From a virus, in IMG/VR virus record IMGVR_UViG_3300035199_000325, positions 1 to 40,822 of that record: a stretch of 40,822 nucleotides of DNA; one strand, given 5' to 3'. This document shows positions 1 through 40,822 of the stretch, one piece after another. How positions within the stretch are numbered: the first letter of the stretch is position 1; each line of letters begins with the position of its first letter. The translations under genes were made by a program, and so were the position numbers. The notes beneath the pieces are model-generated. The model had not been told where the DNA came from and ran no database searches. It saw only the letters and a program-made list of their open reading frames with translations.

Positions 1-1637
1 CCGCTGCTCCGGCCCAACCGGCAGCTGCCGCTCCGGCACAGCCCATCGCACCGACCCAGCCGACTGCACCTGCCCAGCCTGCAGCACCCGCCGCAGCGCA
101 GCCGCCCAAACCGGCGGAACCCGCCAAGCCGGCCGCGCCAGTCAAGCCTGTGCAGACCGCACCGGCTGCGCCTGTGGTCGAACCGCCGCAGTCCAGCATC
201 ATCGACGATGTGCTTGCCAACCCCATGCTGCTGCTCCTGGCGGGTGGCAGTGCGCTCGTGGCCTTGCTGGTTCTGCTGATGGTGCTGTCGCGCCGCAATG
301 CCTTGAAAGAGGCCGAGCTGCAGAACGGTCTTGCCGCGCAGGACGACGAGAACAGTTTCGACGGTGATCTCGATCTGAAGGACGACGGTTTCTCTGGCCT
401 CGATAGTCCGGATCTGGACGCCGCGGTTGCCGACGCGCCGGATGCTGCTCCCGCCAAGGCCGACGAGCGTGTCACCGCGCAGACTGGCGACGTGATCAGC
501 GAGGCCGACATTTACATCGCCTACGGCCGCTTCAACCAGGCTGGCGAGCTGTTGCAGAACGCCATCAATGATGAGCCGCATCGCAGCGATCTTCGCCTCA
601 AGCTGATGGAGGTCTATGCCGAACTGGGAGATCGCGAAGGTTTTGCGCGCCAGGAAAGCGAGCTCCGCGAAATTGGCGGCGCGAACGGCGAAATCGAGCA
701 ACTGAAAGGCAAGTACCCAGCCATGGCCGTTGCCGCCGTAGCAGCCAGTGCGGCTGCGGGGCTGGCTGCGGCAGACGATCTCGATAGCTTCAGTCTCGAT
801 GACCTGACCCTCGACGATGTTCCGGCAAACGCGCCGACAGCTGGCAGCGCTGATCTGGACGACGCATTCGACCTCAGTCTGGATGATCTGGATTCCGACC
901 TCGATCTGGAGCTTGCAGACGAAAAACCGACCGTCATCCAGCCGGCTGCAGCTCCGGTCGATGATCTGGGGCTGGACGATCTGGAGCTCGACCTCCCAGC
1001 CGCGCCGGTCAAGGCCGAAAGCGATCTGGATTTCGATCTGGATATCGGTGGTAGCGACGAACTGCTGACTGGCGACGAGAGTCTGGAACTCAGCGACGAC
1101 TTGGCTGACTTCAGCCTGGATCTGGAGCCGACTACCCAGCCGGCGACGGCCGATGAGGAAGATTTCCTGCTGAGTTTGGACAGTGACCTCGACACGCCGC
1201 TGACTGCCGAAGCACCCGCTCCGTTAGCAGAAAAGGAAAGCGAAGGTCTGCTCGGTCTGCCGGCTGATTTCGACCTCTCGTTGCCCGACGAGCCGATTGC
1301 CGAGCCGCTGGCTGACAATGACAGCTTTGCCGCGCAACTGGACGAAGTGACCGCCGAGCTGGATCAGCTCTCCGACAGTCTGCAGAAGGCGCCGGAACCC
1401 GAGCCGGTTGCCGTACTGGAAGATGAGACGGCAGACCTCGGCCTGGGGCTGGGCGAGGAGGACGACTTCGATTTCCTCTCCGGTACCGACGAAACCGCGA
1501 CCAAACTGGATTTGGCTCGTGCCTATATCGACATGGGTGACACTGAAGGCGCTCGCGACATCCTCGACGAGGTGCTGTCCGAGGGTAGTGACACCCAGCA
1601 ACAGGAAGCGCGCGAACTGATCGCACGACTCAGCTGA
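1..1637 (+). CDS. fimV: FimV, C-terminal part (start lies outside window)
   Basis: The frame is open from the left edge, so this is the 3' part of a larger gene. It begins in an Ala/Pro/Gln-rich linker and crosses one membrane helix (NPMLLLLAGGSALVALLVLL, about 75 residues in). It continues into a cytoplasmic TPR-like segment (EADIYIAYGRFNQAGELL) and a long acidic Asp/Leu-rich region of DDLDL-type repeats. It ends in the conserved FimV C-terminal TPR (LDLARAYIDMGDTEGARDIL). FimV is an inner-membrane peptidoglycan-binding hub for type IV pilus assembly and twitching in Pseudomonas. It is host chromosome, not phage. In P. aeruginosa truA follows fimV; here a prophage integrase follows instead. 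Confidence 0.95.
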   Translation, partial: AAPAQPAAAAPAQPIAPTQPTAPAQPAAPAAAQPPKPAEPAKPAAPVKPVQTAPAAPVVEPPQSSIIDDVLANPMLLLLAGGSALVALLVLLMVLSRRNALKEAELQNGLAAQDDENSFDGDLDLKDDGFSGLDSPDLDAAVADAPDAAPAKADERVTAQTGDVISEADIYIAYGRFNQAGELLQNAINDEPHRSDLRLKLMEVYAELGDREGFARQESELREIGGANGEIEQLKGKYPAMAVAAVAASAAAGLAAADDLDSFSLDDLTLDDVPANAPTAGSADLDDAFDLSLDDLDSDLDLELADEKPTVIQPAAAPVDDLGLDDLELDLPAAPVKAESDLDFDLDIGGSDELLTGDESLELSDDLADFSLDLEPTTQPATADEEDFLLSLDSDLDTPLTAEAPAPLAEKESEGLLGLPADFDLSLPDEPIAEPLADNDSFAAQLDEVTAELDQLSDSLQKAPEPEPVAVLEDETADLGLGLGEEDDFDFLSGTDETATKLDLARAYIDMGDTEGARDILDEVLSEGSDTQQQEARELIARLS

Positions 1638-1659
1638 TAGATGACAGATGTAGTACCCG

Positions 1660-1694
1660 CAGCGGCAGCCAATTCGGCTGCCGCTGGCGTTTTA
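1660..1694 (+). terminator. Intrinsic terminator of fimV
   Basis: A perfect 11-bp stem (CAGCGGCAGCC, 1660-1670, with GGCTGCCGCTG, 1676-1686) has a 5-nt loop and is followed by GCGTTTTAG. It lies 23 bases after the fimV stop. Confidence 0.85.
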
Positions 1695-1726
1695 GAAAAG
1701 CGTTAATTCCGCCACTTCCCGCCACG

Positions 1727-1760
1727 CCATTTCCGCAACTATTCCCACCATTTCCGCAAC
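1727..1760. repeat. 13-bp direct repeat in the probable attL region
   Basis: CCATTTCCGCAAC occurs at 1727-1739 and again at 1748-1760, 21 bases apart, in a stretch rich in CCGCCA/CCACC. The stretch 1695-1767 lies between the fimV terminator and the integrase stop, where the left attachment site and integrase arm sites are expected. The matching right site is not in the window, so the core cannot be defined. Confidence 0.4.
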
Positions 1761-1767
1761 CCCGTGG

Positions 1768-2814
1768 CTATTTCACGGGGTTCACCACCTTGCCGACGCG
1801 CCGATAAACCCGCTTGGTGATCTCCTGCTTGGTGTGTCCGAGGAGGTCGGACGCGTCTTCCAGGCTGACGATTTCCGAAGCGGCCTTCGGGCGAATGTCG
1901 CGGAACTGGAAGGTCATAATCGCTTCAGCCAGATCCGGGTCACCGTTCTCGCTCGCCTTGTCGGCGGCCCGCTTGCGCGCCGGTTCGAAGCGCTGGCGCA
2001 GCATCGGCTCGGTCAGCTGCTTACCCTCCGGGGTGGTGACCAGGTGCGGCCGTGACCGATCCAACTCATCCAGCAGCCGCCCGAGGCCCGTCCGCAGCCC
2101 GTCGATATGTAGGCGGATGCGCAGCTTCTGTGCCGTCTTGCCCTGGTCGACCAGCAGGAAGTCGTCCGTCACCTCCGCCCAGCGCATCTTGCGCACATCG
2201 GAGGGCCGCTGGCCGGTCAGGTAGGCAATGTCCATCGCCACCTGCAGCTCCCGCGGCGCCTCCGCATACACCGCCTGCCACACCTCGTCCGTGACATACA
2301 CGTCGCGCGGCGCCTCCTTGTTGCGCCTGACGCCCCGCGTCGGGTTCTCCTTGCTGAAAATCCCCCACTCCCTGGCCATGTTGAACGCGTGCGAGAGCAG
2401 GGCGATCTCGCGGTTGGCGCGCACCGGTGCCGTCCTGGCGTCCCGGTACTGCGCGATGATTTGCGGGGTGATCGCTTCCAGCGGCGCCGACTCGAAGGCG
2501 CGCACCAGGTGCACCAGGCACTTGCGGTTGTCCTTCTGGGTCTTGGCGCCCTTGCCGGGGATCACGTCCCGGTCGTAACGGCGCAGCAGGTCACCCACCG
2601 TCTTGGCCGCCACCGGCACCTTCTTGCGCTCCAGCTGCGCCCACTTCACCCGCGCTTCGTCAGGGTCCGTCCCCAGCGGTATCTCCTTCCTGTTCCCCTT
2701 CTCATCGCGGCCGGCGTAGTAGTAGCCGACCCATTCCTGGCCCGATTTCAGCGTGCGCACCCGGCGGATCATCCTTGGCGGCAGGTCTCGGTTGGCTGGT
2801 TTCTTCGGGCGCAT
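1768..2814 (-). CDS. int: Tyrosine-recombinase prophage integrase
   Basis: A 348-aa tyrosine recombinase at the chromosome-prophage boundary, expected to catalyse integration and excision at the phage attachment site. The N-terminal arm-binding part (about 1-70) is followed by a SAM-like core-binding domain (about 70-165) and a catalytic domain. Visible catalytic residues are Arg203 (TGQRPSD), Arg308 in a variant second box (RDIRPKAA, lacking the usual HxxR histidine), His327 (LLGH) and Tyr337 (KRVYRR). The gene points toward fimV, as is usual for an att-proximal integrase. A 9-bp hairpin (AACCCCGTG/CACGGGGTT, 1758-1782) overlaps its stop codon but has no U-run. The start is 2 bases from the stop of the next gene upstream. 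Confidence 0.93.
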   Translation of the reverse strand: MRPKKPANRDLPPRMIRRVRTLKSGQEWVGYYYAGRDEKGNRKEIPLGTDPDEARVKWAQLERKKVPVAAKTVGDLLRRYDRDVIPGKGAKTQKDNRKCLVHLVRAFESAPLEAITPQIIAQYRDARTAPVRANREIALLSHAFNMAREWGIFSKENPTRGVRRNKEAPRDVYVTDEVWQAVYAEAPRELQVAMDIAYLTGQRPSDVRKMRWAEVTDDFLLVDQGKTAQKLRIRLHIDGLRTGLGRLLDELDRSRPHLVTTPEGKQLTEPMLRQRFEPARKRAADKASENGDPDLAEAIMTFQFRDIRPKAASEIVSLEDASDLLGHTKQEITKRVYRRVGKVVNPVK

Positions 2815-2816
2815 GG

Positions 2817-3053
2817 TTATCCCACTTTGGAGAGGTCCAATGACCAGGGCTCAGCCACGGCATTGGTGGATGAGGGTTTCACGCCGGCCAGCTTGAGCCG
2901 GGCGTACACGCGGCCGACGACAGGCCGGCGCGCCCCGGTGAGGGCGTACTGCCAGCCGTTCTTGGCGAGCCACTTGATCTGCAGTGAAGGTAGACGGTAG
3001 CCGGTGATGGCGACCAGCTCTTCGTCGCTAAGGGTTTCGGTCTGGATGTCCAT
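2817..3053 (-). CDS. DUF4224 family protein (excisionase-like partner of integrase)
   Basis: 78 aa. The sequence (LSDEELVAITGYRLPSLQIK..W) matches my recollection of the DUF4224 family. These are short proteins almost always encoded next to phage integrases in proteobacteria and suspected to act as excisionase or DNA-binding accessories. The ATG at 3053 is chosen because GAGG lies 8-11 bases upstream and the conserved LSDEEL motif begins soon after. A longer in-frame extension upstream has no family resemblance and is out-of-frame noise over the next gene. The direct link to int (3-base gap) supports a shared transcript. Its role in excision is inferred from position. Confidence 0.85.
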   Translation of the reverse strand: MDIQTETLSDEELVAITGYRLPSLQIKWLAKNGWQYALTGARRPVVGRVYARLKLAGVKPSSTNAVAEPWSLDLSKVG

Positions 3054-3087
3054 GCTGGATACCTCGCTGGTCAGCGCTGGCGCTGGG

Positions 3088-3381
3088 CTAATGCTTGATG
3101 AGCCGGAGGGCGGCGCCTTCCTGGACGATGTTGATTCGACTAGCGTCGAAGGCGGGGGAGTTGACGACCCGGTGGATAAGCTCCGGCAGGGCCTGCAGGA
3201 GCTGCGGCGGCATCTGGTTGTAGTCCACGCAGTGGAGCGTGTGCAGGATCTCGTAGGCTTCCCGATCCGGCTTGACCCCGAGCATCTTGCAGATGGTGTC
3301 AATGGTGCAGATTGAGAAGTGGGAGCTGGCGACCATCTTTGTCAGGGCAGCCTGAGCCGCCATGATCTTCAGTTCGGACAT
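3088..3381 (-). CDS. Hypothetical early phage protein, 97 aa
   Basis: The family is not recognised. Mixed helical composition with a Cys-containing N-terminal half (SICTIDTICKMLG) and an amphipathic C-terminal half. No signal peptide or membrane segment. The start at 3381 follows a GAGAGG ribosome site 8 bases upstream (GAGAGGTAAAACC-ATG). A longer in-frame version starting near 3483 would overlap the next gene and lacks a ribosome site. Member of the leftward early operon; function unknown. Confidence 0.75.
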   Translation of the reverse strand: MSELKIMAAQAALTKMVASSHFSICTIDTICKMLGVKPDREAYEILHTLHCVDYNQMPPQLLQALPELIHRVVNSPAFDASRINIVQEGAALRLIKH

Positions 3382-3436
3382 GGTTTTACCTCTCCGCCGA
3401 CTCTCGCCGGCAGCTGGTGGGGTAGGTGGGGATAGA

Positions 3437-3793
3437 TCAGGTAGGACTGTGGCGCTTCTTGTCTTCAGCGAGCATGGCCTCAAGCCCGCCTGGGATTGCT
3501 TCGTGGAGGCGCTGGCGCCACCAGAACTTCCCCTTTCCCTCAGGTTGAGTGAAAGGCTCGGTGCCCAGTCCGAGCAGGAAGAGAACGGCTTCGGTCTTCA
3601 CCGGCGTGTAGTCAGCCGGAACCACCACGCTGTCCTCTGATAGGGCGTAGAGCGCTCGCGTCTCGTAGTCCGGCCACTCATGAGGGCAGAGCGTGACCAT
3701 CAGGTGGTGTTCGTAGCTGCACGGCTGCCAATCGCTCTTGGGCGACGTGAATCGGGACTGCCCCGCCACTGGCTTCAGTTGGTCATTGGGCAT
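3437..3793 (-). CDS. Hypothetical early phage protein, 118 aa
   Basis: Soluble, with several Trp/His residues (WQPCSYEHHLMVTLCPHEWPDY) and a C-terminal half rich in charged residues (KGKFWWRQRLHEAIPGG). No recognised domain. It overlaps the start region of the downstream-numbered zinc-ribbon gene (3783-4046) by 11 bases, as is common in this tightly packed minus-strand operon. Function unknown. Confidence 0.75.
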   Translation of the reverse strand: MPNDQLKPVAGQSRFTSPKSDWQPCSYEHHLMVTLCPHEWPDYETRALYALSEDSVVVPADYTPVKTEAVLFLLGLGTEPFTQPEGKGKFWWRQRLHEAIPGGLEAMLAEDKKRHSPT

Positions 3794-4046
3794 GGGTGGG
3801 CTCCTCCATCCATTTACGCCAGAAACCGTCCTTTCGCTGCCAGTACCCGTTCCCCCAGGTCATTGGGTTCCACCAGGTGGCTGTGGACATCCAGCGCTCT
3901 GTCACGTCGCTCCAGTTGTAGGACTCGGTGCTGCCGCACTTCCAACACGGGTATTTGGTGCGGAACGCATTGGCCCACCCGGCACTCGGCGCGCATTCAT
4001 GGATGGCTCCACACTCATCGCAACGGACGTTGTTCTGCCATGCCAT
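3783..4046 (-). CDS. Small zinc-ribbon-like protein
   Basis: 87 aa. Two CxxC pairs (CDECG near residue 10, CWKCG near 35) predict one bound zinc. The remainder is unusually Trp-rich (WMSTATWWNPMTWGNGYW..FWRKWMEE). The ATG at 4046 is preferred over an in-frame GTG one codon earlier. GGAGG is 6 bases from that ATG, and ATG overlaps the TGA of the upstream gene as ATGA. It could bind nucleic acid or a host protein; no specific function can be assigned. Confidence 0.8.
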   Translation of the reverse strand: MAWQNNVRCDECGAIHECAPSAGWANAFRTKYPCWKCGSTESYNWSDVTERWMSTATWWNPMTWGNGYWQRKDGFWRKWMEEPTHAQ

Positions 4047-4435
4047 CACGCACCTCCTTCCTGCTGCTTGTCGGCGCGATCCGCCTCCCAGAACCTCATG
4101 ATCTCCTGCAGCGCATCATCCACCGGCTTGATCTCACGGTCGAAGTAGGCCTGGGCGTCGGTTTCCTCTTCAGGTGGCAACTCGCCCGGGCCGGCCAGGC
4201 TGTTGAAGATCCAGAGCATTGCCGCTTCGGCGCCCTTGCCGTTCTCGTGTTCGATCACGGCGGAGCGCATGGCGAGGATGTACCGGCCGAACAGCAGGTC
4301 CATCTCCTTGATGCGCATGTGGGCCCGCTGCAGCTCCTTCTCCACCTTCTCGTGATCCTCTTCCAGTACCACGTAGAGCCGTTCCTGGTGCTGGTGGAAG
4401 TCCACCATGGCGTGGTGGCGTGGGGCTCTATCCAT
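4046..4435 (-). CDS. Hypothetical protein with predicted coiled coil, 129 aa
   Basis: Highly charged and helical. The first half (LYVVLEEDHEKVEKELQRAHMRIKEMD) has heptad-like spacing suggestive of a coiled coil, and the second half is acidic (LPPEEETDAQAYFD). No membrane segment or catalytic motif. It overlaps both neighbours by a few bases (ATGA-type coupling at 4046 and an 8-base overlap at 4428), consistent with translational coupling. Family not recognised. Confidence 0.75.
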   Translation of the reverse strand: MDRAPRHHAMVDFHQHQERLYVVLEEDHEKVEKELQRAHMRIKEMDLLFGRYILAMRSAVIEHENGKGAEAAMLWIFNSLAGPGELPPEEETDAQAYFDREIKPVDDALQEIMRFWEADRADKQQEGGA

Positions 4436-5105
4436 GGCTGGCCTCCTTGTTGGCGGCCCGGTCCAGCCGCTCGATCTCAGCCAGGATCAGGGCGCCGGCC
4501 TTGACCAGCATGCGGCGTGGCTCGCTGTGCTTCAGCCATTCGGACGCCCACGGCCAGAACTCCCGCCAGTTACCGGGATTGATTCCGCCGGCCCAGAGGG
4601 AATAGCAGGCGGCTGCATCGGCTAGCTCGCCTCCTGCGTGCTCGTCGTCGTGCACCGGCATCCAGCCCTCGGTCTCAACCTGCCGGCGGCGCTCGGCCAG
4701 CACGTCGCGGGCTGCTGGTGTGTGAATGTCCGTTGCAGGAATCGCCGCATCACAGTTCGGGCACATCCCGCTGCCGTCGATGAAGCCGGCGCCATAGCTG
4801 GTCGCTGGGTATGCATCGCCGCATGCGCAGTGGGTCAGCTCATCCGGCTTCAGGGCTGCGGCGGCGGTATACACCGGCAGCCACTGGTACAGGTCGCTGG
4901 AATCGCCAGGCTTGTTGCTGATGACGATGTTGTCTTCCGTTTCGTAGAAGACCTCCCCGTCGCGGAACAGCACATAAGCCACGGGGTCGGCTTCCTGCTC
5001 CATCCGGAGCGCTGCATTGATGATTGCTGCGGCCTGCTCGCTTTTGATGTTCAGCCCCAGGGAGAGGGCGGCGCGCTGGGCGGCCTGGAGTTGTTCGTGG
5101 GTCAT
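4428..5105 (-). CDS. Phage protein with DUF551-like/zinc-binding middle and conserved C-terminal phage domain
   Basis: 225 aa with at least two parts. The N-terminal half (residues 1-85) includes a fragment (DPVAYVLFRDGEVFYET) resembling small phage proteins. A middle Cys cluster (CACGDAY...GMCPNCDAA, about 94-120) could hold zinc. The C-terminal part (ARDVLAERRRQVETEGWMP..DDEH, then GELADAAACYSLWAGG) is a segment I recognise from many unrelated phage early proteins, where it appears as a mobile module. The biochemical role is unknown. It couples by a 4-base overlap with the next gene. Confidence 0.8.
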   Translation of the reverse strand: MTHEQLQAAQRAALSLGLNIKSEQAAAIINAALRMEQEADPVAYVLFRDGEVFYETEDNIVISNKPGDSSDLYQWLPVYTAAAALKPDELTHCACGDAYPATSYGAGFIDGSGMCPNCDAAIPATDIHTPAARDVLAERRRQVETEGWMPVHDDEHAGGELADAAACYSLWAGGINPGNWREFWPWASEWLKHSEPRRMLVKAGALILAEIERLDRAANKEASHG

Positions 5106-5296
5106 GGCTCTTGCTCCATAGGCCGGAAGTCGGCGAAGTAATCAACGATCTTCTTGCTGCAATCCATGGCGCCAGGGCTGGCGCAGCGGCCCACGTACTT
5201 GTGGGCGTCACGGAGTAGGGATTCGAGGGCAGCGATGCGAGCTGCGGCCAGTTGCGCTTCGATCACGCGCATGGCGGCGGATTTGTCGAGGCTCAT
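5102..5296 (-). CDS. Small hypothetical protein, 64 aa
   Basis: Helical N-terminal half (SAAMRVIEAQLAAARIAALESLL) and a short Cys-containing end. The start at 5296 overlaps the TGA of the DUF4406 gene as ATGA and has GGAGGG upstream. A longer in-frame extension upstream would run through the DUF4406 gene and is not used. No recognised family. Confidence 0.75.
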   Translation of the reverse strand: MSLDKSAAMRVIEAQLAAARIAALESLLRDAHKYVGRCASPGAMDCSKKIVDYFADFRPMEQEP

Positions 5297-5622
5297 GCCG
5301 GCATCCCTCCCGGCGTGGCCATGGCCCGGCGCCCGATGTCGGCCGCCATTACCCGGACAATGCCCAGGTTGCAGGCGATGTGATGCTCGAGCATGGCGCC
5401 CTTGGACTTTTCCCAGCCGGGCAGCAGGGCCATCAAGTCGCAGGTCAGGAGCTGCGGGATGGCCTGTTTCATGTAGGCCTCCCAGTCCGCCTGCTCTGGG
5501 TTCTCGGCGGGGTTCTCCACCTGGTAGCCCAGGGCGCGGAGGCGAGCGGCTTCGGCATTGAAGGCCGGGTAGTTGAACTCCGGCAGGCCGGTCATGGGGC
5601 CGGCGAGGTAGATGCGCTTCAT
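5293..5622 (-). CDS. DUF4406 family protein (nucleoside 2-deoxyribosyltransferase-like)
   Basis: 109 aa, opening with the hallmark MKRIYLAGPMTGLPEFNYPAF. This is the signature of DUF4406, a phage family related to nucleoside 2-deoxyribosyltransferases. The central helix (LRALGYQVENPAENP) and the CDLMALLPGWEKSKGAMLE..A segment correspond to the family's ligand-binding and catalytic region; the GWEKSKGA..E stretch includes the usual catalytic Glu. It probably binds or hydrolyses a nucleotide-derived metabolite, but no activity is established. Coupled on both sides by 4-base overlaps. Confidence 0.88.
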   Translation of the reverse strand: MKRIYLAGPMTGLPEFNYPAFNAEAARLRALGYQVENPAENPEQADWEAYMKQAIPQLLTCDLMALLPGWEKSKGAMLEHHIACNLGIVRVMAADIGRRAMATPGGMPA

Positions 5623-6089
5623 GCCTGCACCTCCGGCGCCGCCGGCAGCGGCATCCAGTGGGTGACCTCATCGCCCGAGTCGACCTCAATCAGCGGCGAG
5701 TACCAGCCGTCGTGGTCGGCGTGTTCTTTCACGTCGTGCCAGCCGGTGGCATGGAAGCAGCCATTCTCATCGGCATCGGGATGAAACTCGCTATAGAGCG
5801 GGTATTCGTTCAGGTAGCGGGCAGAGAAGACGTAAGACTGGTTGTTGTGCGCGCGGCGGACACACACGATGACCTCCCGCTCATCACCCTGTGGAACCTC
5901 CGGCAGACGCTCGCTCACCGGTACCCACCGGGGCTCCTGTTGGCCGCGGGCGCGGCCCATGGCGTAGGCCTTGTCCTGGAACTCCATCAAGCGGTCGTTA
6001 CCGGTGCCGAAGATGATGTCGATGTAGCTGGTGTGCAGAGCTTCGATCTCGACCAGGTCGGCCGGGTGGTTTTGTTGAACAGCGGACAT
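5619..6089 (-). CDS. DUF551 domain protein
   Basis: 156 aa. The C-terminal two thirds begin with RWVPVSERLPEVPQ and end with THWMPLPAAPE, the paired motifs that define DUF551, an uncharacterised family found mainly in phages and prophages. The N-terminal 50 residues are a separate helical extension. No catalytic residues are known for the family. Start ATG at 6089 follows an AGGGAGGG-like purine stretch. First gene of a coupled run (6089 to 4428). Confidence 0.85.
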   Translation of the reverse strand: MSAVQQNHPADLVEIEALHTSYIDIIFGTGNDRLMEFQDKAYAMGRARGQQEPRWVPVSERLPEVPQGDEREVIVCVRRAHNNQSYVFSARYLNEYPLYSEFHPDADENGCFHATGWHDVKEHADHDGWYSPLIEVDSGDEVTHWMPLPAAPEVQA

Positions 6090-6137
6090 AGCAAAGCCCT
6101 CCCTGGCATAACGCCAAGCTGGTTTGGATGGGATGGA

Positions 6138-6227
6138 TCAGGACTGAGGCGGGACGGGGCGGCAGCGGATGCAGGGGCAGAGGTCCACCTGCTTGCCGGT
6201 GGATCGGCAGAAGATGGGGCGGGTCAT
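6138..6227 (-). CDS. Very small Cys-rich protein, 29 aa
   Basis: A strong AAGGAG site lies 6 bases before ATG (6225-6227). The start overlaps the TGA of the upstream gene as ATGA, which argues that this is translated. The product (MTRPIFCRSTGKQVDLCPCI then RCRPVPPQS) has four Cys, enough for one zinc site. It is too short for homology-based naming. The 48 bases between its stop and the next gene hold nothing recognisable. Confidence 0.6.
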   Translation of the reverse strand: MTRPIFCRSTGKQVDLCPCIRCRPVPPQS

Positions 6228-6418
6228 CGTCTGCTCCTTCCTTCGCCAGCCTTCAGCGATGCGTCGTGGTTGGCCTGGCGGAACTCGCTGCAGATCACGA
6301 CCGCATCGTCGCCGTCTCGCCGGTGAACCGGCATGGTGTGAAAGGGTAGGGCGGAGCAGTCGTCATCGCGCTTGGCGCAGGCGCTGCACTGGCCACCCTT
6401 GGGGTAGTAGTTGGTCAT
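6224..6418 (-). CDS. Small Cys-rich hypothetical protein, 64 aa
   Basis: Contains CSACAKRDDDCSALPF near the N-terminus and one further Cys, resembling a small metal-binding fold. Start ATG at 6418 overlaps the upstream stop as ATGA; the downstream end overlaps the 29-aa gene the same way. No annotated family recognised. Part of the leftward early operon. Confidence 0.75.
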   Translation of the reverse strand: MTNYYPKGGQCSACAKRDDDCSALPFHTMPVHRRDGDDAVVICSEFRQANHDASLKAGEGRSRR

Positions 6419-6744
6419 GGCGTCATCGCCGTGTTGCTCAACAGCTGGATCAGGGCCGGATGCAGCTCGAGAGTGTCGGCCGCCGGGTCCAGCAGCTCGT
6501 TGCGCGGGTCCAGCAGCACCTCCATGCCAAAGGTGACGCGGAACATGGAGCCTTGCTGGGCAACCTCGATCAGCTTCTCCAGCACCTTCTTGCACTGCTC
6601 GTGATCGTCGAGGTCGAGCCATTCGATCTCGTCTTCATCTTCGGTGATGCAGTCGGGCAGGTAGCCCTTGATCAGCGATTCCAGGAAGGATGCGACCTGC
6701 TGGGCGCATTCCAGGTCCCGCTCGCTGGCGCGTGCCATTTTCAT
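6415..6744 (-). CDS. Hypothetical acidic protein, 109 aa
   Basis: Strongly acidic middle (CITEDEDEIEWLDLDDHEQCKK) flanked by helical segments; net negative charge recalls small phage inhibitors or DNA mimics, but this is only a composition argument. GAGGGA lies 10 bases before the ATG at 6744; a second ATG two codons on is an alternative start. No recognised domain. Confidence 0.75.
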   Translation of the reverse strand: MKMARASERDLECAQQVASFLESLIKGYLPDCITEDEDEIEWLDLDDHEQCKKVLEKLIEVAQQGSMFRVTFGMEVLLDPRNELLDPAADTLELHPALIQLLSNTAMTP

Positions 6745-6823
6745 GCGTGCAATTCCCTCGCTAGATAGGCGGAAAAGAGTTTCCGAAAACGGGTAATAGG
6801 TTTCCGGGGAAGGGGTGACAGGT

Positions 6824-7540
6824 TCAGGCGGCAGCGGCTTGCGTCTGCGCCAGGATTGCGCGGGCGGCGTGCCGGATCATGTAGAGCTCGCGGATCAGCG
6901 ATGCGGACGGGGTGGTGACGCTGATCTCCCACCAGTCAGGCCCCAGGCCAAGCACCTCGCAATGCTCGTTCATGAAGACCCCGGCGTGGTGCTCGTCGCC
7001 GATGTCACTGGCTTCGCGCAGCAGGTCGGACCACTCGTCCCACTTGTCGTCAGCGTCGTCCTTTCTCGCCTCGGCGCTGACGAACTGGCGCAGGTCATGC
7101 CATCGGCTGCCGTCCAGGCCGCGCGCCTTCTCTTCGCGCACCCATTCCGGCATGGCATCAAGCTGTTCGTCGTCAGCGCCCTGGCAGATCAGCTCACAGA
7201 CGCCGCTGATGAGTGCGCCGCGGAATGCCGGCTCATCGAATTCGCGCGTCTTGCATTTCTCGTCGAGCTTCGAGTGGATGTAGTAGCCGATGTCGTTGCC
7301 GGCAAGGAACTCCATGCCGTAGCCCATGCCGACGCTGAAGGTCAGGTTGGCGATGTCGCCCACGACCGCGATGCCGAAGCGAGTGATCATGATGTCGAAG
7401 GCATAGGCGCTGGTGCCGGGCTTCGCGCAGCGCCAGACCTGGCATTCAGGCGTGTCGCTCAGGGCGCGGTAGGTATGGTCCTTCAGGTACTCGGCAGCCT
7501 CGGCCGCGCGCTCGGCGCGGACCTGTTCGTAGGTCTTCAT
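6824..7540 (-). CDS. Hypothetical phage protein, 238 aa
   Basis: Soluble, with no recognised domain. The N-terminus (MKTYEQVRAERAAEAAEYLK) is helical, the middle (TRFGIAVVGDIANLTFSVGMGYGMEF) is Gly-rich and beta-prone, and the C-terminus is helical. The start at 7540 has AAGGA 7 bases upstream; a 20-codon longer version lacks a ribosome site. A 100-base gap upstream separates it from the oppositely oriented 7643 gene, so a promoter for either may lie there, although no clear -35/-10 pair is seen. The 79 bases downstream of its stop hold no gene. Confidence 0.75.
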   Translation of the reverse strand: MKTYEQVRAERAAEAAEYLKDHTYRALSDTPECQVWRCAKPGTSAYAFDIMITRFGIAVVGDIANLTFSVGMGYGMEFLAGNDIGYYIHSKLDEKCKTREFDEPAFRGALISGVCELICQGADDEQLDAMPEWVREEKARGLDGSRWHDLRQFVSAEARKDDADDKWDEWSDLLREASDIGDEHHAGVFMNEHCEVLGLGPDWWEISVTTPSASLIRELYMIRHAARAILAQTQAAAA

Positions 7541-7642
7541 AGGGGATTCCTTCGCCGTAGTGGCGCTATGGCATGGAGTGGGGTAGGTTGATTGCGCCAA
7601 CAGGGAAGTCGGTCAACAGGTCATCAATTCGAGGAGGACCAT

Positions 7643-7846
7643 ATGAATCCCTGCCAAGCTTGTGTTAATCAGAAGGGACAAAGCTTTCGAGTAGGCCCGC
7701 ACCGGAACCTAGTTCTTGTACAGACCTGGGAATGGCCAGGCGGACCCATGGGAGGCAGTCACACAGATCGCCTTTATCAGTGCTCCACCTGCGGCCATCA
7801 GCTCTTCTGGAGCAATGAGAAGATGGGCGACAGAACCTGGTCCTGA
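7643..7846 (+). CDS. Zinc-ribbon protein on the opposite strand (possible moron)
   Basis: 67 aa, with an N-terminal CQAC and a C-terminal CSTCGHQLFW; together these make a four-Cys zinc ribbon around a beta-rich core (LVLVQTWEWPGGPMGGSHTDRL). GAGGAGG lies 5 bases upstream of ATG at 7643. It is the only plus-strand gene inside an 11-kb minus-strand operon and is convergent with the SOS-box gene (4-base gap). Such inverted single genes are typical of morons, acquired cargo with independent expression. Function unknown. Confidence 0.75.
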   Translation: MNPCQACVNQKGQSFRVGPHRNLVLVQTWEWPGGPMGGSHTDRLYQCSTCGHQLFWSNEKMGDRTWS

Positions 7847-7850
7847 CCTC

Positions 7851-8144
7851 TCACGCCACCCTGCAATGCCACGACTGCGCATAGGCCACCCCGTCGATGA
7901 TCTCCGTTCCGGTGATCACCAGGGCGAGGGTGGCCATGCCGTGTATCTGCACGTCGTAGAGCGGAGGTAGCAGCTTGGTGCTGGGCTGCACCTTGAGTAT
8001 CTCGGCGATCAGGGAAGGCCTGCCCATGGGGGAGCGCTCATCCATGCGGATGTACACGTCCCCTCGCAAGGGCTGGACGTTCTTGAGCTTTCGGTCCTCG
8101 ATGGGTTTGCCCTTGTAGCGGAGGCGGCGGATGTCGAAGTGCAT
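7851..8144 (-). CDS. Hypothetical protein directly under a LexA box, 97 aa
   Basis: MHFDIRRLRYKGKPIEDRKL at the start; beta-rich remainder with Pro/Leu (STKLLPPLYDVQIHGMATLA). I believe similar proteins are common in Pseudomonas genomes and phages, all uncharacterised. The ATG at 8144 is only 7 bases from a perfect LexA box, with no ribosome site between, so a leaderless or near-leaderless message is possible. An alternative ATG at 8180 would place the box inside the coding region. The upstream SOS box suggests expression after DNA damage. Confidence 0.75.
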   Translation of the reverse strand: MHFDIRRLRYKGKPIEDRKLKNVQPLRGDVYIRMDERSPMGRPSLIAEILKVQPSTKLLPPLYDVQIHGMATLALVITGTEIIDGVAYAQSWHCRVA

Positions 8145-8150
8145 GGCGAA

Positions 8151-8170
8151 TACTGGATAAATAAACAGTA
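8151..8170 (-). promoter_or_regulatory. LexA (SOS) box
   Basis: TACTG-N10-CAGTA: a CTG(8153)...CAG(8168) core with an A/T-only spacer apart from its first G (GATAAATAAA), plus flanking TA on both sides. This matches the Pseudomonas/E. coli LexA consensus CTG-N10-CAG. It overlaps the expected promoter of the 8144 gene (TTGAAG lies upstream on the minus strand). Confidence 0.8.
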
Positions 8171-8218
8171 TTTTGCGCATGCGCTTCAATTCCGTCCAGA
8201 GCCGTGCGGCTGACTGGA

Positions 8219-8422
8219 TCAGTATTCCGTGGTCAGCGATCCATCCGGCAGGACGCACATCACGTCCACTTCTAGGTCAGGCTCTCTGGTTTCAGCTGCC
8301 CAGGATTGAGCATCCTGCAGGGTGCTGGCGTACACATCCACTGCCTCGAAGAGTGTCCCAGGGTTGAGCACAACCGCGAAGCGGGCGCATGGTGGAGGGG
8401 AGCGGCGAATTTGTCCCTTCAT
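8219..8422 (-). CDS. Small hypothetical protein, 67 aa
   Basis: Basic N-terminus (MKGQIRRSPPP) followed by a soluble alpha/beta segment (FAVVLNPGTLFEAVDVYAST) and an acidic end. No recognised family. It sits between the methyltransferase and the SOS-box gene, with 33 bases upstream and 74 downstream to its neighbours. Confidence 0.65.
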   Translation of the reverse strand: MKGQIRRSPPPCARFAVVLNPGTLFEAVDVYASTLQDAQSWAAETREPDLEVDVMCVLPDGSLTTEY

Positions 8423-8455
8423 GCTGATTCCTTCGAGTTCGTCCAGTGAGGCCGC

Positions 8456-10165
8456 TCAGGCAGCCTGAGCCCTGTAGAGCCTGATAAGTTTCCCGGCGTT
8501 CAACTCGATCAGGTCGGCCGGGTCCTGGGGGCAGACGGCATTGCCGATGCCCTTGATCTGGTTCTCCACGGATATCCCCTTCCACTCCAGCGCGCCCGTC
8601 ACCGGGTCCTCAAACAGCCCCCGGTCGATGATGTAGTCCTCGCGGAACCCCATCGACAGCTTCAGCTCGCGCGGGCGCAGCATCCGCAGGGTGAAGTCCA
8701 CCAGCACGTAGTCGCCGACCAGCACCAGGTCGACCGGATCCGGGAAGTGTTCCGGCAGGTACTTGTGCAGGAAGGCGGCGCACTGCTTGGCCTTCTCCAG
8801 CAGCTCGGGCGGCAGGATGTCGGCCGGCACCTGGTGCACGGTGACCAGTCCCATGCGGGCCTTGGTCGGGAAGGTGTGTGCCGGGTCATGCAGGCTCTGC
8901 CACTGGCCACCGGACTTGTAGTACTTCACCAGAAAGGCCGCCGCGAGCCGCTGGTTGGTACCCCTGCTGGTGATGGTGCTGATCGGGTCGTTCATCGAGC
9001 GCCCGGCGCCATCGTAGAAGCCGCCGTTCGCCTGCTCCATGAAGCAGGCCGCGATGGCGTGATGTCCCGAGCTGGTGGTCAGGGTGTTGATCGGGCTGTG
9101 CAGGCTGGAGCCGGTGGAGCCCTTGCGCAGGGTGATCAGGTTCGCCGCGGCCAGGGCGAAGTGGCCGCCCTTCACCTGGGCGCACTGGGTGCGTAGTGGC
9201 TCCTGCACGCTGAAGGTGCGCTGGCTCGATGCATTGGCGAACTCGGTCAGGTAGGGTGCAAGGGAGTCATCCTCCAGCGGTACGATGAAGGGCTTGTCGG
9301 TCTCAACGACGTGCTTCCAGAAGCCCTTGGCCACTCGCCGATTGGAATTGGCCACCAGGCGATCGTCGATGATCGACTTGCCCAGGTCGGAGAAGTCGAT
9401 GCACTGCCACACCGGCTTCCAGCCTTCCTGGCCCTTGCCTGGGTTCTGGTGAAACTTCGGCTTGGTCCAGAGGATCGGCTCGCCATCGCGACGCGCGATC
9501 AGGAACAAGCGTTTGCGGATGGTTGGGGTTCCAGCGTTGGCCGCGACCCTCACCTGCCATTCCACCTTGTACCCCATGCCGCGTACCAGGTCGGCGGCTG
9601 TGACGTGCCGCCCGATGGCCTTGAGGATGTCGTCGAAGTCCGGGTGATTAGCCGGCAGGCCGCCGCCCAAGGCAGCGATGAAGGCCTTGAAGGTGCGCCC
9701 TCGCTCGCTCTTGATCGGCTTGTGATCCTCGCCGAGCGGGCCCCAATCCTGGAACTCCTCGACGTTCTCCAAGAAGATCATGCGCGGGCGGGTGGCCTGG
9801 GCCCACTGGATCACGACCCAAGCGAGGCTGCGGATCTTCCGATTGACCGGCTTGCCGCCCTTGGCCTTGCTGAAGTGGCGGCAGTCCGGCGAGGCCCAGA
9901 GAATCCCGACCGGCTGACCACCAGTGGCCTCGACCGGATCGACCTCGAACACGTCGGTAATGAAGTGCTTGGTGTTCGGGTGGTTGGCGCGGTGAATCGC
10001 GATCGCCGTGGGGTTGTGGTTGATCGCGATGTCCGGGTGGCGGTAGACACTGGCACCGCCATCGCTGGCGCCGCCGATGCCGGCAAACAGGTCGACGTAC
10101 AGCTCCCACTCCAGCGGGAGAGAAAGCGGCAGAGGGTGGATAGGGAAGTGCTCCGCTGCTGTCAT
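8456..10165 (-). CDS. C5-cytosine DNA methyltransferase (orphan)
   Basis: 569 aa. Motif I is DLFAGIGG (25-32), binding S-adenosylmethionine. Motif IV is ASPDCRHFSKAKGG with catalytic Cys95; the usual Pro-Pro-Cys is Pro-Asp-Cys, a form I associate with phage enzymes. Motif VI is ENV (133-135), and an RKRLFLIAR stretch matches motif VIII. A long target-recognition region follows, then motif X (QIKGIGNAV) near the C-terminus. No restriction partner is nearby, so it probably protects phage DNA or changes regulation. Start at 10165 is firm: AAGGAG 7 bases upstream and ATGA overlap with the stop of the frameshifted upstream gene. A longer open frame to 10543 is an artefact of that frameshift. Confidence 0.92.
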   Translation of the reverse strand: MTAAEHFPIHPLPLSLPLEWELYVDLFAGIGGASDGGASVYRHPDIAINHNPTAIAIHRANHPNTKHFITDVFEVDPVEATGGQPVGILWASPDCRHFSKAKGGKPVNRKIRSLAWVVIQWAQATRPRMIFLENVEEFQDWGPLGEDHKPIKSERGRTFKAFIAALGGGLPANHPDFDDILKAIGRHVTAADLVRGMGYKVEWQVRVAANAGTPTIRKRLFLIARRDGEPILWTKPKFHQNPGKGQEGWKPVWQCIDFSDLGKSIIDDRLVANSNRRVAKGFWKHVVETDKPFIVPLEDDSLAPYLTEFANASSQRTFSVQEPLRTQCAQVKGGHFALAAANLITLRKGSTGSSLHSPINTLTTSSGHHAIAACFMEQANGGFYDGAGRSMNDPISTITSRGTNQRLAAAFLVKYYKSGGQWQSLHDPAHTFPTKARMGLVTVHQVPADILPPELLEKAKQCAAFLHKYLPEHFPDPVDLVLVGDYVLVDFTLRMLRPRELKLSMGFREDYIIDRGLFEDPVTGALEWKGISVENQIKGIGNAVCPQDPADLIELNAGKLIRLYRAQAA

Positions 10166-10543
10166 GCCGCGCTCCTTGCGTTTTGATTCTCGTAATCCCG
10201 CCACCCAATTTTCGGCGCGCCGGTTTTCTTGTTCGTCAGCGGCTTGCCCGAGGCATCGGTCAGTACGACCTTGCACCGTATATGCAGGTGACGGCACGTC
10301 AGCGTGCGGCGCGCCAGGGCAATGAACTCTTCGGCGTACTGGGGGGGCATCGAAGAGCGGACCAAGCTGCTTTACCTTGGTGCCGGCCATGATCTCGTCG
10401 GCGCGTTTCTCGCAGAGCTGAACCCATTCACTCAGTGGAATGGCCACTTCACCCTGGGGAGTGCGTCGGGTGGTCTTCACGTTCTTACGGGCATCGGCCA
10501 GGGCCTGGTCCCGCGTCATGCCGAATACGGCGAAGGTGCTCAT
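10162..10543 (-). pseudogene. Frameshifted phage gene upstream of the methyltransferase
   Basis: The N-terminal frame (MSTFAVFGMTRDQALADARK to GPLFDA) and the C-terminal frame (PQYAEEFIALARRTLTCRHL to WRDYENQNARSAA) read as one protein of about 126 aa if one base of the seven-C run is removed. On the plus strand this is the G-run at 10341-10347. With six C the text is ...FDAPQYAEEF..., ending at a TGA that couples as ATGA to the methyltransferase. With seven C the frame runs on into the methyltransferase frame. Possible explanations: a true indel, a sequencing error in a homopolymer, or +1 frameshifting on CCC-C. Function unknown. Confidence 0.7.
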
Positions 10544-10857
10544 AGACTGCCCTCCAGGCGGTTCGCCACCCTGTTGATTTCGTCCTCTAGGTCTTCGCTC
10601 ACGCTGAAGTCATCCATCAGAGCGCGCAGCTTGTTGATGGCGTCCTCCACCTCGCTGTTCAGGCTGTCGAGGTCGCGCTCAAGCTCCTCCTCGCGTTCTT
10701 CTGCGTCGCGGAGTTGTTGGCGCACCTCGTCCAGCTCGACTTCTCGAGCGCCCTGGCCGGCAACGATCCGACGGGCAAGTTCCTCGGCTGCTTCGGGGTG
10801 AATCGCTGCATACCCCTCCAACTCATCGTCAGAGCAGGCCTTCACGGGTAGGGACAT
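10540..10857 (-). CDS. Coiled-coil hypothetical protein, 105 aa
   Basis: From about residue 40 on it is a continuous charged heptad pattern (EVELDEVRQQLRDAEEREEE, LERDLDSLNSEVEDAINKL), strongly predicting a long coiled coil. GGAGAA precedes the ATG at 10857. The stop overlaps the next gene's start as ATGA. It probably dimerises and may be a structural or adaptor protein; no family recognised. Confidence 0.8.
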   Translation of the reverse strand: MSLPVKACSDDELEGYAAIHPEAAEELARRIVAGQGAREVELDEVRQQLRDAEEREEELERDLDSLNSEVEDAINKLRALMDDFSVSEDLEDEINRVANRLEGSL

Positions 10858-10914
10858 GGCTTTCTCCAGGTCGAGCGATGCCGTGCCGCTGGTGCGGCTG
10901 GCGGGTGTGAGGGA

Positions 10915-11127
10915 TCAGGTTGGGCGGATGGAACGGCTGATGCGTTCGGCGCGGGTGATCAGGCCCTTACGCACCAGGCCATCGATACGGCCCTGTACGG
11001 CGTTGCAGTGGACGTCGGCAAGATCGGCCAGCTCAGCAACGGTGGGCGAGTAGCCCTTATCGGCGATGAAGTCGCGGATGTGCTGCAAGGTTTCGGCCTG
11101 CTTGGGTGAGGGAGTCAGTCGAGCCAT
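10915..11127 (-). CDS. LexA-like winged-helix DNA-binding protein
   Basis: 70 aa, corresponding to the DNA-binding domain of LexA alone: LTPSPKQAETLQHIRDFIAD then KGYSPTVAELADLADVHCNA with a recognition helix in AVQGRIDGLVRKGLI. No autoprotease domain is present, so it cannot be cleaved in the SOS response like LexA itself. It probably regulates phage genes; it could bind LexA-like boxes such as those at 8151 and 14151, but that is inference. Overlaps the end of the upstream gene by 13 bases. Confidence 0.85.
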   Translation of the reverse strand: MARLTPSPKQAETLQHIRDFIADKGYSPTVAELADLADVHCNAVQGRIDGLVRKGLITRAERISRSIRPT

Positions 11128-11618
11128 TCGTCTTTCAGTTCCTGTCGTAGCTCGCGATCGGCGAGGCGGATGCCTTCGGCCATCACAAGGCGCGCCACGT
11201 TTTCGCTGATATGGAAATCGTGGCGCGGGACGGCCAGCAGCGAGGCGGAACCCGCACGGCCCAGGCTGTGGGCATGGGTGATCAGGTGCTCGACCACCTG
11301 GCCGTCGTCTTCAAATCCGAGCCAGCCGGCCATCTCCAGCAATTTGTCTTGCACGCCAGGGCGAACCCGGTGCCGTAGTGGTTCCGCTCCTGCCCATGGC
11401 CGCTCTCGGGCTGGCGGCATGGCGTCGATGCCCAGTGCGTGGAAGTTGAGGATCAGCACCTGGATGGCTTCGGCCAACTGCGTGTAGCCGTGCCACTCCA
11501 TCAGGTCGTTCAGCAACTCACGGGTACCCAGCCGGACGCGGTGCCGCAGTTCGACTTCGCCCACCTCAAGCCGCCGCTCCTCGGTGTCCTTGGTGCGCTC
11601 CTTCTGGGTCTTGGCCAT
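11115..11618 (-). CDS. Tandem-duplicated ribbon-helix-helix-like regulator
   Basis: 167 aa. Residues 24-63 (ELRHRVRLGTRELLNDLMEW...ILNFHALG) and 81-120 (LRHRVRPGVQDKLLEMAGWL...ITHAHSLG) are clearly related copies. Each is a short beta strand followed by two helices, the layout of ribbon-helix-helix DNA-binding domains. A single chain with two copies could act as a pseudo-dimer. A charged N-terminal tail (AKTQKERTKDTEERR) resembles those of short RHH regulators in Pseudomonas phages. Likely a transcriptional regulator of phage genes; target unknown. Confidence 0.75.
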   Translation of the reverse strand: MAKTQKERTKDTEERRLEVGEVELRHRVRLGTRELLNDLMEWHGYTQLAEAIQVLILNFHALGIDAMPPARERPWAGAEPLRHRVRPGVQDKLLEMAGWLGFEDDGQVVEHLITHAHSLGRAGSASLLAVPRHDFHISENVARLVMAEGIRLADRELRQELKDEWLD

Positions 11619-11620
11619 GG

Positions 11621-12172
11621 TCAGCTCTCCACGGCGGTGGGGAACTGCAGGCCGTAGGCCTTACACACCCGATTGAAAATCTTGTACCCCATGCCGGAGC
11701 GCATGCAGGCCTGGCGCTTGGTGAGGCCGATGGCGATGAAAGCCCGGAGCCGATCAGCGAAGATTCGGTCGCGCTCCATGGCGGCGAGCTGTGCACCGGT
11801 CGGTGCAGGCTTGAAGGTGATCTGGTAGTCGCGGCCGATGGTGTCGAGCATCCGGCGGCTGACGCCGGGGCGCGCGGCGATCTGCGACATGTTCAGGGTC
11901 TTGGCCAGCTCACGCACCTGCGGCGCCAGTTCCGCGCGCTTCGCTTCACGGCGGCCTTCCCGGTCCATGTACTCCTTCGGCGGGATGTTCCTCGCTTTCT
12001 TGGATGCGCGCGGCGCCGGTTCAACCTCGCGGCGCAGGGGCATGGGCGCTGTCTGCACCTCGCCCAGGTCATGGATGCGTCCGCCGCCGGCGAGGAACTG
12101 CTCAATCTGCGCGGCCAGCATGGCACTGGTGCGGCTGTTCGCCTCAACCGCGCTGAGTTCGTGGCTGATCAT
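11621..12172 (-). CDS. Putative HTH DNA-binding phage protein, 183 aa
   Basis: Residues about 85-115 (LAPQVRELAKTLNMSQIAAR then PGVSRRMLDTI) read as a helix-turn-helix. A second HTH-like stretch is GLTKRQACMRSGMGYKIFNR near the C-terminus. The N-terminal part is Pro/Arg-rich linker. GGAG lies upstream of ATG at 12172. It follows the 12438 gene by 2 bases. Probably an early regulator; not matched to a named family. Confidence 0.75.
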   Translation of the reverse strand: MISHELSAVEANSRTSAMLAAQIEQFLAGGGRIHDLGEVQTAPMPLRREVEPAPRASKKARNIPPKEYMDREGRREAKRAELAPQVRELAKTLNMSQIAARPGVSRRMLDTIGRDYQITFKPAPTGAQLAAMERDRIFADRLRAFIAIGLTKRQACMRSGMGYKIFNRVCKAYGLQFPTAVES

Positions 12173-12174
12173 GA

Positions 12175-12438
12175 TCAGGCCGCTCCGCGTTCCAAGTCAC
12201 GAGCAGCGGCGCAGGCGGCGCGATGGCCCATGCGGAAACCCATCACCTTGCCGGAATAGGCGTCCTTCAGGTGGTAGAAGTCGCGGCCGCAGGGGATGAC
12301 CTGGATCAGCCGAGGCAGCACAGCCTGCACCGAGCGTTGCCGGCGGCGCATGTGGAACTGGGCAATGGCGGCCTTGGTCTTGGCATTCATCTCGACCAAC
12401 TGGGCATGGGCGTCTATCACGCCTTGGGAGATTTCCAT
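12175..12438 (-). CDS. First gene after the leftward leader, 87 aa, unknown
   Basis: Basic, Gln/Arg-rich (AAIAQFHMRRRQRSVQAVLP) with a C-terminal half (YHLKDAYSGKVMGFRMGHRA). The start at 12438 has GAGGTG at 12445-12450. A longer in-frame version to 12573 would read through the target repeats and terminator-like hairpin of the leader and is not preferred. Its start region lies immediately downstream of the sequence matched by the candidate C4 RNA, so it is probably the gene that RNA controls. No recognised family; resemblance to a phage antirepressor is not visible. Confidence 0.75.
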   Translation of the reverse strand: MEISQGVIDAHAQLVEMNAKTKAAIAQFHMRRRQRSVQAVLPRLIQVIPCGRDFYHLKDAYSGKVMGFRMGHRAACAAARDLERGAA

Positions 12439-12458
12439 GGTGTGCACCTCGTGCTGTG

Positions 12459-12478
12459 AAAAGCCGGCCTTGGCCAGC
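12459..12478 (-). terminator. Attenuator-like hairpin upstream of the 12438 gene
   Basis: On the minus strand GCTGGC (12478-12473), loop CAAG, GCCGGC (12468-12463) form a 6-bp stem with one G-U pair, followed by TTTT (12462-12459). The 5' arm overlaps by 2 bases the CTCCGC segment that matches loop 2 of the candidate C4 RNA. Confidence 0.5.
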
Positions 12479-12482
12479 GGAG

Positions 12483-12507
12483 GGAATAGGTGCCGGACTT
12501 TCCCGGC
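12483..12507 (-). repeat. C4 target repeat 1 (14-bp repeat plus stem-loop)
   Basis: GGAATAGGTGCCGG (12483-12496, plus strand) is identical to the copy at 12652-12665. In both, GCCGG pairs with a nearby CCGGC (here loop ACTTTC) to make a hairpin. The minus-strand version includes CCGGCACCUAU, complementary to the AUAGG-GCUGG part of the candidate RNA. Confidence 0.6.
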
Positions 12508-12651
12508 GGTCAGCGGCCCAACTGTTGCACCGGCATTTCTTCGGCGATGAAGTCCGTGCTCAGCGCCGGACAAGGCCCCGTCGAGCCCTCGCGTACCCCT
12601 GACTACCAGGCCAGCCGTTTAGGGATGCGCCGCCGCAACCCATCAGTTCGT

Positions 12652-12674
12652 GGAATAGGTGCCGGCTTACCGGC
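12652..12674 (-). repeat. C4 target repeat 2 (14-bp repeat plus stem-loop)
   Basis: Second copy of GGAATAGGTGCCGG, with GCCGG-CTTA-CCGGC hairpin (12661-12674). It lacks the adjacent CUCCGC segment found at repeat 1. Located directly after (minus direction) a terminator-like hairpin. Confidence 0.6.
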
Positions 12675-12698
12675 AAAAGGGCCCCGCGTGCATGGGGC
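12675..12698 (-). terminator. Weak terminator-like hairpin in leader
   Basis: On the minus strand GCCCC (12698-12694) pairs with GGGGC (12685-12681) across an 8-nt loop, then CC and TTTT (12678-12675). Short stem; it could end a C4 precursor transcript. Confidence 0.35.
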
Positions 12699-12831
12699 AT
12701 GGAAGGGTGTTGCGCTGCCGGTTACGTCTCCGGCGCTGGCTTCACAGCCGTCTGCTTGGAACTGGTGGGCAGGCGGGGTGCTACTCCCGCTATCCTCATA
12801 GGCCGACAAAGCCTTTCTCTCTGCGGTCGGT

Positions 12832-12885
12832 CGTGGCCCCGATTGCTCCGCCAATCAACTTTAACCAGCCCTATGCTGGTCCACG
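12832..12885 (-). ncRNA. Candidate C4-like antisense RNA
   Basis: Read on the minus strand the segment folds as a closed two-hairpin element. The outer stem is CGTGG (12885-12881) with CCACG (12836-12832). Hairpin 1 is ACCAGC-ATAGG-GCTGGT (12880-12864). Hairpin 2 is GATTG-GCGGAG-CAATC (12856-12841). Loop 1 plus its 3' arm (AUAGGGCUGG) pairs with CCGGCACCUAU in both downstream repeats, with one bulge and one G-U pair. Loop 2 (GCGGAG) is the exact complement of CUCCGC beside repeat 1. This matches the architecture of phage P1/P7 C4 RNA and, more loosely, P4 CI RNA, which repress early phage genes. The fold is seen by eye; expression and processing are inferred. No convincing dedicated promoter was found. 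Confidence 0.6.
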
Positions 12886-13048
12886 CCCCCGGTCGTTCAG
12901 GTGCGCTCGGAGCTACGTTGCGCTGCGTGTCTGCTTTCCACGCCGCTGCCCATAAATCGTTGCCCCTGATCGCCCAGGCGGGGCCTTTCCTGCGTTGCAT
13001 CCGGTTCGCTCCTGCTTGCCGGTGGCGCCCCGTGTCGTTACCGCGGGG

Positions 13049-13270
13049 TTACTGCAGAACGCGCAGTTCGTTGCGCGGGTACCACTTGCCGTCGACTTCG
13101 ACCATGCAGCCGATGAAGGCGGCGTAGCGGGTGTCGCGCTCGGTCTGGTAGCCGTACCAGGAGCAGGAGCCCCAGGAGACCAGCCGGCTGACAATCCAGA
13201 GCACGCCAAGGAAGACGATCATGACCACGAGCACGCCCCTCAGCGGATTGGCGCGCAGCCAGGCATTCAC
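13049..13270 (-). CDS. Small single-pass membrane protein, 73 aa
   Basis: One N-terminal transmembrane helix (residues 11-31, RGVLVVMIVFLGVLWIVSRL) followed by a soluble domain with two Cys (CSWYGYQTERDTRYAAFIGC) and a conserved-looking end (VDGKWYPRNELRV). Proteins of this type are frequent in the early region of Pseudomonas phages; function unknown. Start overlaps the TerB gene's stop by 4 bases, so the two are coupled. Confidence 0.8.
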   Translation of the reverse strand: MNAWLRANPLRGVLVVMIVFLGVLWIVSRLVSWGSCSWYGYQTERDTRYAAFIGCMVEVDGKWYPRNELRVLQ

Positions 13271-13707
13271 AGGTAGTCCTTGATTCGCAGATTCATCTTC
13301 GCGGCCGCTCGCTCAAGGACGGCCACCTCGGCGTCTTCGATCTCGCCATCTGCTTCGGCGATGGTGAGCATGAAGTTGATGACCGTCTCGGCATCGCTGG
13401 GGGTGTGCGCCAGGTCGACCAGTTCGCGCTCGGCGTTCATGCGGATGATGCGTGCGCCGCCTTCGTTGAAGTCGGCCTTGGCCTTGTCGATCAGGTTGCC
13501 CAGCTCGGCACCGAAGCCCTGCAGCTTGGGCTCGTTGCGAAGGAGGCGGTCAATCTTGTCGAGTTCGGCGGGTTCAATCTCGCCATCAGCGGCAGCCACG
13601 TAGAAGCAGCCGTAGACGATGCCCTGGAGCAGGTCGCGGTTTTCCAGCTTGGCCATGGCTTGGCGAGCCTGACGACCTTTGCCGAACAGCTTGTTCAGTC
13701 CGAACAT
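13267..13707 (-). CDS. TerB/DjlA-like domain protein
   Basis: 146 aa, matching the TerB fold. It has two related acidic metal-binding motifs, AAADGEIEPAELDKI (about residues 38-52) and EADGEIEDAEVAVL (about 114-128), each the DG-I-x-x-x-E pattern of TerB-family proteins. TerB-like domains occur in tellurite/stress loci and some phages and are thought to bind divalent metals at the membrane. First gene after the leader of the putative P_L transcript; ends coupled to the small membrane protein. A role in phage defence or stress is only inferred. Confidence 0.85.
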   Translation of the reverse strand: MFGLNKLFGKGRQARQAMAKLENRDLLQGIVYGCFYVAAADGEIEPAELDKIDRLLRNEPKLQGFGAELGNLIDKAKADFNEGGARIIRMNAERELVDLAHTPSDAETVINFMLTIAEADGEIEDAEVAVLERAAAKMNLRIKDYL

Positions 13708-13944
13708 GGGATTCCCTCATCTCGTTATCGATGCGGATTTGCATCCCAATGCGCCCTGTCGCCAAGGCGCATCAGTGATGCATTGCTCGTGATCCGCGAC
13801 TGGCTGATCACGCTTTGCCGCTGCTGCTCCGGGTCATTCGCACGGTTCGGTATGGCCTCGTCTCCCCGTCGACCCCTCAGTTGGCCTCTGGATCGAACGC
13901 CGGTCGCCGGTGCTGGGCAGCGGTGTGTTCGGTATTCGCTGGTT

Positions 13945-13956
13945 TGTTAAAGAGCG
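13945..13956 (-). promoter_or_regulatory. boxA-like antitermination site in P_L leader
   Basis: On the minus strand CGCTCTTTAACA matches boxA of lambda nut sites (CGCTCTTA) and of ribosomal leaders (TGCTCTTTAACA). It lies about 55-65 bases after the putative P_L start. A clear boxB hairpin was not found. Confidence 0.5.
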
Positions 13957-14014
13957 TTCGGGTTGCCCCAGGCCTCTCGGCCTCTGCCTGCGCTTTCGCG
14001 TTCGGCTTGGTGCT

Positions 14015-14045
14015 TATATAAGCCTGCTTATCTATGCTGTGTCAA
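14015..14045 (-). promoter_or_regulatory. Putative leftward early promoter P_L
   Basis: On the minus strand a perfect -35 TTGACA (14045-14040) is followed 18-19 bases later by TTATAT/TATATA (14021-14015). Two operator copies overlap its ends, as expected for a repressor-controlled early promoter. It would drive 13707 and the genes to its left. Confidence 0.6.
14018..14031. promoter_or_regulatory. Operator O_L copy 1
   Basis: ATAAGC-CT-GCTTAT, a perfect 14-bp palindrome matching the operators beside the repressor gene. Overlaps the -10 region of P_L. Confidence 0.75.
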
Positions 14046-14058
14046 TAAGCTTGCTTAT
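14045..14058. promoter_or_regulatory. Operator O_L copy 2
   Basis: ATAAGC-TT-GCTTAT, 27 bases from copy 1 and touching the -35 of P_L. Confidence 0.75.
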
Positions 14059-14127
14059 ATTTTTCTGCGGAACGTTTTTGTGGGAGCGGGAGCTTTTCAG
14101 AGGGGCTCGGGAGACGGTTCGCCGAGC

Positions 14128-14170
14128 TTGAAGTCGGATTCTTCGTAAATTACTGTATGTATATACAGCA
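14128..14170 (+). promoter_or_regulatory. SOS promoter with LexA box for the 14187 gene
   Basis: TTGAAG (14128-14133), 17-base spacer, TACTGT (14151-14156) as a weak -10. The LexA box TACTG-N10-CAGCA spans 14151-14170 (CTG 14153-14155, CAG 14166-14168, spacer TATGTATATA), close to consensus and covering the -10. Confidence 0.8.
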
Positions 14171-14186
14171 CAAGGAGAGCGCCGGA

Positions 14187-14522
14187 ATGGCCAAACAACA
14201 GAAGTCGGTGGATCAGAAGGACGGTGGGATGAGTGGCGTGGACCGCGTACGGTTGCGGGTTTCGGCAATGATCAACTCGCCCAGGGCGCAGTCTCTGCGA
14301 CAGGTGGAGTTGTGGCGGCTGGACAGTGATTGGGAGGCGGCCTGGAACCAGGTCATGGGCGAGCTGGCGGAAACCGATGGCCTGGAGATGACCGCGAACG
14401 AAGACGGAACGGTGACTCTGCGGTGGGAGGCAATGGCGGATGAGGGACCGGTCGTGCAGATGGAGGAATGGGTGCCGACCGAGGAGATGGCCGTACAGAA
14501 CCTGGTAGAGGCGCCGTTCTAA
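14187..14522 (+). CDS. SOS-regulated hypothetical protein, 111 aa
   Basis: Lys/Gln-rich N-terminus (MAKQQKSVDQKDGG) followed by a helical core (VRLRVSAMINSPRAQSLRQV) and an acidic C-terminus with several Trp. AAGGAG lies 9 bases before ATG at 14187; an earlier in-frame ATG at 14157 lies inside the LexA box and is unlikely. The strong LexA box upstream makes this a DNA-damage-induced phage gene independent of the CI switch. Candidate roles are antirepression or helping induction, neither shown by sequence. No recognised family. Confidence 0.8.
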   Translation: MAKQQKSVDQKDGGMSGVDRVRLRVSAMINSPRAQSLRQVELWRLDSDWEAAWNQVMGELAETDGLEMTANEDGTVTLRWEAMADEGPVVQMEEWVPTEEMAVQNLVEAPF

Positions 14523-14539
14523 GGATGGCCAGAAACGAA

Positions 14540-14562
14540 AGAGCCCGCGCAAGGCGGGCTCT
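14540..14562 (-). terminator. Intrinsic terminator for the lipoprotein genes
   Basis: A 9-bp stem AGAGCCCGC/GCGGGCTCT with 5-nt loop. On the minus strand it is followed by TTTCGTTTCT, fitting termination of the 15748-14580 transcript. On the plus strand it lacks a U-run. Confidence 0.75.
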
Positions 14563-14579
14563 ATTGAAGTGAGGTCGGG

Positions 14580-15170
14580 CTACTGGCCAGTTATCTCTCG
14601 ATACCGGCGCTGGTACTCCTCGTAGCTCAGGCCGGTTTCCTGGTCGAGCTTCTGGAGCTGCTGCTGCTTCCACTGATCCTTGGTGAGCATGCCGCCGGCC
14701 GGAGTTACCTGCGCTGGCCGCGCCGCCGTGGCTGCGGTCGAGTAGCGGAAGGGGGGCTTGCCCGTCGCGCTGATACCAGGGTCGCCGCTGGCATTGCGGA
14801 AACCGCGGAACTGGTAGGCGGTACCGGGCTCCAGGTTCACCGACAGTTCCTGGTGCGCGCCAGTGCAGATGGTGCCGGTTGACACGCCGAGGATTGCCTG
14901 GCCTGGCGGATGGTAGAACGTCACCGCCTCCGACGCGCCGATGGAAGCTACCTCGAAACCGTTGATGAACACTGTGAAGTCGCAGGCGATCCCATTCAGG
15001 CCTGCATCGCGGACGAAGGTGATGCGAGCATCGTCTGCTGCCGCCGGCTTGGCGAAGGCCAGGATCTCCGATTCAGGTACTTGCTCGGCTTGCTCCGAGG
15101 TGATCACGGAAGTCGAACAGCCGCTAAGAGTGAGCGCGGTGAACATCGCAGCAATGGCGCGCATGGTCAT
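14580..15170 (-). CDS. Lipoprotein with conserved C-terminal tail (candidate conversion protein 1)
   Basis: 196 aa. Lipoprotein signal peptide: hydrophobic n-region (MRAIAAMFTALTLSGCSTS) with lipobox LSGC, Cys lipidated. The core is beta-rich with a Cys pair (GLNGIACDF, GTICTGAH). The C-terminal 35 residues, after a Pro/Ala linker, contain QWKQQQLQKLDQE and GLSYEEYQRRYREITGQ. That tail is shared with the adjacent lipoprotein despite unrelated cores. Position beside the repressor gene and on its strand suggests expression in the lysogen, typical of lysogenic-conversion or superinfection-exclusion genes; this is inference. The start overlaps the upstream stop (ATGA); a second Met two codons on is also possible. 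Confidence 0.85.
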   Translation of the reverse strand: MTMRAIAAMFTALTLSGCSTSVITSEQAEQVPESEILAFAKPAAADDARITFVRDAGLNGIACDFTVFINGFEVASIGASEAVTFYHPPGQAILGVSTGTICTGAHQELSVNLEPGTAYQFRGFRNASGDPGISATGKPPFRYSTAATAARPAQVTPAGGMLTKDQWKQQQLQKLDQETGLSYEEYQRRYREITGQ

Positions 15171-15748
15171 TGCCCCGTGATCGCCTTGTAGCGGCGCTGG
15201 TATTCCTCATAGCTGAGGCCCTGCTGCTGCTGAAGCTGCTGAAGCTGCTGCGATTGCCACTGCGGCTGGCTGAGCGGAGCGCTTGTGGCCACGGGCATCG
15301 CAGCGGGAGCGGCGTCCGGGTAAACCGCCGGCACGGCCACGGCCGGCTGATCCAGCGGCTTCATGGTGGCACCAGCCTTGGTTGGCAGGTCATACATCGC
15401 GCCGGTAGCGGGGTCGATGATCAGCATTCCCAACAGGCCGCCGACCAGCAGGTTGCCCCAGTACCAGCCCTCGATGCCGGAATCGACTACGAAAACTTCA
15501 TCCGAATAGCCGGGCTTGGTGAACTTTACGGTGTACTGCTCGCCGTCGAAATAACCGGCACTGGAAGACAGTTTGACCACGGCCGGCGTCGTGCCGTTGT
15601 AGACGACGTTGTCGTCCTCGTCGCGGATCTCGATGGATGCGCCGGCGGGCGAACTGGTGACGTGGACGGGATAGATGTCCTCGCTGAAGATGCTGGCGCA
15701 GCCAGTGGTTAGCAGGGCAATCGATGCTGCGAGCAGAGTGGCGCGCAT
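15167..15748 (-). CDS. Lipoprotein, PEGA-like, with the same C-terminal tail (candidate conversion protein 2)
   Basis: 193 aa. Signal peptide MRATLLAASIALLTTGCASI with lipobox TTGC. Residues about 28-75 (YPVHVTSSPAGASIEIRDED, then PAVVKLSSSAGY) resemble a PEGA domain, a small surface beta module. A short hydrophobic stretch (GWYWGNLLVGGLLGMLII) follows, then a Pro/Ala linker and a C-terminal tail (GLSYEEYQRRYKAITGQ) nearly identical to the neighbour's. The shared tail on unrelated cores suggests a common partner or anchoring role. Directly downstream of the repressor gene, so likely co-expressed in the lysogen. Confidence 0.85.
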   Translation of the reverse strand: MRATLLAASIALLTTGCASIFSEDIYPVHVTSSPAGASIEIRDEDDNVVYNGTTPAVVKLSSSAGYFDGEQYTVKFTKPGYSDEVFVVDSGIEGWYWGNLLVGGLLGMLIIDPATGAMYDLPTKAGATMKPLDQPAVAVPAVYPDAAPAAMPVATSAPLSQPQWQSQQLQQLQQQQGLSYEEYQRRYKAITGQ

Positions 15749-15783
15749 GGCGACCTCCTTGTCGTTGTTGTTGGCTGGTTGGC

Positions 15784-16632
15784 TCAGCCTTTTCTGGCAT
15801 TCCAGATCAGCAGCACCTTGGCGTGGAAGATCACGTCCTCGAATTTGGCTGTCTGATTGGGGTATCTGTCGTTATCGGAAATTAGGTTGAAGTGTTCGGC
15901 ATCGAGCAGTTGCACGCGCTTAATGAACAGGTGCTTGTGCCAAGTCAGCACGTAGAGCCCTTCGCCAATGAACTCGTTCACACCCCTATCGACCATTACC
16001 GGATCCTTGTCGTTGATGGTCGGCGTCATGCTGTCGCCCCAGCCGGTGATCATCGCCAGGTGCTCGGGTGCGGAATAGTTCACTCCATGGGCGCGCAGGT
16101 GCGACTCATTGACCACTAGGTTGCGCACGGTCTCCACATAGTCACCGGGTAACTGGCCGGCGCCCATGGCAGCGCGAATGTCGAACTCGGGAATCAGTAG
16201 CTCGCCCTTGCGAGCCTGGTTGCGAGAGAAGTCGGCGGGAATGACGTTGCTGGGTTTCTCGACCGGCTCTGCGGTTACCGCCAAGAGACGATCTCTATCT
16301 TCAGAGGGGAGGGCCTTCCCGGCTTTTGTGGCGAGCATCGCCCTGACCATGTCGGCGGCAGATTTCACCTTTCCGGTCCCAGGGGCGGCCTCAATAGCCG
16401 TTTCGGCGGACTCGATCGCTTCAGCCGGGCCGTCGCCTTCGCCGCTTGAAAGCCATAAAGGATCAACGCCGCACACCTCTGCGATTTTCAGCAGATGAAC
16501 ACTCTGAAGGTTTTCCCCGCTCTCTAGCTGCGAGATCACCGGCTGACTTACGCCAACGCGCTCCGCCAGCTGCTTTTGCGTCAGCTGCGCGAACTTCCTT
16601 GCCTGCTTCATGCGGTCTTTGAGAGTACTCAT
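15784..16632 (-). CDS. CI-like phage repressor (HTH plus S24 autoprotease)
   Basis: 282 aa. The N-terminal HTH_3 domain (LTQKQLAERVGVSQPVISQL, about 17-36) binds operators. After a linker of about 80 residues comes a LexA/S24 peptidase domain with Ser201 (GWGDSMTP) and Lys238 (FIKRVQ); the likely cleavage site is Ala158-Gly159 (AMGAGQ). RecA-stimulated self-cleavage would trigger induction, as for lambda CI. The ATG at 16632 is preferred to an upstream in-frame codon. No ribosome site precedes it, and a candidate -10 (TATAGA, minus, 16647-16642) puts the start of transcription near the ATG, so the message may be leaderless, like lambda cI from P_RM. Confidence 0.93.
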   Translation of the reverse strand: MSTLKDRMKQARKFAQLTQKQLAERVGVSQPVISQLESGENLQSVHLLKIAEVCGVDPLWLSSGEGDGPAEAIESAETAIEAAPGTGKVKSAADMVRAMLATKAGKALPSEDRDRLLAVTAEPVEKPSNVIPADFSRNQARKGELLIPEFDIRAAMGAGQLPGDYVETVRNLVVNESHLRAHGVNYSAPEHLAMITGWGDSMTPTINDKDPVMVDRGVNEFIGEGLYVLTWHKHLFIKRVQLLDAEHFNLISDNDRYPNQTAKFEDVIFHAKVLLIWNARKG

Positions 16633-16644
16633 GCGCGCAAATCT

Positions 16645-16658
16645 ATAAGTGCGCTTAT
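16645..16658. promoter_or_regulatory. Operator O_R copy 3 (proximal to repressor gene)
   Basis: ATAAGT-GC-GCTTAT, one mismatch to the 14-bp palindrome. Overlaps the candidate maintenance promoter. Confidence 0.75.
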
Positions 16659-16662
16659 GGCC

Positions 16663-16691
16663 TTGCAAATAAGCCTCCTTATTCATAGGAT
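16663..16691 (+). promoter_or_regulatory. Putative rightward early promoter P_R
   Basis: TTGCAA (16663-16668), 17-base spacer, TAGGAT (16686-16691). One operator fills the spacer and another overlaps the +1 region. Drives the Cro-like gene. Confidence 0.65.
16669..16682. promoter_or_regulatory. Operator O_R copy 2
   Basis: ATAAGC-CT-CCTTAT, one mismatch; 24 bases from copy 3 and inside the P_R spacer. Confidence 0.75.
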
Positions 16692-16705
16692 ATAAGCACG
16701 CTTAT
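16692..16705. promoter_or_regulatory. Operator O_R copy 1
   Basis: ATAAGC-AC-GCTTAT, perfect half-sites; 23 bases from copy 2 and directly downstream of the P_R -10. Confidence 0.75.
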
Positions 16706-16721
16706 TTTGAGGCATGAGCAC

Positions 16722-16931
16722 ATGAGCGCCATCCAAAAATTGGTCGACCACTTCGGCGGCCAGACCAAGACGGCCAAAGCGCTGGGAGTTTCCCAGGCGG
16801 CGGTTTCGTACTGGCTCGCCGGCATCCATTCCATCTCCGCAGAGCACGCATTCAAGGCCGAGGAAATCACTGGCGGCCTCGTAACTGCGAAGGAGCTGTG
16901 CGCCCGTGAAAAGCCGGAGCAGGCGGCTTAA
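16722..16931 (+). CDS. Cro-like regulator (YdaS-type HTH)
   Basis: 69 aa, almost all helix-turn-helix: LVDHFGGQTKTAKALGVSQA then AVSYWLAGIHSISAEHAFK. This is the pattern of YdaS/Cro family phage regulators. Divergent from the CI-like gene across the three operators, so it is expected to repress the maintenance promoter and favour lytic growth. ATG at 16722 is used; an earlier ATG (16714) is out of frame. Ends in an antisense overlap with a minus-strand ORF. Confidence 0.88.
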   Translation: MSAIQKLVDHFGGQTKTAKALGVSQAAVSYWLAGIHSISAEHAFKAEEITGGLVTAKELCAREKPEQAA

Positions 16932-17127
16932 CCGCCAGCGAAGTCGCTGCGCGGAGGAATCCGGCTTTCCCCGATTCATCCAGCTGATCAACCACCAGGT
17001 CAGCACGAGTTTCAAAGGCTTCCGCCACGAGAAGCCGAGTAGATGGGGGCAGAACCTGAATCAGGGCTGCCACGTAACACCGAAGGGCGAGGACTTCGCC
17101 CGGCAGTTCAGAGGGGTCATACGGCAT
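16867..17127 (-). CDS. Possible small antisense protein gene, 86 aa
   Basis: A protein-like reading frame (MPYDPSELPGEVLALRCYVA then ALIQVLPPSTRLLVAEAFET) with a GGAAG ribosome site upstream. Its helical composition is more natural than that of the plus-strand frame over the same bases. It is transcribed against the P_R message and overlaps the 3' end of the Cro-like gene by 65 bases. It could be on a leftward establishment transcript (as P_RE in lambda). I believe similar short proteins exist in Pseudomonas prophages, but cannot verify. The rest of 16932-17218 holds nothing else obvious. Confidence 0.5.
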   Translation of the reverse strand: MPYDPSELPGEVLALRCYVAALIQVLPPSTRLLVAEAFETRADLVVDQLDESGKAGFLRAATSLAVKPPAPAFHGRTAPSQLRGRQ

Positions 17128-17218
17128 GGATGCTTACTTCCGTGTCGGTTGATCGAGTGATGTCAGGTTGCCTCCGCCCAGTCGGCGGCGCCACGCGAGA
17201 AACGACGAGGAGTTCGCA

Positions 17219-17653
17219 ATGGAAGATTTCGAATGGACATTGCACCGGGAAGTGAAGGGGGAGGGTGGTACTGCCTTGGCCAAGCGGATGGGGGTCAACG
17301 AAACCCGTCTGCTGGACTGCGCTAACCCTAACCGGGAAAACCATCGGATGAGTCTGGAGTTGTTCGGCCAGGTTCTGACCCACCTGCCAGATGATTCCCG
17401 TCGCCGTGTACTGCGTGCCCTGCTGGCCCAGTTCAACTATGACCTGGTGGTTCGACCCGAGGCCGCCCAGGCCAACCCGCTCAAGGCCCTGCTCGACCTC
17501 GTCGCCGAGTCCGCCGATGTCACCCGCTCCATGCACGATGCCCTGGCTGATGGCCGCATCACCAGCTCCGAGAAGTTCACCATCCGCCGCGAGATCGGCG
17601 AAGTGCGCCACGCACTCGATGTCCTCGAGCAGTCCGTGGGCAAGGTGGCTTGA
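17219..17653 (+). CDS. CII-like phage regulatory protein (CP76 family)
   Basis: 144 aa. Residues 1-90 (WTLHREVKGEGGTALAKRMG, then ETRLLDCANPNRENHRMSL) match the phage CII/CP76 regulatory family; this is the usual position after cro. The C-terminal half (ALLDLVAESADVTRSMHDAL to VLEQSV) is helical and could oligomerise. The ATG at 17219 has GAGGAG upstream. It probably activates establishment of lysogeny. A GTG/ATG further upstream gives only Arg-rich noise. Confidence 0.85.
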   Translation: MEDFEWTLHREVKGEGGTALAKRMGVNETRLLDCANPNRENHRMSLELFGQVLTHLPDDSRRRVLRALLAQFNYDLVVRPEAAQANPLKALLDLVAESADVTRSMHDALADGRITSSEKFTIRREIGEVRHALDVLEQSVGKVA

Positions 17654-17654
17654 G

Positions 17655-18422
17655 ATGGCCGGCGACTGGATCAAGATGCGCACCGACCTGCTGACGAGTC
17701 CGAAAGTCATCCGCATGGCGTCCGCATTGAAAGCGGACAGGTTTCGGATCGTTGGTGGACTTCTGTCCGTCTGGAGTCTGTTTGATTCCCACTCTGAAGA
17801 CGGAAGCCTGTCCGGATATTCGCTCGAAGCGTTGGATGATCTGGCTGCGTGGTCGGGTTTTTCCGCCGCAATGGTCGACGTCGGTTGGTTGATCGATACC
17901 GGCGATTCGCTGCAGCTACCCCGCTTCGAAGCCCACAACGGCGCGTCTGCCAAGCGTCGGGCGCAGGATAAGGACCGCAAACAGAATGACCGCAAAACGT
18001 CCGCATCCGATGCGGACAAGAAGCGGACCAGAGAAGAGAAGAGAAGAGAAGAAGAAAACAACAACAGCGGTGGCGCGGGCGTCGATGCGCGGCAGCGTTT
18101 CGAGATGTTCGAGGAATGGCAGCCAGACGAACTGAGCCTGGCGCCCCAGCTGAAAACCATGGGCATCCAACAGACCCAGGTCACCCCCGAAGCCGTTGCC
18201 GAGTTCGTCTCGTACTGGATCACCCAGCACGTCGCTGACACCCAGAAGTCCTGGTGCCGGAAGCTGGTCCTAGCAATCAAGAACGCCGGTGTCCGCGCCG
18301 CCGCCGAACCCAAGCCCGCCCCGCGTCAAACCCGCCCAACCACTGCCAAGCACACCGGCCTGAATGGCCAAGACCTCATGTCCGGACTGGAGGCCAATCC
18401 CGATGGAACCTTCTCGCTCTAA
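17655..18422 (+). CDS. Replication initiator (DnaT-like C-terminal domain)
   Basis: 255 aa. N-terminal domain (1-105; MRTDLLTSPKVIRMASALKA, SGYSLEALDDLAAWSGF) resembles the winged-helix DNA-binding part of phage initiators. A highly charged linker (residues about 108-135, DADKKRTREEKRREEE) follows. The C-terminal domain (EEWQPDELSLAPQLKTMGIQ then QTQVTPEAVAEFVSYW..WCRKLVLAI) resembles DnaT, which helps load the helicase. Followed by a DnaC-like loader that overlaps it by 20 bases, the order seen in lambda O-P. The gene contains a candidate origin (17973-18061). Start is 1 base after the CII stop. Confidence 0.85.
   Translation: MAGDWIKMRTDLLTSPKVIRMASALKADRFRIVGGLLSVWSLFDSHSEDGSLSGYSLEALDDLAAWSGFSAAMVDVGWLIDTGDSLQLPRFEAHNGASAKRRAQDKDRKQNDRKTSASDADKKRTREEKRREEENNNSGGAGVDARQRFEMFEEWQPDELSLAPQLKTMGIQQTQVTPEAVAEFVSYWITQHVADTQKSWCRKLVLAIKNAGVRAAAEPKPAPRQTRPTTAKHTGLNGQDLMSGLEANPDGTFSL
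17973..18061 (+). other. Candidate origin of replication inside the initiator gene
   Basis: Five related boxes fall within 56 bases: GACCGCAAA at 17973 and 17988, GTCCGCAT at 17999, its inverse ATGCGGAC at 18010, and GCGGAC at 18023. The two central boxes form a perfect 8-bp inverted repeat around CCG. Immediately after them comes a purine-only stretch of GAGAA-type repeats (about 18030-18060). Iterons followed by an asymmetric purine tract inside the initiator gene is the layout of lambda ori within O. Low-complexity coding for the charged linker is the alternative. Confidence 0.5.
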
Positions 18423-19221
18423 CTCGCTGATCGAAAGCCTGGCTCGCCTGACGCAGTCAGCCGGCATCGTCGGCACCGAGCCGTCCCGCTGTGAGGCCCA
18501 CGGCGCGTTTATCGCCAGCCGTTTGCGTGATGGCCAACTCACTGGGTGCCCAGAGTGTTCCCGCGAACGTCAGGCCGTGCAGGAAGCCCAAGAGCGCGCC
18601 GAGCAGCAGCGCCAAGCTATCGCCGCCAGGCTGGAACGCTTGTTGGGGCAGGCCCTGATCCCGCCTCGGTTCAAGACCAAGACATTCGACAACTACCGGC
18701 CCCAAACCGACAAGCAGCAGATCGCCTTGTCGGCCTGCCGGAGCTACGCCGACCGCTTCGCCGAGAACCTGGAAGCTGGCCGATGCCTGATGCTGCTGGG
18801 CAAGGTCGGCAACGGCAAGACCCATCTGGCAGCGGCGGTGGCCGGGGCGGTGATCGATCAGTACCGCTGCAACGCCATGTACACCACGGTTTCCCGCGTC
18901 TGCCAGCAGGTCAAGGCCAGCTACTCGAAGGAGTCCACGCAGTCCGAGCGCGAGGCCTTGGACATCTTCCGTGCCCCGGATCTGCTGATTCTCGACGAGG
19001 TTGGCGCGAGCTACGGGACCGACTTCGAGCGGATGGTGATGTTCGAGGTGATCAACGCTCGTTACGAGGACGTGAAGCCCACCATCGTGATCTCCAACCT
19101 GGGCGCTGGTGCGTTGGTGGAGGCGCTGGGTGACCGCACCGTGGACCGGCTGCGCGAGGGCGGTGGTGTGGTGGTGGTGTTCGACTGGGACAGCGCCCGC
19201 CGGGAGGTCGCCAATGGCTGA
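18403..19221 (+). CDS. DnaC-like helicase loader ATPase
   Basis: 272 aa. N-terminal Cys cluster (C30EAHG, CPEC near 49-52) could bind zinc, as in DnaC relatives. The AAA+ core has Walker A GKVGNGKT (133-140) and Walker B LLILDE (194-199), with a sensor region (PTIVISNLGAGAL). It is predicted to load the host DnaB helicase onto the phage origin. The ATG at 18403 overlaps the initiator gene by 20 bases with GGAGG upstream; an earlier in-frame ATG at 18364 lacks one. The C-terminal end is coupled to the next gene. Confidence 0.9.
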   Translation: MEPSRSNSLIESLARLTQSAGIVGTEPSRCEAHGAFIASRLRDGQLTGCPECSRERQAVQEAQERAEQQRQAIAARLERLLGQALIPPRFKTKTFDNYRPQTDKQQIALSACRSYADRFAENLEAGRCLMLLGKVGNGKTHLAAAVAGAVIDQYRCNAMYTTVSRVCQQVKASYSKESTQSEREALDIFRAPDLLILDEVGASYGTDFERMVMFEVINARYEDVKPTIVISNLGAGALVEALGDRTVDRLREGGGVVVVFDWDSARREVANG

Positions 19222-19453
19222 GCAACTTCGCATCCGACCTGTGCGCGATTCATCGGGCGCAGTCTGTCCGCATCACTGGCGGACAAATTGCGGATACACC
19301 GTCATCCCGTGTCGCTCGTTTGCTGTCGGCTTCGGCAGTGGCCTGGCGCTGATCCGGAAGGGTGATGATGCCCCATTCGCCTACGTGTGCAGCGAACCCG
19401 AGGCCTATGCCCTGATTCAGGCCGACAAGGCCGCCAGCGGGGTATCGGTATGA
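19214..19453 (+). CDS. Small hypothetical protein, 79 aa
   Basis: Contains CPHHW...NCGYTVIPC, three Cys and two His suggestive of a metal site, then a beta-rich end with Gly (FAVGFGSGLALIRKGDDAPF). GGGAGG is 5 bases before ATG at 19214, inside the loader gene's end. Coupled by overlap to both neighbours in the replication operon. No recognised family. Confidence 0.75.
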   Translation: MAEQLRIRPVRDSSGAVCPHHWRTNCGYTVIPCRSFAVGFGSGLALIRKGDDAPFAYVCSEPEAYALIQADKAASGVSV

Positions 19454-19809
19454 TGCAGGGTCGCACCGTCACCCAGGCCCAAAAGGACTGGCACCACATG
19501 CTGGTCAGCGGCGTTGGCTGCATCGCTTGCCGCGTCGAAACCGGCGAGTTCAACGACTTCTGCAGCATCCACCACATCGACGGCCGTACCAAGCCTCACG
19601 CCCACTGGAACGTCTTGCCGCTGTGTGCCGCGCACCACCAGACCGGCGGCGAGGGTGTGGCGCTGCACCACAACAAGGCCCGCTTCGAGCAGCGCTTCGG
19701 CACCCAGCGCGAACTTCTCGAGCGCTGCATGCAGATCCTCGCCGAGCACGGCCACGACATCCCGGCTGGTTTCCTGGCCTGGCACGACGGGGAGGGCATG
19801 GAGGCATGA
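19450..19809 (+). CDS. Ref-family RecA-dependent nuclease (recombination enhancement)
   Basis: 119 aa. The core WHHMLVSGVGCIACRVETGE, then SIHHIDGRTKPHAH..LPLCAAHHQTGG, matches the P1 Ref nuclease family. It has an HNH-like fold with two Cys (CIAC), the Ser-Ile-His-His motif, and the terminal Cys-His-His for zinc/metal. P1 Ref cuts DNA at RecA-made displacement loops. The family is common in temperate phage replication modules. The ATG at 19450 overlaps the previous stop. It is followed directly by a tyrosine recombinase. Confidence 0.88.
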   Translation: MMQGRTVTQAQKDWHHMLVSGVGCIACRVETGEFNDFCSIHHIDGRTKPHAHWNVLPLCAAHHQTGGEGVALHHNKARFEQRFGTQRELLERCMQILAEHGHDIPAGFLAWHDGEGMEA

Positions 19810-20786
19810 GCCGCGACTCCTTCAAGACCGTCGGCCAGGTGATCACCTGGTGGATCGGCCGCATCGAGCAGAACCGCACCGTGTCGGCCAGTCACCGAAA
19901 GACCATGGGTAGCTTGGTGCGCCGTCACCTGATCCCGCGCTTGGGCAGCGTGAAGCTCAAGCAACTGAGCCGCGCGGTGGTGGACGACAAGCTGATCTGG
20001 CCGATGCAGCAGGAACTGTCGCCGCATACCGTGCACAAGGCTCTGCAGGGTGTCCAGCAGGCTCTGGCCCTGGCCGAGCGGCAACGGCGGATCGACGCCA
20101 ACCCGCTGGCCTCGGTGAGCTGGAAGGATTTCTGGACCGGCAAGCTGCCGCCGCGTCCGGCTGGCCTGCATCCCATCGATGTCGAAGGGCTGTTGAAGAC
20201 CCTGAACGCGGCCTTCGAGAAGAACCCCGTTGCCGGCCTCCTGCCGCTGCTGATGCTGGCCCACGGCACACGGATCGGTGAGACCTGCCAGTTGCAGTGG
20301 CGGCATATCAGTCTGAGCGAACGGGTGCTGATCCTGCCGGACGAGAACACCAAGACCGGCCATGGCCTGGTCATTCCGCTCACCGAGCAGGTCTGCGCGC
20401 TGCTCGATCGCTACCGCCAATTGCAGCACCCTGCGCGCCAGGGCAGTCCCTGGGTGTTCGCCATGCAGGGCGGCAAGCCGCTGTCAGAGGAGCGTGCTTC
20501 GTCGCTGGTGCGCGAGATCAGTCAACGCCAGTGGAAGAGCCATGACCTGCGCAAGCTGGCCCGCACCGTCTGGGCGGACATCGGCATCGACTACCTGGTT
20601 GCCGAACTGATGCTCAACCACTCCCTCGGCAAGGTGCCCAGCACCTACATCAAGTCCACCGTCGACCTGCAGCGCCGTGAGGCCCTGGAGCGCTGGCATG
20701 CCTGGCTGGATGAGCGTGGATTCGCGGCGGCCCACCTGCTGAAAAGTGGCGAAATCGCGTTTTCTGAAAAGCGGGTCTGCGCTTAG
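19806..20786 (+). CDS. Second tyrosine recombinase, in the replication module
   Basis: 326 aa with an intact catalytic set: Arg156 (GTRIGE), Lys183 (NTKTG), His246 and Arg249 (HDLRK), His272 (LNHSL) and Tyr281 (STYIKS). The N-terminal part (TVGQVITWWIGRIEQNRTVS) is a core-binding SAM-like domain. It is separate from, and only distantly like, the att-proximal integrase. Being downstream of Ref rather than at an end, it is more likely to resolve multimers, process replication intermediates or act as a recombinase for another site than to integrate the phage; this is inference. Start at 19806 couples by ATGA to the Ref stop. Confidence 0.9.
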   Translation: MSRDSFKTVGQVITWWIGRIEQNRTVSASHRKTMGSLVRRHLIPRLGSVKLKQLSRAVVDDKLIWPMQQELSPHTVHKALQGVQQALALAERQRRIDANPLASVSWKDFWTGKLPPRPAGLHPIDVEGLLKTLNAAFEKNPVAGLLPLLMLAHGTRIGETCQLQWRHISLSERVLILPDENTKTGHGLVIPLTEQVCALLDRYRQLQHPARQGSPWVFAMQGGKPLSEERASSLVREISQRQWKSHDLRKLARTVWADIGIDYLVAELMLNHSLGKVPSTYIKSTVDLQRREALERWHAWLDERGFAAAHLLKSGEIAFSEKRVCA

Positions 20787-20836
20787 TGCGGCGCGGCTTA
20801 CGTGGCAATCATTTGTTTCTAATAGAGGTAGATGAA

Positions 20837-21118
20837 ATGGGGTGTAAATGCGGCAGCTACATCACCCAGGGCCGGGCAGGGGAGAAGGGGTCCTGGTGCG
20901 TGAAGTGCGGTGAGAAGGTCTGGGAAGTCGAGACCCGACCGTGCGGCGACTGCATTCACTACTCACCCGATCCCTTGGCGATGGGGCGGGGTGGTAGTTG
21001 CCTGCGTCACCTCATGCGTGTCACGGCATCGATGTTCGTCACCTACGACCTCTCTGCAGGCTCGTGCTGGCGTGATCCTCGCGATACCCCGCGTGGTCTC
21101 ATGGGGAGCGATGCATGA
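20837..21118 (+). CDS. Zinc-ribbon protein, 93 aa
   Basis: Two Cys pairs (CKCGSY, CVKCGE) form a zinc ribbon; a further motif (CGDCIHY...SCLRH...SCWRD) suggests a second metal site. Start at 20837 follows AGAGG. An in-frame extension from 20786 has no ribosome site. Overlaps the next gene by 4 bases. No family name available. Confidence 0.75.
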   Translation: MGCKCGSYITQGRAGEKGSWCVKCGEKVWEVETRPCGDCIHYSPDPLAMGRGGSCLRHLMRVTASMFVTYDLSAGSCWRDPRDTPRGLMGSDA

Positions 21119-21459
21119 ACTCCCTTCGCAAACTCCAGGCCCTGGGCCGTCTGAAGGCCGGTGCCATGAACAAGACCGAGGCCGAGTACGACCGCCTGCT
21201 GGCTCGCCGCCAGGCTGCTGGGGAAATCCTCTGGTACCGCTTCGAAGGGGTGAAGCTGCGGCTGGCGGACAAGACCTTCTACACCACCGACTTCTTCGTG
21301 ATGAACGCCGCCTGTGAGCTGGAGGTGCACGAGGTGAAGGGCTTCTGGACGGACGATGCCCGGGTGAAGACCAAGGTGGCCGCTGACCAGTATCCCTTCC
21401 GTTTCCTCGGCATCACCAAGGGCAAGCGTGGGGCTGGCTGGCAGCAGGAGGAATTCTGA
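21115..21459 (+). CDS. DUF1064 family, predicted PD-(D/E)XK nuclease
   Basis: 114 aa. The pattern NKTEAEYDRLLARR, then LADKTFYTTDFFV and LEVHEVKGFW, matches DUF1064, with catalytic Glu, Asp and E-x-K typical of the PD-(D/E)XK fold. Members occur in phage recombination/replication modules and are thought to be endonucleases, possibly Holliday-junction resolvases. Precedes a DnaJ-type zinc finger gene and overlaps it by 1 base. Confidence 0.85.
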   Translation: MNSLRKLQALGRLKAGAMNKTEAEYDRLLARRQAAGEILWYRFEGVKLRLADKTFYTTDFFVMNAACELEVHEVKGFWTDDARVKTKVAADQYPFRFLGITKGKRGAGWQQEEF

Positions 21460-21767
21460 TGCGCCACGGTTTGGGATATCACGCTCGCGTGGCGCGCCGT
21501 GAGTTGGCCCGCTGCGAGATCTGCCAGGGGCGTGGTGTGACGCAGGGCATCTTCCACAAGCTGGAATGCGAGGCCTGTGACGGGACCGGTCTGGTGGATG
21601 CCGAGTCCGGCGCCCGCCTGGAACCGCGCGAGATGATTGCTCAACTGCTGATTCGGCTGGACGCGGCGGGGAAGGTCTGCGGAGGGGTGCCCGGTGGACC
21701 GGGCATGGATTACGTGGGGCGCACGAACAGCCATCACCGCGGTGGTGGCAATTGGACTGGTGACTGA
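21459..21767 (+). CDS. DnaJ-type zinc-finger protein, 102 aa
   Basis: CEICQGRGVTQGIF..LECEACDGTG is the CxxCxGxG pair of DnaJ central domains, here without a J-domain. Positively charged N-terminus and a Gly-rich end. AGGAGG precedes ATG at 21459 by 6 bases. Similar small proteins accompany phage antitermination and recombination genes; precise function unknown. Confidence 0.8.
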   Translation: MRHGLGYHARVARRELARCEICQGRGVTQGIFHKLECEACDGTGLVDAESGARLEPREMIAQLLIRLDAAGKVCGGVPGGPGMDYVGRTNSHHRGGGNWTGD

Positions 21768-21780
21768 GGGGTAACCAACC

Positions 21781-22365
21781 ATGCAACTGAACACAGCACG
21801 GCAAGCCTGGCATGACGCGTACTACCAGCCCTGGGATTCGGTGATGTCCCATGCGCTTGAGATGGCCCAACTCGAAGCAGCGGTGCAGAAGACTGAAAAA
21901 CAACGGGGCACCACCCATGCTGTGCACCAGGCCCTGGCCGGGCGCATCCAGTTGGCGATCGACACCCTGCCGCGTGACCTGAAGCGCTTCGGCCACCACC
22001 TCTATAACCCGCTCGCCAGTCGCGGCGACGAGGTGGAGGCGAACCTGCTGGTGTGGCGGCTGGCGAAGAACGAACCCATGTCCCAGCAGAAGGAGACGCG
22101 GGCCTTCGCGATCTGCTGCGGGGTCGTCCACCGCTACCGCATGCAACACCAGGGCGGCCAGAGCTCCATGCCGGATCCGCTGCCGTCGCCCGAGGCGTTT
22201 CGTGCGTGGATTCTGGAGCGCTTCAAACTCGCCATCCGCTCGGAGAATTGGGGAAGGGATTGGGCGGGGTTCGTGCAGGCCTGCTTCGACGTATGCTGTG
22301 ACCTGGACCGGAAGGCCCTTGGCCCGGTTGCGGCCATGTTGGGCGAAATGAAGGAGGCAGCGTGA
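21781..22365 (+). CDS. Unknown protein in antiterminator position, 194 aa
   Basis: Soluble, helical, with a middle segment (AGRIQLAIDTLPRDLKRFGH) and a Cys-containing C-terminal half (ICCGVVHRYRMQH, CFDVCCDLDRKALG). It does not match a family I can name. It lies immediately before the late promoter and terminator, the place of Q antiterminators in lambdoid phages, so a Q-type role is plausible but unproven. It overlaps the next gene's GTG start. Confidence 0.8.
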   Translation: MQLNTARQAWHDAYYQPWDSVMSHALEMAQLEAAVQKTEKQRGTTHAVHQALAGRIQLAIDTLPRDLKRFGHHLYNPLASRGDEVEANLLVWRLAKNEPMSQQKETRAFAICCGVVHRYRMQHQGGQSSMPDPLPSPEAFRAWILERFKLAIRSENWGRDWAGFVQACFDVCCDLDRKALGPVAAMLGEMKEAA

Positions 22366-22595
22366 AGGAAGCGAATGCGACGGGGCATATCAGCAACTGC
22401 CCGAAATGTGATTCTGACCAGGTCCGCGTCGAGGTTGGCGAGACGGTCCGCAAGAAGCCGGTTCCTGGTCTGGCCTACTGGCGAGTGATCGAATGCCTTG
22501 CCTGCGGCCACCGCTCAGGCCGTATAGAGGGGCCAGGCCACATGGATAAGCAGGTCATGCGAGACCTGAACGAAGCGTGGAAGCGGTCAGCGTGA
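22362..22595 (+). CDS. Zinc-ribbon (restriction-alleviation-like) protein, 77 aa
   Basis: CPKCDSD and CLACGHRSGR are the two zinc knuckles of a Lar-like ribbon (a phage family that includes restriction-alleviation proteins). GTG start at 22362 with AAGGAGG 5 bases upstream; GTG overlaps the TGA of the upstream gene. Last gene before the late promoter. Identity with Lar is a guess from the two-knuckle layout. Confidence 0.75.
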   Translation: MKEANATGHISNCPKCDSDQVRVEVGETVRKKPVPGLAYWRVIECLACGHRSGRIEGPGHMDKQVMRDLNEAWKRSA

Positions 22596-22616
22596 TAAAT
22601 GGTTTGTTATAACGTA

Positions 22617-22645
22617 TTGACCTTATGTTCGGCTGGCGGTAGGAT
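22617..22645 (+). promoter_or_regulatory. Putative late promoter (P_R'-like)
   Basis: TTGACC (22617-22622), exactly 17-base spacer, TAGGAT (22640-22645). A terminator lies about 40 bases downstream, the arrangement of Q-dependent late promoters. Confidence 0.65.
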
Positions 22646-22689
22646 TTCCCCATTCTGTCGTTCTTCCCCCTGACGAAAGCGAACTCCTA

Positions 22690-22716
22690 AAGCCCAGCCA
22701 CCGTGCTGGGCTTTTT
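22690..22716 (+). terminator. Terminator after the late promoter (t_R'-like)
   Basis: AAGCCCAGC/GCTGGGCTT stem, 6-nt loop, then a run of five T. It would stop the short leader unless antitermination acts. The rest of 22596-22797 has no gene. Confidence 0.85.
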
Positions 22717-22797
22717 CGTTTCTGTTCCTGCTGCTTCCCCTCATCAGCAGCGCCCCTCTGCCGGCCACCCGCCGGCGTTTTATTTGGAGACCACCTC

Positions 22798-23169
22798 ATG
22801 GCCGAGCCAGGAACTGGCGCGATCGCCACCGCCGGGCTGTTCGGCATCGGCGGCGCCGCTCTCGTGCCCGGCGTCGACATGAACGCAGTGATCGGTGCCT
22901 TCGCCGGCGCCATGTTCTTCGTGGTGTACGCCAAGGACCTCTCGCCCTTGGCGCGCATCGGCTACTTCATCGCCTCATGGATAGTGGGGTACTACGTCGC
23001 CAGCGAATTCATAGGGCGCGAACTGGCCAAGACATCGGGGCTGGTCGCATTCGCGGGCGCCTTGTTCTGCGTCGTAGTGGGCACCAGCTTGTTGGAGTGG
23101 GTGCAGGGAGGAAAGACGCCTGGTTGGCTCCGCTTCATTGCGGACCGCTTCGGAGGTCGAAATGGTTGA
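22798..23169 (+). CDS. Putative holin
   Basis: 123 aa with three hydrophobic segments (GLFGIGGAALVPG / GAFAGAMFFVVYA; IGYFIASWIVGYYVA; LVAFAGALFCVVVG) and a short basic C-terminus. This is the pattern of Pseudomonas phage putative holins located before the endolysin. It would form the inner-membrane lesions that release the endolysin. Followed by a second membrane protein overlapping it by 8 bases. Confidence 0.8.
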   Translation: MAEPGTGAIATAGLFGIGGAALVPGVDMNAVIGAFAGAMFFVVYAKDLSPLARIGYFIASWIVGYYVASEFIGRELAKTSGLVAFAGALFCVVVGTSLLEWVQGGKTPGWLRFIADRFGGRNG

Positions 23170-23491
23170 TCCCTGGACCCTGGCCGCAGCCTCGATCTGC
23201 AGCGCCATCTGCTTGCGCATCGCTTCCTTTCGTCGCGGCTCGCTGCGGTACCGCCTCGGCGTGTCCTTGGTGGCCTACCTGCTGTGCATTGGCAGTGGCG
23301 GCTATGCGCTGACAGTGTTCGTCGAGGCCCTGCGTGGTGCTCACCCTGCGGCGATATCGCCCTGGCTGCTGATCATCCTCGGTGCCGTGATGGTGCTGAT
23401 CTACCGCGCCAAGGGCAACGTCGCACGGTTAATTCAGTTGGATTTCCAGGATAAGTGGGACGGAAAGGACCGCCGCCATGCGCACAAGTGA
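23162..23491 (+). CDS. Second holin-like membrane protein (3 TM)
   Basis: 109 aa, with three membrane helices (residues about 5-20, 35-58, 65-85; TLAAASICSAICLRIA, SLVAYLLCIGSGGYALTVFV, SPWLLIILGAVMVLIY) and a charged C-terminal tail (DFQDKWDGKDRR). It resembles the three-helix Phage_holin_3 family; with the preceding gene it may form a holin/antiholin pair. The end overlaps the endolysin gene by 14 bases. Confidence 0.8.
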   Translation: MVDPWTLAAASICSAICLRIASFRRGSLRYRLGVSLVAYLLCIGSGGYALTVFVEALRGAHPAAISPWLLIILGAVMVLIYRAKGNVARLIQLDFQDKWDGKDRRHAHK

Positions 23492-23906
23492 CGCCGGCGT
23501 TGCCCTGGTTCAGGGCTATGAAGGCCTGCGCCTGACTGCCTATCGCGACAGCGTGGGTGTGCTCACCATCGGCTACGGCCACACCGGCGCCGATGTGAAG
23601 CAGGGCATGACCATCACCCGCGATGAGGCTGAGCGCCTGCTGCGGGATGACCTGCACGACGCCGAAACGGCCGTCGAGAAGGCGGTTCGCGTGCCGATGA
23701 CCCAGGGCCAGTTCGATGCCCTGGTCAGTTTCGTGTTCAACCTGGGCGCCGGTCGCCTGCAGACCTCCACCCTGCTGCGCAAGCTGAACGACCGTAACTA
23801 CATCGGTGCTGCCGATGAGTTCCCGCGCTGGAACAAGGCCGGCGGCAAGGTTCTGGCTGGTCTGACTGCACGCCGCGGTGCTGAGCGTGCGCTCTTCCTT
23901 TCCTGA
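23478..23906 (+). CDS. Endolysin (GH24 lysozyme)
   Basis: 142 aa, T4-lysozyme family. Catalytic triad Glu15, Asp24, Thr30 with family spacing in GYEGLRLTAYRDSVGVLTIG, followed by YGHTGADVKQG. The C-terminal lobe has the conserved FDALVSFVFNLGAG and GLTARRGAER motifs. It cleaves the N-acetylmuramic-N-acetylglucosamine bond of peptidoglycan. No signal peptide, so it needs a holin; two lie upstream. Length matches the family. Confidence 0.93.
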   Translation: MRTSDAGVALVQGYEGLRLTAYRDSVGVLTIGYGHTGADVKQGMTITRDEAERLLRDDLHDAETAVEKAVRVPMTQGQFDALVSFVFNLGAGRLQTSTLLRKLNDRNYIGAADEFPRWNKAGGKVLAGLTARRGAERALFLS

Positions 23907-23916
23907 GGTATTCACC

Positions 23917-24108
23917 ATGCAACTGATCGATAACGTCTCCCAGCTGTTCAAGATGAGCAGCGTGCAGATCGCCGGCGCCACTGGCCTGCTGGCCCTGGCT
24001 GAGCAGTTCCTGCCGCAACTGGCTGGTGTCCTGCCGCCCGTGGCCTATGCCGTGCTCACCGCTCTGGTGATCGTCGCCCGCGCCGTGAAGCAGCCGAGCC
24101 TTAATTAA
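23917..24108 (+). CDS. Small membrane protein in lysis cassette, 63 aa
   Basis: An amphipathic N-terminus (MQLIDNVSQLFKMSSVQIAG) is followed by two hydrophobic segments (GLLALAEQFLPQLAG; VAYAVLTALVIVARA). AGG lies 8 bases upstream of ATG at 23917, and it starts 10 bases after the endolysin stop. Possible third holin/pinholin or lysis regulator; not assigned to a family. Confidence 0.7.
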   Translation: MQLIDNVSQLFKMSSVQIAGATGLLALAEQFLPQLAGVLPPVAYAVLTALVIVARAVKQPSLN

Positions 24109-24110
24109 CT

Positions 24111-24530
24111 ATGGCCGTGCTCAGCAACACTATCGGGCAGCGTCTCTGCGATGCCATGGGTCTGCCCAAGGGTGTCCGCGCCATCCAGATCAACTTCGAA
24201 GCGAACGAGCCCGTCACGGCGCTGGTCACGCTAACTCCGGAACTGCGCGGCGTAGAAGAGGTGGTCGAGATCGTCCAGCGCTTCGAGCTGGTTGAGAAGG
24301 CTGAGTCTGCGACTTGCGCTGAGCCCGCCTGGATGGAGCGCATAGACGAGCTGGTAGCGCTGGCCAAGGCTGAGATCAACGAGATGGCCGCCAAGGCCAT
24401 GGCGAAGATGCTGGGCAGCCAGATCGGCATCGGTTTCCCTGGCGTCACTGATGCGCGAGAGGCGAGCAAAGCAGCCGCTGCCGTTCGCCGTCACATGATT
24501 CCCAATGGCTGCGCACCCCGGTTCATCTGA
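24111..24530 (+). CDS. Hypothetical phage protein, 139 aa
   Basis: Soluble, with an Ala/Glu-rich helical C-terminal half (IDELVALAKAEINEMAAKAM). No transmembrane segment, so not an obvious Rz spanin despite the position. No recognised domain. Ends overlapping the start of the next small gene by one base (TGATG), suggesting coupling. Confidence 0.7.
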   Translation: MAVLSNTIGQRLCDAMGLPKGVRAIQINFEANEPVTALVTLTPELRGVEEVVEIVQRFELVEKAESATCAEPAWMERIDELVALAKAEINEMAAKAMAKMLGSQIGIGFPGVTDAREASKAAAAVRRHMIPNGCAPRFI

Positions 24531-24706
24531 TGGCCTGCTCTGGTTGCGCCAAGCGCCGGGAATGGATCAAGAAGTGGACCAAGGTGGCATATGAGCGAGC
24601 GCGTGGAGTCGTTGTTGGCGGAGTTGGTAACCGAGCAGCGCAAGACCAACGAGCTGCTGAGCCAGTTGATCCAAGTACAGAGCCAACTGATCGAAGCATT
24701 GGCTGA
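24530..24706 (+). CDS. Small Cys-containing protein, 58 aa, overlapping next gene
   Basis: Start TGATG directly couples to the previous stop. Begins MACSGCAKRREWIKKWTKVA; the first 25 residues look like a real conserved small phage protein (CxxC plus basic amphipathic helix). The second half reads through the other frame used by the next gene (24591-24767), with which it shares 116 bases. No signal peptide. Function unknown. Confidence 0.6.
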   Translation: MACSGCAKRREWIKKWTKVAYERARGVVVGGVGNRAAQDQRAAEPVDPSTEPTDRSIG

Positions 24707-24767
24707 GGATGGCTCTGATCCGGATGCTCCACCTGCGCGCTACATGGACGGTTCGCCGGTTCGCTAA
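24591..24767 (+). CDS. Small helical protein, 58 aa, in a different frame
   Basis: MSERVESLLAELVTEQRKTN then ELLSQLIQVQSQLIEALAED: a heptad-like amphipathic helix likely forming a coiled coil, with a short acidic tail and an ARYMDGSPVR end. AAGGTGG ribosome site upstream. I recognise the type as a frequent small protein upstream of HNH/terminase genes in siphoviruses. TAA overlaps the HNH start (TAATG). Confidence 0.75.
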   Translation: MSERVESLLAELVTEQRKTNELLSQLIQVQSQLIEALAEDGSDPDAPPARYMDGSPVR

Positions 24768-25108
24768 TGGCAAGGCTCAAGACCCTCAAGCCTCGTGTGG
24801 CTGAAGCAGCTGGCCGACAGCTCACTCAGGTGAACGCAGATAGCTGGCGGCAAGGCAAGACCACTGGCGAGCGCGGGTACAACTACCGCTGGCAGAAGGC
24901 GAGAGCGACATTCCTAGAGCGTCATCCCTTGTGCCGCCACTGTCAGCAGAAAGGCGTGGTGACCGTGGCCACTGACGTTGACCACATCATCCCGCACCGC
25001 GGCAATCAGCAGCTGTTCTGGGACACAAGCAACTGGCAATCCCTCTGCCACTCCTGCCACTCGGTGAAGACCCAGGCGGAGGAAGCTGACGGCGCGGTCC
25101 TGCCCTGA
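24767..25108 (+). CDS. HNH endonuclease
   Basis: 113 aa. CRHCQQKGVVTVATDVDHIIP and NWQSLCHSCHSVKT carry the paired Cys zinc site, catalytic DHIIP His and terminal HNH Cys/His. A standalone HNH nuclease next to terminase is typical of cos-type phages (HK97 and relatives), where it is needed for cohesive-end cutting. Starts at TAATG overlap with the upstream gene. Confidence 0.9.
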   Translation: MARLKTLKPRVAEAAGRQLTQVNADSWRQGKTTGERGYNYRWQKARATFLERHPLCRHCQQKGVVTVATDVDHIIPHRGNQQLFWDTSNWQSLCHSCHSVKTQAEEADGAVLP

Positions 25109-25198
25109 CCCAAGGGGGGGGAGGTAAAAGCCTGAAAAGCCCTCTGCTTCTAGACCGCGCCCGAACCCATTCGCAGATTTTTTCCCCGTTTCAGGACG
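25109..25198. other. Probable cos region
   Basis: 90 bases between the HNH gene and small terminase with a G8 tract (25114-25121), A/T patches and GCGCCCGAACCC-type clusters. HNH-cos-terS order is usual for HK97-like phages. No cohesive end can be defined from one copy. Confidence 0.35.
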
Positions 25199-25702
25199 AT
25201 GTTAATGGCGTTAACAGACAAACAGCGACGGTTTGTTGACGCGAAGGCGCGCGGGGCGTCGAACAAAGAAGCGGCGATGGCCGCTGACTGCGCGGCTTCC
25301 ACGGCATCCGCAGCAGGCTCGCGCTGGGCCAAGAATCCAGAGATTCAGGCCGCGATCGCCGCGCTCCAGAAATCCTTCGATGTTAAGTCGAAGGGTGGCG
25401 GCAAGAAGGCTAAAGCGACCCATGAGATTCCGGCCGAAGCCGACTTGGAGCAGGACGACAACCCGGGCTCGGCGTTGCCCTTCACCAACGACCCGCTGGT
25501 CTGGCTACTGGCCCTGATGAACGAGTCGGAGGCGGAGCTGCAGGACCGGCGCTTAGCTGCTCAAGCCGCCTTGCCCTACGTGCACGGCAAGAAGGCCGAC
25601 CAGGGCAAGAAGGAGCAGAAGGCCGAGGCCGCGAAGGAAGCCGTCAAGGGCCGATTCGGAACACGCCCGGCGCCCAAGCTCGTCGTCAGTAACAAGGGCT
25701 GA
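25199..25702 (+). CDS. terS: Terminase small subunit
   Basis: 167 aa. N-terminal DNA-binding part (LTDKQRRFVDAKARGASNKE then AAMAADCAASTASAAGSRWA) is the HTH of the HK97-type small terminase; a flexible acidic middle and a helical basic C-terminus follow. It binds pac/cos DNA and stimulates the large subunit. Start either at 25199 or the ATG two codons later; AGGA is closer to the first. Confidence 0.88.
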   Translation: MLMALTDKQRRFVDAKARGASNKEAAMAADCAASTASAAGSRWAKNPEIQAAIAALQKSFDVKSKGGGKKAKATHEIPAEADLEQDDNPGSALPFTNDPLVWLLALMNESEAELQDRRLAAQAALPYVHGKKADQGKKEQKAEAAKEAVKGRFGTRPAPKLVVSNKG

Positions 25703-25705
25703 CCT

Positions 25706-27400
25706 ATGGAATGGACGACCGCTTGCCCTGATTGGGAAAGGCGCATCGTTGCCGGCCAATCGCTGATTCCGTTTGAGCCGCTGTATCCAGACGAGGCGCA
25801 AGCCGCCCTTGAGGTGTTCAAGTCACTCCGGGTGACCGACCTCCCTGGTCAGCCTACATTCGGCGAGTGCTGCGACCAGTGGGTGTTCGACTTCGTCGCT
25901 GCCATCTTCGGTGCGTACGACGCCGAGCATGGCAAGCAGTTGATCCGTGAGTTCTTCCTGCTGATCAGCAAGAAGAACACAAAGTCCACCATCGCCGCCG
26001 GCGTCATGCTGACGGCGCTGGTCCTGAACTGGCGGCACGACGAGGAGCTGCTGATCCTCGCGCCGACCATTGAGGTCGCGCAGAACAGCTACAAGCCGGC
26101 CGCTGGCATGGTCAGGGCCGACCCTGAACTGGCTGAGCTGCTCCATGTCCAGGATCACATCAGGACCATCACCCATCGCACCACCAACGCTTCGCTGAAG
26201 GTGGTTGCGGCGGACACCGACACGGTATCCGGAAAGAAGTCAGGCAAGATCCTGATCGACGAGCTCTGGGTATTCGGTAAGCGGCCGAATGCAGACGCCA
26301 TGCTGATGGAGGCCACCGGCGGGCAGATTTCCCGCGACGAGGGCTTCGTCATCATCCTCTCGACGCAGAGCGATGAGCCCCCGGCCGGTGTGTTCAAGGA
26401 AAAGCTCGACTACTACCGCGATGTGCGCGACGGCATCGTCCAGGACAAGAAGTCGCTGGGGATTCTGTACGAGTACCCGCCTGCCATGGTTGAGAGCCAG
26501 GCCTACCTCAACCCCGACAACTTCTACGTCGCCAACCCGAACATCGGTCGGTCGGTCAGCCGCGAATGGCTCGAAGATCAGTTGGCCAAGGTGCTGCGCC
26601 TCGACGAAGGCGCGCGCCGTAAGTTCTTCGCCAAGCACCTGAACATCGAGATTGGCCTGAACCTACGGGCCAACCGCTGGGCCGGGGCCGATCACTGGGA
26701 AGGCGCGGCTGAGTCTGGCTTGACCTTCGAGGCGGTTCTTCAGCGCTCCGAGGTCATCGTCTTCGGTATCGATGGCGGCGGCCTGGATGACTTGCTCGGC
26801 CTGGCGATGGTCGGCCGGGAGAAGGGCACCCGCCGCTGGCTGCACTGGGCGCATGCCTGGGCTCACCGGATCGTGCTGACCCGGCGCAAGGACATCGTCT
26901 CCAAGCTGGAAGACTTCAAGCGCAACGGCGATCTGACCATCGTCGAGCGGCCTGGGGATGACGTGCAGGCAGTCGCCGACCTGATCTGTCGGGTACGGGA
27001 TGAAGGACTGCTGCCGGAGAAACAGGCGATCGGCGTAGACGCCGCAGGCATCGGCGACATTGTCGACGAGCTGACCACCGAGGATCGGGGTATCAGCATG
27101 GACCGCATCGTCGCCATCTCCCAGGGCTGGAAGCTCAACGGAGCGATCAAGACCACCGAGCGCAAGGTCGCCGGCGGCGAGTTCGTTCACGGCGGGACGC
27201 CAATGATGGCCTGGTGCGTAGGCAACGCCCGCACCGTGGCTGTCGGCAACGCCATCACGATCAACAAGCAAGTCAGTGGCTCGGCGAAGATCGACCCGCT
27301 GATGGCCACCTTCGACGCCACCACGCTGATGGCGCTGAACCCCTCGGCCAGCGATGAGGGGAACTTCGACGAATTTCTCAGGGCGCCAATCATCGCATGA
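25706..27400 (+). CDS. terL: Terminase large subunit (HK97 type)
   Basis: 564 aa. The ATPase domain has a Lys-rich Walker A-like loop ([13 protein letters not shown]) and Walker B (KILIDEL); the nuclease domain has acidic residues in [13 protein letters not shown] and AIGVDAAGI. It is the motor packaging DNA into the prohead. Length and gene order (terS, terL, portal, protease, capsid) are those of HK97-like siphoviruses. The end overlaps the portal start by 4 bases. Confidence 0.95.
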
Positions 27401-28635
27401 AGACCACTGCCAAGAAGCCCGGCCGGGTGAAGGCCGCCCTGCTGAATTGGTTGGGCGTGCCTGTCACGCTCACCGACGAGGCATTCTGGGGCCATTTCGG
27501 CACCCAAGTCGCCGGGCAGCAGGTCAACGAATGCTCGGTGCTGCAGCTCTCAGCGGTCTGGGCGTGTGCTCGGATCATTGCGGAGACCATTTCCACGCTG
27601 CCGCTGGGCATTTACCAGAAAACCGAGAACGGCCGTCGCGCGATCACCACGCACCCGCTCTACGAAATCATTCACTCGCGCCCTAATGCTGACTCCACGG
27701 CAGTGGTGTTCTGGGAAGCGATGATTGTCTCGATGCTGCTACGCGGAAATGGCTTCGCCGAGCGGAAACTCATCGGTCCACGCATGGTAGCCCTGGACTT
27801 CCTGGTGCCGCAGCGACTGAGTATCAGCAAGAACGCCAATGGTACTCGCCGGTACCGCTACACCCAGGCGGATGGCAGTCAGCGGGAGATTCCTGAGAAT
27901 CGCATCTTCCGCATCCCCGGTTTCACTGTGGACGGAGACTGGGGTCTGTCGGCTATCGAGTACGGAGCCAGTGTGTTTGGTTCTGCCCTGGCTTCCAGCA
28001 CCGCGGCCAACAGCACATTTGAGAAGGGGCTGGCGCCGACTGTCGCCTTCACCATGGAGCGCGTGCTGACCAAGGAGCAGCGCACCGAGTTTCGCGAAAA
28101 CCTGAAAGAGGTCGCCGGAGCTCTGAACGCGGGGCGATCGCCGCTCCTCGAAGGTGGCATGGATGCCAAGACCATCGGCATCAATCCGAAGGACGCCCAG
28201 CTCCTGGAGTCGCGGGCCTTCAGCGTCGAGGAAATCTGTCGCTGGTTCCGCGTGCCGCCGTTCATGGTTGGCCATTCCGAGAAATCGACAAGCTGGGGCT
28301 CGGGCATCGAGCAGCAGATGATCGGCTTCCTCACGTTCACGCTCCGCCCCTGGCTGACCCGTATCGAGCAGGCCATCAACAAGGACCTGTTGACGTCGGT
28401 CGAGCAGCAGACGATGTACGCCGAATTCAGCATTGAAGGCCTGCTGCGTGCCGACAGCGCCGGCCGCGCCAGTTACCTGTCGACCATGGTCAACAACGGC
28501 CTAATGACCCGCGACGAGGGTCGGGCCAAGGAAAACCTGCCGCTCAAGGGCGGCAATGCCGACGTCCTCACCGTGCAAACCGCCCTCATCCCGATCGACC
28601 AACTGGGCCAGACCCAAGGGAATCCCAATGCGTAG
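27397..28635 (+). CDS. Portal protein (HK97 family)
   Basis: 412 aa. Conserved HK97 portal segments include [20 protein letters not shown] (residues about 50-69) and the family core ([20 protein letters not shown]). It forms the dodecameric vertex through which DNA enters. Length is normal for the family. Its stop is 3 bases inside the protease gene. Confidence 0.93.
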
Positions 28636-29482
28636 AAACATGCCCGCCGCGCACGCTGGCGCCCCCGTGGCCGGCCTGCGCTTTGATCTATCGCCCAAGG
28701 CGCTGGATCGCTGGAACCCGAGCATCCAGGCTGCCGCCAGTGACGACAACAGCATCAGCATCTTTGACGTCATCGGTCAGGACTTCTGGACCGGTGAGGG
28801 TGTCACCGCCAAACGAATAGCCGGTGTGCTGCGCTCGTTCGGCGACGGGGATGTGGTGGTGAACGTCAACAGCCCCGGCGGTGACATGTTCGAGGGGCTG
28901 GCGATCTACAACCTGCTGCGCGAGCACCCCGGCCATGTGACGGTGAAGGTCTTGGGCGTGGCTGCCTCGGCCGCTTCGATCATCGCCATGGCGGGCGACG
29001 AGATCCAGATCGCCCGCGCCGGCTTCCTGATGATCCACAACGCCTGGACCTATGCCGCCGGCAACCGCCATGACTTCCGCGCTTACGCGGATTACCTGGA
29101 GCCCTTCGACGCCTCGATGGCAGACGTCTATGTGGCCCGCACCGGGCAGGACATCAAAGCCGTCGAGAAGATGATGGACGGGGAGACCTGGATTGGTGGC
29201 AGCAAGGCCATAGACCAAGGATTTGCCGACACGTTGCTGGCCTCCGACGAGATCGAAGCCGGCGAAGAGCGCCCCGCCGCGCTGGCAGTGCGCCGTGTCG
29301 AGAATGCGCTGCGCGCCAGCGGCATGCCGCGCACTGAGGCCATGCGCCTGATTTCCGATTTCAAAGCTGGCCTGCGCGACGCGGCCGGCAGCGGTGAGCG
29401 TGACGCCACCGACACTGGCCGCGAGGCCATCAAGCTGCGGGTTGACCCCCTGCCGCGACTCACGTTCCCGCTCAACAAATGA
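28628..29482 (+). CDS. Head maturation protease (ClpP-like)
   Basis: 284 aa. SDH-type serine protease of the ClpP fold: Ser114 in GVAASAAS and His137 in MIHNAW, with an upstream NVNSPGGDMFEG loop. In this phage class it processes the scaffold/capsid before expansion. Translation begins in the portal end (8-base overlap); an earlier in-frame extension has no signal. The C-terminal tail beyond residue 230 is rich in charged residues. Confidence 0.9.
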   Translation: MRRNMPAAHAGAPVAGLRFDLSPKALDRWNPSIQAAASDDNSISIFDVIGQDFWTGEGVTAKRIAGVLRSFGDGDVVVNVNSPGGDMFEGLAIYNLLREHPGHVTVKVLGVAASAASIIAMAGDEIQIARAGFLMIHNAWTYAAGNRHDFRAYADYLEPFDASMADVYVARTGQDIKAVEKMMDGETWIGGSKAIDQGFADTLLASDEIEAGEERPAALAVRRVENALRASGMPRTEAMRLISDFKAGLRDAAGSGERDATDTGREAIKLRVDPLPRLTFPLNK

Positions 29483-29493
29483 GGATCACTCCT

Positions 29494-30918
29494 ATGAAAA
29501 GGCTCAAACTTTCCGCACCGCTGCTCCTGGCGGTAATCGCGCTGGCTGTGGCCATCCCCCTGGGCGTGGCTGCGATCGTCCCGATGTCGATGCCCGCCAT
29601 GGTTGGGGCAGCCCTGGCCAGCGCCACGGTGGTTACCGCCGCCGCTCTGTTCGTCGAACCCGCTCGCGGCCCTGTCCGCGTGGCGCACCACCAGTTCGGC
29701 CGGGCCGGTGAAGACACCGACATCGAGAAGGAATACAAGCAGGTGCAGGCCGACCTGAAAAAGGTTGGTGATGACCTGCGCACCTACGCCGAACAGGCCA
29801 AGCTCGATATCCAGAGCAGCGCCAAGCTTTCGGAAGAGACCAAGGCGAAGGTGGATTCGCTCCTGATCACCCAAGGTGAGCTGCAGGCCCGCCTCCAGGC
29901 CGCCGAACAGCTCGTAGTTAAGCTGGAGCAGGGCGGTGGCCATGAACTGCCGAAGTCCATGGGCCAAGCGTTCCTCGAGGCCGAAGGCTTCGAAGCCTTC
30001 GCTGCCCGTGCGTCCGGTGGTGGGAAGGGAAGCTTCACCGCCCCGGTGAAGGCGGCCATCACCAGCCTGGCAGGTTCTGCCGGAGCGCTGATAGAGCCGA
30101 CTCGCGTTGGTCTGATCCAGCCGACCCAGCAGCGCCTGTTCATTCGTGATCTGCTGAACTGGGGTCGCACCGGCTCTAACTCCATCGAGTATGTGCGTGA
30201 AACCGGCTTCACCAACAACGCCAACGTGGTGTCGGAAAACCCGGCCAATCCGAAGCCGGAATCGGACCTCAGCTTCGAGCTGGATACCGATCCGGTCGCC
30301 ACCATCGCGCACTGGGTACGTGCATCTCGCCAGGTGCTGAGCGATGCAGCCATGCTGCAGAGCTACATCGATGGCCGCCTGCGCTATGGCCTCAAGCTCA
30401 AGGAAGAGGCCCAACTGCTGAAAGGGTCTGGCGTAGGCCTGAACCTGAATGGCATCTACACCCAGGCCACGACCTACTCGAACCCAGGCGTCACCGTCCA
30501 AGCGGAAACCGCCATCGACCGCCTGCGTATCGCGCTGCTGCAGGTCACCCTGGCTGAGTACGAGGCGGACGGCATCGTGCTGAGCCCGATCGATTGGTGC
30601 GCGATCGAGCTGACCAAGACCACCGACAACCAGTACCTGTTCACCACCCCGACCGGGCTGGCGGTTCCTGGCCTGTGGGGTCGCCCGGTAGTGGCCAGTC
30701 AGTCGATGGACGCCGGCGATTTCCTGACCGGTTCTTTCCAGCAGGGTGCTCAGGGCTGGGATCGCGAGGATGTTTCGGTCACCGTCTCCACCGAGGACCG
30801 CGACAACTTCGTGAAGAACATGGTCACCATCCTCTGCGAGGAGCGTGTTGGTCTGGCGGTTTATCGTCCTGAAGCCTTCGTGAAAGGCGACTTCGACGGC
30901 CTGCCTGCCTCCGCTTGA
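29494..30918 (+). CDS. Major capsid protein (HK97 fold) with hydrophobic N-terminus
   Basis: 474 aa. Residues about 1-62 are strongly hydrophobic (LSAPLLLAVIALAVAIPLG; MVGAALASATVVTAAALFV), unusual for a capsid protein. A charged coiled delta-domain (KEYKQVQADLKKVGDDLRTY, ELQARLQAAEQLVVKLEQG) follows, then the HK97 fold (RTGSNSIEYVRETGF... GRPVVASQSM). The protease next door probably removes the N-terminal segment during maturation. Start at 29494 follows GAGG in the intergenic spacer after the protease gene. Confidence 0.9.
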   Translation: MKRLKLSAPLLLAVIALAVAIPLGVAAIVPMSMPAMVGAALASATVVTAAALFVEPARGPVRVAHHQFGRAGEDTDIEKEYKQVQADLKKVGDDLRTYAEQAKLDIQSSAKLSEETKAKVDSLLITQGELQARLQAAEQLVVKLEQGGGHELPKSMGQAFLEAEGFEAFAARASGGGKGSFTAPVKAAITSLAGSAGALIEPTRVGLIQPTQQRLFIRDLLNWGRTGSNSIEYVRETGFTNNANVVSENPANPKPESDLSFELDTDPVATIAHWVRASRQVLSDAAMLQSYIDGRLRYGLKLKEEAQLLKGSGVGLNLNGIYTQATTYSNPGVTVQAETAIDRLRIALLQVTLAEYEADGIVLSPIDWCAIELTKTTDNQYLFTTPTGLAVPGLWGRPVVASQSMDAGDFLTGSFQQGAQGWDREDVSVTVSTEDRDNFVKNMVTILCEERVGLAVYRPEAFVKGDFDGLPASA

Positions 30919-30923
30919 CCCCA

Positions 30924-30945
30924 AGGCGGGGCTTCGGCCCCGCCT
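30924..30945 (+). terminator. UUCG hairpin after the capsid gene
   Basis: AGGCGGGGC-TTCG-GCCCCGCCT, a 9-bp stem with UUCG tetraloop and no U-run. It may be a weak terminator or an mRNA-stabilising element boosting capsid expression. Confidence 0.55.
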
Positions 30946-30965
30946 GCCTTCCGAGGTAACTGATC

Positions 30966-31211
30966 ATGATTCTTGTGACCGCCCTCCAGGGTTTCGATCA
31001 CGGTGGCAAGCGCCGCCGGGGTGATGAGTTCGAACTCAGCCTGCAACAAGCGCAGTTGCTGAAACGCAAAGGTCTGGTGTCCTACGACGAGCCTGCCGCG
31101 GACCCCGAGAGCGCCGCTGGCGAGAAGTCGTCTGCATCGCCAGCGGCCCCAGCCTCACCGCAGACGACTGCGACAAAGTCAAAGCGTGGCGCCAAGAAGG
31201 GCGTGGCGTAA
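30966..31211 (+). CDS. Head-tail hinge-type protein, 81 aa
   Basis: Beta-rich N-terminus (MILVTALQGFDHGGKRRRGD) and helical middle (LQQAQLLKRKGLVSY), then a Ser/Ala/Pro-rich tail ending in Lys/Arg (KSKRGAKKG). Typical size and position of HK97 hinge/connector accessory genes. Its 3' part overlaps, in a second frame, the coding sequence that continues in the next gene. Confidence 0.7.
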   Translation: MILVTALQGFDHGGKRRRGDEFELSLQQAQLLKRKGLVSYDEPAADPESAAGEKSSASPAAPASPQTTATKSKRGAKKGVA

Positions 31212-31252
31212 TCGTCACCAACACCACCTTCCGCCTGTGCCCTTGGGCTGAC

Positions 31253-31651
31253 GTGCTGTACGCCATGGACAGCGCCTGGTGGAAAGTCCATGCCACTGAG
31301 GTCCATGAGGCCTTCCCCGGCGAACGCTGGGCCCCCGTCACCTACCCGGGTGTGCGCAAGGCCCGCTTCAAGTTTTTCCAGAACAGTGGCGCCGGGGCGA
31401 TTGCCCTGGCGGCGCACTGGGGCGCTCGCCGCATCGTGCTGCTGGGCTACGACGGCCAGAAGACCGGCGGCCAGGCGCATTGGCATGGCAACCATCCCGC
31501 TGGTCTCGGTAACGCCGGCAGTGTCGATAAGTGGCCGGCGCAGTTCCGCGAACTGGCCCGTCATCTGAATGGCATCGAGATCATCAACTGCAGCCGGGCG
31601 ACCGCGCTGAATGCCTTCCCGCAGGGAAGCCTCGACGAGGTACTGCTGTGA
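31253..31651 (+). CDS. GPSL-type enzyme in head-tail region; start unresolved
   Basis: The annotated part (132 aa) is only the C-terminal two thirds of a protein-like frame that is open from 31028. Before 31253 that frame encodes CIASGPSLTADDCDKVKAW, with the nucleotide/sugar-binding GPSL loop. After it come WADVLYAMDSAWWKVH, ARRIVLLGYDGQKTGG and HWHGNHPAG. No ATG, GTG or TTG occurs between the TGA at 31025-31027 and GTG at 31253 (only one CTG). The upstream region lies in the -1 frame of the hinge-type gene. It resembles glycosyltransferase-like proteins found among phage head-tail genes. Confidence 0.6.
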   Translation: MLYAMDSAWWKVHATEVHEAFPGERWAPVTYPGVRKARFKFFQNSGAGAIALAAHWGARRIVLLGYDGQKTGGQAHWHGNHPAGLGNAGSVDKWPAQFRELARHLNGIEIINCSRATALNAFPQGSLDEVLL

Positions 31652-31980
31652 GCGTCATCAATCTCGAAACGGTGAAAGAGGCACTGCGCGTCATCCACAA
31701 CGACGATGACGCTCTCCTGCAGACCCTGCTTGATGCCGCCGAAGACGAAGCCATGCGCTTCTGCGGACGAAATCAACTGCCAACCCTGCCGGTGGATGAT
31801 CCTGAGTCGCCGAGCAGCGAGGACATCCCCTCCAGCGAAGACCCGGTGGCCCCCAGCGTGGTCACCGCCGTGATCTGTCTGGTCAAGGCCGACTACGAGG
31901 CCGCGGTGGAGGAGGCGGAGCGCCTGCGCAAGATCGCGGAAACCAAGCTAATGCCTTACCGCGTCGGACTGGGGGTATGA
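31648..31980 (+). CDS. Head-tail connector (gp6-like)
   Basis: 110 aa. INLETVKEALRVIHNDDDAL then LQTLLDAAEDEAMRFCGR is the start of the phage gp6-like connector family (short helical protein). Starts at GTG 31648, which overlaps the previous stop as GTGA; forms the ring between portal and tail. Confidence 0.85.
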   Translation: MSVINLETVKEALRVIHNDDDALLQTLLDAAEDEAMRFCGRNQLPTLPVDDPESPSSEDIPSSEDPVAPSVVTAVICLVKADYEAAVEEAERLRKIAETKLMPYRVGLGV

Positions 31981-31981
31981 C

Positions 31982-32338
31982 GTGCTGACCCATCGTCTCC
32001 GCCACCGGATTGCCTTCGAGGCCCGTGAGGAACAACAGGACTCCGAGACCGGAGAATCGGTCATCGTCTGGGTTACCGCGCAGCGCTCCGATGGCAGTCC
32101 GCTGACGAGTGTCCCGGCGGAAGTGCTGACCGGCCCTGGCCGGGAGTTTCGCGCTGCCGGCACTACCCAGGCGGAAACGACTGCCCGAATCAACCTGCGT
32201 TGGTTCCCTGAGCTCGTCGAAACCTGGCGCATCCTCTGGGATGGCCGGATCTACAACATCAGCAGCGCCGAGACGGATGCCACCGGCCGCAAGGAATGGC
32301 GCTTGCGGTGTGAAGACGGGGTCACCGACGGCCAATGA
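31982..32338 (+). CDS. Head closure/stopper protein
   Basis: 118 aa; beta-barrel-like sequence (HRIAFEAREEQQDSETGESV, TTARINLRWFPELVETWRIL, GRIYNISSAETDATGRKEWR) matching SPP1 gp16-like head closure proteins. Starts at GTG 31982. It seals the head after packaging and binds the tail. Overlaps the next gene start by 4 bases. Confidence 0.83.
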   Translation: MLTHRLRHRIAFEAREEQQDSETGESVIVWVTAQRSDGSPLTSVPAEVLTGPGREFRAAGTTQAETTARINLRWFPELVETWRILWDGRIYNISSAETDATGRKEWRLRCEDGVTDGQ

Positions 32339-33174
32339 TCATTCATGGCATGAAGGGGCTCGGCGACAACATCTACCAGCGCGCCTTCATCAAGGCGCTG
32401 CCGAAACCGGTCTGGCTCGAGACGCCGTGGCCCGAGCTGTACCGCGATGTTCCCGGTATCCACTTCCTCCGCCCGGATACCAAGCTCCGCACCCAGGCCA
32501 AGAACCTTCGTCGGCAGAACGCTGCTACTTGGGAGCGCGCGCCCCGCGGGCGCCTGGTACAGGTCGCCTATGGCCGCCAGGGCATCTTCCCCGGCATGGC
32601 GGGCTGTTTCCGCAGTCGCGCCACCGCCCTGGATCTGCCCGACTTCGGCCCCAGCCCCGTAGAGGGGCCGTATGTCCTGGTGCGGCCAGTGACCGTCCGC
32701 GCGGAATGGCGCGCCGACACGCGCAACCCACTGCCCGAGTACGTGGCCCAGGCCGCCGCCGAGATGCGACGCCGCGGGTTCCGGGTGGTCTCGGTTGCTG
32801 ACCTGGAGCCCGGCAAGGAGTGGGCACTGGACCCGCTGCCGCCGGCGGACCGGCAGTTCCATGCCGGCGAGCTGCCGGTGGAACAGCTGCTCGCCCTGCT
32901 GCAGGGAGCCGCTGCCGTGATCGGCGGCATCGGCTGGATCGTGCCGGCGGTCATCGCCGCCCGGGTACCGGCCTGGATCGTCTGTGGCGGGCAGGGCGGC
33001 TTCAACCACCCGGAGCTCATCACCCATCCGAGCATGGACCTGTCCCGCATCACCTTCGCGCTGCCGGACAACTTCTGCCGCTGCACCCAGAAGCAACACA
33101 CCTGTGACAAAAGGATTGCCGACTATGACGCACGCTTTGCCGCCTGGGCTGACCGACTGCCTGCTCTGGTCTGA
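32335..33174 (+). CDS. Glycosyltransferase-family-9-like protein
   Basis: 279 aa. N-terminal MIIHGMKGLGDNIYQRAFIK and C-terminal GELPVEQLLALLQGAAAVIG then GGIGWIVPAVIAARVP match the two Rossmann halves of GT9/heptosyltransferase-like enzymes, which add sugars from activated donors. It is placed among structural genes and not in a wall-synthesis locus. It may glycosylate a virion protein or the host receptor; substrate unknown. Confidence 0.75.
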   Translation: MIIHGMKGLGDNIYQRAFIKALPKPVWLETPWPELYRDVPGIHFLRPDTKLRTQAKNLRRQNAATWERAPRGRLVQVAYGRQGIFPGMAGCFRSRATALDLPDFGPSPVEGPYVLVRPVTVRAEWRADTRNPLPEYVAQAAAEMRRRGFRVVSVADLEPGKEWALDPLPPADRQFHAGELPVEQLLALLQGAAAVIGGIGWIVPAVIAARVPAWIVCGGQGGFNHPELITHPSMDLSRITFALPDNFCRCTQKQHTCDKRIADYDARFAAWADRLPALV

Positions 33175-33739
33175 CGAGTTGGGCATGGGCTACCACCCGC
33201 GTCAGCCGATGGAATACAGCGGCCCGTATTTCGAGAAGTACCGGGTGATGGATGCCACGCCGATGGGTGCTGCGCTGACCAAGGCGCGCCTTGACCTGGT
33301 GCGCCGTCACTTCGCTGGCCAGGTGGTGGACATCGGCATCGGTGGCGGGCGCTTCGTCACTGAAGCGGATGCGATGGGCTTCGATGTCAATGCTGAGGCA
33401 GTGGCCTGGCTGAAGGCCCAGGAGCGGTACTACGATCCGTACCAGCACCATGCCGAGGCCGTCACCTGCTGGGACAGCCTCGAGCACATCCCGGAGCCGG
33501 AAAAGCTGCTCGACCATGTCGGCGAGTGGCTGTTCGTCTCCATGCCGATCTACAAGGATCAGCTCGACTGCCTGCACTCGAAGCACTACAAGCCGGGCGA
33601 GCACTGCTGGTACTGGACGCTGCATGGCCTGATCGGGTGGTGTGAGCGGCAGGGCTTCACCCTGGAAGAAATGAACCACGCCGAGTCCGATCTTGGCCGG
33701 GAAGGCATCTATTCCTTCGCGTTTCGCCGCCATGGATGA
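33125..33739 (+). CDS. SAM-dependent methyltransferase
   Basis: 204 aa. Motif I VVDIGIGGGRFV (residues 67-78) and a post-I acidic position (GFDVNAEAV) bind S-adenosylmethionine; WDSLEHIPEPEKLLD (116-130) is the active-site loop of class I small-molecule/sugar methyltransferases. It starts within the GT9-like gene (50-base overlap), so they are likely made together. Substrate unknown; sugar or glycan methylation is a reasonable guess from the neighbour. Confidence 0.83.
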   Translation: MTHALPPGLTDCLLWSDELGMGYHPRQPMEYSGPYFEKYRVMDATPMGAALTKARLDLVRRHFAGQVVDIGIGGGRFVTEADAMGFDVNAEAVAWLKAQERYYDPYQHHAEAVTCWDSLEHIPEPEKLLDHVGEWLFVSMPIYKDQLDCLHSKHYKPGEHCWYWTLHGLIGWCERQGFTLEEMNHAESDLGREGIYSFAFRRHG

Positions 33740-34217
33740 CATCGAGTTCAGTATCACGGGCCTCGACAGCCTGCTCGGCAAGTTCGAGGAGATCAGCTAC
33801 GACGTGAAGCGCCGCGGTGGCCGTTCGTCCTTGCGCAAGGCGGCCACGATTGTGGTGCAGAAGGGTAAGGAAGGCGCCCTGCGTGTCGACGATGCTGAGA
33901 CCGGACGCAGTATCGCGGACAACATCGCCCTGCGCTGGAATGGACGCCTGTTCAAGCAGAGCGGCGACCTTGGATTCCGTATTGGGGTCTTGCATGGTGC
34001 GGTTCTGAAGAATGGCGGGGACCTGTCGAAGAATGCCCCCACGCCACACTGGCGCTTGCTGGAGTTCGGTACTGAGAAGATGCGCGCCCAACCCTTTCTG
34101 CGCTCGGCACTGGCCGATCACATTAGCGAGGTGACCGATACGTTCGTCACTGAGTATGAGAAAGCCATCGACCGAGCCATCAAACGCGCCAAGAAGAAGG
34201 CCGCCAAGGGGGGCTGA
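33732..34217 (+). CDS. Tail completion protein (HK97 gp10 family)
   Basis: 161 aa. FSITGLDSLLGKFEEISYDV and PHWRLLEFGTEKMRAQPFLR are the family hallmarks of gp10-like proteins that cap the tail tube before joining to the head. Basic helical C-terminus. Start at 33732 overlaps the methyltransferase by 8 bases. Confidence 0.88.
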   Translation: MDDIEFSITGLDSLLGKFEEISYDVKRRGGRSSLRKAATIVVQKGKEGALRVDDAETGRSIADNIALRWNGRLFKQSGDLGFRIGVLHGAVLKNGGDLSKNAPTPHWRLLEFGTEKMRAQPFLRSALADHISEVTDTFVTEYEKAIDRAIKRAKKKAAKGG

Positions 34218-34582
34218 TGTTTCCGCCGATCTTTGAAATCTGCAAAGCCTCCGCCTCCGTAACCGCTTTGATTGGTGCGAATCCTTGCCGCTTGTATCCG
34301 TTCGGCGAGGCGCCGCAGGACGTGCAGAAGCCCTACGCGGTGTGGCAGACCGCCACTGGTCTACCGGAAAACTATCTGAACCAGCGGCCAGACCTGGACA
34401 GCTTCGGCCTACAGGTCGATGTCTATGCCGATACCGGATCTGCTGCGCGCGCCGTGGCGGCCGCATTGCGCGATGCGATCGAGCCGGTGGCCTACATCAC
34501 CGCCTGGCGGGGAGAAGGTCGTGATCCCGAGACCAAGAATTACCGTTTCACCTTCGACGTTGACTGGCTCGTCAACCGCTAA
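34217..34582 (+). CDS. Tail terminator (DUF3168)
   Basis: 121 aa. The pattern FPPIFEICKASASVTALIGA, LYPFGEAPQDVQKPYAVWQT and VDVYADTGSAARAVAAALRD matches DUF3168, the lambda gpU/HK97 gp11-like tail terminator that sets tail end length and joins head to tail. Normal length. Start overlaps the previous stop by 1 base. Confidence 0.87.
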   Translation: MFPPIFEICKASASVTALIGANPCRLYPFGEAPQDVQKPYAVWQTATGLPENYLNQRPDLDSFGLQVDVYADTGSAARAVAAALRDAIEPVAYITAWRGEGRDPETKNYRFTFDVDWLVNR

Positions 34583-34600
34583 CCAAGAGCAATCCCATCC

Positions 34601-34623
34601 AACCCGCCGTGTGCGGGTTTTTT
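34601..34623 (+). terminator. Intrinsic terminator before the tail tube gene
   Basis: AACCCGC-CGTGT-GCGGGTT followed by a run of T to 34623. It separates head-completion from tail genes. Confidence 0.8.
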
Positions 34624-34656
34624 CTTGCCCGAAAACCCGCACCAGAGGACACCACC

Positions 34657-35154
34657 ATGGCCGTAAAGACCCAGGGAACCCAGCTGTTCCTGATCGATCC
34701 GCAGTTCGACAGCTCGGGCGCCGGCATCATCGCTGTCGGTTGCGTGACAACCATCACCGGCCTGACGGCCGCCCGCGATCAGATCGAAACCACCTGCCTC
34801 GAGGATGCTGCCCGCAGCTACGAAGCGGGTATGGCTACCCCAGGCGCCGCCAGCTTCACCATCAACTTCGATCCCTCAGAGGTCTCGCACACGCGGCTGC
34901 ATGAGCTCTATGTGCTCGGCACTAAGGTCGACTGGGCGCTCGGCTGGGGGGACTTTACCCCGGGTCCGCCTAACCCTGGTCCAGCCCCGACGCTCGACAG
35001 CAGCGACGAGTTCGATCTGCCGGCCACCCGTAGCTGGATCACCTTCAACGGCTACATCAGCGACCTGCCGTTCGACTTCGCGTTGAACACCGTTGTCACG
35101 TCCAACGTGTCGGTGCAGGTCTCCGATTTCCCGATCCTCGTGCCGAAGGCGTAA
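34657..35154 (+). CDS. Major tail tube protein
   Basis: 165 aa. Begins MAVKTQGTQLFLIDPQ and continues TTITGLTAARDQIETTCLED, GAASFTINFDPSEVSH, matching phage tail tube families (lambda gpV-N fold). A Pro/Gly-rich loop (FTPGPPNPGPAPT) interrupts it. It polymerises around the tape measure. Starts at 34657 after AGGA; the stop is 3 bases before the chaperone gene. Confidence 0.88.
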   Translation: MAVKTQGTQLFLIDPQFDSSGAGIIAVGCVTTITGLTAARDQIETTCLEDAARSYEAGMATPGAASFTINFDPSEVSHTRLHELYVLGTKVDWALGWGDFTPGPPNPGPAPTLDSSDEFDLPATRSWITFNGYISDLPFDFALNTVVTSNVSVQVSDFPILVPKA

Positions 35155-35157
35155 TCC

Positions 35158-35508
35158 ATGAAGCTAAGTGAGCTGAAGGACAAGGGCGGCATCGTCGACG
35201 CCGCTCTGGTGAAGAAGTCGGTCACCTGGATTCGTGTCGGCGAAGATGGTGAGAAGGAAACCCTGGCCTTCGACGTGTTCATCAAGCGGCTGTCATTCGG
35301 CGTGATGGAGCGGGTGATGAAGGCGGATCCGACCGACCCAGAGCGCAGCCTGACCGCTGCGCTGATCTCAGAGGGCGTCCGCTTCGGTGACAGCGGTGAG
35401 GAGGAAATCAGCTACGTCGATGCCTTCCAGCTGCAGCCTGGGCTCGCCCGGGTGCTGTCCATCGCCGTCAAGGAAGTCAATTTGGCGGGTGACCCCACAA
35501 AAAACTGA
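35158..35508 (+). CDS. Tail assembly chaperone G
   Basis: 116 aa. Helical protein (MKLSELKDKGGIVDAALVKK, then VFIKRLSFGVMERVMKADPT) in the G position between tube and tape measure. Its 3' end carries A-AAA-AAC (35499-35505) directly before the TGA, a classic slippery site; shifting continues into the T frame. It binds the tape measure during tail assembly. Confidence 0.85.
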   Translation: MKLSELKDKGGIVDAALVKKSVTWIRVGEDGEKETLAFDVFIKRLSFGVMERVMKADPTDPERSLTAALISEGVRFGDSGEEEISYVDAFQLQPGLARVLSIAVKEVNLAGDPTKN

Positions 35509-35801
35509 CTGCCGCCGATGAGTTCTGGCACCAGTTGGTGCTGAACGGAGTCGGCGGCCGCACCGTTGCCGAAGCTCAAGAGAGGATGAGCTATACCGAG
35601 GCCCAGGATTGGGCCGCCTATATCCGCCGCCGCGGCTCGATAAACCAGGGGCTGCGGTTGGAACAGGGATTCGCCCTGTTGGCCATGGTTCTGCTGCGCC
35701 TTCACGGGAAAGACGCTGACATGGAGGATTTCATGCCCAGCCATGACCGGAAGGACCCTGACATCAACGACGTGATGAAGATCCTCATGGGAGGTCGCTA
35801 G
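35158..35801 (+). CDS. GT tail chaperone fusion made by -1 frameshift
   Basis: Joins codons to 35505 with the frame restarting on the same base at 35505 and ending at 35801, for a total of 214 aa. After ...DPTK it reads KLTAADEFWHQLVLNGVGGR, then YTEAQDWAAYIRRRGS and MKILMGGR. Lambda and other siphoviruses make a low-level GT product this way, and the ratio G:GT is important. The T part has no plausible independent start, supporting recoding. Confidence 0.85.
35499..35505 (+). promoter_or_regulatory. Slippery heptamer for -1 frameshift (G to GT)
   Basis: A-AAA-AAC, in the zero frame of G, followed at once by TGA. Fits the X-XXY-YYZ rule. Confidence 0.85.
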
Positions 35802-37819
35802 TGGCTACGCGCTCGCTCGGTACGCTGACACTCGACCTCGTCGCCAAGATTGGCGGTTACGTGGCCGGTCTGGATAAGGCCGCGCGCGAATCCGAGAAGT
35901 GGCGCAACAAGGTCAAGCAGGATATGGAGAACGCCGGCAAGGCGCTCGGCGCGTTCTCCGTTGTCGCTGCCGGCGCCTTATCGGTCTGGGTCAAGAACAG
36001 CATCGACGCTGCTGACGAGGCCAGCAAAGCTGCTGCTGCCGCAGGCGTGCAAATCGAGGCCCTGACTGGCCTGCAGTTCGCTGCTGAGTTGGCCGGAGTT
36101 GCCAATGATGACCTGAACAGTTCGCTGGCGCGGCTGAACAAGACCATCGACCAGGCAGGCCGCGGCAGCAAGAAGCAGGCGCAGGCTTTCGCCGACATCG
36201 GCATCAGCGTGCGGGATGCCAGCGGCCAGTTGAAGTCGGCCGATCAGGTGCTGCTGGAAGTCGCCGATCGCTTCGAATCCTACGAGGATGGCGCCGCCAA
36301 GGCAGCCCTGGCCCAAGACCTGTTCGGCAAGTCCGGGACCAAGCTGATCCCGCTGCTCAATAGCGGTTCGCAAGGTATTCGCGAGCTGACCGAACAGGCT
36401 CAGCGCCTGGGTCTCGTCCTTGACCAGGAAACCGCTGCCGCAGCTGAAGAGTTCAATGACTCGCTGTCGGTGCTGAGCAAGGTCTCGGTCGGCTTCTCCA
36501 ATGAGCTTGCCGCCGACTTGCTACCCAGCCTCAACGAGTTGACCGGCCTGCTGATCGACCTGGCGACCGACTCTGAAGCCGCTTCGACCTCCGCTGATGT
36601 GCTGGCTGGCGTGCTCAAGGGCCTGGCCACCGTTGGCATCGTGATAGGCGCGTCATTCAAAGCCACCGGCGAGGCCATCGGTGCGGTCGCCTCGGCTTTG
36701 ATGTCGGCCGCCAGCGGCGATTTCAAGGAGGCTTGGGAAACCCTCAAGACGGGCACCACCGATTACGCGGCAACTACTGAGGCCGCGATCGCCCGGATCA
36801 ACAAGCTTTGGACCGGCGACTATCGTCAGGCCGGCGAGGATGCTGCGGAAACCAACAAGCAGCTGAAGGAAGCTATCGAACGCACCGCAGTTGCGGAAGA
36901 CGGTAAGGAGAAATCCACCACCGCCGCTACCGATGCCATTGAGGCTCAGGTGGCTGCCTTGCAGCTGCAGGCCAGCACGCTCGGCATGACGACTGCCGAA
37001 ACCACTCTGTACAAGCTGGCCCAGGATGGAGCAACGGAAGCGCAACTCGCCTCTGCCCAGGCCGCCCTTGATGCGGTGGCGGCCTACGAAAAGGGCGAGG
37101 AAGCGCTGAAGGAGCGCGCCGAGCTGCTTGGGCAGGTCGGAGAGATCGAAAAGGGCACCTGGTCGGACGCGTCCAAGGAACTGGCGGCCTACCAGGAGAA
37201 GGTCGAGACATTGCGCAAGGCGCTCCAGGCCGGCGAGATCGGCCCCGAGCGCTATGACCGTGATGTTGGCGCTTTGGATGAACAGCTGTTGGCGGCCAAG
37301 GAGAGCAACGAAGAGACCACCACTGCCATCTCCGCGGCTTGGGAGGGGGCCGCGAAGAACATCCAGGGTGCCATCGCCGATTTCTTGTTTGACCCCTTCC
37401 AGGATGGTCTGGACGGCATGCTGAAGAATTTCGGCACGATCCTGCAGCGCATGCTCGCCGAGGCAGCCGCTGCCCAACTCGCCGAATCAATTTTCGGTTC
37501 TGCCGTGGGCGGCAAGGGCGATGGTTGGATTGGTTCTCTGGCAGGGCTATTCGGAGGCGGTCGCGCCAACGGCGGCCCGGTCATGGCTGGAACCCTGTAC
37601 GAGGCGGGGGAGTTCAACCGCCCCGAAGTCCTTACCAGCGGAGGGCGTCAATACGTGATACCCGGCAACAATGGTCGGATCACGCCCATGGCCGGAGGAG
37701 GCAATGTTGTTAACATCAGCTTGCCCGGTATGACCAAGGCGCGCGAGGCGCGAGAGGCGTCCGCGACCATCCAGCGGGCCGTCGCCCTCGGGGTGGCCGG
37801 AAGCGGGAGGTATACCTGA
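35801..37819 (+). CDS. Tape measure protein
   Basis: 672 aa. It opens with LGTLTLDLVAKIGGYVAGLD then KAARESEKWRNKVKQDM, has long alpha-helical coiled stretches with Ala-rich repeats, and ends in a Gly-rich Met/Ser hydrophobic region (GNVVNISLPGMTKAREAREA). It sets tail length; 672 residues is short, implying a tail of roughly 100 nm if about 0.15 nm per residue. GTG start at 35801 overlaps the GT stop by one base. Confidence 0.9.
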   Translation: MATRSLGTLTLDLVAKIGGYVAGLDKAARESEKWRNKVKQDMENAGKALGAFSVVAAGALSVWVKNSIDAADEASKAAAAAGVQIEALTGLQFAAELAGVANDDLNSSLARLNKTIDQAGRGSKKQAQAFADIGISVRDASGQLKSADQVLLEVADRFESYEDGAAKAALAQDLFGKSGTKLIPLLNSGSQGIRELTEQAQRLGLVLDQETAAAAEEFNDSLSVLSKVSVGFSNELAADLLPSLNELTGLLIDLATDSEAASTSADVLAGVLKGLATVGIVIGASFKATGEAIGAVASALMSAASGDFKEAWETLKTGTTDYAATTEAAIARINKLWTGDYRQAGEDAAETNKQLKEAIERTAVAEDGKEKSTTAATDAIEAQVAALQLQASTLGMTTAETTLYKLAQDGATEAQLASAQAALDAVAAYEKGEEALKERAELLGQVGEIEKGTWSDASKELAAYQEKVETLRKALQAGEIGPERYDRDVGALDEQLLAAKESNEETTTAISAAWEGAAKNIQGAIADFLFDPFQDGLDGMLKNFGTILQRMLAEAAAAQLAESIFGSAVGGKGDGWIGSLAGLFGGGRANGGPVMAGTLYEAGEFNRPEVLTSGGRQYVIPGNNGRITPMAGGGNVVNISLPGMTKAREAREASATIQRAVALGVAGSGRYT

Positions 37820-38700
37820 TGGCTTTTCTCGAAGAACGCCTGCCGATTTGCGTGAGGCTGGGGGCGCTGTACGAAGACAGCTACTTCATCGAAGTAGTGA
37901 TGACCGCTGGCGGTGGTCGCTACCCGTCGTTGAAGAATGGCAAGCCTTATCGCACCTTCGATGTGGGTTTCCTCAAGCCCAAGACTGAACTGGCCCTGGA
38001 GGTCGCCGGCCTTTATCACCGCGCCTTTGGGCAGTTCGCCGGGTTCCGAGTCAAGTGCTGGGACGACTTCACCACTGCCAATGACGGCGTGTCCGCTTAC
38101 AGCCCGCAGGACTGCCGCCTGGATATCTTCAGTCCTGGGGTGTACCAGTTGGTCAAGGAATACGGGCGCGACAAACCTGGATTGCCGGACTTGGGCCGCC
38201 CACGGCGGATCCTGTTCAAGCCTGTAGCCGGTAAGGTGGCCATTGCCCTGCACGGCAGCGTCATTACCGGCTATACCGTGGACGTCACCACGGGCCGCAT
38301 CACTCTGCCGGAAAACAAGAGCCGCACTATCACCAGCATCAGCCAGGCCGCCTCCGCCGTAATTGGCGTCGGCGCTGGCCATCCATATCTGGTGGGGGAT
38401 TCGGTAGCATTCAAGGATGTGCTTGGTATGAACCAGATCAACGGCTTGCGTGGCACAGTCACCGCCACTGGTGCGAGCACCATAACCACCTCGATCAACT
38501 CCAGCGCCTTCAGCGCCTACACCTCCGGCGGTACGGTGCAGACCCATCCGCTCAACACCGGTCTAGACATCATTACCGGCGGATGTGAATTCGATATCCC
38601 TTGCGCCTTCGACGCTGCGTTCAGCGTGACAGGTCTCGAAAACGGCTTCCGCGAAGTCGGCAGTCAGCGACTTGTCGAGATCCTGAACCCGCTCGACTGA
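37819..38700 (+). CDS. DUF2460 tail protein with FCCH-like insert
   Basis: 293 aa. Residues 1-140 (MAFLEERLPICVRLGALYED, NGKPYRTFDVGFLKPKTELA) match DUF2460, a tail-tip component in gene-transfer agents and Pseudomonas phages. Residues about 165-240 (AVIGVGAGHPYLVGDSVAFK..GTVTATGASTITTSINSS) are a small beta domain like the E1 FCCH domain. The end returns to DUF2460 (FDIPCAFDAAFSVTGLENGF). Start overlaps the tape measure stop by 1 base. Confidence 0.87.
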   Translation: MAFLEERLPICVRLGALYEDSYFIEVVMTAGGGRYPSLKNGKPYRTFDVGFLKPKTELALEVAGLYHRAFGQFAGFRVKCWDDFTTANDGVSAYSPQDCRLDIFSPGVYQLVKEYGRDKPGLPDLGRPRRILFKPVAGKVAIALHGSVITGYTVDVTTGRITLPENKSRTITSISQAASAVIGVGAGHPYLVGDSVAFKDVLGMNQINGLRGTVTATGASTITTSINSSAFSAYTSGGTVQTHPLNTGLDIITGGCEFDIPCAFDAAFSVTGLENGFREVGSQRLVEILNPLD

Positions 38701-38717
38701 CCGTCGATTTGCCCAGC

Positions 38718-38739
38718 AGCCCGCCTAGTGCGGGCTTTT
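38718..38739 (+). terminator. Hairpin between tail genes
   Basis: AGCCCGC-CTAGT-GCGGGCT followed by TTT. A likely weak terminator in the gap before the next tail gene. Confidence 0.6.
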
Positions 38740-38756
38740 GCATTTCTGGAGCCCCA

Positions 38757-39653
38757 ATGAAAGGACACGTCTCAGACTGGCGGACGCGGGTGTACTGCGT
38801 TCGGATTGAGCCGGCCAATGATGCGCCTGTGGTGCGCCTTACGTCCCAGCCTAACGACCTCAAGATGAGCAATGGCGAGGTCTACCTGACTGAGCATGGC
38901 TATGAGTTCTCCGGCTTGGGCGCCACCAGCACCTTTGCCAGTTCGGCGGTAGACCTGAAGGGCATCCTGCAGCAGGGCGCTATCGCCCGCGACGACCTGA
39001 TGTCCGGGGTCTACGACAACGCTCGGGTGAAGTTGTTCGCCACGAGTTGGAAGGATGGTCTGTCAATAGAGGACGAAGAGCCGCTGGGTGAGTGTTTCTG
39101 GGGCAAGGTCGGCACCACGGATGACCAGTATTCTGTCCAGCTAATGGGTAAGGTGGATGTGCTATCGCAATCGCCAGGCCGCAGCTACGGGTCGACCTGC
39201 CCCTACACGCTGTTCGACGAAACCCTGGATGGACACGTTGTGCCGGTCAGTCAAAGCCGCTGCACGGGCCCGCGCTCGAATCCCGATGGCCCGGTCCTAG
39301 CCGACTTTAAGGTCACCGGCACGCTCACGAGCGTCACCGACCAGTATTTCTTCGCCGACAGCGCGCGCGTTGAGGCGTCCGACTATTTCGCCACCGGCTC
39401 CATTCGTTTCCTGACCGGTCCGAATGCCGGGCTCAAGCCCATTCAGGTCAAGGCATTCACCAGTGGCGGTGCAATCCTGCTGCAAGAAGCGCTGTTCTAC
39501 CCACCTGGCGTGGGCGACCAGTACGAAATGATCCCGGGCTGTCGCAAGCGCCAGGAAGACTGCGTCGGCAAGTGGTCCAACGGCAAGAACTCTGGTGCTC
39601 ATTGGCACGTCCCAGCGCCGTCCCAGTCGGGACAGATCGGGAGGGGCGCATGA
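38757..39653 (+). CDS. DUF2163/phage BR0599-family tail protein
   Basis: 298 aa. MKGHVSDWRTRVYCVRIEPA then LTSQPNDLKMSNGEVYLTEH, LGATSTFASSAVDLKGI and LFDETLDGHVVP match DUF2163/BR0599. Cys-rich end (GCRKRQEDCVGKWSNGKN) fits the family, which belongs to GTA-like baseplate hubs. The ATG at 38757 is preferred to an upstream extension overlapping the previous gene. Confidence 0.88.
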   Translation: MKGHVSDWRTRVYCVRIEPANDAPVVRLTSQPNDLKMSNGEVYLTEHGYEFSGLGATSTFASSAVDLKGILQQGAIARDDLMSGVYDNARVKLFATSWKDGLSIEDEEPLGECFWGKVGTTDDQYSVQLMGKVDVLSQSPGRSYGSTCPYTLFDETLDGHVVPVSQSRCTGPRSNPDGPVLADFKVTGTLTSVTDQYFFADSARVEASDYFATGSIRFLTGPNAGLKPIQVKAFTSGGAILLQEALFYPPGVGDQYEMIPGCRKRQEDCVGKWSNGKNSGAHWHVPAPSQSGQIGRGA

Positions 39654-40078
39654 CGCGGGACGACATCATCGCCGCTTCCCAGGAATGCGAGGACACCCCA
39701 TTCAGGCATCAGGGGCGGGTAGTAGGTCTCGGCCTGGACTGTGCTGGTGTGCTGGTGCACCTGTTTCAGCGCCTGTGCCTGCCGTACCACGACGAGATGG
39801 GCTATCCGCGCCATCCATTCGATGGCCAGCTCGAGCGCATCCTCGACAGTCAGCCCTCGCTGCGGCGCATCGACAAGGCCGACATGGCGCGCGGCGATGT
39901 CCTCTGCATGCGCATCACCAGTGCGCCGCAGCACATCGCCATCTACCTGGGCCTGATCGATGGCCATCCCTATATCCGTCACGGCAGCTCTCTCCACGGC
40001 AAGGTGGCCACGCACCGCCTGGACGAACTCTGGGGCGCCCGCATCGTCCGCGTCTACCGTTTTGAGGGTCTGGAATGA
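39650..40078 (+). CDS. NlpC/P60 tail-tip peptidase
   Basis: 142 aa. Catalytic Cys31 (GLDCAGVLV), His95 (QHIAIYLG) and His111 (YIRHGSS) form an NlpC/P60 site. Such proteins in GTA-like tails are thought to open the peptidoglycan during entry. Start overlaps the preceding stop as ATGA; the stop overlaps the next start. Family length typical. Confidence 0.9.
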   Translation: MTRDDIIAASQECEDTPFRHQGRVVGLGLDCAGVLVHLFQRLCLPYHDEMGYPRHPFDGQLERILDSQPSLRRIDKADMARGDVLCMRITSAPQHIAIYLGLIDGHPYIRHGSSLHGKVATHRLDELWGARIVRVYRFEGLE

Positions 40079-40822
40079 GCCTTGGTCAAGGACTTGGCGC
40101 TGTCGTCGGTGGTGTCGTCGGCTTCTTCGTTGGCGGCCCTACTGGCGCCTTGTACGGTGCGCAGATTGGCCTGACTGCTGGCGGATACCTAGATCCGCCA
40201 AAAGGTCCAACCATTCAAGGCCCGCGCCTGGGCGACCAGTCCGTTCAGGTCAGCACCTACGGCGCCATGCTGCCGCGCTTCTACGGCACTATCGCCGTCG
40301 CCGGCAATATCACCTGGCTGGAGAACAACCAGCTCAAGGAGACGGTGCGCAAGAAGAAGTCGGGCGGGAAGGGCGGTGGCTCGACGACCACCACCAAGAT
40401 CTACACCTACAGCGCGACCTTCTTCCTGTCGCTCGGCCTCGGCCCCATCGCAGGCGTGCGCCGGATCTGGTGCTCGGACAAGCTGATCTACAACGCCGGC
40501 TCGGACGACCTGGAAACCATCATCGCCAGCAACCAGAGTGCCAGCGGCTTCAAGGTCTACCTGGGCACCGATGATCAACTGCCTGACCCGCGCTACGAGG
40601 CGGATGTCGGTGTGGGCAACGCCCCGGCTTACCGCGGCGAGGCCTACATCGCCTTCTACGACTTCCAGCTGGCGGACTACGGCAACAGCCTGCAGGGTGC
40701 GCAGTTCAAGGTCGAGGTGGTCACCGACCAGGCCGACCCGGGGCTGCACCTGGTTGACACCCTGAGTTCGGTCACTGGCAAAGGATTCGAGGTCGGTTGC
40801 TACGCCCCATTCGGCCCGGACG
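40075..40822 (+). CDS. Tail-tip/host-specificity protein, partial (GTA TIM-barrel-like)
   Basis: Runs off the right edge, 249 aa seen. N-terminal Gly-rich membrane-like segment (LGAVVGGVVGFFVGGPTGAL), then GPRLGDQSVQVSTYGAMLPR and FYGTIAVAGNITWLENNQLK. YEADVGVGNAPAYRGEAYIA matches the N-terminus of GTA-type tail hub/host-interaction proteins. Receptor-binding parts would be beyond the window. Confidence 0.85.
   Translation, partial: MSLGQGLGAVVGGVVGFFVGGPTGALYGAQIGLTAGGYLDPPKGPTIQGPRLGDQSVQVSTYGAMLPRFYGTIAVAGNITWLENNQLKETVRKKKSGGKGGGSTTTTKIYTYSATFFLSLGLGPIAGVRRIWCSDKLIYNAGSDDLETIIASNQSASGFKVYLGTDDQLPDPRYEADVGVGNAPAYRGEAYIAFYDFQLADYGNSLQGAQFKVEVVTDQADPGLHLVDTLSSVTGKGFEVGCYAPFGPD

Follow-up and report, generated by a model that had tools for sequence, protein, structure and literature searches.

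In this phage, the leftward region that follows the CI-like repressor raises the question of which RNA it encodes and whether that RNA acts in immunity. The original prediction had placed there a 54-nt two-hairpin RNA of the C4/P4-CI antisense type. We addressed this question in the window, i.e., the whole 40,822-nt stretch of DNA analyzed (IMG/VR record IMGVR_UViG_3300035199_000325, positions 1 to 40,822), in which the element lies on the minus strand.

The two-hairpin domain lies within a larger RNA

The predicted 54-nt element (12885 to 12832, minus) has the sequence and fold originally drawn, but it does not stand alone: it sits inside an RNA of ~187 nt at 12952 to 12766, supported by the match of covariance model R1 (see below) and by homologues in phage PotUPM1 and IMG/VR contigs. 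When excised, the 54-nt element forms the CGUGG/CCACG closing stem and the AUAGG and GCGGAG loops (−19.2 kcal/mol; z = −2.6) as proposed, and this stem covaries in relatives, with changes on both sides (CAUGG/CCAUG, GGUGG/CCACC, and CACGG/CCGUG). In the unconstrained fold of 12952 to 12766, however, a closing stem (P1) and two hairpins, A and C, are formed, and the 54-nt domain is broken up.

In 5′-to-3′ order on the minus strand, the RNA comprises P1, a CG spacer, hairpin A, a hypervariable insert, hairpin C, and the second strand of P1 (P1′). The 5′ strand of P1 (UGGGCAG, 12946 to 12952) has its partner in CUGCCCA (12766 to 12772), which adjoins hairpin C without a gap. The 2-nt CG spacer (12944 to 12945), whose spacing is fixed in all elements, leads to hairpin A (GCGUG-GAAAGCAGA-CACGC, 12925 to 12943), the stem of which covaries. 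The insert begins with a 12-nt linker, J2/3 (AGCGCAACGUAG, 12913 to 12924), largely constant across the Pseudomonas class, and continues with the hairpin CUCCG...CGGGG (12887 to 12912), kept across the same class. It is followed by the 54-nt domain (12832 to 12885), a variable portion represented among relatives by several unrelated loop and arm sequences, and by a conserved 3′ part with the hairpin AAAGGC...GCCU and GAGGAUA (12791 to 12831), which is kept in the Pseudomonas class and is also found in contigs L100, L119, and L138. Hairpin C (GCGGG-AGUAGCAC-CCCGC, 12773 to 12790) has UAGCA in its loop instead of the usual UAGCG; at least 20 versions of its stem occur among relatives, with 99% of the cells paired. 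We refer to RNAs of this build as shell-and-cargo RNAs, a name coined in this analysis, and define two types. With its P1, CG spacer, GAAAGCAGA loop, UAGC-containing loop C, and gapless junction to P1′, the window element is type I.

Open reading frames laid over the RNA (window, 12722 to 13000, minus; L001, 12099 to 12431; L010, 5994 to 6467) resemble artifacts of RNA conservation, KADTQRNVAPSAPERP in these frames being the shell and linker in translation.

Pairing with the leftward leader is at chance

The two loops had been proposed to pair with repeats in the leftward leader. An exact 14-nt repeat, CCGGCACCUAUUCC, is indeed present outside the RNA at 12652 to 12665 and 12483 to 12496 (both minus); however, CCGGCACCUAUUCC with CUCCGC is missing from most relatives, and the pair of copies was not found in them. 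Pairing of loop 1 with the leader was no stronger than with shuffled leaders (−15.3 versus −14.2 ± 1.6 kcal/mol; P = 0.26). By chance, 13% of shuffled leaders contain CUCCGC, the supposed loop 2 target, and loop 2 (GGCGGA/G) is conserved even in relatives without this target. The hairpins with U4 at 12698 to 12675 and 12478 to 12459 (minus) do exist, the latter, terminator-like one (GCUGGCC-AA-GGCCGGC-UUUU) lying outside the RNA and ahead of the 12438 gene, but the suggestion that they are attenuators was not confirmed, both falling below a simple terminator scan (U4 only). As a separate observation, short hairpins of the form GCCGG-NAAAG-CCGGC followed by CACC recur ahead of the first left gene in the window (12690 to 12480, minus) and in the leaders of L005, L008, and L013; they resemble boxB-like sites.

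Scanning with the Rfam C4 model (RF01695) gave no match in 12300 to 13050 at E ≤ 5 and none anywhere in the record even at E ≤ 10. We then compared the complementarity of inserts to their own and to foreign neighborhoods. Across 94 elements, with 2 kb of flanks searched, the values were 8.69 and 8.64 nt, respectively, and no own-versus-foreign excess was seen over 2.5 kb in the Pseudomonas class. The window insert does pair unusually well with codons at the start of its second downstream gene at ~12138 to 12108 (−39.6 versus −30.8 ± 2.6 kcal/mol; P ~ 0.013, uncorrected), but such antisense to downstream genes stands out for the window and L013/L015 only and not for the class. A cis-acting, C4-like role is thus unlikely, since the 94 elements show no excess complementarity to their own neighborhoods. 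What survives of the original proposal is that a genuine structured RNA, distinct from the CI protein, lies leftward of and behind the CI-like repressor gene; its assignment as a C4/P4-CI antisense RNA is not supported.

Type I elements covary and are widespread in phages

By BLAST, one phage was found, PotUPM1, whose 78% identity covers sequence beyond the 54-nt element; an exact 18-mer from this matching sequence led to six viral contigs. The P1 sequence differs from phage to phage yet pairs: UGGGCAG/CUGCCCA in the window, GGAUCGGUUU/AAACCGAUCC in L004, UGGGUGAUCUG/CAGAUCACCCA in PotUPM1, and GAUGCAGAAG/CUUCUGCAUC in others. The hairpin A 20-mer CGGCGUGGAAAGCAGACACG occurs exactly in at least 119 IMG/VR contigs, counts in this database being lower bounds, whereas we estimate a chance expectation of ~0.1; a survey of 84,980 species genomes found hairpin A in 33 stretches, mostly from Pseudomonadota. 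Hairpin C (UAGCG or UAGCA loop) and P1′ follow at a fixed offset after 136 of the 163 hairpin A matches, 123 of these elements being non-redundant.

Because the 136 elements were selected by pairing in both helices, the following tests weigh more. Elements located through hairpin C alone still have hairpin A correctly placed, with compensatory stems (GCGGG/CCCGC, GCGCU/AGCGC, GCACG/CGUGC, and GCAUG/CAUGC). The two P1 strands pair at 7.7 of 8 positions within an element, compared to 4.3 between elements. For 25 diverse elements, 98.2% of the cells were paired, versus 77.4% ± 1.1% after shuffling and at most 43.5% when slid, and both-side changes were present in 14 of 18 pairs. In P1, 97% of the cells were paired, 7 of 8 pairs had changed on both sides, and G-U pairs made up ~2%. 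In a set of 148 cores, covariation was likewise seen for each of the three shell helices.

A covariance model, R1, was built from these 25 elements, which come from unrelated phages and include none from the class of the window. R1 matched the window at 12953 to 12765 with 60.3 bits (E = 9e-12); it also matched Persinger, which belongs to the 25, as well as Orimi01, POI1126, and D14H. Nine host genomes that were checked had one copy each, and a wider search found the element in 1 of 400 Pseudomonas genomes and 2 of 274 genomes of the class, so it is mainly a phage feature. No family of Rfam release 15 matches the RNA, and a literature search of incomplete coverage, which leaves room for an earlier description elsewhere, returned no description. 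Altogether, the window feature is almost certainly a conserved structured element of an unannotated phage RNA class. The outer scaffold is common to very different bacterial viruses, and the inner part is almost wholly replaced from virus to virus.

Inserts are replaced wholesale

Insert length ranged from 45 to 199 nt, and 95 of 123 inserts resembled no other at an E value of 1e-3. Contigs L057 and L068 have flanks ~96% identical over ~124 bases upstream and 330 bases downstream, together with the same P1 and hairpins, and carry unrelated inserts of 158 and 64 nt; L066 and L126 likewise have swapped inserts, with a shorter shared flank. Islands of homology stop near the element. Compensatory changes preserve the shell across unrelated phages, whereas the entire insert is exchanged, even where the flanks are nearly identical. 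L057 has, in addition, at least four stem-closed units within 6599 to 8446 of this metagenomic phage contig; in two, the loops have diverged (GAAGGA/AAUCAAGC and AGUUGCGAU/ACAAGCAA).

Many inserts start with a 12- to 15-nt linker and then have a helix, P3, that closes the insert 1 to 3 nt before hairpin C; P3 started at positions 12 to 15 in 27 cases, compared to ~3.5 expected. Inserts folded slightly better than their shuffles, but with a mean z of only −0.34 a well-folded arm is not general. Of 158 inserts, 7 contained a tRNA T-arm motif, compared to 0.08 for shuffled inserts and 0.7 for random segments, and tRNA families matched inside the inserts of L116 and L191.

Hypervariable parts are also known from the VIPR vrRNAs, phage intergenic RNAs that form arrays and occur in part in Pseudomonas prophages (preprint PMC13142463). 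vrRNAs consist of 9 to 16 YNNGG tandem repeats and come with a Vipr protein (PMC13142463). In contrast, a period-5 GG excess was absent from the 158 inserts, and VIPR-like period-5 repeats were rejected.

A sister RNA in phage P1, mEp460, and E. coli

A geometry search without any sequence requirement yielded 82 units, compared to 9 in shuffles, and exposed a second loop set. In the corresponding type II RNAs, the spacer is AA, and hairpins A and C read UGCGC-AGGCUGAU-GCGC and GCCGG-AGAUCAGCA-CCGGC, respectively; inserts are again hypervariable and P1 stems private. With a 63-nt query of the shell parts and partial matches included, type II was found in 239 phage records, P1 and mEp460 among them, and in 1,349 of 5,426 complete E. 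coli genomes; matches covering ≥80% of the query numbered 118 records and 910 genomes. Among the 25 matches listed for E. coli genomes, none had an annotated feature under it. Since model R1 fails to detect type II, the two types share architecture but not recognizable sequence. The window has type I loops rather than the AA spacer and the AGGCUGAU and AUCAGC loops, and no type II hairpin beyond chance. Contig L285 contains a genuine C4 RNA and a type II element at separate positions.

The loops of type II hairpins A and C are complementary (GCUGAU/AUCAGC). In variants chosen by a change in hairpin A, hairpin C mostly matches (GUCGAU/AUCGAC, UGCGAU/AUCGCA, and GUUGAU/AUCAAC), and the loop pair GGUGAU/AUCACC arose separately from these variants. 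Pairing is broken in L409 and retained as G-U in L420. Overall, 93.7% of the cells of the loop helix are paired, and 3 of 6 pairs have changed on both sides. On this basis, the two hairpin loops of type II kiss through a helix that covaries and corresponds to the tRNA elbow. Type I loops show at most a GC/GC contact, and kissing is shown in type II only.

In mEp460, type II lies directly 3′ of the CI repressor; in P1, it follows tRNA-Asn and tRNA-Thr, among several tandem stem-closed units. The P1 run of such RNA-like units (L398; OP279344.1, ~65560 to 66450) extends from tRNA-Thr to tciA. Besides two type II elements, it holds several further units, of which two have tRNA T-arm-like hairpins under stems of 9 to 14 bp. 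A third kind in this run reads UUGCGGUG-AA-UGCG-GCUAAG-CGCA...CCGGG-AGGAA-CCCGG-CACCGCAA. Among the Pseudomonas relatives, L007 (4034 to 4139), L105, L019, and L003 have a second stem-closed RNA, type II-like or other, a few hundred bases after type I.

Comparison with tRNA and other phage RNAs

Along a tRNA strand, the acceptor is followed by 2 nt, the D arm, the middle, the T arm, and the acceptor again. The parts of shell-and-cargo RNAs have this order: an acceptor-like stem, a 2-nt spacer, a D-like hairpin, a middle, and an unspaced T-like hairpin. The likeness, which also applies to the tRNA-like domain of tmRNA, extends to the loop-loop contact of type II and to the adjoining tRNA genes in P1. 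However, hairpin C has no T-loop sequence, the length of P1 varies, and most inserts are unlike an anticodon arm. The shell has no tRNA match, and neither ARAGORN nor Rfam detected a tRNA in the window. tRNA genes lay within 200 bases of 7 of the 123 elements, a small excess over the 2.8% expected. Two phages with type I elements, L038 and L054, have very large tRNA arrays (in L054, >30 tRNA genes in 13 kb).

GOLLD is a large phage and prophage RNA found near tRNAs. It resembles the RNAs described here as a structured, tRNA-associated phage RNA; it is far larger, however, and no Rfam match was obtained here. The structure of GOLLD is available (PMC12286853). C4 of P1/P7 is likewise phage borne, lies near early genes, and has two hairpins under a closing stem, whereas the window RNA is not matched by the C4 model, lacks a conserved target, and has a far larger shell with different loops. 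The Proteo-phage-1 RNA (RF03044) is also a small phage RNA, but it is a separate element with its own model; in L117 (1355 to 1435), it lies ~140 bases from a type I element.

Genomic context and expression signals

No constant partner protein was found; CI-like repressors are the commonest neighbor. In PotUPM1 and mEp460, the element is at the beginning of the left operon, immediately behind the CI-like repressor, and in the window it is downstream of the repressor. The element of Persinger lies behind an integrase and has its own terminator, and that of POI1126 is in a small gene island between the capsid and portal genes. A strict −10 hexamer precedes 11% of the elements, compared to 3 to 5% elsewhere, and close terminators were detected for 3 of 123. 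Downstream terminators are slightly enriched (17% versus 9 to 11%), and several relatives have terminator-like hairpins further downstream. With such signals confined to a minority, a dedicated promoter or terminator for all elements was rejected. Elsewhere in the window, 8456 to 10543 (minus) encodes a 695-amino-acid cytosine-C5 DNA methylase, whose closest counterpart is in phage LPPA36 (63% identity).

Proposed function of shell-and-cargo RNAs

Our favored reading, to which we give a probability of about 0.45, is that of a tRNA-like scaffold with an exchanged insert that would be processed and serve as a decoy. The RNA would be excised from an early transcript, although some phages would transcribe it from a promoter of its own. 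Compactness and stability would come from the shell, and the working part would be the fast-changing insert arm, binding or decoying a quickly changing factor of the host or of a rival phage. A defense nuclease acting on tRNA-like RNA would be the first choice for this factor. We propose excision or an own promoter, a stabilizing shell, and binding or decoying by the insert arm, taken jointly, more tentatively. An arms-race role fits because of the hypervariability, the cassette exchange, the tRNA-like inserts, and the early or accessory positions.

A decoy for tRNA-directed defense is our first guess, and a trans-acting antisense RNA comes next. In the latter case, the 12- to 15-nt linker or the insert arm would pair with a transcript of the host or of a rival phage, the shell serving only to stabilize the RNA. 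In its favor are the linker ahead of P3, which varies in sequence but not in length, and the hypervariability and cassette exchange. Against it, linker sequence is fairly uniform within the Pseudomonas class, and complementarity was absent from the neighborhood, to which the search was limited. On balance, we consider this unlikely.

More doubtful still is a cis-acting leader element that would signal antitermination or processing in the early operon, with the insert as a passive spacer. The position relative to the CI-like repressor in PotUPM1, mEp460, and the window and the hairpins further downstream in several relatives are in its favor. However, the other settings (the integrase and own terminator in Persinger, the capsid/portal island in POI1126, and the tRNAs in P1) and the modest terminator enrichment speak against it, and a passive spacer should shrink.

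A mobile or recombination module, with the hairpins as DNA ends for insert exchange and the fold acting in single-stranded DNA, would explain why homology islands end near the element and inserts are swapped, and we kept a role in single-stranded DNA as a candidate because G-U pairs are few in P1. It is nonetheless improbable: P1 is private to each phage and yet paired, unlike sequence-based end recognition, the nine host genomes checked had one copy each, the kissing helix retains some G-U, and tRNA-like inserts are associated. Finally, a C4/P4-CI-type immunity RNA whose loops pair with leader repeats and halt early gene expression, suggested by the two-hairpin shape, the exact repeat, the location after the repressor, and the uncorrected pairing with the second downstream gene, is hardly tenable, and C4 membership was rejected, given the lack of a model match at any threshold used, loop-leader pairing at chance, unconserved target sites, and the absent own-versus-foreign excess.

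A scaffold that stays frozen while its inserts are exchanged wholesale is the trace expected from an arms race. In a broader and somewhat unlikely version, phages would swap fast-evolving effector arms as cassettes into a general tRNA-like, kissing-arm RNA chassis, sometimes in tandem arrays beside tRNA genes, and act in this way on host defense or rival phages. If true, this chassis would be the RNA counterpart of exchangeable anti-defense protein islands. The RNA would also account for spurious open reading frames annotated across such regions, e.g., in PotUPM1 and Orimi01. Since P1 and lambdoid phages carry type II, its function is testable with ordinary tools. Two strongly covarying RNA types are present in many unrelated phages, and about a quarter of complete E. 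coli genomes carry type II in prophages or plasmids.

Follow-up and report, generated by a model that had tools for sequence, protein, structure and literature searches.

In-gene box arrays and a purine tract in a phage replication initiator gene: a putative origin that may be exchanged together with its DNA-binding domain

Genes and repeat arrays at the locus

The window, i.e., the whole stretch of DNA analyzed here, is a 40,822-base IMG/VR virus record. Profile searches placed a CI-like repressor gene on the minus strand at 15784-16686, a Cro-like gene at 16707-16928, and a CII-like gene at 17219-17653. These are followed on the plus strand by a replication initiator gene of 255 amino acids (17655-18422; phrog_2509, E 3.8e-65) and a DnaC-like helicase loader gene (18403-19221; phrog_50, E 4.5e-79; PF01695, E 1.6e-16), whose start overlaps the end of the initiator gene (18403 versus 18422). 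A small ORF and then an integrase lie 3' of the loader gene. The order CI-Cro-CII-initiator-loader was counted in favor of an origin within the initiator gene.

The phrog_2509 profile (replication initiation protein) matches initiator residues 1-221, and the protein is laid out as an N-terminal winged-helix-like domain, a basic helix, a linker, and a DnaT-like C-terminal domain. The DnaT-like end, already proposed in the first-pass annotation of this DNA, is borne out by a PF17948 single-stranded DNA-binding domain at residues 149-216 (18099-18302, plus strand; E 9.7e-15, 54.5 bits against a cut-off of 25), by a Foldseek match to 4ou6 (TMt 0.80), and by sequence matches to solved DnaT. An AF2 model of residues 1-124 is winged-helix-like (mean pLDDT 83.8, pTM 0.71), with lower confidence in its long C-terminal helix. 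The joint best fold matches of this N-terminal model were the RepA_N structures 4pql, 5kbj, and 4pt7 (Z 5.7-5.8 over 81 residues), tied with CAP, and its Foldseek E value of 0.048 is weak; the fold searches with this domain gave no strong relative, which does not establish a new fold. At E values up to 0.1, a Pfam search of the initiator returned DnaT plus one weak unrelated match, and neither a lambda O family nor RepA_N (PF06970).

The first-pass annotation had taken CCGC as the repeat unit and reported five CCGC/GCGG boxes inside this gene. All five exist (CCGC at 17975, 17990, and 18001; GCGG at 18012 and 18023; five in 52 bases), as does the perfect 8-bp inverted repeat that it described, formed by GTCCGCAT (17999-18006) and ATGCGGAC (18010-18017); the 19-bp palindrome that these two make is the sole one of its pattern in the window. 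The repeat unit, however, had to be replaced by the 8-bp box GTCCGCAT, occurring on both strands at an exact 11-bp pitch. Site A (17698-17738) has boxes at 17698 (+, GTCCGAAA, weak), 17709 (+), 17720 (+), and 17731 (-). It lies 54 nt into the gene, within the coding sequence of the N-terminal domain, and is the second conserved array. Site B (17988-18028) has boxes at 17988 (+, GACCGCAA, weak), 17999 (+), 18010 (-), and 18021 (-), an order (++--) that is mirror-symmetric. The boxes of site C (19266-19295) are at 19266 (+), 19277 (-), and 19288 (-), within the small ORF that follows the loader gene. Further boxes at 17709-17738 and 19266-19284 had likewise been seen at first pass, and the third box of site C (19288-19295) is added here. 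Site C is lineage-specific: an array outside the gene was found in just 2 of the 101 representatives of the GTCCGC box class described below, namely the window and L001. In the latter, whose identity to the window is 88%, the boxes are degenerate, and this counts against the origin reading.

Allowing up to one mismatch in GTCCGC per box, runs of three or more boxes at a pitch of exactly 11 bp are confined to sites A, B, and C within the 40.8 kb; in 20 rounds of single-base shuffling inside 200-bp blocks, the mean number of such runs was 0.00. Because 11 is not a multiple of three, a repeat in the protein cannot yield this pitch, and the boxes do fall in different codon phases. CCGC density and box counts were dropped in favor of spacing, which exceeds chance, because both were weak: 150 of ~40,770 overlapping 56-base segments of the window hold at least five CCGC/GCGG, which is not rare enough, and GTCCGCAT with at most one mismatch was found 48 times window-wide against 47.4 expected. 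K-mer over-representation across the whole window did not single out the box, and the cumulative GC skew of the window has no turning point near 18 kb, a result that neither helps nor refutes an origin there.

The purine-only stretch noticed at first pass is also present; this (AGAGA)n tract of 29 nt (18030-18058, plus strand) begins one base after the last site B box and is a candidate opening or helicase-loading element. In relatives the tract starts 1-2 nt past the last minus-strand box. Over positions +0 to +40, comprising the tract and the next bases, the AT content of 179 representatives is 0.61-0.62, versus 0.38-0.49 elsewhere, so that iterons in mid-gene are followed by an AT-richer tract, as in the layout of lambda O.

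Conservation of spacing and box class among relatives

In a first set of 81 loci (80 viral contigs plus the window), inverted trios of boxes at 11 bp were found in 75, compared with 3 loci at a pitch of 9, 2 at 13, and 30 at 30. The enlarged set added phage records, more viral contigs, and named bacterial genomes, and a redundancy filter reduced its 433 genes to 241 non-redundant representatives. A lack of conserved box spacing in relatives had been named beforehand as one of the findings that would refute an origin, and the spacing proved to be conserved: pitch-11 trios with a total mismatch of at most 4 occur in the first 510 nt of 159/241 representatives, and within the range compared (9-15 bp) each of the pitches 9, 10, and 12-15 gave trios in 0-9 of 241. 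Synonymous-codon shuffles of the same genes had pitch-11 trios in 1.45%; with at most 2 mismatches the figures were 89/241 versus 0.13%, the shuffle values being not exactly repeatable because their seeds were tied to Python's string hash. Synonymous-site conservation, also suggested at first pass as a check, was measured as codon identity between sequences sharing the same amino acid. In the 101 GTCCGC-class genes, constraint exceeding background marks two segments, codons 19-28 (site A) and codons 112-133 (site B and the tract); between them it is mostly absent, with an isolated column at codon 38. The Ser23 codon in this class is TCC in 71/71 serines. These are regularly spaced repeats inside an initiator gene that are kept at the DNA level, as is characteristic of an in-gene iteron origin.

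By box class the 241 representatives comprise 101 GTCCGC, 64 GTAACGC, 33 GTCACGC, one GTGGCGC, one GTGACGC, and 41 uncalled, the last being counted against the in-gene origin reading. GTAACGC, GTCACGC, and GTAGACG boxes sit in the same layout as GTCCGC. At least six of the uncalled representatives use GTAGACG at a pitch of ~12 bp, as judged by eye; separately, the GTAGACG loci L136, L152, L153, L167, L404, L412, L443, L468, and L474 have a helix of the kind SAKxRxxKxxRQARWR. Class analyses used 198 representatives, leaving out the 41 uncalled and the two singletons. Site B arrays were found in 100/101 GTCCGC, 59/64 GTAACGC, and 31/33 GTCACGC representatives, and site A arrays in 71/101, 34/64, and 28/33, respectively; by the criterion used, site A is thus absent from 30/101, 30/64, and 5/33, which again counts against the in-gene origin reading. 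Site A lies at gene nt 55 in most GTCCGC representatives, whereas for most GTAACGC and GTCACGC representatives its position is about nt 138-152. The tract was caught by pattern in 197 genes of these three classes, in codon phases 0, 2, and 1 in 156, 34, and 7 cases, and a GTGACGC gene with a phase 0 tract brings that phase to 157/198; these counts include provisional class calls, and 10 representatives lack a tract by the pattern used. Depending on phase, the tract is translated as TREEKRREE, PEKRREEK, or QRREEK. In 14/198 tract genes there is no box within 2 mismatches beside it.

The residues that share the most mutual information with box class are 105, 109, 101, and 112, all on the basic helix 97-116 (coded at 17943-18002, plus strand), although the codon of residue 112 overlaps a box; the candidate specificity residues in the window are R101 (17955), D105 (17967), and K109 (17979). 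K109 and D/E105 occur in 101/101 GTCCGC representatives, and T105 in 61/64 GTAACGC representatives. The codons checked, those of residues 100-109 (including 105 and 109), are synonymously diverse, so that selection there is on the protein. Path-disjoint pairs were compared on a tree that was built without the columns in question and is short and poorly supported. T105 tracks the GTAACGC class in 18.7 of 20 such pairs, and for K109 and GTCCGC the figure is 15.9 of 17, each with none opposite; supported branches alone leave three class-switching pairs. The best position outside the helix is residue 51 (net 6.9), which a site A box itself encodes (at about gene nt 149 in L083, L084, L086, and L088), and the origin sequence would there dictate the amino acid. 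Residue 51 is Asn in 33/64 GTAACGC-class and His in 24/33 GTCACGC-class proteins.

A rule based on residues 105 and 109 was applied to 44 held-out loci, which were fetched by the purine tract alone and were absent from the earlier set, with 20 loci present in training, plus near-duplicates, skipped. It was right in 31 of 36 predictions (GTCCGC 18/18, GTAACGC 8/9, GTCACGC 5/9) and made no prediction for 8/44; three of the five failures were GTAACGC loci with G105/Q109. In these sequence comparisons, box class follows residues 101, 105, and 109 of one basic helix.

Exchange of modules at the purine tract

Clusters of similar C-terminal parts mix representatives of several classes, and of the 665 pairs with similar C-terminal parts (a total that includes uncalled representatives), 264 are cross-class. 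The Klebsiella phages BUCT711 (L094, GTCCGC) and ST11-OXA245phi3.2 (L096, GTAACGC) share 99% of the C-terminal part versus 35% of the N-terminal domain (residues 1-93); their DNA begins to match again at nt 382/387, 3 nt short of the tract, and the upstream DNA is 92% identical over 632 nt. Another pair with different box classes, L076 and L420, has upstream DNA that is 74% identical over 739 nt, to 14 nt before the gene. Between the Rac prophages of K-12 and of E. coli strain 442/2, nt 1-496 of ydaU differ, and from nt 497 on the match is 92%. The N-terminal domain and its boxes are swapped together, with the breakpoint at the tract, and this layout of protein plus sites, swappable as a unit, recurs in hundreds of related phages.

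The exact tract 20-mer was found in at least 120 stretches of viral contigs. Among the matches listed, 70 carry the helix motif of the window's initiator family and 50 do not; 46 of those 50 have an ORF of at least 100 amino acids, with matches to phrog_9474 (22), phrog_2509 (12), and phrog_270 (12), counts that overlap. All three profiles are named replication initiation, and the phrog_2509 matches mean that some of the 50 belong to the window's initiator family and were missed by the motif pattern. The one non-motif stretch tested, L445, has a Lin1244 N-terminal domain. Still among the matches listed, 22 of the 45 non-motif stretches with enough flank have a 7-mer that occurs three or more times in the 110 nt preceding the tract, compared with 3/45 for a stretch of 110 nt after it. 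In L445, L446, L469, L472, L538, L545, and others, (AGAGA)n lies ~100-180 amino acids into other initiator-like ORFs whose N-terminal domains differ, and direct repeats often immediately precede it. Shortly downstream of the tract in L096, L088, L553, and others are C runs and then G runs, which could form a hairpin.

It is conceivable, at somewhat less than even odds, that many phage initiator genes with unrelated N-terminal domains have (AGAGA)n as a shared origin element. The tract would serve as a fixed joint at which a DNA-binding domain with its cognate iterons on the left is exchanged against helicase-recruiting C-terminal domains on the right, and as the site of strand opening or helicase loading whatever protein binds the iterons. 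If true, then together with the residue 101/105/109 code the origin specificity of such phages could become readable from protein sequence.

The candidate origin and its relation to known systems

We consider it very probable that the initiator uses sites A and B, within its own gene, as iteron arrays, that site B with the tract forms the core of a theta-type origin, that the N-terminal domain binds the boxes and the tract opens, and that the DnaT-like tail and the DnaC-like loader bring the helicase. The sequences and models establish the arrays, their spacing and conservation as DNA, the co-variation with helix residues, the exchange of cassettes, and the domain identities; from these we infer the replication start, box binding, opening, loading, and the roles of sites A and C. 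An 11-bp pitch places bound molecules on one face of the DNA helix. The N-terminal domain, with its winged-helix-like body and basic helix 97-116, would bind the 8-bp boxes such that successive initiator molecules lie on about the same helix face, and with the ++-- order two pairs could come together over the 19-bp palindrome in the middle. The strain of binding would melt the neighboring (AGAGA)n and AT-richer DNA. The DnaT-like domain would keep the exposed single strand bound, and the host DnaB helicase would be positioned by the adjoining loader. For site A, which lies 290 bp upstream of site B, the probable role is looping to or coupling with B to control initiation, or supplying extra binding sites.

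The boxes might instead bind the initiator mainly for autoregulation or copy-number control, as operator or by handcuffing, with the origin proper elsewhere. A roadblock at site A, so near the start of the gene, could act on transcription there, and site C lies outside the gene in the window lineage alone; site B, however, is nearly always present and coupled to the tract in most representatives, whereas A is often absent, and the same arrangement is an origin in lambda O and RepA_N. We regard such a mainly regulatory role as improbable. Another phage regulator (CI, Cro, or the upstream CII-like protein) might be what recognizes the boxes: genes for such proteins adjoin, and direct binding by the initiator is itself a prediction. 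Box class nevertheless follows the initiator helix residues, and it differs within both the L076/L420 and the L094/L096 pairs despite their related upstream DNA, making this explanation very unlikely.

A protein-level artifact, in which the purine runs and CCGC words stem from codon bias and a basic RREEKRREE linker, could draw on the charged, low-complexity character of the linker and on the single codon phase of the tract in most representatives (157/198). The tract nevertheless occurs in all three phases, the pitch and the box phases do not fit a codon repeat, and the synonymous shuffles (1.45%) and the invariant Ser23 TCC contradict it; we give it almost no credence.

The preferred reading, that of an in-gene origin at site B, supplies a base-resolution origin prediction for a large set of temperate phages, including epsilon15 and Rac-like prophages, and a protein-DNA specificity code that residue swaps could test. 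A reason for the origin staying in the gene also suggests itself: recombination would carry reader and sites along as one, crossing over at the purine tract. Helix and boxes could further help to sort prophages into compatibility groups.

The first-pass annotation called the origin lambda-like, and this holds for layout alone (iterons in the linker, then a purine tract). In lambda O/ori-lambda and the Stx phages P27 and 933W, as described in PMC7466680, iterons lie mid-gene between the DNA-binding and C-terminal parts, an AT-rich tract follows them, the inverted-repeat boxes are of similar size, and a loader gene adjoins, all as in the window. The window protein differs from lambda O in having no lambda O Pfam match, a DnaT-like C-terminal domain, and a DnaC-like loader rather than P, and its DNA in the 8-bp boxes, the 11-bp pitch, the second array A, and the (AGAGA)n tract. 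Repeats in an O-like gene of phage MD8 are described in PMC8508860; PMC2647930 and PMC5043065 also inform our interpretation. Within the open-licence PMC literature we found no paper on the present arrays, and older epsilon15 or oriJ work may have been missed.

The RepA_N plasmid replicons (pSK41, pTZ2162; and PLE RepA, PMC7145576) are at least as close in layout as lambda. According to PMC5703833, a RepA_N N-terminal domain of ~120 amino acids binds boxes central in its own gene, the linker is origin-encoded, the C-terminal domain is exchangeable, and in the hybrid pPR9 the N-terminal domain and origin are swapped together. The window has no RepA_N match in Pfam at E 0.1, a weak fold match, and other boxes and pitch. 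Its specificity signal lies on a basic helix after the winged helix, and its relatives are phages, mostly of Pseudomonadota, unlike RepA_N.

The Rac prophage of E. coli 442/2, through YdaU (L088:1228-2016), is a member of the GTAACGC class, and Rac has an active origin, oriJ, according to PMC3945230; PMC11014345 covers ydaU and contains an oriJ reference. The K-12 YdaU (L553:7120-7977) has a different N-terminal domain (DUF1376) and its own in-gene repeats, TGTTCAAACA, without boxes of the window type; the two YdaU proteins have the C-terminal half in common and unrelated N-terminal domains. An oriJ annotation at ydaU was sought in the K-12 record, which has no such feature.

The replication initiation protein of epsilon15 (Uetakevirus) is homologous to the window initiator (54% identity over 82%), and within the gene the positions of its arrays (nt 55 and 334) match those in the window. 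Its record has no annotated origin or iteron feature. It differs from the window in having no DnaC-like loader directly after the initiator and five boxes at site A. Across the complete epsilon15 genome, runs of three or more boxes are found nowhere but inside the initiator gene, five boxes at A (++---) and four at B (++--). The origin proposed here would, by analogy, work like those of lambda O or RepA_N, two families to which the initiator has no Pfam match.
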